Shown: one piece after another, positions 1 to 34,526 of the stretch
How the letters are laid out: each line of letters begins with the position of its first letter
How positions within the stretch are numbered: position 1 is the first letter of the stretch
Assembly: GCA_013297725.1 (NCBI GenBank)
Contig: JAAFIB010000007.1
Span: 1-34,526 of the forward strand
From: Sphingomonadales bacterium
Lineage (GTDB): Bacteria; Pseudomonadota; Alphaproteobacteria; Sphingomonadales; Sphingomonadaceae
DNA length: 34,526 nucleotides
Direction: 5' to 3'
Translations under genes and position numbers: made by a program
The notes under the pieces: model-generated
What the model was told of the DNA's origin: nothing
Database searches by the model: none
Seen by the model: only the letters and a program-made list of their open reading frames with translations

Positions 1-2063
1 ATCGACAGGCGAACCTTGCCGCGTGGGTCGATTTCCAGAACCTTGACCTTTACGTCCATGCCTTCGCTGACAACATCGGTTGGTTTTTCAACGCGCTCAT
101 TCTTCATTTCGGAAACGTGGACGAGACCGTCTTTGCCACCCATGAAGTTTACGAATGCACCGAAATCAACGATGTTGACGACTTTACCGTCATAGACTTT
201 GCCGACTTCTGCTTCTTCGACGATGCCCGAAATCCATTTGCGGGCCGCTTCGATCTGGGCGATGTCGCTTGACGAAATCTTGATCAGACCTTCGTCGTCG
301 ATATCGACCTTTGCGCCAGTGGTGGCAACGATCTCGCGGATCACCTTGCCGCCGGTGCCGATGATGTCGCGGATTTTCGCTTTATCAATCTGCATGGTTT
401 CGATGCGCGGTGCAAAATCGGACAATTCGGTGCGGGCGGTATCAAGCGCCTTTGCCATTTCGCCAAGGATGTGCGCGCGGCCTTCTTTGGCTTGGTTCAA
501 TGCAGCTTCAAAGATTTCGCGGGTGATCCCGGCAATCTTGATGTCCATCTGCATCGTGGTGATGCCTTCGGATGTTCCCGCTACCTTGAAATCCATGTCG
601 CCAAGGTGATCTTCGTCGCCAAGGATGTCGGAAAGGATTGCGTAATCCTTGCCTTCAAGGATCAAGCCCATCGCGATGCCGGATACAGCGCGCGAAATTG
701 GCACGCCTGCGTCCATCATGGCAAGGCTGCCACCGCAAACCGACGCCATCGATGATGATCCGTTGGACTCGGTGATGTCGCTGGTCAAACGGATGGTGTA
801 CGGGAAATCGTCTTTCTTTGGCAGCACAGGGTGCAGCGCGCGCCAGGCGAGCTTACCATGGCCGACTTCGCGGCGACCGGGCGCACCAAAACGTCCAACT
901 TCACCAACGCTGTACGGCGGGAAGTTATAATGCAGCATGAAGTTTTCATAATGCAGGCCGTTCAGGCCGTCGATCATCTGCTCTGCGTCCTTAGTACCCA
1001 AGGTGCAGGTTGCGATCGTTTGCGTTTCGCCGCGTGTGAACAGGCAGCTGCCATGGGTGCGCGGCAGGAAGTGCGTTTCCGCCAAGATGGGGCGGATCTG
1101 CGTGGTGCTGCGTCCGTCGATGCGGGTGCCGTCTTTTAGGATGGCGCCGCGGACGATTTCAGCTTCCAGCTTCTTCATCAGCTTATTGGCGGCCATCTGA
1201 TCCTGAGGCGTTGCATCGGCAAAGGCTTCTTTCGCTTTGCCGCGCGCTTCGTTCAGGGCGTTGCTGCGCTCTGACTTATCGGTCAGCTTGTAAGCCGCAG
1301 CGATATCCTTGCCGATCAGCTTTTTCAGCTTGTCTTTTGCGGCGGACAGGTCAGCTTGTTCAGCCATGACCCATGGGTCTTTTGCGGCTTGTTCGGCAAG
1401 CTTTACGACGGCTTTGACAACTTCTTTACACGCATCATGCGCGAACAGAACGGCGCCGAGCATGATTTCTTCCGAAAGCTCGTTCGCTTCGGATTCGACC
1501 ATCATCACGGCGTCATAAGTTGCAGCAACGACCAGATCGAGATCGCCTTCGGCAACCTGTTCGTCGGTCGGGTTCAGGATGTATTCGCCATCAACATAAC
1601 CAACGCGGGCCGCGCCAATTGGGCCCATAAACGGAACACCCGAAATCGTCATCGCCGCAGACGCTGCTACCAATGCCAAAATGTCAGGCTCATTCTCGCC
1701 GTCATACGACATAACATGCGCGATACAGTTGATTTCGTTATAGAAACCTTCTGGAAACAACGGCCGCATCGGACGATCAATCAGGCGAGAAACCAGTGTT
1801 TCCTTTTCGGTCGCGCCACGTTCCCGCTTAAAAAAGCCACCGGGAATACGGCCGGCTGCGGAGTATTTTTCCTGGTAGTTGACGGTGAGCGGGAAGAAAT
1901 CTTGCCCCTCTTTCACCTTCTTTGCAGCAGTAACTGCGCAAAGAACAACAGTTTCGCCAAGGGTCGCCATAACAGCGCCATCGGCTTGACGGGCAACTTT
2001 GCCCGTTTCGAGTGTCAGGGTTTGTCCGCCCCACTCGATTGATACAGTTTTCACATCAAACAT
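1..2063 (-). CDS. pnp: Polyribonucleotide nucleotidyltransferase (PNPase), 3' end cut by window
   Basis: PNPase degrades RNA 3' to 5' by phosphorolysis. The reading frame is open from ATG at 2063 to the window edge, giving about 687 residues of a protein usually 700-780 long. The N-terminus ([16 protein letters not shown]) begins the first RNase PH domain. The second RNase PH domain follows the helical linker. A KH domain with IIGTGGK lies near residue 564, and an S1 domain starting near residue 619 ([16 protein letters not shown]) is interrupted by the window edge. A Shine-Dalgarno-like AAGGAAAA precedes the ATG. It lies downstream of rpsO, as in many proteobacteria, but is separated from it by a terminator, so it probably has its own promoter in the 165-base leader. 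Identity is certain; only the C-terminal tail is missing. Confidence 0.97.
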
Positions 2064-2101
2064 AGATTTTCCTTGAGATGCCTTTGCGCCAAATTGCGTA
2101 A

Positions 2102-2161
2102 AGGGGCCTCTTCATTTTCCGGGGTGTCCGTCCCGGACCGGGTGGAGCACTTTTGGCCCCT
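2102..2161 (-). promoter_or_regulatory. Dyad structure in the pnp leader, possible RNase III target
   Basis: The untranslated leader of pnp contains a perfect 7-bp inverted repeat (AGGGGCC at 2102-2108, GGCCCCT at 2155-2161). It encloses a 5-bp GTCCG/CGGAC hairpin at 2126-2138. In E. coli the pnp leader folds into a stem that RNase III cleaves and through which PNPase represses itself. A similar role here is inferred from position and pairing only. The 7-bp stem spans a 46-base interior, so it could be coincidental. Confidence 0.35.
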
Positions 2162-2228
2162 GTGGCTTACTCACCTCATTGCGAGCAGGCCCCATTTCTT
2201 TGGTCACATTGCATTGCAACATTCCCAA

Positions 2229-2257
2229 AAGCAAAAAGCGGCCCGGTCAGGGGCCGC
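2229..2257 (-). terminator. Rho-independent terminator after rpsO
   Basis: Read on the minus strand, GCGGCCC (2257-2251) pairs perfectly with GGGCCGC (2244-2238) around a 6-base loop. A run of five T and further T-rich sequence follows (complement of 2229-2237). It lies 10 bases past the rpsO stop codon and separates rpsO from pnp, implying an independent pnp promoter or partial read-through. Confidence 0.85.
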
Positions 2258-2267
2258 CTTCGCAAAA

Positions 2268-2537
2268 TTACTTACGCAAGCCAAGCTTGCCGATGAGTGC
2301 GTTGTACCGATCAACGTCTTTTTTCTTCAGATAATCCAGCAACGAACGACGTTTGTTGACCATTTGCAACAGGCCGCGACGGCTGTGGTTATCTTTGTGG
2401 TGGCCTTTGAAATGCTCGGTAAGGGTTTTGATGCGGTCCGTCAAAATTGCGACCTGCACCTCGGGCGAGCCCGTATCATTTTTGCCCTGGGCATTATCTT
2501 TAATAACTTCGGCTTTACGTTCAGCAGTAATAGACAT
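2268..2537 (-). CDS. rpsO: 30S ribosomal protein S15
   Basis: This 89-residue protein has the family's exact usual length and the S15 signature ([14 protein letters not shown], then [16 protein letters not shown] and [12 protein letters not shown]). S15 binds the central domain of 16S rRNA early in small-subunit assembly. The ATG is preceded by GAAGGAAA. The gene starts 23 bases after the truB stop, so it is probably cotranscribed with the upstream operon, and an intrinsic terminator follows it. In E. coli S15 represses its own translation through its leader; no comparable pseudoknot could be discerned here. Confidence 0.98.
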
Positions 2538-2560
2538 TTTTTTCCTTCGAACATCATATG

Positions 2561-3529
2561 TTACACATTAAAGCCACGAACGGTTTTCAACAAACCATCG
2601 ACTAGCTCTACCAGTGCGACGGGCCGCATTTCTGCATCCCGCGCCCAATATTGCCCGTCGTTCGAGGCTATCCCGGTCAAGACGCGCCCTTCACGGATCG
2701 CCCTTGCCTGTTCCGGGGAGAGATTAAGAGCCGGGATGTCGACCAGCCCTACCTCCAGCGGCAAGATAATGTCTTCTTGGGGCGCGCCTTGGCCGAATGC
2801 GTTCAGTTTGTCCAGCGAAATCGCCTGATCAACGCTGAATGGACCAGCGCGCGTACGGCGAAGCATAGAGACATGGCCGACTGTGCCCAAGGCATGTGCA
2901 ATGTCGCGTGCAAGTGAGCGGATGTAGGTTCCTTTGGAGACATTAGCGGTTATGGTCACTGATGCCACAGCTTCGTCATGCTGAACTTGTTTCAGGGTCC
3001 ATTTCGCCTCTCTACTCTCCGGCCCGTGTGGCACGATGGATGCTGAAACAAGTTCAGCATGACGGACGCAGAGGTTGCGGACAGTAACCAGTCGCGATTT
3101 CATCTCTACCGCTTCACCTGCACGAGCAAGATCATAAGCGCGTTTGCCGTCGATCTTAATTGCTGAATAAGCAGGCGGGATTTGTTCGATTGGTCCTGTG
3201 AAGCGCGGCAACACAGCTTCTATCTCTGCCAATGTCGGCCGATGGTCAGAGGTCGCAACAACCTTCCCTTCCGCATCCAAGCCATCTGTCTCGGTTCCAA
3301 ACATGATCGTGAAATCATATTCTTTGGACGCATCCAGCATCCGCCCGCACAGCTTGGTTGCTTCTCCAATCGCAATGGGTAGCACACCCGTCGCTAGAGG
3401 ATCCAGCGTGCCGCCATGGCCCACCTTCACCTTGCCATAGCCTGCTTCACGCAGATTGCGTTTTACTGCCGCAACAGCCTGTGTCGAGCCGAGGCCCAAG
3501 GGTTTATCAAGAATGATCCAGCCATGCAT
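2561..3529 (-). CDS. truB: tRNA pseudouridine(55) synthase TruB with an in-frame palindromic repeat insertion
   Basis: TruB converts U55 of tRNAs to pseudouridine in the T-loop. The 322-residue protein carries the catalytic motif [12 protein letters not shown] with nucleophile Asp43, the [16 protein letters not shown] motif, and the conserved [13 protein letters not shown] motif around residues 196-208. Residues 156-186 (nucleotides 2972-3064) are extra relative to the family. They begin RHAELVSAS and end LKQVQHDE, and are encoded by two inverted copies of the repeat that also stands between genes at 25381 and 31181. Without them the length is about 291, normal for bacterial TruB. The insertion lies in the connection before the SKGTYIR strand and keeps the frame open, so the enzyme is probably functional. 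It sits in the nusA-infB-rbfA operon just upstream of rpsO. Confidence 0.96.
2972..3064. repeat. Coding palindromic repeat inserted within truB
   Basis: The left arm (2974-2995) and right arm (3043-3064) are exact reverse complements over 22 bases. The pairing continues imperfectly inward around a roughly 35-base middle. Twenty-five bases of the right arm, reverse complemented, are identical to the left arm of the intergenic repeat at 25381-25408. The right arm is itself a hairpin (ATGCTGAA / TTCAGCAT, 5-base loop). Within truB the element is read as 31 codons without a stop, adding residues 156-186. It resembles in behaviour the Rickettsia palindromic elements that insert into protein genes, but the sequence family is different. 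Confidence 0.9.
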
Positions 3530-3560
3530 GTCCGCGCCTTGGGGACGGTCGCACAGATTG

Positions 3561-3983
3561 TCAATTTGCGGTGGCTTTGGCCTTTAACGCTGCTTCTTTA
3601 GCCAGGCGTTTACGTTCTTTGCGCGGAAGTGGTTTTTCGGAGGTCACAAAGGATGAAAAGGCACACCTGTCGCCATCGACAATTATCCGGCTGAACTTGT
3701 CAAAGCGCGACGATCCGCCTGCATCAAACCCGATAGCGGTGGCGAAATTCAAACCCTGACAGCTGCCAAGGATTTCGCCGTAATACCAGCGGCGCTGCTG
3801 ATCTTCGATCCAGATGCCGTCATTGCCATCAGCTTCAAAATTGCGGATTGCGCCGTAATTGGGAAAAACGATGGATGCATCAACACCGAGTTCTGGCCAA
3901 GCATGATCCGCGCGTTTGGCACTGGCCGAGGTTGCAGCTAGGCTGAGTGCGATAATAAAAAGAGGCGCCTTGAATTTCGTCAT
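3561..3983 (-). CDS. Secreted DUF6491 family protein
   Basis: The protein has 140 residues. The ATG at 3983 was chosen because AGGAGA lies 7 bases upstream and a clean signal peptide follows (residues 1-22, MTKFKAPLF...SASA, cleavage after Ala22). Longer starts would run into tdk. The mature part has the pattern FPNYGAIRNFEADGNDGIWIEDQ, RRWYYGEILGSCQGL and IIVDGDRCAFSSFVTSEKPLPRKERKRLAKE, which I associate with the uncharacterised DUF6491 family common in Sphingomonadales and Xanthomonadales. Two cysteines (in GSCQGL and GDRCAF) could form a disulfide in the periplasm. Its function is unknown. It lies between tdk (19-base gap) and truB (31-base gap), so it is likely cotranscribed with them. 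Family assignment is from memory of the motif pattern. Confidence 0.8.
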   Translation of the reverse strand: MTKFKAPLFIIALSLAATSASAKRADHAWPELGVDASIVFPNYGAIRNFEADGNDGIWIEDQQRRWYYGEILGSCQGLNFATAIGFDAGGSSRFDKFSRIIVDGDRCAFSSFVTSEKPLPRKERKRLAKEAALKAKATAN

Positions 3984-4002
3984 CGCATTTCTCCTAGGAT
4001 AT

Positions 4003-4623
4003 CTATGTTGCCGCATCCAAACTGAACGCCGCATGACCCAATTCCGAAGCTTTGCGTGCCTCCATAAAGTGTTTGCGGCACATCGCGACATAACGGTCAT
4101 TTCCGCCAATCTCGGTCTGCGCGCCATCAATCACCGCTCTGCCCGCTTCATCAACGCGCAAATTCATTGTCGATTTACGACCGCAATGACACACCGCTTT
4201 TAGCTCAACAAGATTGTCCGCTAGCCCCAATAAGGCCGCAGAACCCGGGAACAGCTCCGCTGCAAAGTCGGTACGCAAGCCATAACATAACACCGGAATT
4301 CCCACCTCATCGCTGATACGCGCCAATTGCAGCACTTGTTCCTGCGATAGAAATTGCGCCTCATCGATCAGCACACAGGCAAGATGACGAGCAGTGTGCT
4401 CTGCACTAATCGCTGTCCAAAGATCAGTTTCAGGATCAAACTTGGCGGCATCCGCCTTTAGCCCGATCCGCGATGTCACATAACCTCGCCCATAGCGATC
4501 ATCGAGCGCCGCGGTCCACAGCATCGTCTCCATACCGCGTTCACGATAGTTGAAATCGGCCTGCAGCAACGTGGTCGATTTACCGGCATTCATCGAGCTG
4601 TAATAGAAATAGAGCTTTGCCAT
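4003..4623 (-). CDS. tdk: Thymidine kinase, TK1 type
   Basis: Tdk phosphorylates thymidine to dTMP in the pyrimidine salvage pathway. The 206-residue protein has the P-loop SSMNAGKST (residues 9-17), the Walker B/catalytic segment LIDEAQF (Asp87, Glu88), and the zinc-binding lasso region with [13 protein letters not shown] and a late CRKHF, all typical of the TK1 family. The start ATG directly abuts the rbfA stop (TAAATG), indicating translational coupling. Its place inside a transcription/translation operon links a DNA-precursor salvage enzyme to growth-rate-controlled genes. The neighbouring DUF6491 gene follows after 19 bases. Confidence 0.97.
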
Positions 4624-5022
4624 TTAGCCCTCGTCAGTCAGGTCCTGTTTGACATTTGGTTGCGCAAGCAGCTTTTCGATATGGCTCGCCTCGTCAAAGC
4701 TATCATCCGCAAGGAATTTCAGCTTTGCCGCGTATTTCATCTGCACACGGCTGGCGACTTCTTTTTGGAAAAATGCGGTGTTGGTGCGCAGGGCTTTCAG
4801 CACAGCCTTTTCATTGGCACCCAGCAAAGGCTTGATGAACACCGTCGCGTGGCGCAGATCGGGGGACATACGCACTTCGGTTATGCTGACGCAATGGCTG
4901 GTCAGCACTTCGTCATGCACATTTCCGCGCGCCAGCAATTCAGACAAAATATGCCGAAACTGTTCGCCAACGCGCAGCAAACGGACCGATCGGCCTTCAG
5001 GAATATCCGTTTGATGTGCCAT
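4624..5022 (-). CDS. rbfA: 30S ribosome-binding factor A
   Basis: RbfA assists late maturation of the 30S subunit and processing of 16S rRNA 5' ends. The 132-residue length and the KH-like fold pattern fit the family ([13 protein letters not shown] near the N-terminus, then [21 protein letters not shown] and [31 protein letters not shown]). It follows infB after a 35-base gap, the canonical order. The stop codon abuts the tdk start. Confidence 0.97.
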
Positions 5023-5057
5023 GCTGTGTCCCCGGTATTAGAGGAAAACGAACGCTA

Positions 5058-7595
5058 TTACAGCGTCCGTTCACGCTCCTCGACCTCAAAGATTTCAAGC
5101 GTATCGCCAGTTTTGATGTCGTTGGTATCTTGCAGCACAGTGCCGCATTCAAGCCCCGCACGGACTTCATCGACATCGTCCTTAAATCTACGCAGCGATG
5201 CGATAACGGTTTTCGATACGATAACATCGTCGCGGGTAAGGCGCGCATGCAGGCCTTTTTTGATAACACCCTCGACAACCAGCAAACCTGCCGCTTTGTC
5301 GCGCTTGCCAGATTTGAAGACGTCCTTGACTTCGGCGCGGCCGACAACCGTTTCGATGATTTCTGGACCCAGTTCGCCCGCCATTTCTTTGGCGATGTCA
5401 GCGGTCAAGTGATAGATCACATCAAAGTATTTCAGCCGCACCTTGTCACGTTTGGCAAGGGCTGCAGCTTTCGTATTTGGACGGACGTTGAAACCAATCA
5501 ATGGTGCGTTCGACCCGGCAGCAAGCAGCATATCGGATTCCGTAATCCCGCCGACACCGGCAAGCAAAATGCGGACTTTAATCTCGTCAGTCGACAGGTT
5601 GTTAAGCGCGGTCGAAATTGCCTCGACCGAACCCTGAACGTCACCTTTAACAACAACAGGATATTCCATTGCGCGGCTGACAGACAGATGCGCGAACATG
5701 TTCTCGACAGACGGCGAAGCCTGCGTTGTACGTTTGCGTGTCGATTGCTCACGGCGATACAGTGCAACTTCACGCGCGCGGCTTTCATTTTCAACCACGG
5801 TCAAAACATCGCCTGCCGATGGCACGCCGCTAAGGCCAAGCACTTCTACGGGCGTGGCCGGGCCAGCCTCGGAAACTTGCTTACCCTTATCGTCGATCAG
5901 CGCACGAACTTTGCCCGATTCCCCGCCGACAACAAAGATATCGCCGCGCTTCAACGTGCCGCGCTTGACAAGAACGGTCGCAACAGCGCCGCGCCCCTTG
6001 TCCAATTGCGCCTCAACAACAATTGCCTCAGCGGCACGATCCGGATTGGCGCGCAGTTCCATCAGCTCAGCCTGCAGCGCAAGCTTTTCAAGCAGAGTAT
6101 CAAGGCCAGTCTTTTTCAGTGCGGAAACCTCAACATCCTGAACGTCACCGCCCATTTTCTCAACGATCACTTCATGTTCAAGCAAGCGTTCACGAACCTT
6201 TTGCGGGTTCGCGCCTTCCTTATCCATTTTATTGATCGCGATAATCATCGGAACGCCAGCAGCTTTTGAATGCTTAATCGCTTCAATGGTTTGCGGCATC
6301 AGGCCATCGTCGGCTGCAACCACTAGGATCACAATATCTGTTACCGATGCACCGCGTTGGCGCATTTGCGTAAACGCTTCATGGCCTGGTGTATCAAGGA
6401 ACGTGATCAGCGATCCGTCCTTTGCCTTTACCTGATACGCACCGATATGCTGGGTAATACCGCCCGCTTCGCCAGAAACCACATTGGCACCGCGCAAAGC
6501 ATCGAGCAGCGAAGTCTTACCGTGATCGACATGGCCCATAACGGTGACAACAGGTGCACGGGATTTTAGTGTTTCCGGCGCATCGACGTCTTCTTCATGT
6601 GTAATATCGACATCGGAGTCAGACACGCGGTTGATGTTGTGGCCAAATTCAGTGACCAACAATTCAGCTGTATCCTGATCGATCGTTTCGGTCAGTGTGA
6701 CTGGCATGCCCATTTTGAACAGTGTCTTGACCAGATCGCTGCCTTTTTCGGCCATACGGATCGCGAGTTCTTGAACGGTGATCGCCTCTGGTACAGAAAC
6801 ATCGCGCGCTTGTTTAGGCTGAGCATTCCGCTGAGCGCCACCAAAATGCAGGCGTTTTTCTTTTTCGCGGGCACGCTTTAGCGCAGCAAGCGAACGCGCA
6901 CGCGCACCATCGTCACCCTCAAGCGCTCGGGTAACTGTCAACTTGCCCGATTGGCGGCGATTGTCGCCTGGTCGTTCGCGGCTGGCTTTATTTGGAGCCT
7001 TTTTGGCTTCCTCACGCTCACGCTCAGATGGAGCGGGTGAAGCCGCAGGGCGTTTTGGCGCCTCGACAGGTGTAAACCGGCGGGCGGGTGGTGGCGCAGC
7101 TGTGCTAGTGTCGGTATCTTCAACCGGCGCTTCGGTTTCTGCTATTTCTACCTTTGGAGCAGGCGCAGGTGTAGGCGCGGATTCCGCTTTACGGTTGTCC
7201 TCAGCGCGGCGACGCTCGTCTTCGGCGGCACGGGCGCGTTCCTCTTGCTCGCGCCGGTTAGCTTCCTCGCCTTGGCGCAACCGATCTTCAGCTGCTTCGA
7301 GTTGAAGACGCGCGACGCGTTCTTGCGGTGTTTCACCGTTTGGCGCAGCTTTGCGCGCAGGCGCAGCGGCCACAGGTGGTGGCGGGGGCGGAGGGGGCGG
7401 TGGGGGCGCCACAACAACCTCAGGCTCGGGCGCATAGCCGGGCTTGCCCACGAGCTTCTTGCGCTTCACCTCGACCACAACCTTATTGGTGCGGCCATGG
7501 CTAAAGGTCTGCTTTACCTCACCCGATCCCACTGAAAGCTTAAGCCCCAAAGGCTTTCGGCCCAGTGTCGGTTTATTTTCGTTCTCATCACTCAT
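5058..7595 (-). CDS. infB: Translation initiation factor IF-2
   Basis: IF-2 is the GTPase that delivers initiator fMet-tRNA and promotes subunit joining. The 845-residue protein begins with the alphaproteobacterial IF-2-associated segment (residues 1-50). A low-complexity region rich in Pro, Ala, Glu and Arg follows, to about residue 255, and contains eleven consecutive prolines at 64-74. An IF2_N domain comes next (about 268-320). The G domain has G1 GHVDHGKT (354-361), G3 DTPGH (401-405) and G4 NKMD (455-458), followed by domains II, III and the C-terminal fMet-tRNA-binding domain ending [12 protein letters not shown]. It starts 16 bases after the ylxR stop. The charged N-terminal region contains long Arg/Glu runs and is presumably disordered. 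Confidence 0.98.
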
Positions 7596-7611
7596 CGGTC
7601 AGACCTTGCCC

Positions 7612-8313
7612 TTAACTATCCGTATTGCCAGATGCAGTTTCTGCACGGACATCCGCCAAAGCGTCGCCGGAGCCATTACTGCATCCTATAAAATAAAGCC
7701 AACGGTCCAGGTGATGCTTCACCCGTTCCGCAGCACGTTCGTCGATTATGGCGACATGCACAGCGTTTCCGCGCCCCAATGCGGCGGAAAGCGCATCGCG
7801 GTCAACCGGAAGTTTGATCCCGGCCTTGCCGCTGCCTTCTTCGTCAGAGCCCACGCGCCAACTTTGATCGCGCTTCCCTGCCCCATCATTGCTCGCATCC
7901 GCTGCATGCAACAACATTGCAACCGCGCCAGACCTTGCCGCCTGATCGACTTTCTCAGCACCTGATATAAGGTTTGATGCGCGCGCTTCCAACCCCAGCC
8001 GGTCCAGCGTTGCCTTTTCCAAATTGATACGGATGCGCTCAACAATGTCTGCTGGCACGAAAACGGTTTCGGCTTTAAACGCACGTTGTAATGTGCCCGC
8101 AAGCTTGCCTTTGGCGCGCGCTATTTCCAGTTCATCCGCAGTCACGCCAATCCACGCCCCACGACCGGGGGCTTTGCCGAGGATATCGGGCGCGACACTA
8201 TCGTCCGGGCCGAGCGCAAGACGGATTAGCAGGCGTTGCTCCGCCCGCTCACCGCTCAATATGCACTTCCTTACAGGTGCTTGTGGCGTCTCATTGGGAG
8301 GCATCCGCTTCAA
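7612..8313 (-). CDS. ylxR: YlxR-like RNA-binding protein (DUF448), probable TTG start
   Basis: The N-terminal half has the YlxR/DUF448 pattern: APVRKCILSGER, then LIRLALGPDDSVAPDILGKAPGRGAWIG. This is an RNA-binding fold found between nusA and infB in most bacteria. The C-terminal extension of about 130 residues resembles the L7Ae-like part seen in alphaproteobacterial versions. I place the start at TTG 8313 because a perfect AAGGAGG (8326-8320) lies six bases upstream. The next in-frame ATG at 8304 would have a spacing of 15 bases. The protein is then 233 residues and overlaps the nusA end by 23 bases. Its role is presumed in transcription or ribosome regulation and is not firmly established. 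Confidence 0.9.
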   Translation of the reverse strand: MKRMPPNETPQAPVRKCILSGERAEQRLLIRLALGPDDSVAPDILGKAPGRGAWIGVTADELEIARAKGKLAGTLQRAFKAETVFVPADIVERIRINLEKATLDRLGLEARASNLISGAEKVDQAARSGAVAMLLHAADASNDGAGKRDQSWRVGSDEEGSGKAGIKLPVDRDALSAALGRGNAVHVAIIDERAAERVKHHLDRWLYFIGCSNGSGDALADVRAETASGNTDS

Positions 8314-9928
8314 CCGCGTCCTCCTTTTGAACTTCCGCACCTTCGGCATCTGGTTCGTCTTCGAACCAATGCGCGCGCGCGGCCATGATAATCTCGTTGC
8401 CCTGTTCTTCGTTCAGGCCATAAACCGCCAAGATGCCGGGCTTGTCCTCGGCACGGTTGGTGCGGCGGGTATTGTCACTGCGGCGCTGCTCAGTGCGGGC
8501 TTTCTGGATCAGCTCGTCAGTGGCCAAATCGGCCAGATCGTCAAGCGTCAAGATGCCAGCCTTACCCAAAGTAACCAGCATCGCCTCGGTCAGATGTGGC
8601 AGTTCACCCAAGGCATCCTCGACGCCAAGTTCACGGCGAGCGCTGCGTGATGCTTCTTCCTTACGCTCCAACGCTTCGGTTGCGCGGCTTTGCAGTTCTT
8701 GCGCGATATCATCGTCAAGACCTTCGATCCCGGCGATTTCTTCGATCGCCACATAGGCAACTTCTTCCAGCTCGCTAAAGCCTTCGGCAACCAGCAACTG
8801 TGCCAGCGTCTCATCGACGTCCAGTTCCTGCTGGAACATTTCAGACCGCTCAACGAATTCTTTCTGACGCTTCTCGCTCGATTCTGCCTCGGTCATGATG
8901 TCGATCGCGCGACCGGTCAATTGGCTAGCGAGACGGACATTTTGTCCGCGGCGGCCGATGGCAAGGCTTAGCTGATCGTCTGGCACAACAACTTCGATGC
9001 GCGCTTCGTCTTCATCAAGAACAACGCGGCTAACGGTTGCCGGCTGCAATGCGTTGACGATGAACGTTGCTGCATCTTCGGACCAAGGAATAATGTCGAT
9101 TTTTTCGCCCTGCATTTCCTGCACGACAGCCTGAACACGGCTGCCCTTCATACCGACGCATGCGCCGACAGGGTCAATCGAGCTATCATAGCTGATCACG
9201 CCGATCTTGGCGCGGCTGCCCGGATCGCGAGCAGCAGCTTTGATCTCGATGATACCGTCGTAAATTTCGGGTACTTCCTGAGCAAACAGCTTTTTCATGA
9301 AGTCTGGATGCGCGCGGCTAAGCAAAATTTGCGGGCCGCGGTTTTCGCGTACGACTTTCAGGATCAGCGCACGGACACGGTCGCCATTGCGAACCACTTC
9401 GCGGGGGATTTGCTGATCGCGGCGAATAACGCCCTCTGCACGGCCCAGATCAACAACGACATGGCCAAATTCAACTGACTTAACAACGCCGGTGATAATC
9501 TCACCCGCACGGTCTTTAAACTCGCCGTACTGGCGCTCACGCTCTGCATCACGAACCTTTTGAAAGATTACCTGCTTTGCAGACTGCGCATCGATGCGGC
9601 CCAGATCAACCGGAGGTAGCGGATCAACGATAAAGTCGCCAACAGTCGCACCCTTTTGCAGCTTTTCAGCCTGTTTCAGATCGACCTGTTTGAAATAATC
9701 CTCAACCTCTTCGACAACCTCAACAACGCGCCACAAGCGAAGATCGCCGGTCTGCGTGTCGAGTTTCGCACGAATATCGTTTTCCGCGCCATAACGGGCA
9801 CGGGCCGCGCGCTGGATCGCTTCTTCAAGCGCCTCTACAACAATCGACTTATCGATCATTTTTTCGGTGGCGACCGCGTTAGCAATAGCTAGCAATTCGG
9901 CTTTATTCGCGGCGATGGGAGTTGCCAT
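8291..9928 (-). CDS. nusA: Transcription termination/antitermination factor NusA
   Basis: NusA binds RNA polymerase and modulates pausing, termination and antitermination. The 545-residue protein has the N-terminal RNA-polymerase-binding domain (1-130), an S1 domain beginning near residue 135 (GEIITGVVKSVEFGHVVVDLG), and two KH domains (PVGACVGMKGSRVQAV and LSLAIGRRGQNVRLASQLTG). Two C-terminal helical repeats follow (ETLAQLLVAEGFSELEEVAYV and LTEAMLVTLGKAGILTLDDLADL), then an acidic tail. It starts three bases after the rimP stop, and its own 3' end contains the ylxR ribosome binding site. Confidence 0.98.
   Translation of the reverse strand: MATPIAANKAELLAIANAVATEKMIDKSIVVEALEEAIQRAARARYGAENDIRAKLDTQTGDLRLWRVVEVVEEVEDYFKQVDLKQAEKLQKGATVGDFIVDPLPPVDLGRIDAQSAKQVIFQKVRDAERERQYGEFKDRAGEIITGVVKSVEFGHVVVDLGRAEGVIRRDQQIPREVVRNGDRVRALILKVVRENRGPQILLSRAHPDFMKKLFAQEVPEIYDGIIEIKAAARDPGSRAKIGVISYDSSIDPVGACVGMKGSRVQAVVQEMQGEKIDIIPWSEDAATFIVNALQPATVSRVVLDEDEARIEVVVPDDQLSLAIGRRGQNVRLASQLTGRAIDIMTEAESSEKRQKEFVERSEMFQQELDVDETLAQLLVAEGFSELEEVAYVAIEEIAGIEGLDDDIAQELQSRATEALERKEEASRSARRELGVEDALGELPHLTEAMLVTLGKAGILTLDDLADLATDELIQKARTEQRRSDNTRRTNRAEDKPGILAVYGLNEEQGNEIIMAARAHWFEDEPDAEGAEVQKEDAVEADASQ
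8313..8326 (-). promoter_or_regulatory. Strong ribosome binding site pointing to a TTG start for ylxR
   Basis: On the minus strand the order is AAGGAGG (8326-8320), six bases ACGCGG, then TTG (8313-8311). The whole site is inside the nusA 3' end. It matches the anti-Shine-Dalgarno consensus over seven bases, at the best spacing for TTG rather than for the ATG three codons later. Confidence 0.65.
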
Positions 9929-9931
9929 GGC

Positions 9932-10492
9932 TCAATCTTCCTGTTCGTGTTCGGGGTTATGTTCGTCGATTTCGTCGACCCCAGCGCTGTTGAGCGGCGC
10001 AGTCGACGCAATCAGCCTGTCTGTCAAGACAAGCTTAGCGGAAATGATGGCGGAAAAGGGAATAGAGTGCCGGACGTCAGAGGCATCAATTATTGCGATA
10101 TTGCCATCGGCGTCATGACCATCCAGATTTCCGCGGAAACGTTTTTGGCCATTAATCGGTTCGCCAATTTCGACTTTGCCTTCTTGCCCTGCCCAATCGG
10201 CATAGTCTTTCAGGCGGGTCAGCGGACGGTCGATGCCGGGCGAGCTAACCTGTAGGCAGTAATTTTCCTCAATCGGATCAAGCTCGTCGAACCGGTCAGA
10301 TACGCGGCGCGACAGGCTACCGCATTCGTCAGCCGACAGCTGGCGTGTATCGGACCGTTCCGCCATAATCTGCAGCGTCGGCAGATCCGATCCATCAATG
10401 CCTTGCGGAAACCACGCAACGCGCACCAGATCAAACCCGAGTGTTGCGGCTTCAGGGGCAATAATCGCTGTCAGTGCTTCTAGATTTGGCAT
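9932..10492 (-). CDS. rimP: Ribosome maturation factor RimP
   Basis: RimP is needed for maturation of the 30S subunit. From ATG at 10492 the protein is 186 residues and starts MPNLEALTAIIAPEAATLGFDLVRVAW, the usual beginning of the family. The signature LDPIEENYCLQVSSPGIDRPL follows near the middle. An in-frame upstream ATG at 10591 would add 33 residues unlike any RimP, so it was not chosen. The ribosome binding site is weak (GGAAA). This is the first gene of the nusA-infB operon, so the promoter should lie in 10493-10675; I could not pick out a convincing -35/-10 pair there. Confidence 0.95.
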   Translation of the reverse strand: MPNLEALTAIIAPEAATLGFDLVRVAWFPQGIDGSDLPTLQIMAERSDTRQLSADECGSLSRRVSDRFDELDPIEENYCLQVSSPGIDRPLTRLKDYADWAGQEGKVEIGEPINGQKRFRGNLDGHDADGNIAIIDASDVRHSIPFSAIISAKLVLTDRLIASTAPLNSAGVDEIDEHNPEHEQED

Positions 10493-10675
10493 GCGTTTCC
10501 GTAATTCATAGTAACAATGCGAATGACCGATTGCGCCGGCCCCGTTTGGCGCCAGCCCTTCAGTGTTTTGCAATGTCGGGATAAAGTTCATTTAGTCGCA
10601 GCACGATTCGAATGCAAGCCTCTTGAAACTAGCAGCAATGGTCCGCATTTAACCTGCAGCAAATGGAGAGCCCGC

Positions 10676-11809
10676 ATGTTCCGTAAAACGCTTTTGATTA
10701 CCGCAGCTTTAGTCGCATCAGCCTGTAGCCCATCGTCTGTTAATGCTGGCGCGGAAACAAATGGCGACAAACCGTTTGCAATCACCGAAATCGCCACTTT
10801 CAATGAACCATGGGCAATGACGTTTCTGCCTGATTCCAATCAGGCGCTGATCACCGAAAAATCTGGCAAGCTGATGCTTTGGGAATCAGACGGCCCTGTG
10901 GTCGAAGTCAAAGGCGTCCCTAAAGTCGCCTATGGCGGACAAGGCGGATTGGGCGACGTCATTTTGCATCCTGACTTTGCCAATAACCAGACGATTTATC
11001 TAAGCTATGCAGAGGCGGGGGACGGCGGTTTTGGCGCCGCCGTCGCAACGGCAAAACTTGATAGCGCCAATGCTGTGCCAACGCTGACAGATGTGAAAGT
11101 TATCTGGCGGCAATTTCCAAAGGTTGATGGCAAAGGGCATTACGGCCACCGCCTTACCTTTTCTCCCGATGGCAAATATCTGTTTATCGCATCGGGTGAA
11201 CGCCAGAAATTCGATCCTGCGCAGGATATGAATAGCAATCTGGGCAAAGTGCTGCGCCTGTTCCCCGATGGTAGCGTGCCAACCGACAACCCATTTTACG
11301 ATGCAGCCAATCCGGTCAAATCACAGATATGGTCACTGGGCCATCGCAATCCGCTCGGCATCAGCTTTGATAACAAAGGCCAGTTGTGGAACCAAGAAAT
11401 GGGCCCGCGTCACGGCGACGAGCTAAACCTAGTCAAACGCAGCGCCAATTATGGCTATCCAAAAGTATCGAACGGCGAACACTATGATGGCAGGGACATT
11501 CCCGATCATAAGGCAGGCGACGGGTTTGAGCCACCAAAAGCGTTTTGGGTTCCAGCCATCTCGCCAGCCGGGCTGATGTTCTATGACGGCGCAATGTTCC
11601 CCAAATGGCAGGGATCGATGTTCATCGGTGGCCTTGGCGGAGAGTCGCTGGTCCGCGTAAAGATTGACGGCGAAACCGCAACAAAGGCCGATCATTGGGA
11701 TATGGGCACACGCATCCGCGAAGTCGAACAAGGGCCAGACGGGGCTGTCTGGTTACTAGAGGATGGCGACAAGGGTCGTTTGCTAAAGCTGACGCCGAAA
11801 GCCAAATAA
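10676..11809 (+). CDS. PQQ-dependent aldose sugar dehydrogenase-like lipoprotein (GSDH family)
   Basis: The 377-residue protein belongs to the soluble glucose/aldose sugar dehydrogenase family, which folds as a six-bladed beta-propeller and oxidises sugars with PQQ in the periplasm. Supporting motifs are HYGHRL (155-160, with the proposed catalytic His), GHRNPLG (222-228) and EMGPRHGDELN (241-251). The ATG at 10676 was chosen for GGAG eight bases upstream and a signal sequence (MFRKTLLITAALVASAC) whose Cys17 could be lipidated. No PQQ biosynthesis genes are in the window, so the cofactor supply is unknown. It is divergent from rimP and convergent with the DUF1499 gene, with nine bases between their stops. 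The exact substrate cannot be read from the sequence. Confidence 0.88.
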   Translation: MFRKTLLITAALVASACSPSSVNAGAETNGDKPFAITEIATFNEPWAMTFLPDSNQALITEKSGKLMLWESDGPVVEVKGVPKVAYGGQGGLGDVILHPDFANNQTIYLSYAEAGDGGFGAAVATAKLDSANAVPTLTDVKVIWRQFPKVDGKGHYGHRLTFSPDGKYLFIASGERQKFDPAQDMNSNLGKVLRLFPDGSVPTDNPFYDAANPVKSQIWSLGHRNPLGISFDNKGQLWNQEMGPRHGDELNLVKRSANYGYPKVSNGEHYDGRDIPDHKAGDGFEPPKAFWVPAISPAGLMFYDGAMFPKWQGSMFIGGLGGESLVRVKIDGETATKADHWDMGTRIREVEQGPDGAVWLLEDGDKGRLLKLTPKAK

Positions 11810-11818
11810 GCCCCCCGC

Positions 11819-12691
11819 TTAGCCGCCCGTCACGGTCCCTGATAGATCCGCAAGAAAAGCCCGAACACGCTTTGCGTTCACACCAATGTCGCTAACGCCC
11901 ATACGGCTTACTGAACGCATATCGACGACGCTGCCGGTGCCATCCTCGGTTGGCTTTACGCGCAACACCACATCGTCCTTAAAGCGGAAGAACGTCGAAG
12001 TCGCGGTTGCCTCAAGCCGGCCCTGGACAGGATCTGATACCGCAACCTGCCAACCTCTGACCTTGGCAAGTCGATCAGCCTTAGAGATCACATCCACAAC
12101 CGGCATGTTGATACGAACCGTCCGGATATCCCCATATTCGCCGCGATGGATAACTTCCCAGCGTTGTTGCGGTGACATGCCCTTCATATTTGCATCGTCT
12201 GCACCTGGAATTGCATCCCAATTGTCTTTGCGCAATGCCAGCATCTGAAATTGCGGGGGATCGGCAAGATCGGTTGAGATGTCATGGATAGCGGGCACAG
12301 TGAATGCAGGAATAGCAACGCTTGCTAGCCAGCTGATCATACCAACGCCAACGGCCATACCGATCCAGCGGCGCATCTTTGGCGCGACTATACCTTTTTT
12401 GCGATTTCGCGCACCAACGCCTGCTCCAATAGCAATGGCAAGCACGGCCAAAACCAACGCGGCAGCAAGGCCTAGAAAACCTTGGCTGAAATGCCAAAAT
12501 CCCCACGCAGCCCCTAACGCGCCGATCAAAGCCACTGCTGGTGATGCAAGCCCCAGCCACAAAACCGATGTTCCGCTCCAATCAGAAGCTTTGACTATTA
12601 CAGCCTGTTCTGCTGCTGTTTCTGTCACCGGATCGACTGTCGCTTGCGCAGTTTCGGTTTCGTTTGGTGTGCTTGATGTTTCGTCGGACAT
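11819..12691 (-). CDS. DUF1499 domain membrane protein
   Basis: The protein is 290 residues from ATG 12691, which is preceded by GAGGAGG at five bases. After a Thr/Glu-rich cytoplasmic N-terminus there are three predicted membrane segments: near LWLGLASPAVALIGALGAAW, LGLAAALVLAVLAIAIGAGV and WIGMAVGVGMISWLASVAIP. The C-terminal DUF1499 domain follows, starting around HDISTDLADPPQFQML and including MPVVDVISKADRLAKVRGW and STFFRFKDDVVLRVKP. The domain probably faces the periplasm. Function is unknown. The gene is divergent from the MFS operon, separated by 98 bases, and convergent with the sugar dehydrogenase gene. Confidence 0.85.
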   Translation of the reverse strand: MSDETSSTPNETETAQATVDPVTETAAEQAVIVKASDWSGTSVLWLGLASPAVALIGALGAAWGFWHFSQGFLGLAAALVLAVLAIAIGAGVGARNRKKGIVAPKMRRWIGMAVGVGMISWLASVAIPAFTVPAIHDISTDLADPPQFQMLALRKDNWDAIPGADDANMKGMSPQQRWEVIHRGEYGDIRTVRINMPVVDVISKADRLAKVRGWQVAVSDPVQGRLEATATSTFFRFKDDVVLRVKPTEDGTGSVVDMRSVSRMGVSDIGVNAKRVRAFLADLSGTVTGG

Positions 12692-12741
12692 ATATGCCTC
12701 CTCGCCCCGTTGTGACGGGCTTAGCGCAACCGGGCCGGACT

Positions 12742-12770
12742 TTGCAATAAACATGGACAAAGCTTTATAC
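12742..12770 (+). promoter_or_regulatory. Possible sigma-70-type promoter for the MFS-cca operon
   Basis: TTGCAA at 12742-12747 is followed, after 17 bases, by TTATAC at 12765-12770 (TATACC with 18). Both resemble the housekeeping consensus. Transcription would begin only about 10 bases before the ATG at 12790. That favours either a near-leaderless message or the second ATG at 12808. It is based on similarity alone. Confidence 0.35.
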
Positions 12771-12789
12771 CGCTGACAATGCCGCCAGC

Positions 12790-14034
12790 ATGACGGTAGC
12801 CACAACCATGGACCCAACAGCAAAGAAGCGCGCGAGCAGATTTATCCTGCTGACGGTGCTGATCTATGCGATGGGTTTTGGCATTATCATGCCGGTTTTG
12901 CCTGACCTGATCCGGCATTTGGCAAATGTAGATGCTGCCGAAGCTGCGCGCATTGGTGCATGGATTGGTGCGACTTACGGGCTGTTTTCAGTGTTGTTCA
13001 TGCCGATGGTTGGCAATCTGGGGGACAGGTTCGGCCGTCGTCCTATTTTCCTGGTGTCGCTTTTTGCCTTTGGTGCAGATTTCCTATTGATGGGTCTTGC
13101 TCCGTCAATTGGCTGGCTGTTTTTAGGCCGTGCGCTTGCTGGAGGACTTGGCGCGGTATTTGGTCCTGCCAATGCGGCGATGGCCGATATGTCGACGCCA
13201 GAGGATCGCGCATCCAGCTTTGGCAAAGTTGGCGCAGCATTTGGATTGGGCTTTATACTTGGCCCCGTCCTTGGCGGATTTCTGGGCGAATTCGGACCGC
13301 GCATCCCGTTTTTTGTCGCGGGCGGACTTGCTGTAGCCAATGGCATTTATGGCTGGTTCGTGTTTCCCGAAACCATGGCCAAGGAACAACAGCGCCCCTT
13401 TGAATGGCGACGCGCCAACCCCTTGGGAGCATTTGCCTCGCTTCGCCGGATCGACGGCATCATCCCGATTGCGTTCATCTATTTCCTGTGGGGCATTGCC
13501 GGTAACGTTTATCCGTCCAGCTGGTCGTTCTTTGCACCTATCCAATATGGCTGGGATAGCCGCATGGTTGGCATCTCCTTGGGCATAGTCGGCGTATCGA
13601 TGGTGGTATTCCAAGCCTTTGTCATGCGTCCGGTAATTGCTCGATTTGGTGAGCGCAACACCGCCTATATCGGCATGGCCAGCGGGATATTCGGTTATCT
13701 CTGCGTCGCATTTATTCCCTATGGCGGCGTTATTCTGGCGTTGCTGTTGGTAAACGGGTTTTCCGGATTGGGGCCGCCGTCGCTTAACGCCCTGATGTCC
13801 AAACGGACACCGCCGTCGCAACAGGGGGAATTGCAGGGGCTGATCGGCAGCCTGTCGGCACTGGCGTTGATGCTTGCGCAGTTTACGTTCAACTTCACAC
13901 TCGCTGCATTCACCGAGACAGGCGCAGCAATCCGCTTTCCCGGCGCACCCTTTTTGGTCGCAGCCGGTATCGCCGCCACAGCCTTTCTGGCGTTATTACT
14001 GCTGCCAAAGGCGGACAAAACAACACATGACTGA
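12790..14034 (+). CDS. MFS drug:H+ antiporter, TetA-like
   Basis: The 414-residue protein has twelve predicted membrane segments and begins [28 protein letters not shown], as in the TCR/Tet subfamily of drug:H+ antiporters. MFS motif A appears as [13 protein letters not shown] (residues 75-87), and [26 protein letters not shown] is the Tet-like loop. A second possible start is ATG 12808; neither has a good ribosome binding site. It heads an operon in which every following gene overlaps its predecessor. Related chromosomal proteins in sphingomonads are annotated as tetracycline-resistance-like, but the real substrate cannot be inferred from the sequence, and housekeeping neighbours argue against an acquired resistance gene. 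Confidence 0.88.
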
Positions 14035-14518
14035 AATGGTTCCGCTGCACGTTGCCCCGCCAGCCGCAATAGAGGCGTTACTCGATGCCGCTTTCGGGCA
14101 GGATCGCCATCAAAAGACAGCTTACCGCCTGCGAAGCGGCAGCCAGCCTATCGAGAAGTTGTCCTTTGCGTTGCTGCAAGATCAGCAACCAATCGCGTGC
14201 ATCCAATGCTGGGCTGTTGGCATTGGACCTGCGCGACTGCTACTTGTCGGCCCAGTCGCGGTACATCCTGACCGCCAGAACGAAGGGCATGGTAGCCGCC
14301 TTATGACGCAAATGTTGTCCAAAGCTCAGGAGATCGGCGATCCCCCCATGGTGATGATCGGCGATGCCGAATATTACGGACGCTTTGGCTTTAGCGCGGC
14401 TGCGACCGCTGGTTGGGAAATGCCCGGCCCGTGGGAGCGGCATAGGCTGTTGGCACGCAACCCCGCCGGTCATGCACTACCCGCAACAGGCATGCTGGAG
14501 CGCGCCGATGCCCTATGA
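14027..14518 (+). CDS. GNAT family N-acetyltransferase
   Basis: The protein is 163 residues. The ATG at 14027 overlaps the MFS stop by eight bases, implying translational coupling. The acetyl-CoA-binding motif A is visible as LLVGPVAVHPDRQNEGHGSRLM (residues 72-93, with Gly87 and Gly89 in the pyrophosphate-binding turn). The later MVMIGDAEYYGRFGFSAA and PGPWERHRLLARN segments resemble the YhbS-type (COG3153) subgroup. The acceptor substrate is unknown. It sits between the transporter and a DUF1285 gene in an operon leading to cca. Confidence 0.88.
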   Translation: MTEMVPLHVAPPAAIEALLDAAFGQDRHQKTAYRLRSGSQPIEKLSFALLQDQQPIACIQCWAVGIGPARLLLVGPVAVHPDRQNEGHGSRLMTQMLSKAQEIGDPPMVMIGDAEYYGRFGFSAAATAGWEMPGPWERHRLLARNPAGHALPATGMLERADAL

Positions 14519-15059
14519 TCCGCCCCCTGAACTGGCATCGCTTGGCCTAGGCGAGATCGCCAAACTCGTCGCAGAGCGCAAATTGCCGCCGGTCAATGAA
14601 TGGCACCCCGAAAAATCTGGCGATAGCGAAATGCGAATTGCAGCGGATGGGCGCTGGTTTCATCAAGGCGGTGAAATTCGGCGCCCCGCCATGGTCCGCG
14701 CGTTTTCGAGCCTGCTGCGTTGCGACAATGACGGCAGTTTTTGGCTGGTCACACCACATGAAAAACTGTCCATTATCGTCGAGGATGCTCCGTTTATTGC
14801 GGTGGAATTACGCAACGAGGGCGGAGGCAAACAGCGCGTATTGGCGTTTCGTTTGAACAGCGATGATCTCGTCATTGCAGGTGCTGAACACGCACTGGAG
14901 TTTCGCCCCCTGCCCTATCTTCATGTCCGCGACGGTCTGTGGGCGAAGCTTGCCCGGCCAGTCTATTACGAATTGGCCGAACTGGCGCTGGCCGAAAACA
15001 ACACCCCGCTTGGTCTTTACAGCAGCGACGCTTTCTTTCCTATCGAGGATGGCGGATGA
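14508..15059 (+). CDS. DUF1285 domain protein
   Basis: The protein is 183 residues from ATG 14508, overlapping the acetyltransferase gene by 11 bases and the NUDIX gene by four. Segments such as MRIAADGRWFHQGGEIRRPAMVRAFSSLLRCDNDGSFWLVTPHEK, followed by IIVEDAPFIAVEL and DGLWAKLARPVYYELAELA, match the DUF1285 family. That family is small, soluble and of unknown biochemical role, and is commonly located next to nudix and cca genes in alphaproteobacteria. No signal peptide or membrane segment is seen. Confidence 0.88.
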   Translation: MPYDPPPELASLGLGEIAKLVAERKLPPVNEWHPEKSGDSEMRIAADGRWFHQGGEIRRPAMVRAFSSLLRCDNDGSFWLVTPHEKLSIIVEDAPFIAVELRNEGGGKQRVLAFRLNSDDLVIAGAEHALEFRPLPYLHVRDGLWAKLARPVYYELAELALAENNTPLGLYSSDAFFPIEDGG

Positions 15060-15634
15060 CGTGGCGTGACACCATTATCGCAGCACTACATCCGGATAGA
15101 AGCGTCGAAATCGAAGATGAAAGTTATCTCGAAATTGAACGTGAATACCGCGAAGCTGCGGTCTTGATCCCTATTACAGATCGCACGGAACCCGGCGTTA
15201 TCCTGACGCAACGACCGGATTGGCTGCGCAGCCATGCAGGGCAAGTTGCCTTTCCGGGCGGAAAGATTGACGCGGCCGATTCAGATGCCGTTGCTGCAGC
15301 TTTGCGGGAAGCAGAGGAAGAACTCGCTTTGCCGCGCGAGCATGTCGATGTGCTGGGCGAAGCAGACATTTATCTGACCGGCAGCGGATATCGCATAGCG
15401 CCGGTGGTCGGTATCATTCCGCCCGATTTGCCATTGATCGCCAATCCCGATGAAGTATCGGACTGGTTCGAGGTGCCACTCTCATTCTTGCTCGACCCAG
15501 TTAATCTGGAACGGCGGCAGGGAATATGGCAGGGTCAAAATCGCCATTATTATGATATGAATTGGCAAGGACGAAGGATTTGGGGCGTGACGGCAGGGAT
15601 CATAGCCAATCTTGCACGAAGGATTAGCGGATGA
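15056..15634 (+). CDS. NUDIX hydrolase, CoA pyrophosphatase type (NudL-like)
   Basis: The 192-residue protein starts at ATG 15056 in an ATGA overlap with the preceding stop. It has LTQRPDWLRSHAGQVAFPGGK (residues 50-70), the UPF0035/NudL signature, leading into a Nudix box ending REAEEELAL (84-92), whose glutamates bind the metal. NudL-type enzymes cleave CoA and its derivatives to phosphopantetheine and 3',5'-ADP. The end of this gene overlaps cca by four bases (ATGA), so the pair is translationally coupled. Confidence 0.92.
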   Translation: MTWRDTIIAALHPDRSVEIEDESYLEIEREYREAAVLIPITDRTEPGVILTQRPDWLRSHAGQVAFPGGKIDAADSDAVAAALREAEEELALPREHVDVLGEADIYLTGSGYRIAPVVGIIPPDLPLIANPDEVSDWFEVPLSFLLDPVNLERRQGIWQGQNRHYYDMNWQGRRIWGVTAGIIANLARRISG

Positions 15635-16857
15635 GGCCGGCAGCGCTGATCAATACACCTTGGTGGAATTCTGCAGAACTAAAAGCCGTGATCAGCGCAC
15701 TGAGCAACGGCGCTGAGAAACCCCGCATTGTTGGCGGCGCTGTGCGCGATGGCCTGCTTGGTTTGCCTGTATCCGATATCGATCTTGCCACAACACTGAC
15801 GCCCGATGCCGTCATCCGCAATCTTGAAGCGGCCCGTATCAAGGCTGTTCCAACTGGCATTGACCATGGCACGATAACGGCTGTTTCGTCTGGCAAGACA
15901 TTTGAGATTACGACGCTACGCCGCGATGTTTCAACTGATGGGCGACGGGCAACTGTCGCATTTTCAACTGATTGGCACGAAGATGCAGCGCGGCGTGATT
16001 TCACAATCAATGCGCTGTATGCCGATCCTGACACCGGCGAAGTTTTTGACTATTTCGGGGGCGTTGAAGATCTGAATACAGGTGTCGTCCGTTTTATCGG
16101 CGATGCCGCGGCGCGCATCGCAGAGGATCATCTGCGCATCCTGCGTTATTTCCGTTTCTATGCCCGTTTCGGCAAATCAGCACCTAATCTCGAAGCAATA
16201 ACCGCATGCGAAGCTGCTGCAAAAAGCTTGATGGCTTTGTCGCGTGAACGGATTGCGGACGAGATCATGAAGCTGCTAGTTTTGCCTGATCCTGTCAAAG
16301 CTGTGCGACTGATGGTAACGCACAATATATTTGCTGCTTTCATGCCCGAAATTGCATCCGATGCTATGGGCCGTTTGGGACGCCTTTTGGACCGCGAACG
16401 CAAAGCGGATGTCGAACCAAAGGCCGGACGCCGACTTAATGCATTACTGCCTGACGACCGCAACGTTATTGAACAAGTTGCAGCACGGCTGAAAATGTCA
16501 AACAAAGCCCGCGTCGAACTTTCAGAGCGCGCCAGTGTGCTACATCCCGGAAGCGAAGCAGCCAAAGCCCTAGGCTATAAACGCGGCGTTGCGACAGCGA
16601 CTGATATATTCCTATTGCATGGAGCCGATGATGATTGGCAGCGGGGCGTTGACCTATTGCGAAATTGGAGCCTGCCGGTCTTTCCAATCAAGGGCGGAGA
16701 GTTGGTTGCGCGCGGACTTCCCGAAGGGCCTCTGGTCGCAGAAACGATGAAAATAGTGGAACAGATTTGGATTGATGAAGGCTTTCCCGCCGATATGCGC
16801 GCGGCAGCTATCGCCGATCAATCCGTTGCCAAGATACTGTCTGCCAAAAACGAATAG
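15631..16857 (+). CDS. cca: CCA-adding tRNA nucleotidyltransferase, class II
   Basis: Cca adds or repairs the 3'-CCA end of tRNAs. The 408-residue protein has the poly(A) polymerase/CCA head domain: RIVGGAVRDGLLG (residues 32-44), the metal-binding pair DID (Asp49, Asp51), RRDFTINALY (121-130), and the DHLRILRYFRFYARFG segment. The C-terminal region lacks an HD phosphohydrolase motif as far as I can see. It is the last gene of the MFS-GNAT-DUF1285-NUDIX operon, and its last 40 bases overlap the end of the convergent EAL gene. Confidence 0.95.
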   Translation: MRPAALINTPWWNSAELKAVISALSNGAEKPRIVGGAVRDGLLGLPVSDIDLATTLTPDAVIRNLEAARIKAVPTGIDHGTITAVSSGKTFEITTLRRDVSTDGRRATVAFSTDWHEDAARRDFTINALYADPDTGEVFDYFGGVEDLNTGVVRFIGDAAARIAEDHLRILRYFRFYARFGKSAPNLEAITACEAAAKSLMALSRERIADEIMKLLVLPDPVKAVRLMVTHNIFAAFMPEIASDAMGRLGRLLDRERKADVEPKAGRRLNALLPDDRNVIEQVAARLKMSNKARVELSERASVLHPGSEAAKALGYKRGVATATDIFLLHGADDDWQRGVDLLRNWSLPVFPIKGGELVARGLPEGPLVAETMKIVEQIWIDEGFPADMRAAAIADQSVAKILSAKNE

Positions 16858-18542
16858 GCTGCATCGAACGCCAATGGCCGTGCGAAAAAATATCCCTGCG
16901 CATCGGTGCAGCCAAGCCCCTTAAGCACGCTTGATATCTCGGCGGTCTCTACACCCTCTGCAGTTGTTTTCATTCCCAAGGCGCTGGCTAGCGATAATAT
17001 AGTGCTGACGATTGCATGGTTGTCGCGGTTTGCGTGCATGTCAGTCACAAAGCTGCGATCGATTTTCAGCACATCAATGGGCAGTTTCTGCAAATAGGCC
17101 AGGTTGGAATAGCCGGTGCCGAAATCGTCCATCGCCAGATTAGTGTCCAACGCTTTCAGCGATTCCAATATCGCGCGCGCACCATCAGGATCATCAACAA
17201 AGGCGCTTTCAGTCAATTCCAGCGTCAACCGGTTGCCAGAAATCTTTGCGCCCCTGATTGCATCCTCGACCGCAACAGCAACATCATCGCGCTGCAACTG
17301 AACCGCTGACAGGTTGACCGATATCCGGAATGGCAACTCGCGCCCTGCCCGTTTGTCCCACTGCGCAACTGTCTGCGCCGCACGATCAAGAGCCCAGCGG
17401 CCCAGTGGCACAATCAGTCCGCTTTCCTCGGCGACAGGAATAAAATCGAGCGGTGATATCCAGCCATGGTCAGGATGATCCCAGCGCGCAAGTGCTTCAA
17501 ACCCGCTCAGCTCGCCAGTCTCCAGATCAATCAGCGGCTGATAATGAAGATCCAGTGCGCCAGTTGCGATGGCACGGCGCAAATCGGTTTCCATCGCAAA
17601 ACGATTGGTCGTCCGCTTTAGCGTGGCATCAGTGAACATTTCCAAACGCCGCGTTTTCTTTGCCCGCTTCATGGCTATCTGTGCGTGACGCACCGTGTCC
17701 ATGGGATCATCACGTCCAACCACACCAACCGCTGCGGCTGTTGCACATTCGACCTGAATTTCCAGATTTGATAATCTGCAGGGATCGGCAAATGCTTGCG
17801 AAACGCGGTGCGCGATCGATTCAATCGTGCCAGAGGACTCCAGAGTTGCGAAAAGGGCAAATTCATTGCCATTAAGGCGCGCCAGTTGCTCATTTCCGCG
17901 AAGCCGTGAATTAAGCCGATGGGCAATGGTGATAATCAATTCATCGCCCGCGATCGCGCCAACGGATTCGTTAATCCGGCTGAAACGGGCGAGATCGAAA
18001 ATGATGATGGCGTATTGGCTACCCTTGTCCGCAACGCTGACCAGCTCATCGATCCGCTCTTCAAATCCTGTGCGATTGAAAAACCCGGTCAGGCTATCAT
18101 TCAGCATTTCGCGGCGCAGATTGGTGCGGCTAACGGCCTCTGCCGTTCGATTGACCACAGATACCAGATACAGATCATGCTCTGCGCCAAAACGTGCGAT
18201 ACTGATTTCCAGCTCGCATGGATTAACCTGATCGGCGGATCGCCAAAATACAGATTGCTTACCATTTGCCTCAGCCGCCATCGCATTGACGCAATCGATA
18301 AAGTCCTGATCCTCAAGATCAATTGGGCGGCCAATCCCCATCAACAGCTCATCAAAATGCTTGTTGGAGGAAAGCTTTGTTACCTGCGTGGGCCCCAGCC
18401 GGAAAATCGCAGCCGCAATTGGCAGGGTGGTAAGCCAGGCATGATCGTGATTTTGCGCATCCGGAACAGCACGCGCAACCAGCCTAGCCGATAGGCTGGC
18501 AGGTTCAGCCTGCAAAAATTCAGAACGCGCATGTTGTTTCAT
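16818..18542 (-). CDS. GGDEF-EAL protein with degenerate cyclase site, probable c-di-GMP phosphodiesterase
   Basis: From ATG 18542 the protein is 574 residues. Residues 30-135 look like a PAS-type sensor (LYLVSVVNRTAEAV at its end). A GGDEF domain follows (about 145-305) whose signature is NGNEF (224-228), so cyclase activity is probably lost; GTP binding might remain. The EAL domain (about 315-570) looks complete: FEALARW (Glu349), VNLS (Asn410), LELTES (Glu442), MDDFGTG (471-477), LKIDRSF (Lys493) and AEGVE (Glu529). No membrane segment is evident, so it is likely cytoplasmic. A TTG start at 18593 is possible but has no ribosome binding site. It lies downstream of parC but reads from its own direction, with a convergent overlap with cca. 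Confidence 0.93.
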   Translation of the reverse strand: MKQHARSEFLQAEPASLSARLVARAVPDAQNHDHAWLTTLPIAAAIFRLGPTQVTKLSSNKHFDELLMGIGRPIDLEDQDFIDCVNAMAAEANGKQSVFWRSADQVNPCELEISIARFGAEHDLYLVSVVNRTAEAVSRTNLRREMLNDSLTGFFNRTGFEERIDELVSVADKGSQYAIIIFDLARFSRINESVGAIAGDELIITIAHRLNSRLRGNEQLARLNGNEFALFATLESSGTIESIAHRVSQAFADPCRLSNLEIQVECATAAAVGVVGRDDPMDTVRHAQIAMKRAKKTRRLEMFTDATLKRTTNRFAMETDLRRAIATGALDLHYQPLIDLETGELSGFEALARWDHPDHGWISPLDFIPVAEESGLIVPLGRWALDRAAQTVAQWDKRAGRELPFRISVNLSAVQLQRDDVAVAVEDAIRGAKISGNRLTLELTESAFVDDPDGARAILESLKALDTNLAMDDFGTGYSNLAYLQKLPIDVLKIDRSFVTDMHANRDNHAIVSTILSLASALGMKTTAEGVETAEISSVLKGLGCTDAQGYFFARPLAFDAAYSFLADSILATD

Positions 18543-18624
18543 TACGCTTTCGATACGAACAGGCGGTAAAATTTTGTCACACAGAACGTGCAAAACAAAA
18601 GGTTAACGCACTCGCTTCGTCGCA

Positions 18625-20955
18625 TTAATCAAAACGATTGTTTCGCGGAAATCCTTGCGGCGGAAGCCGTCCGGCCGCACCGCGCGCAACGCGCCATTGC
18701 GTTAAGTCCATCTCGGTTCGTGTGCGATTGCCCTCGCCGCCCATCGTCCAGCTAAGCCCTTCGCTCAGCCGGAAACAGACTGCATCACACAGCCCGCCGT
18801 CTTTATACCGTTGCAGCGTAACACCCTGTCCTTTGGCCATTTCAGGAATTTCGCTCATCGGGAAAACGACAAGCTTGCGGTTGTCGCCGACCACCGCGAC
18901 ATATTGGTCTTTCTGCGCTGCCTCGTCCGATGTCTCTGGCGGAGCAAGACGCAGCACAGATAGTCTTGCGCCGGGTTTTAGCGTTACAACTGCGCGGCCT
19001 TTGCGCGTCTCGGCAACGACATCTTCCATTTTGCACAGGAAACCTTTGCCAGTGGACGCAGCCAGCAGCATCCGCGCGCCGGCAACGACTGGCAACAACA
19101 TAAGAACATCGTTGCCAGCCTCGATATCAATCATTGTGCCAAGCGGCTCGCCAAAGCCCCGCGCGCCGGGAAGCTTATCGGCGCCCACAGTGTAAAAGCG
19201 GCCATTGGTGGTCGCGATCAGTATCTTGTCAGTTGTCTGCGCATGGAACACCTGTGCCAACGCATCGCCTTCTTTGAACTTGTAATCGGCTTTGGCGGAA
19301 AGGTCTGCATGGCCCTTCATAGCTTTTATCCAGCCACGTTTGGATAGAATGACCGTCACCGGCTCACGCTCGATGAAGCTTTCCAACGAAATTTCTCGCG
19401 CAGGTGCCGCTTCGATTAATGATGTCCGCCTGCGGCCCAGCACTGTTTCCTCGGCATAGCCAATACGCAGCTTAGTCAGGTCTTTCTTTAACCGTGTGCG
19501 TTGCCGTGCAGGGCTCTCCATCAGCTTGACCAGATCCTCACGCTCCAGCTTTAACTGGTCCAGCTCACGCCGCAGCTCCATCTCCTCCAGCCGCCGTAGT
19601 GACCGTAACCGCATGTTCAGGATAGCCTCGGCCTGACGGTCATTCAACTGGAACTCCGCCATCATAACAGGCTTTGGCTCATCCTCGGTGCGGATGATTT
19701 CGATAATCCGATCAAGGTTCAGATAGGCAATGATATAGCCGTCGAGCAGTTCCAGCCGGGCGTCGATCTTTTCCAGCCGGTGCTGCGAGCGGCGAACAAG
19801 AACCTGTATCTGATGCGCCAGCCATTCGCGCAGCACTTCGCCAAGGCCCATCACTTTAGGAACGCGGTTTGCATCAAGCACATTCATGTTCAGGCCAAAA
19901 CGCGTTTCCAGATCAGTCAACCGGTACAGCGCGTTCTTCAAATCCTCGGCATCAACATTCCGGCTTTTGGGAACCAGAACGATGCGGATTTCAGTGTCCG
20001 ATTCATCACGAACATCATCAAGAATCGGCAGTTTCTTATCCGCGATCAGCTGCGCGATCTGCTCGATCAGCTTGCCCTTTTGTACCTGATACGGAATTTC
20101 GCTGATCACCAACTGCCATGTGCCGTTGGGCAGGCGTTCGATGCCAGCGTCTTTGTCAGCCACATCTTTGGCATCCGCTGCATGAAAACGCGCGCGAACC
20201 CGCAAAGCACCGCGTCCTGATGCATAGGCAGTGCTGATTGTCTCGCGGCTATCGACCAAGATGCCGCCGGTGGCAAAATCCGGACCTTGCACGATCTGCA
20301 TCAATTGTTCGTGCGTTGCCGACGGCTCATCAATCAACAGCATCGCTGCATCAATAACCTCGGCGGCATTGTGCGAAGGGATGCTGGTCGCCATGCCGAC
20401 CGCAATCCCGCTTGCTCCATTGGCAAGCAGATTGGGGAACAGCCCGGGCATAACCTCTGGCTCTTCATCTTCGCCATTATAGGTTGGCTTAAAATCGGTG
20501 GCGTTTTCATCAAGCCCGTTCATCAGCTCGATGGCAGTTTTGGTCAGCCGCGCCTCTGTATACCGGTATGCCGCCGCATTATCGCCATCGATATTGCCGA
20601 AATTCCCCTGCCCGTCGACAAGAGGATAACGTAGCGAAAATGTCTGCGCCAAACGCACCATCGCGTCGTAGACCGACTGGTCGCCATGCGGGTGATATTT
20701 ACCGATAACATCGCCGACAACACGGGCGCATTTTTTATAGCCTTGCGACGGGTCAAGCTTCAGCTGACGCATCGCCCATAACAGGCGGCGGTGGACAGGT
20801 TTCAACCCATCCCTCAGATCGGGCAACGACCGCGCAGTGATTGTTGACATTGCATAGATCAAATACCGCTCGGAAATCGCCGCATCAAACGGTGCATTTA
20901 CGATCTGGTCAAACGGATCTTCGGCAGGGATATCGGTGTCAGTGGTTTCAGCCAT
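18625..20955 (-). CDS. parC: DNA topoisomerase IV subunit A
   Basis: ParC is the DNA cleaving/rejoining subunit of topoisomerase IV, which decatenates chromosomes. The 776-residue protein has the winged-helix and tower domains and the active-site tyrosine Tyr132 in [12 protein letters not shown], followed by a C-terminal beta-pinwheel shorter than that of GyrA. It reads [18 protein letters not shown] and [14 protein letters not shown] in the quinolone-target region, where the position equivalent to E. coli Ser80 is Gln93 and that of Glu84 is Asp97. It is divergent from the TonB-dependent receptor gene. The distinction from GyrA rests on length, the short C-terminal domain and these residues. 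Confidence 0.95.
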
Positions 20956-21075
20956 TGTGGTTCCGATAGCGGCGCAGGAAGGCTCCGCAAAGCGGGTAAT
21001 GCATCAATCCACAGCTATTTACAGGGTAAAGCCCTAGGATTGCGTGGCAATAATGGCACATGCTGACAATAAACT

Positions 21076-21094
21076 GATGCAGAATAGCTGCATC
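21076..21094. promoter_or_regulatory. Perfect inverted repeat upstream of the TonB-dependent receptor
   Basis: GATGCAG (21076-21082) and CTGCATC (21088-21094) are exact reverse complements separated by five bases. The repeat is 66 bases upstream of the receptor ATG and 121 bases from the divergent parC start. The size and spacing suit a dimeric repressor operator or a small RNA hairpin. No T-run follows, so it is not a terminator. Confidence 0.4.
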
Positions 21095-21160
21095 GCTAGC
21101 CATATTGCGCAATCAATGGCAAGATTGTTCAATAATTACAAAATTCAGAGGGTCTCGGAC

Positions 21161-23929
21161 ATGACGAAAACAAAAAACAACGTGCTTCTTTCATTTTCAG
21201 CGTCGCTTGCTGCTTTGTCCATTGGTAGCATTGCGCCCGCCTACGCGCAGGACGCAGCAGAAGCGGAAGCGGAAGCCCCCGCGCCAAGCGATTCCATCAT
21301 TGTAACGGGAACACGGCGCACAGACCGCACGGTTGCAGACAGCCCGGTTCCCGTTGATGTCATCTCTGGTGATGCGCTGGCGAGCACCGGTCTTACCGAA
21401 ACCAACAAAATCCTGAACCAGCTGGTTCCATCCTTCAACTTCCCGCAACCATCGATTGCTGATGGAACCGACGTTATTCGCCCAGCCTCTTTGCGCGGAC
21501 TTGCACCGGACCAGACACTTGTTTTGGTGAACGGCAAACGTCGCCACGTTTCGGCGCTGTTGAATGTGAACGGAACGATTGGTCGCGGCAGCGCCGCTGT
21601 TGATCTTAACCTGATCCCAGCGCTAGCCATTGAACGCGTCGAAGTATTGCGCGACGGTGCATCGTCACAATATGGCTCTGATGCGATAGCAGGCGTGATC
21701 AATATCCGCACTAAGACTGCGGATAACGGGGGTAAAGCTTCGGTTAGCTGGGGCAAATACTTCACCACGATGGAGGGAGTACCCCGTGTTACCGGCCTGC
21801 AAGTTGATGGTGCCGGTCAACCGATCCTTAATCCTGCAGACACCCGCTTTTTACTCGCCAACACAAGCGGCGAGCAAAAGATTCGCGATGGCGAATATAA
21901 AACTGCGGCCGTTAATATTGGCGTGCCGATTGGTGCTGGCTTTATCAACCTGACCGGCGAGTATCGCGATCGCGATGCCACCAACCGTTCAGGCTATGAC
22001 CTGCGGCCAAACTATGTTCGGCCAACTGGATTGTTCGACACCCGTGAAGTCGGCTTTAACCGCCGTAATTTCCAATTTGGCGATGCAAAAACAGAAGATA
22101 TCAATCTCTTTCTGAATGCCGGAATGCCGATTGGAGAGACTTTTGATTTTTACGCCTTTGGTTCTTACGGTAAACGCGACGGCTTAAGTGCTGCAAACTA
22201 TCGCCAAGCATCGGCAGCAGCGAACCGTGACTTCTCCACGCTTGCGCCGAATGTCGCGCCAACAGCTACAAATTTCACAGCATTGCGTGCCAATGGCTTC
22301 CTGCCTTTGATCGATTCAAAACTTGAAGATTTTTCAGGCTTTGTTGGCATCAAAGGTGAATTTGGCGGCGGTTGGAATGCCGATCTTTCGCTAGGCTATG
22401 GCCGCAACACATTTGATTACACGGTACGCAACAGCCTGAACACCAGCTTTGGTCCGGCTAGCCAGTCTGACTTTGACGCGGGCGGTTTGCAGTTTAGCCA
22501 GTTGACAGCCAATCTGGATATCTCGCGCGAATTCGATTTGGGCCTAGCATCGCCGATATCGTTTGCGGTTGGCGCGGAATATCGGGATGAAAACTTCAAA
22601 ATCCGTCCCGGCGACACCCAATCTTTTGCGATTGGCCCATTGTTCCGGGCTTCGTTTGTTACCACTGCCGCAAACTGCACAGCGCAATCCGGTGTGTTCG
22701 CTGTGGCAACTAACATCTGCAGCTTCCCGGGCCGTGCTGCTCTTGCAGGCGCTCAGGGCTTTCCGGGTTTTCCAACCTCGGCAACAACAGATGCAAGCCG
22801 CAATAGCAAAGCGGCTTACGTTGAACTGGATGGCGATGTAGCCGACGGCTTCACCATTACCGTTGCCGGTCGCTACGAAGATTTCTCTGACTTTGGCAGC
22901 ACAGCAAACGGAAAGCTTGCTCTACGATATGAACCCGTTGACGGCCTTGCATTGCGCGGGTCAATTTCAAACGGTTTTCGCGCGCCATCCCTGCATCAGC
23001 AGAATTTCACGACGACATCGACCAACTTCATTTCCGGTGTGCCCGTTGAAATCAGCACAGTTGCTGTAGCCAGCCCTGTCGCAAGAGCTTTGGGCGCGCA
23101 ACCGCTAAAGGCAGAGAAATCTGTTAACCTTAGCCTTGGTATCACAATGCAGCCGACAGACGGGCTGAACCTTACGATCGACTATTACAAAATCAAAATC
23201 GACGACCGTATTGTTTTGACCGAAAATCTGGGTGCTGCTGGAACAGGCTCTGCTGCTATTCAGGCTGCTGTCAAAAGCGTTCTGGATGCCAATGGTTTCC
23301 AAAATGTCGGTGCCGCGCGTTTCTTTATCAACGGTCTTGATACCACAACACAGGGTATCGATGCTGTCGCAACCTATCGTTTCGGTACAGGTAGCTTTGG
23401 CGATTGGACTTTGACCGCGGCCTATAACCTTAACGATACAAAGATTAATCGCCGCATCGCCGCCCTAGGCCCGCTCGCATCGATACCCGGTCTTAATCTG
23501 TTTGGGCGCGTAGAGGGCATCCGCTTCACCGAGGGTCAGCCGAGTGACAAGATCGTACTGAGCGCAGACGGCAAAATCGGTGCATTTGGCGTAACGTTCC
23601 GCAACACGCGATATGGCGAAGTGATTTCGCCCGATGCGGCTGCTCCGATTGCTGATCCCGCTAGCCTGCGTTTGTTGGGGCCAGACGATTTGGTACTGCG
23701 TCCTAAATGGATATCGGACCTTGAAGTGCGCTATTCGTTCCTTGGTCGTTTCGAACTGGCCGTTGGTGCCAACAACCTGTTCGATGTTTATCCCGATGCC
23801 CGTCCGCAAGGGGCGCGGCCAACAGGAGGCTTCTATCCGGTGAACTCTGGATATCTGCCCTATTCAGGCTTCTCGCCGTTCGGATTTAACGGTCGGTTCC
23901 TGTATGGCAGAGTTTCCGCCACGTTCTAA
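21161..23929 (+). CDS. TonB-dependent outer-membrane receptor
   Basis: This is an energy-coupled outer-membrane transporter. The 922-residue protein from ATG 21161 has a signal peptide (residues 1-29, ending PAYA before QDA) and a TonB-box-like SIIVTG (45-50). The plug domain includes SPVPVDVISGDAL, LRGLAPDQTLVLVNGKRRH, LIPALAIERVEVLRDGASSQYGSDAIAGVINI. A beta-barrel follows, ending in RVSATF with the terminal phenylalanine expected for BAM recognition. No N-terminal STN domain is present. An in-frame ATG at 21044 was rejected because the signal peptide and a GAGGG site favour 21161. No substrate-specific enzyme or regulator is adjacent, so the ligand is unknown. Confidence 0.95.
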   Translation: MTKTKNNVLLSFSASLAALSIGSIAPAYAQDAAEAEAEAPAPSDSIIVTGTRRTDRTVADSPVPVDVISGDALASTGLTETNKILNQLVPSFNFPQPSIADGTDVIRPASLRGLAPDQTLVLVNGKRRHVSALLNVNGTIGRGSAAVDLNLIPALAIERVEVLRDGASSQYGSDAIAGVINIRTKTADNGGKASVSWGKYFTTMEGVPRVTGLQVDGAGQPILNPADTRFLLANTSGEQKIRDGEYKTAAVNIGVPIGAGFINLTGEYRDRDATNRSGYDLRPNYVRPTGLFDTREVGFNRRNFQFGDAKTEDINLFLNAGMPIGETFDFYAFGSYGKRDGLSAANYRQASAAANRDFSTLAPNVAPTATNFTALRANGFLPLIDSKLEDFSGFVGIKGEFGGGWNADLSLGYGRNTFDYTVRNSLNTSFGPASQSDFDAGGLQFSQLTANLDISREFDLGLASPISFAVGAEYRDENFKIRPGDTQSFAIGPLFRASFVTTAANCTAQSGVFAVATNICSFPGRAALAGAQGFPGFPTSATTDASRNSKAAYVELDGDVADGFTITVAGRYEDFSDFGSTANGKLALRYEPVDGLALRGSISNGFRAPSLHQQNFTTTSTNFISGVPVEISTVAVASPVARALGAQPLKAEKSVNLSLGITMQPTDGLNLTIDYYKIKIDDRIVLTENLGAAGTGSAAIQAAVKSVLDANGFQNVGAARFFINGLDTTTQGIDAVATYRFGTGSFGDWTLTAAYNLNDTKINRRIAALGPLASIPGLNLFGRVEGIRFTEGQPSDKIVLSADGKIGAFGVTFRNTRYGEVISPDAAAPIADPASLRLLGPDDLVLRPKWISDLEVRYSFLGRFELAVGANNLFDVYPDARPQGARPTGGFYPVNSGYLPYSGFSPFGFNGRFLYGRVSATF

Positions 23930-23950
23930 TGGCGTAGCATAACCAAAATC

Positions 23951-23983
23951 AAAGGGGCGGGATCGAAAGGTTCCGCCCCTTTT
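23951..23983 (+). terminator. Rho-independent terminator after the TonB-dependent receptor
   Basis: AAGGGGCGG at 23952-23960 pairs with CCGCCCCTT at 23973-23981 around a 12-base loop, followed by a T-rich tail (TTTTGCATTTTAT). It starts 21 bases after the receptor stop and insulates purB. Confidence 0.88.
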
Positions 23984-24047
23984 GCATTTTATACGCATCT
24001 GCTACTCGCCGCCGCGACTCCACAATCTCCTGCAGAAAGCCTCGCTC

Positions 24048-25358
24048 ATGATCCCGCGTTATTCCCGCCCCGATATGGTTGCCATTTGGGAGCCGGAAAA
24101 CCGGTTCAAAATCTGGTTCGAGATTGAGGCGCACGCGACTGAGGCTTTGGCCGATCTTGGCGTAGTGCCAAAATCTGCGGCAGATGCGCTTTGGGCGTGG
24201 TGGGCGACTAACCCTGCGATTGATGTTGCAGCGATTGATGCGATTGAGGCAGTGACAAAGCATGATGTGATCGCGTTCCTCACCTGGGTGTCCGAACAGG
24301 TTGGGGATGAGGCGCGTTTTATGCATCAGGGGATGACCAGCTCTGATGTGCTGGATACCTGTCTTGCGATGCAGCTAGCACAGGCATCTGATCTATTGCT
24401 CGCTGATCTCGATGCGTTGCTGGCCGCGATTAAGCGCCGCGCGTTTGAACATAAAATGACCCCGTGCATCGGGCGCAGCCACGGCATCCATGCCGAACCT
24501 GTCACCTTTGGCCTGAAAATGGCGGAGGCTTATGCCGAGTTTGCCCGCTGCAAAGACCGGTTGATTGCGGCGCGCAAAGACATTGCAACCTGTGCGATTT
24601 CTGGCGCAGTTGGCACATTCGCCAACATCGATCCAAAGGTTGAGGAACACGTCGCGGCAAAGCTTAGCCTGTCAGTCGAACCTGTTTCAACGCAAGTTAT
24701 CCCGAGAGATCGCCATGCAATGTATTTTGCAACCCTGGGCGTGATTGCGTCGTCTATCGAACGGCTTGCCGTTGAAATCCGTCATCTGCAACGCACCGAA
24801 GTGCTGGAGGCTGAGGAGTATTTCTCCCCCGGGCAAAAGGGATCGTCGGCGATGCCGCATAAGCGCAACCCGATTTTGACCGAAAACCTGACCGGCCTTG
24901 CCCGCATGGTGCGCAGTGCAGTGGTGCCTGCGCTCGAAAATGTGGCGTTGTGGCACGAACGCGACATCAGCCACAGCTCGGTTGAACGCTATATCGGCCC
25001 GGACGCCACAATCACGCTGGACTTCGCGCTTGGCCGCTTGACCGGAGTGATCGACAAATTGCTGATCTATCCTGAACGCATGCAGAAAAATCTCGATAAA
25101 ATGGGCGGGCTTGTTCACTCGCAACGGGTATTGCTGGCGTTGACGCAAGCCGGGGTCAGCCGCGAGGATAGCTATGTTCTGGTTCAACGTAACGCCATGA
25201 AAGTGTGGGAATCGGATGGTGCGTTATCGTTGCTCGAATTGCTCAAAGCTGACGCAGATGTAACCGATGCATTATCGCCACAAGAGATCGAGGAAAAATT
25301 CGATCTTGGCTATCACCTGAAACATGTCGACACGATTTTCACGCGGGTGTTTGGATAA
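24048..25358 (+). CDS. purB: Adenylosuccinate lyase
   Basis: PurB acts twice in purine synthesis, converting SAICAR to AICAR and adenylosuccinate to AMP, releasing fumarate. The 436-residue protein from ATG 24048 starts MIPRYSRPDMVAIWEPENRF, typical of the bacterial family. It has HQGMTSSDVLDT (residues 93-104), the SHGIHAEP segment with His145, and the fumarase/aspartase signature SSAMPHKRNP (266-275). The ribosome binding site is weak. It lies between a terminator and a paired-hairpin repeat, so it is probably a single-gene unit. Confidence 0.97.
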   Translation: MIPRYSRPDMVAIWEPENRFKIWFEIEAHATEALADLGVVPKSAADALWAWWATNPAIDVAAIDAIEAVTKHDVIAFLTWVSEQVGDEARFMHQGMTSSDVLDTCLAMQLAQASDLLLADLDALLAAIKRRAFEHKMTPCIGRSHGIHAEPVTFGLKMAEAYAEFARCKDRLIAARKDIATCAISGAVGTFANIDPKVEEHVAAKLSLSVEPVSTQVIPRDRHAMYFATLGVIASSIERLAVEIRHLQRTEVLEAEEYFSPGQKGSSAMPHKRNPILTENLTGLARMVRSAVVPALENVALWHERDISHSSVERYIGPDATITLDFALGRLTGVIDKLLIYPERMQKNLDKMGGLVHSQRVLLALTQAGVSREDSYVLVQRNAMKVWESDGALSLLELLKADADVTDALSPQEIEEKFDLGYHLKHVDTIFTRVFG

Positions 25359-25380
25359 GGGCAGACACGCACAATAAAAT

Positions 25381-25451
25381 CGTCATGCTGAACTTGTTTC
25401 AGCATAACACGCGACATCAGCTCGTTATCCTGAAACGAGTTCAGGATGACG
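25381..25451. repeat. Paired-hairpin (REP/BIME-like) repeat after purB
   Basis: Two 28-base inverted arms (25381-25408 and 25424-25451) flank a 15-base spacer. Each arm is itself a hairpin: ATGCTGAA/TTCAGCAT on the left and ATCCTGAA/TTCAGGAT on the right, each with a 5-base loop. The left/right G-to-C difference is compensated on both sides of the stem. It belongs to the same family as the copies at 31181-31251 and inside truB. It begins 22 bases after the purB stop and could stabilise or terminate that transcript. Confidence 0.92.
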
Positions 25452-25552
25452 AACGGTATATGTGAAGGTTTTAACTGGTGAGAATTGAGGACTGGAAACT
25501 CAAAGAACCTTCCCCTACGATAGCCACCAACCCCTGAAAGGAAGCCAAAACC

Positions 25553-25852
25553 ATGTCATTTTTAAAGACTTTGTTCTGGGTCATTTTCCTTGTTGGTTTC
25601 ATCGTTTTTGCCGTCAACAACTGGCTGCCGGTTTCGGTAAAGCTCTGGGGCGGTCTTTGGCTTGACACCAAATTGCCCGCATTGATGGGGCTGTCGTTTC
25701 TTATCGGTTTCGTGCCGCTTTACTTGCTGCACCGGACGCAGAGCTTTCGGCTTCGCCGCCGTATCATGGCACTGGAAGGCTCCACCCGCCCAACTCCGCT
25801 AAACATGAATGAGGCGAAGCAAGCGATGCCAGAAAGCGTAGGTGCGGTATGA
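25553..25852 (+). CDS. LapA-domain (DUF1049) small membrane protein
   Basis: The protein is 99 residues from ATG 25553, preceded by AAAGGAAG. There are two predicted membrane segments, about residues 4-22 (LKTLFWVIFLVGFIVFAVN) and 42-59 (ALMGLSFLIGFVPLYLLH). A basic cytoplasmic tail follows with RTQSFRLRRRIMALE. This is the LapA_dom/DUF1049 pattern; in E. coli LapA acts with LapB in lipopolysaccharide control. No lapB gene is present here. The stop overlaps the pyrF start by four bases (ATGA), so it is the head of the pyrF-trp operon. Confidence 0.85.
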   Translation: MSFLKTLFWVIFLVGFIVFAVNNWLPVSVKLWGGLWLDTKLPALMGLSFLIGFVPLYLLHRTQSFRLRRRIMALEGSTRPTPLNMNEAKQAMPESVGAV

Positions 25853-26523
25853 GCAATCCCCTCTATGTCGCCATCGACACGCCCTATTTGGATGATGCGC
25901 TGGACCTGATCAAAAAGGTAAAGGCGCATATCGGCGGCGTAAAACTCGGCCTGGAATTCTTTTGCGCCAATGGTCATAGCGGTGTGCATGAGGTGCAAAA
26001 ATTGGGCATGCCGATTTTCCTCGACCTGAAATTGCACGACATTCCCAATACTGTGGCAAAGGCGATGCAAGCGATCAACTCGTTGGAGCCTGCCATCGTC
26101 ACAATCCACGCCTCTGGCGGCCGTGCGATGATGGAGGATGCAAAGGCTGCTGCCGGGCTGCATACAAAGGTCGTTGGCGTAACAGTGCTGACCAGTCTTG
26201 ACGATCACGACCTGAACCGTGTTGGCGTTTCTGATGATCCGTCGCTGCAAGTCGCACGGCTAGCGGCACTGGCTCAGGATGCTGGACTGGATGGCATTGT
26301 CTGTTCAGGCCATGAAGTCAAAGCGGTCAAGAAAAGCTGGAAAGACGGCTTCTTCGTCGTCCCCGGCCTGCGCCCCGCAGGCGGCAATAGCGCCGATCAA
26401 AAACGCACGGTGACGCCAAGGCAGGCCCGCGACGATGGCGCGAGTGTGTTGGTGGTTGGTAGGCCGATTTCTAAGGCAGAGGATCCCGATGTGGCGGCGC
26501 GGGCGATTGTGGGGACGCTTTAG
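25849..26523 (+). CDS. pyrF: Orotidine 5'-phosphate decarboxylase
   Basis: PyrF converts OMP to UMP, the last step of de novo pyrimidine synthesis. The 224-residue protein has the catalytic segment LDLKLHDIPNTV with Asp59, Lys61 and Asp64, and the phosphate-binding end PGLRPAGGNSADQKR...VVGRPI. It starts in an ATGA overlap with the lapA-like gene. Its TAG stop shares one base with the GTG start of the following unknown gene. In related genomes pyrF is commonly followed directly by trpF. Confidence 0.97.
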   Translation: MSNPLYVAIDTPYLDDALDLIKKVKAHIGGVKLGLEFFCANGHSGVHEVQKLGMPIFLDLKLHDIPNTVAKAMQAINSLEPAIVTIHASGGRAMMEDAKAAAGLHTKVVGVTVLTSLDDHDLNRVGVSDDPSLQVARLAALAQDAGLDGIVCSGHEVKAVKKSWKDGFFVVPGLRPAGGNSADQKRTVTPRQARDDGASVLVVGRPISKAEDPDVAARAIVGTL

Positions 26524-26810
26524 TGGTTTCACAAAAACGGCAGACCGAACGGCGCGGCGATAACTTTTACCTCGATCTTGATCTGTTTCTAGGCGACGTC
26601 TGTTACAATTACGGGATATGCCTTTGGGTCGGATCAAACGAGCTTTGCGCCGACAGCGTCCAGATTGATGCGATGCAGTTTGCTCAATTAATTTTGAAGG
26701 CGGAAGGAATGAACCCCAATACATCAGTAGATATGGCTCGCTCAATTCGTAACGACTTCATCGAGCGTTACGGGACTAATACGCTCAGCGAAGTTGAGTA
26801 TCGTCCATGA
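26523..26810 (+). CDS. Unknown 95-residue protein between pyrF and trpF
   Basis: I do not recognise the family. The frame starts with GTG that shares its first base with the pyrF stop (TAGTG) and ends in an ATGA overlap with trpF, so it is tightly coupled on both sides. That argues it is translated. The protein is soluble, acidic in the middle (DNFYLDLDLFLGDV), has two cysteines (VCYNYGICLW has Cys27 and Cys33; a third is near LCADS), and ends in a helical part MARSIRNDFIERYG. No signal peptide or membrane segment is seen. Composition is more A+T-rich than its neighbours in the second half. It could be a guest gene (toxin/immunity-like or a defence accessory), but that is speculation. Confidence 0.7.
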   Translation: MVSQKRQTERRGDNFYLDLDLFLGDVCYNYGICLWVGSNELCADSVQIDAMQFAQLILKAEGMNPNTSVDMARSIRNDFIERYGTNTLSEVEYRP

Positions 26811-27445
26811 CCCAAATCAAAATTTGCGGTCTCTCAACCCCCGCCGCCATTGACGCCGCCGCAAAACACGGCGCAACGCACATCGGCCTAGTGCATTTCG
26901 AAAAAAGCCCGCGCCATGTTAGCTTGGAACAAGCCGCTGCGCTGCGCATGCAGACGCCGCCCAGTCTTAAGGTCGTGCTGCTACTCGTCAACGCCGAGCC
27001 AGAGCTGACGCAAAGAGCGCTGGAAATGGTCCGCCCCGATGTCATCCAATTCCACGGCACCGAAACGCCAGAATGGCTCAATCTGGTTCGCCAGCATACA
27101 AAGGCGCATATCTGGAAAGCCATCGGCTTGAAAAGCCATCAGAATTTAGTCAGTGCTGACCGGTATGATGATGTGGTCGATATGATACTCTATGATGCCC
27201 CGGCCCAAGCTCTGCCCGGTGGCACGGGCACGCGGGTTGATTGGTCGTTGCTGCAAAATTTTGAACATCGCATCCCCTGGGGACTTGCGGGCGGATTGGC
27301 ACCGGACAATGTGGCCGAGGCTTTGCGCGCTACCAAAGCACCACTGGTCGACGTTTCCTCCGGCGTTGAATCGACCCCCGGCGTCAAGGATGTGGACAAG
27401 ATTGCCGCTTTCTGCAAAGCGGTCCGCGACTATGACAACAGCTGA
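26807..27445 (+). CDS. trpF: Phosphoribosylanthranilate isomerase
   Basis: TrpF isomerises N-(5-phosphoribosyl)anthranilate to CdRP in tryptophan synthesis. The 212-residue protein has KICGLST with the catalytic Cys7, [14 protein letters not shown] (residues 26-39), [13 protein letters not shown] and LYDAP with the catalytic Asp130. The C-terminal phosphate-binding [14 protein letters not shown] and [15 protein letters not shown] segments complete the (beta/alpha)8 barrel. It overlaps the unknown gene upstream by four bases and trpB downstream by 14 bases. Confidence 0.97.
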
Positions 27446-28673
27446 ACTCACCCCGAACTCATTCCGCAACCAACCCGACGAACGCGGCCATTTTGGTCAA
27501 TTCGGCGGACGCTATGTTGCCGAAACTCTAATGCCTCTGGTGCTTGATCTGGAGCGGGAATATCGCGCAGCGCAGGCCGATCCTGCATTTCAGGCGCAGT
27601 TTGACGATCTGCTCGAACATTATGTTGGCCGTCCTTCGCCGTTATATTATGCCGAACGACTGACCGAGGAGTGCCGCAAGGATGCGCCCGCCGGAAAGGG
27701 CGCGCAAATCTGGTTCAAGCGTGATGAGCTGAACCACACCGGCGCACACAAAATCAACAATTGCATCGGCCAAATCCTGCTCGCGATGCGCATGGGCAAG
27801 ACGCGCATTATTGCCGAAACTGGCGCGGGCCAGCACGGCGTTGCCACCGCCACCGTTTGCGCGCGTTTCGGCCTGCCCTGCTTCATCTATATGGGTGCCA
27901 AGGATATTTCGCGACAGCAGCCCAATGTGTTCCGCATGCGTTTGTTGGGGGCCGAAGTTATTCCCGTCACTAGCGGCGCAGGCACGTTGAAAGATGCGAT
28001 GAATGAAGGTCTGCGCGATTGGGTCGCCAATGTGCACGACACATTCTACATCATCGGCACAGCGGCGGGCCCGCATCCCTATCCAGAGCTGGTCCGCGAT
28101 TTCCAGAGCGTGATCGGCAAAGAAGCCCGCGCGCAGATGCTAAGCCGCATCAATCGCCTGCCCGACCTGCTGGTTGCGGCCATTGGTGGTGGATCGAATG
28201 CTATCGGCTTGTTCCATCCGTTTTTGGATGATGCGGACGTTGAAATGCTGGGCATTGAAGCAGCCGGGCATGGGTTGGATAAGGAACACGCCGCCAGCCT
28301 CGCAGGCGGTCGTCCCGGCATATTGCACGGCAACAAAACCTATTTGCTACAGGACGAAGACGGCCAGATTGATGAGGCCCATTCGATTAGCGCGGGTCTC
28401 GACTATCCCGGCATTGGGCCCGAGCATAGCTGGCTGAAAGAAATAGGCCGCGTGCGTTACGACAGCGTGACCGACAAAGAGGCACTGGACGCATTCCAAC
28501 TCCTCTGCCGCACTGAGGGCATCATTCCCGCGCTGGAACCCGCCCATGCGATTGCCGCTGTGGCGCGTGAAGCGGTAAAGATGGACCGCGACCAGATTAT
28601 CCTCGCCAACCTGTGCGGGCGTGGTGACAAGGATATCTTCACCGTAGCTGAGGCGCTCGGGACGGTGATATGA
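27432..28673 (+). CDS. trpB: Tryptophan synthase beta subunit
   Basis: TrpB condenses indole with serine using PLP. The 413-residue protein from ATG 27432 begins [24 protein letters not shown] and has the PLP lysine Lys107 in [27 protein letters not shown] and GGGSNAIG (phosphate binding) are also present. The start lies inside the end of trpF (14-base overlap). The gene normally precedes trpA directly, but here a DUF4145 gene intervenes, starting in an ATGA overlap with the trpB stop. Confidence 0.98.
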
Positions 28674-29386
28674 GTATGTTTTCGTTTAACCTCAAATGCC
28701 CTCACTGTAGCTGTCTCGAGTATTTCAAAATCCATCGGATTGAAAATTATCATTCAAGAGAGCCCGCGCAGACAGAACCGCAGTATAATGCTAACATTCC
28801 ACGCAACCCAAAAGATAACAGGCCTGCACAATCATATGGAACCGCAAACTGCCCACGTGTAAATTGTGGCGGCCCCGTTTTAATTTGGTTTGAGTCTATA
28901 CATTTCAGTTTTAGGGATCACGGAAGATCGTTGAACAGTACCGAATGGATATACAACGGACCTCCACCGAAAGTGCTTGGAGTCTGGCCTACTCCGCCTT
29001 GCGCAGATGACTCTGAACATTGGCCTGACAGGCTTCGAACTGTATTCACAGAAGTGCAAGAAGACATCTCGTTGAATCGGGATCCATCACGAATAGTAGG
29101 AACATGCAGGTCAATACTAGAAGTTGCACTTGCTAGTCTTGGCTATGACAAATCTAAAGGTAAAGTATTATCTGATCGAATTGACGCAGCACGAAATGAT
29201 GGACTGTTAACAGAAGCCATGAGAGCATGGGCACACAAAACTAGAATGGATGGAAACGACGCCCTGCATGAATTGAACTCTTCCAGACAAGAGGCTATTG
29301 AGTTGGTCAATTTTATCAGAACATTTCTGGAAATTACATTTGATTTACCAAAAAGAATATTAGATTTAAGCAGTGTAACGGATTGA
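28670..29386 (+). CDS. DUF4145 domain protein inserted between trpB and trpA
   Basis: The protein is 238 residues. The N-terminus carries a probable zinc ribbon: Cys10-Pro-His-Cys13 (with Cys15), paired with Cys61 and Cys66. The C-terminal part (about 115-222) matches the DUF4145 helical pattern, with [37 protein letters not shown] and [30 protein letters not shown]4145 domains are frequent in restriction and other anti-phage proteins, but many stand-alone members have no known role. The gene is visibly A+T-rich, using AGA, ATA and TTA codons that its neighbours avoid, which suggests transfer. It is joined to trpB by ATGA and to trpA by a TTGA overlap or a 5-base gap. Confidence 0.85.
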
Positions 29387-29391
29387 TTGTA

Positions 29392-30174
29392 ATGCCTCGC
29401 CTCTCCTCTGCCTTCACAAAAGCCCACCCTGCCCTCGTCACCTTCATCACCGCTGGCGACGGCGATACTGCGGCCAATCTCGATGCCCTCGTTGCAGGCG
29501 GCGCGGATGTGATTGAGCTTGGCATGCCCTTCACCGATCCGATGGCCGATGGCCCCGCAATCCAAGAAGCGAACATCCGCAGCCTTGCCAAAGGCACAAC
29601 CACTGCGGACATCTTCGCCCTCGCCACCGCGTTTCGCGCAAAACACCCAGACGTTCCACTGGTCCTGATGGGCTATGCCAATCCAATGACGATCCGCGGC
29701 GGAGACTGGTTTGCCGCCCAATGCACCAATGCTGGCGTTGACGGCGTCATCTGCGTCGATGTGCCGCCAGAGGAAGACCCCGAACTTGGCCCCGCATTGC
29801 GCAGCGCAGGTGTTGACCTGATCCGCCTTGCCACGCCAACCAGCGATGCGGCGCGGCTGCCAACAATATTGGATGGCTCCAGCGGTTTTGTCTATTACGT
29901 CTCGGTCGCGGGCATCACCGGCAAACAACAAGCGGCGCAAGCCAGCATCGAAGACGCAGTTGCGCGTTTGAAAATCGCAACCAATCTGCCGATTGCAGTT
30001 GGATTTGGTGTCCGTACACCAGAACAAGCCGCCGCCATTGCGCGCGTTGCCGATGGCGTGGTTGTGGGCTCTGCGCTGGTTGAGCTGGTTGCGCAGCATG
30101 GCGATAACGCGGCTGGGCCTTTGCGCGATTATGTGGCTTCGTTAAAAGCAGCTATCAATTCTGCGAGAGCATAA
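29392..30174 (+). CDS. trpA: Tryptophan synthase alpha subunit
   Basis: TrpA cleaves indole-3-glycerol phosphate to indole, passed to TrpB. The 260-residue protein has Glu42 (VIELGMPFTDP) and Asp53 (MADGP), equivalent to catalytic Glu49 and Asp60 of E. coli. It also has FVYYVSVAGITGKQQ and the phosphate-binding VGFGVRTPEQA...DGVVVGSALV. I chose ATG 29392; an in-frame TTG at 29383 overlapping the DUF4145 stop would add three residues. No good Shine-Dalgarno precedes either, so translation probably depends on coupling to the inserted gene. A paired-hairpin repeat of a second family follows. Confidence 0.97.
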   Translation: MPRLSSAFTKAHPALVTFITAGDGDTAANLDALVAGGADVIELGMPFTDPMADGPAIQEANIRSLAKGTTTADIFALATAFRAKHPDVPLVLMGYANPMTIRGGDWFAAQCTNAGVDGVICVDVPPEEDPELGPALRSAGVDLIRLATPTSDAARLPTILDGSSGFVYYVSVAGITGKQQAAQASIEDAVARLKIATNLPIAVGFGVRTPEQAAAIARVADGVVVGSALVELVAQHGDNAAGPLRDYVASLKAAINSARA

Positions 30175-30180
30175 CTAAAA

Positions 30181-30273
30181 ACCGTTAGCCCTGAGCCTGT
30201 CGAAGGGTGTCCCAAGGTTTAAACAAGCGTTTATAATTGTGGGATGTGCTTCGACAGGTTCAGCACTACCGGT
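30181..30273. repeat. Second-family paired-hairpin repeat between trpA and accD
   Basis: Two 34-base inverted arms (30181-30214 and 30240-30273) flank a 25-base spacer. The common core is CCTGTCGAAG. Each arm folds on itself, and base pairs near the hairpin base differ between arms in a compensated way (C-G changed to G-C and to T-A). The sequence differs from the 25381/31181 family. It starts seven bases after the trpA stop and ends 26 bases before accD. Confidence 0.88.
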
Positions 30274-30299
30274 TGAATTTACGGGGATAGTTTTACGCC

Positions 30300-31154
30300 A
30301 TGAACTGGGTCACTCGCGTTCGTAATGCCATGCCATTCATCGCCAAGCGCGAGACGGCGGAGACGCTTTGGCATAAATGCAAAGGCTGCAACTCGATGAT
30401 TTTCCTTAAGGAGTTTGAGGAAAACCAGTCGGTCTGCCCGAAATGCGATTTCCATGGCCGCATCGGCCCGGCGGAACGTTTTGCTGCAATCTTTGATGAA
30501 GACACGCTGCGTGTCTTGCCCATGCCAAAGGTGATGGAAGACCCGCTGAAATTCAAAGACACCAAAAAATACCCTGACCGGATTAAAGCTGCGCGCGCCG
30601 CAACGGGTGAGACCGACGCAATGATAAGCGCGTCGGGGAAGATTGACGGCCAAACCGCAGTCGTCAGCGTGCAGGATTTCGCTTTCATGGGCGGATCAAT
30701 GGGTATGGCAGTGGGCGAAGCTTTCGTTGCCGCTGCGCAAGAGGCTGTGGTGAAAAAATGCCCCTATATCATCTTCACAGCCGCTGGCGGCGCGCGGATG
30801 CAAGAAGGGATTCTGTCCCTGATGCAGATGCCGCGTTCGACCGTGGCAATCCAGATGCTACGCGATGCGGGCCTGCCCTATATCGTTGTGCTGACCGATC
30901 CGACCACCGGCGGCGTGACCGCAAGCTATGCGATGCTGGGCGATATCCAGATTGCAGAGCCCGGCGCTCTGATCGGTTTTGCCGGACAGCGCGTGATCGA
31001 ACAAACCATCCGCGAGAAACTACCCGAAGGGTTCCAACGCGCCGAATATCTGCTCGACCACGGCATGATCGACATGGTGACGCACCGGCACGAGTTGAAA
31101 TCGACGCTGTCGGGCCTGATTGATTATCTGATGGCGGGGAAGAAGGCCGCTTGA
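30300..31154 (+). CDS. accD: Acetyl-CoA carboxylase carboxyltransferase subunit beta
   Basis: AccD with AccA transfers carboxyl from biotin to acetyl-CoA, the first step of fatty acid synthesis. The 284-residue protein begins with a Cys4 zinc finger (Cys27, Cys30, Cys46, Cys49 in HKCKGC and VCPKCDFHG). The crotonase-like carboxyltransferase core follows, with [20 protein letters not shown] and [15 protein letters not shown]. In many proteobacteria accD and folC are neighbours, as here. Hairpin repeats lie on both sides, so read-through from trpA may be limited. Confidence 0.98.
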
Positions 31155-31180
31155 TGATGCCATGCATTTTCCTAAACAAT

Positions 31181-31251
31181 CGTCATCCTGAACTTGTTTC
31201 AGGATAACAAACCAGCGTCGCCCGTTATCCTGAAACAAGCTCAGGATGACG
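31181..31251. repeat. Paired-hairpin (REP/BIME-like) repeat between accD and folC
   Basis: The geometry is identical to the copy after purB: 28-base arms at 31181-31208 and 31224-31251 with a 15-base spacer. Both arms are hairpins with the ATCCTGAA/TTCAGGAT stem and a 5-base loop. The spacer sequence differs from that of the other copy. It starts 27 bases after the accD stop. Confidence 0.92.
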
Positions 31252-31280
31252 AAACGAGGTTATTGCCCGCGTCCTAATTT

Positions 31281-32597
31281 ATGCCTGACCACGCTAAATC
31301 CGATTCCACCGCAGTTCAGGCGCAGCTTGACCGCTTAACCGCACTCTCGCCCGGGCGTGATACGTTGGGGTTGGAGCGCATCCGCGAGCTTTGCGCACGG
31401 CTTGGCAATCCGCAAGACAAGCTGCCACCGGTGTTCCACGTTGCCGGGACCAATGGCAAAGGTTCAACCTGCGCATTTTTGCGTGGCGCTATTGAGGCGG
31501 CGGGGCAGACAGCCCATGTCTATTCCAGCCCGCATCTGGTGCGTTTTAACGAACGGATCAGGATTGCCGGAAAGCTGATTTCCGACGACTATCTAGCAGA
31601 ATTGCTATGTGAAGTTCTCGACCATGCAGAGGGTCTGCAGGCGAGTTTTTTTGAAGTTACAACTGCCGCTGCCTTCCTCGCCTTTGCCCGCACGCCTGCC
31701 GATGCCTGCATCCTTGAAGTTGGTCTTGGCGGCAGGCTGGATGCGACTAACATTATCGCTACGCCTGCTATCTGCGGCATCGCTTCACTCGGCATTGACC
31801 ATGAAGGGTTTCTTTTGGCTGCGGAGGAAGGCGTGCCAGATATGCCGCCGCTGGACCGGATCGCCTTTGAAAAATCTGGTATAGCCAAGTCGGATGTGCC
31901 GCTTATTTGCCAGAAATATGCACCGTCGATGCTGACTGAGATTGCCAAACAGGCAATGCACTCAGGAGCAAAGCTGCTGGATCGCGGCGAAACCTGGGAT
32001 GCGGTAATCTATGACGGCAGCCTGCATTACCGCGATGCACAGGGAAAACTCAGCCTGCCCCTGCCCCGTATGGCCGGACCGCATCAGGCGGATAATGCTG
32101 CGCTTGCGATCGCTATGCTGCGCCATCAAAACGCTATCGCAGTTCCCGAAAGCGCGCTTGCCGCCGCAATGGAATGGACCCGCTGGCCTGCGCGGATGCA
32201 AAGGCTGGCGAAAGGGCCACTGACTGACTTGCTACCCGATGGCACAGAGGTGTGGCTTGATGGCGGGCATAATGTTGACGGCGGCCGCGCCATCGCGGCG
32301 CATTTCGCCGATGAAACGCGAGCCATCCATTTGATTACCGGCATGTTGGCGAACAAAAACCCGTCAGCGATTATCGCGCCGCTCTGGAACAAGCTGGCGA
32401 GCATTACCGTGCTGCCTGTGCCCGGGCATGAGCATCATGGCGTCGAGGCATTCGGCGAAAAGGCCATCGCAGCACCCGACATCGAGGCCGCCTTTACGTC
32501 ATTGCAAATTGATCCGTCGTCAGAAATCGTCCTGATTGCCGGAACGCTCTATCTTGCAGGCGCTATCCTGAAAGCGAACAATCAAATCCCGGAATAG
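31281..32597 (+). CDS. folC: Bifunctional dihydrofolate/folylpolyglutamate synthase
   Basis: FolC adds glutamate to dihydropteroate and folates with ATP. The 438-residue protein has the P-loop GTNGKGST (residues 56-63), YSSPHLVRFNERIRI, the CILEVGLGGRLDATN segment, ITSLG-like SLGIDHEGFL, and the C-terminal ligase domain with GGHNVDGGRAIAAHF. The upstream 30 bases after the repeat lack a strong ribosome binding site, so the ATG at 31281 is accepted because the N-terminal sequence fits the family. Confidence 0.96.
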   Translation: MPDHAKSDSTAVQAQLDRLTALSPGRDTLGLERIRELCARLGNPQDKLPPVFHVAGTNGKGSTCAFLRGAIEAAGQTAHVYSSPHLVRFNERIRIAGKLISDDYLAELLCEVLDHAEGLQASFFEVTTAAAFLAFARTPADACILEVGLGGRLDATNIIATPAICGIASLGIDHEGFLLAAEEGVPDMPPLDRIAFEKSGIAKSDVPLICQKYAPSMLTEIAKQAMHSGAKLLDRGETWDAVIYDGSLHYRDAQGKLSLPLPRMAGPHQADNAALAIAMLRHQNAIAVPESALAAAMEWTRWPARMQRLAKGPLTDLLPDGTEVWLDGGHNVDGGRAIAAHFADETRAIHLITGMLANKNPSAIIAPLWNKLASITVLPVPGHEHHGVEAFGEKAIAAPDIEAAFTSLQIDPSSEIVLIAGTLYLAGAILKANNQIPE

Positions 32598-32603
32598 TCT
32601 TAT

Positions 32604-32632
32604 TGCGATTGACTTGCATTAACAGATATGGT
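32604..32632 (+). promoter_or_regulatory. Possible promoter with an overlapping TGC-GCA dyad before the DUF6628 gene
   Basis: TTGCGA (32604-32609) and TATGGT (32627-32632), 17 bases apart, make a moderate promoter match. The 15-base stretch beginning TGCGATT and ending TTGCA overlaps the -35 and is partly symmetric (TGC...GCA), reminiscent of alphaproteobacterial Fur-type boxes. It is weak evidence from similarity only. Confidence 0.25.
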
Positions 32633-32659
32633 GATCTGCTGCTTCACAAGGAGAGCCCC

Positions 32660-33088
32660 ATGCGCCCGAATCAACCTGTTATTGCCAATCCCCTGCCCTT
32701 TGCTGCCCCGGTTATCGGCGCAGACCAATTGCTGCTTTATACAATCCGCCGGATGGGCGCATATGGGCTTCATGATGCTGCTGCTACCAATGCTATGCTT
32801 GGTGTGTTCGGCATGGCGTATCGTCGCCCGATGATTATGCTGCGCGCATTTATGGCCGAAACAGCGCGCGGTGCAGATAAGAAAATCCTGATCGCTGCAT
32901 GTTGTTGCGCGCGCATGACCATCGACGAAGCGCGACTGATCGAGGCAATCGCAACCGCGATGGAAGACCCGCGCGGGTCAAGCCTATTGCTGCGTCAAGC
33001 CATGGGCTGCAATCAAGACGTCGGCGCACTATCCGCTGCGCAAGCAGTATGCGCGGCGTTTGAGGATTTGGGGCGACCACTTAGCTAA
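32660..33088 (+). CDS. DUF6628 family protein
   Basis: The protein is 142 residues from ATG 32660, preceded by AAGGAG at eight bases. LLLYTIRRMGAYGLHDAAATNAMLGVFGMAYRRPMIMLRAFMAE and the triple-cysteine IAACCCARMTIDEA fit what I recall as the DUF6628 family of sphingomonads; function is unknown. The Cys-Cys-Cys motif could bind a metal or undergo redox change, which is inference. No signal peptide is seen. The TAA stop overlaps the TAG stop of the convergent AmpG-like gene (shared bases 33086-33087). Confidence 0.75.
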   Translation: MRPNQPVIANPLPFAAPVIGADQLLLYTIRRMGAYGLHDAAATNAMLGVFGMAYRRPMIMLRAFMAETARGADKKILIAACCCARMTIDEARLIEAIATAMEDPRGSSLLLRQAMGCNQDVGALSAAQAVCAAFEDLGRPLS

Positions 33089-34526
33089 GCAACAGCTTTA
33101 CGTTTCCACGCCATCGCTGCACCAATGGCAAAACTAGCAAGCGACGCGTACAACCAGATTGGTTCCGCTTTTAATTGTTGTGAAAGCAAAACACCTACCA
33201 GCGCGACGATAATAAGCAGAAATCCAAAAACCCGCAAAGCGCCTACCGGCTCTTTCAGCTTTGTTTCGTCGATAGTCGTGCTTTGCCTTATGCCCTCACC
33301 AACATATCCTTTACTCCACAAGATCCACAGGAGGATCATACCGGGGATAGCAGCAACAATGGTGAATCCCCAAAAGCCGAACCAGCCAAACTTCTCTGCC
33401 ACCCAGCCAGCAGGTCCCGCCATAAATGTTCGACCAACGCCGGCAAAAGACGACAGCAAAGCGAACTGCGTCGCGGTATAGGCAATGCTCGACAGACCAG
33501 AAAGATAGGTCGCAAATACCGTCAATCCGATCCCGCTAGTTACATTTTCGGTAACAATCGCGGCGACCATCATCCAATACGCATTGCCAGTCGCGGCGAG
33601 TATCATGAACATCGCGTTCGAAAACATCATCATCAGCCCTGAAATCAGCAGCGCGCGCCCCATACCCAGCCAGAGCAGGAATGGTGCGCCAAGCGCAGAC
33701 CCCACGATCAATGCGGCAAAACCCCAAATCTTGTTGGCACTAATATATTCAAGGTCAGTAAAACCCAGCTGCACAATCATCGGGCTGAGCATCGCCTGCC
33801 CCATTGCGTCGCCCACTTTTACCAACAGTACAAAGCCTAGGATCAGAAACGCACCGTGCCGTGTCAAAAACTCTCTGAATGGATTGACGACAGACTCGGT
33901 CAGCCATTGGCCTGCCGACATGCCGCTTGCATCCGCAAATCGGTCAACAAATTTGCCTGGACCGACCCAGAATGCACCGATGATCGCTGGCACAACGCAA
34001 AGCGAAGTCAGCCCATAGCCGAGACCCCAACCAAGCCCCAACCCTTCGGATGACGCGATGTATATTGTGCCTGCCCCTGCAATCAGATTGCCGGTGCGAT
34101 AGCCGAATTGGTTCGCAGCAGTACCATGCGCAAATTCGACTTCATCCAGTATTTCAATACGATATGCGTCGATGACGATATCCTGCGTCGCCGATAGAAA
34201 CGCAACGATTAGAGCCCAAATGAAGAAATTGCCGAGCTGTCCAGGCTGAGGGTCGCTCGCCCCAAGATTCCAGATTGCGACAACGAGCAGGGCCTGAATA
34301 ACAAACAGCCAGCTGCGTCGCTGGCCTAAACGTTCATGCAAAAACGGCAGATGCAACTTGTCGAGCAAAGGCGCCCATAGAAATTTGATTGTATAGGGAA
34401 TGCCCACCATCACCGCGAGGCCGATCGTCGTGGTATCAAGCCCAACCTTTGCTAACCAGAACGTAAGCGTCGCAACCAGAAGTGTCAGCGGAAAGCCGCT
34501 GGAAATCCCGAGGAGAAATGCAACCG
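33085..34526 (-). CDS. AmpG-like MFS transporter (muropeptide permease type), 5' end beyond the window
   Basis: The frame is open from the window edge to the stop at 33085, giving about 480 residues without the start. The sequence has many membrane segments and the AmpG-type IPYTIKFLWAPLLDKLHLPFL after the first helices, then RLGQRRSWLFVIQALLV and FLSATQDIVIDAYRIEIL. AmpG imports anhydro-muropeptides for cell-wall recycling and influences beta-lactamase induction in other bacteria. Several AmpG-like paralogues exist in sphingomonads, so the exact substrate is uncertain. Confidence 0.88.
   Translation of the reverse strand, partial: VAFLLGISSGFPLTLLVATLTFWLAKVGLDTTTIGLAVMVGIPYTIKFLWAPLLDKLHLPFLHERLGQRRSWLFVIQALLVVAIWNLGASDPQPGQLGNFFIWALIVAFLSATQDIVIDAYRIEILDEVEFAHGTAANQFGYRTGNLIAGAGTIYIASSEGLGLGWGLGYGLTSLCVVPAIIGAFWVGPGKFVDRFADASGMSAGQWLTESVVNPFREFLTRHGAFLILGFVLLVKVGDAMGQAMLSPMIVQLGFTDLEYISANKIWGFAALIVGSALGAPFLLWLGMGRALLISGLMMMFSNAMFMILAATGNAYWMMVAAIVTENVTSGIGLTVFATYLSGLSSIAYTATQFALLSSFAGVGRTFMAGPAGWVAEKFGWFGFWGFTIVAAIPGMILLWILWSKGYVGEGIRQSTTIDETKLKEPVGALRVFGFLLIIVALVGVLLSQQLKAEPIWLYASLASFAIGAAMAWKRKAVA

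Follow-up and report, generated by a model that had tools for sequence, protein, structure and literature searches.

The truB gene of an environmental bacterium with a Sphingorhabdus-like genome (assembly GCA_013297725.1, hereafter G000) contains a palindromic repeat within its reading frame, which raises the question of how such a repeat comes to be carried by a tRNA modification enzyme and why it lies where it does. The window analyzed here is the 34,526-nucleotide stretch of contig JAAFIB010000007.1 that includes this gene. truB (2561..3529, minus strand) encodes a 322-residue tRNA pseudouridine-55 synthase identified from its open reading frame and Pfam matches (TruB_N, E 4.6e-47; TruB_C_2, E 1e-12). 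A single truB was found in the genome (one match at E <= 1e-40), and the best named matches of its product are TruB proteins from Sphingorhabdus species and other Sphingomonadales.

An inverted-repeat search delimits the repeat as a 91-bp dimer (2974..3064, no strand assigned) with CGTC at each outer end and CCA tails pointing inward. By eye, each unit opens with CGTC, continues with an 8-bp stem around a 5-nt loop and closes with CCA. Unit 1 (2974..3001, plus strand) has one mismatch and one wobble pair in its stem; unit 2 (3037..3064, minus strand) has a perfect stem and reads CGTC-ATGCTGAA-CTTGT-TTCAGCAT-CCA. The inverted arms (2974-3002 and 3036-3064) are 29 nt long and 93% complementary. 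They include an exact 22-nt core, which an earlier sequence-only reading of this DNA had described as two exact 22-base arms. That reading had also matched 25 bases to a repeat between purB and a lapA-like gene, and bases 3040-3064 are indeed 100% complementary to 25381-25405. The copy at that place (25378..25453, no strand assigned) is a 71-bp-type dimer that lies within 30 bp after purB (ADSL_C, E 1.9e-24) and precedes an open reading frame whose LapA_dom match is weak (E 1.6e-4) and falls short of the Pfam cut-off. Another intergenic dimer of the 71-bp type (31178..31253, no strand assigned) lies within 30 bp after an accD-like gene, before an open reading frame that was taken for folC, with Pfam support below the cut-off.

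These copies belong to a dispersed family. Using the arm pattern GTCATNCTGAACTTGTTTCAGNAT with up to three mismatches, we identified 77 units in G000, and the reversed pattern that served as control gave none. The truB palindrome is not a product of chance, given this count and the predicted fold of the 103 nt around the dimer as RNA (-52.4 kcal/mol, z = -7.85), which 0 of 200 shuffles equaled. The central claim of the sequence-only reading, a palindromic repeat in frame inside truB, is confirmed. Units matching the arm pattern are present in 36 of 37 same-genus genomes (G000 included); the sole genome with no match, G005, is a single contig assessed as 100% complete. A search of 2900-3144 on both strands returned matches to RF02901 (Aggregatibacter sRNA 41) at 42.1 and 38.8 bits (E 2.1e-8 and 1.7e-7). 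Both scores are well under the gathering score of 97, and we rejected this RNA family as an identity for the stretch; the matches were taken for an effect of the palindrome, and the family itself may contain a related palindrome.

The genome has 42 sites of the arm pattern, and 33 of them are dimers. CGTC starts 32 of the 33 dimers and GACG finishes 30; the truB copy has both. Dimer sizes cluster at 67-72 bp (20 dimers), 88-91 bp (11) and 139-140 bp (2). By eye, a TAAC in the inner part of the 71-bp type places a stop in the RHPELVSG frame, and the longer TCCA type, to which the truB copy belongs, has one frame readable throughout at a suitable length such as 91 bp. We found no excess of 1-9 nt direct repeats indicative of target-site duplication, one of the marks of a MITE, at the 33 dimers, with dimer ends set as CGTC and GACG. 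By its tag, its stem, loop and tail, and its occurrence among dispersed, multicopy inverted dimers, the truB repeat is a CGTC-tagged REP.

Two sphingomonads, E. litoralis and S. alaskensis, bear on the novelty of such an insert. REPs in the truB genes of both, and of S. maltophilia, were reported in 2013 in the paper that defines CGTC REPs (Di Nocera et al., 2013; PMC3733652), so a REP within truB is no novelty as such: in-gene REPs, truB included, are already published as a kind. The text of PMC3733652 describes a CGTC tag, an 8-9 bp stem that opens with A-T and T-A, a loop of 4-5 nt, a short tail such as CCA, and dimers that are mostly intergenic and sometimes intragenic; the G000 units share these features, their 8-bp stem starting A-T, T-A. 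The 8 + 5 geometry matches that given there for CGTC-2. The same text reports intragenic REPs of both the CGTC and GTAG kinds. It adds that the REPs within recB of two Xanthomonas occupy roughly one position, and that other genes in the same functional category have theirs at different positions.

The sequence-only reading had likened the insert to Rickettsia palindromic elements (RPEs), and the comparison is apt. RPEs also form in-frame palindromic inserts in conserved genes, and some of them, RPE-4 and RPE-6, are included among the CGTC REPs in the same superfamily (PMC3733652). R. conorii truB itself contains RPE-1 (PMC3733652; PMC10969869), which differs in being described in PMC3733652 as a longer palindromic insertion. 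GTAG REPs and REPINs, which are associated with RAYT, are likewise short dispersed palindromic dimers. This class was rejected for the truB repeat, since the tag here is CGTC and a search for Y1_Tnp (PF01797) gave no match in G000. The same search gave no match in 23 of 24 same-genus relatives (G023 matches) and a match in 7 of all 41 genomes searched. A RAYT-type transposase was rejected as the mover of the repeats because PF01797 has no match in G000, in agreement with the statement in PMC3733652 that CGTC REPs have no dedicated transposase.

The repeat contributes a coding segment (2972..3064, minus strand) corresponding to TruB residues 156-186, RHAELVSAS...LKQVQHDE. The catalytic D43 and the SKGTYIR motif, starting at residue 198, are both intact and the frame is open, as claimed from the sequence. 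The same reading placed the addition at 31 residues. Its segment boundaries are correct, and the net gain is smaller: the distance from the SAxK anchor to KGTYIR is 77 residues in G000 and 53 in several same-genus TruBs that have no insert, so about 24 residues have been added. A structure model built from 20 sequences (mean pLDDT 75.3) matches known TruB structures, with 1k8w on top, and shows the insert flanked by strands 146-156 and 190-197. The loop of this hairpin (residues 157-189; 2963..3061, minus strand) is the family's recurrent insertion site, and against chain 1r3f_A the insert falls as a gap between residues 163 and 171. As to the surface hairpin raised earlier, the insert between these two strands is modeled at pLDDT below 50 (159-181). 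Residues 264-289 are likewise below 50, so low confidence is not unique to the insert.

We then read this loop across the family, in 142 of the 148 TruB-encoding genomes in a sample of 149. The loops left out were those of G529 and G548, G459 (cut at a contig end), and G540, G471 and G551 (missed by the anchor pattern). A separate insertion scan compared 145 TruBs, a set that lacks G036, G529 and G548 and includes the cut G459, with a 302-residue TruB reference. The loop accounted for all 89 pieces of internal insertion of at least 12 residues, of any origin, and the rest of the protein for none; lowering the threshold to 8 residues gave 116 in the loop and 1 outside it.

The 142 loops comprise 58 short loops, 36 with a palindromic repeat, 35 with a separate conserved long segment and 13 others. 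The sequence-only reading had named as a refutation that most homologues have an equal-length segment with unrelated codons; these counts bear that out in part. In 32 of the 142 loops, the DNA contains an inverted repeat better than all 100 of its shuffles, and such repeats become more frequent as loops lengthen (1/59 short loops, then 3/9, 11/47 and 17/27). Control windows of the same length, taken from the N-terminal portions of these genes, beat all shuffles in 1 of 135 cases. An inverted-repeat score of at least 12 was reached by 33/135 loops and 0/135 control windows. Within the genus, 11 of 36 readable TruB loops contain a REP and 25 have no intact REP, which upholds the expectation that most related TruBs lack the insert. 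The loop also varies among species with no insert.

The conserved long segment, S(A/T)FATTAGRPDPYDPAAPLELAD, occupies the loop in 35 of the 142 genomes (e.g., L086 and L316) and occurs separately from the palindromes; the loop is thus able to hold constrained sequence. Six genomes (G267, G494, G536, G452, G506 and G448) combine a FATTAGRPDPYDPAAPLELAD-like segment with a palindromic or other significant inverted repeat in one loop. Very long loops occur in L063 (G011), L065 (G023) and L066 (G036), where 207, 152 and 133 residues separate the anchor from KGTYIR; they resemble arrays in which more than one type of repeat-derived peptide is strung together. In L362 (G551), a type E palindrome occupies the loop and the SKGTYIR region after it has changed to AKGPKIR; the protein may be a damaged TruB, or the draft may contain an error.

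The 36 palindromic loops were assigned by eye, from DNA arms and peptide motif, to seven types. These are type A (CGTC with a TGAAC stem, 6 loops), A2 (CGTC, CGGACT, 3 loops), B (CGTC, CGCGAAGGCG, 5 loops), C (CCTGTCGAAGG, 6 loops), D (CTCCCCG..CGGGGAG, 11 loops), E (CTCCCCTTCAGGGGAG, 4 loops) and F (1 loop). Unrelated families are fewer than seven, because A, A2 and B have the CGTC tag in common and a C-rich sequence is shared by D, E and F. G474, G539 (p 0.059) and G562 (p 0.43) were typed by motif, and their inverted-repeat test misses p 0.05; G469, G519, G452 and G561 have a significant inverted repeat that falls outside the types.

All five types counted are multicopy, type A in G000 and the others in the counted genomes that carry them in truB. 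Counts were made on both strands, and reversed-pattern controls gave 0; they leave out types A2 and F as well as G480 (C) and G539, G070 and G531 (D), and type A was counted within 61 genomes. Type B has 28 copies in G267, 26 in G575, 14 in G448, 51 in G581 and 8 in G574. Copies of type C number 26 (G536), 62 (G494), 118 (G563), 5 (G463) and 70 (G562), and those of type D 41 (G468), 12 (G508), 9 (G570), 103 (G506), 31 (G586), 21 (G515), 25 (G399) and 8 (G483). Type E is found 29 times in G482, 50 in G543, 4 in G493 and 3 in G490, where two of the three are the truB arms. The truB place is among the matches listed in at least 16 of the type-counted genomes, G551 included. G000 itself has 77 copies of A, 15 of B, 37 of C, 4 of D and 20 of E, and its truB has only A. 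Among 34 named Sphingopyxis loci we found 14 with A or A2, 7 with D, 2 with C, 2 with E and 9 with none or a remnant; this set, like the 80 named loci, is biased to insert-bearing genes because the query contains the insert.

Occupancy of the loop has changed many times. On a FastTree TruB tree of 142 rows with the loop excluded, the distribution of repeat types versus none requires at least 35 changes, with gains and losses not distinguished (129 rows counted, the 13 labeled other or other_IR being omitted). Well supported branches alone force 5 changes each for A, B and C, 7 for D, 4 for E and 3 for A2. A genus tree of 36 loops and five outgroup rows requires at least 8, 7 of them on well supported branches, a rough count because the repeat-bearing outgroup rows named204 and G482 were labeled none by pattern. 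Measured from a fixed codon, the best inverted repeat has its left edge 7-35 nt away in 29 of 31 cases (52 and 93 nt in the other two), and this edge falls in all three codon phases. Type D gives different peptides in its two frames, LPGTGRGT in G468 and SSPARGGGP in G586, and remnant-like loops include CHAEFVSNQVQRD in L187, RGDERGEG in L220 and RHAGLDEETG in L243.

Further in-gene copies occur in G000, where the survey covered the CGTC arm pattern. Three of the 42 arm-pattern sites lie in frame within Pfam-supported proteins: TruB, YbeY (L168:1299-2027, minus strand; PF02130, E 4.8e-31) and an AMP-binding ligase (L172:396-2384, plus strand; PF00501, E 5e-75). The remaining open reading frames across such sites were judged spurious or marginal by eye. 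truB and L172 each hold a 91-bp copy, and the peptide of the YbeY copy suggests the same type. Of at least 98 family genomes with a YbeY match, 52 have both flanking matches among the matches listed, and the insertion site is empty in all 52.

The likely explanation for these observations is repeated landing of palindromes in a permissive TruB hairpin, filtered by selection on TruB. A CGTC-type REP dimer from the genome's own dispersed family, copied by some machinery, would have entered truB at the tip of the beta-hairpin. The reading frame would have stayed open through both arms of the 91-bp dimer because this dimer type has, at such a length, one frame open across both. The hairpin would accept a protruding, probably disordered segment with no loss of TruB function, and insertions would persist there because it tolerates them; the same events elsewhere in TruB would be removed by selection. 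Over time, differing palindromic repeats would enter, erode and be replaced at the loop. We infer that TruB activity is retained with the insert and that the hot spot reflects tolerance rather than targeting. Targeting may act alongside tolerance, since YbeY is the one other in-gene site compared.

A preference of the moving machinery for the truB hairpin DNA, or for its single-stranded form, would account for the convergence of several repeat types on a single loop and for the empty YbeY site in all 52 genomes compared among the matches listed. We regard it as unlikely, as the palindrome is fixed in neither edge nor phase, target-site duplication is not evident around the 33 G000 dimers and the loop itself varies among species with no insert. 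Recruitment is less probable still: the inserted peptide or mRNA hairpin would be useful, for example by altering TruB binding or controlling truB expression. The very stable predicted mRNA hairpin (z -7.85) and the other conserved long segment in the same loop are in keeping with recruitment, as is a comparison of five orthologues with one common insert, in which pN/pS is 0.26 inside the insert and 0.065 outside, values that come from few changes and non-independent pairs. Some constraint on the insert is possible because 0.26 is below 1. Yet peptides differ across repeat types and across frames of one type, an intact REP is missing from 25 of the 36 same-genus loops, remnant-like forms exist and model confidence at the insert is low.

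An assembly artefact or pseudogene is very improbable. In its favor, the assembly is a draft of 148 contigs, and about 2.5 kb separates truB from the end of its contig, which is 66 kb long; against this, the frame is open and in-frame palindromic repeats occupy the same loop in genomes of few contigs (G493, 1; G016, 3; G267, 5). A bolder and unlikely idea is that the hairpin is a true landing pad, which different mobile palindromes would hit above equally tolerant sites, and that an old insertion would now be the constrained FATTAGRPDPYDPAAPLELAD segment. Overall, the earlier interpretation is partly supported.

The part for which we found no report in the literature searched is the recurrence at one TruB loop. 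The text of PMC3733652, supplement and figures aside, describes neither the site within truB nor its reuse by several repeat types, and our literature searches returned, among the entries listed, no statement on repeated use of one truB loop. In the portion of PMC12306157 consulted, the words intragenic, CDS, coding sequence and pseudouridine are absent and 'coding regions' appears twice.

The in-gene palindromic peptides RHAELVSAS and LKQVQHDE are repeat-derived, a warning to annotators who meet such peptides in proteins. With several multicopy palindrome types having entered one enzyme hairpin across the family, its occupied, empty and eroded sites form a natural series. This series makes it testable whether palindromes choose their sites or are merely sieved by protein tolerance, and whether inserts ever turn into useful protein.
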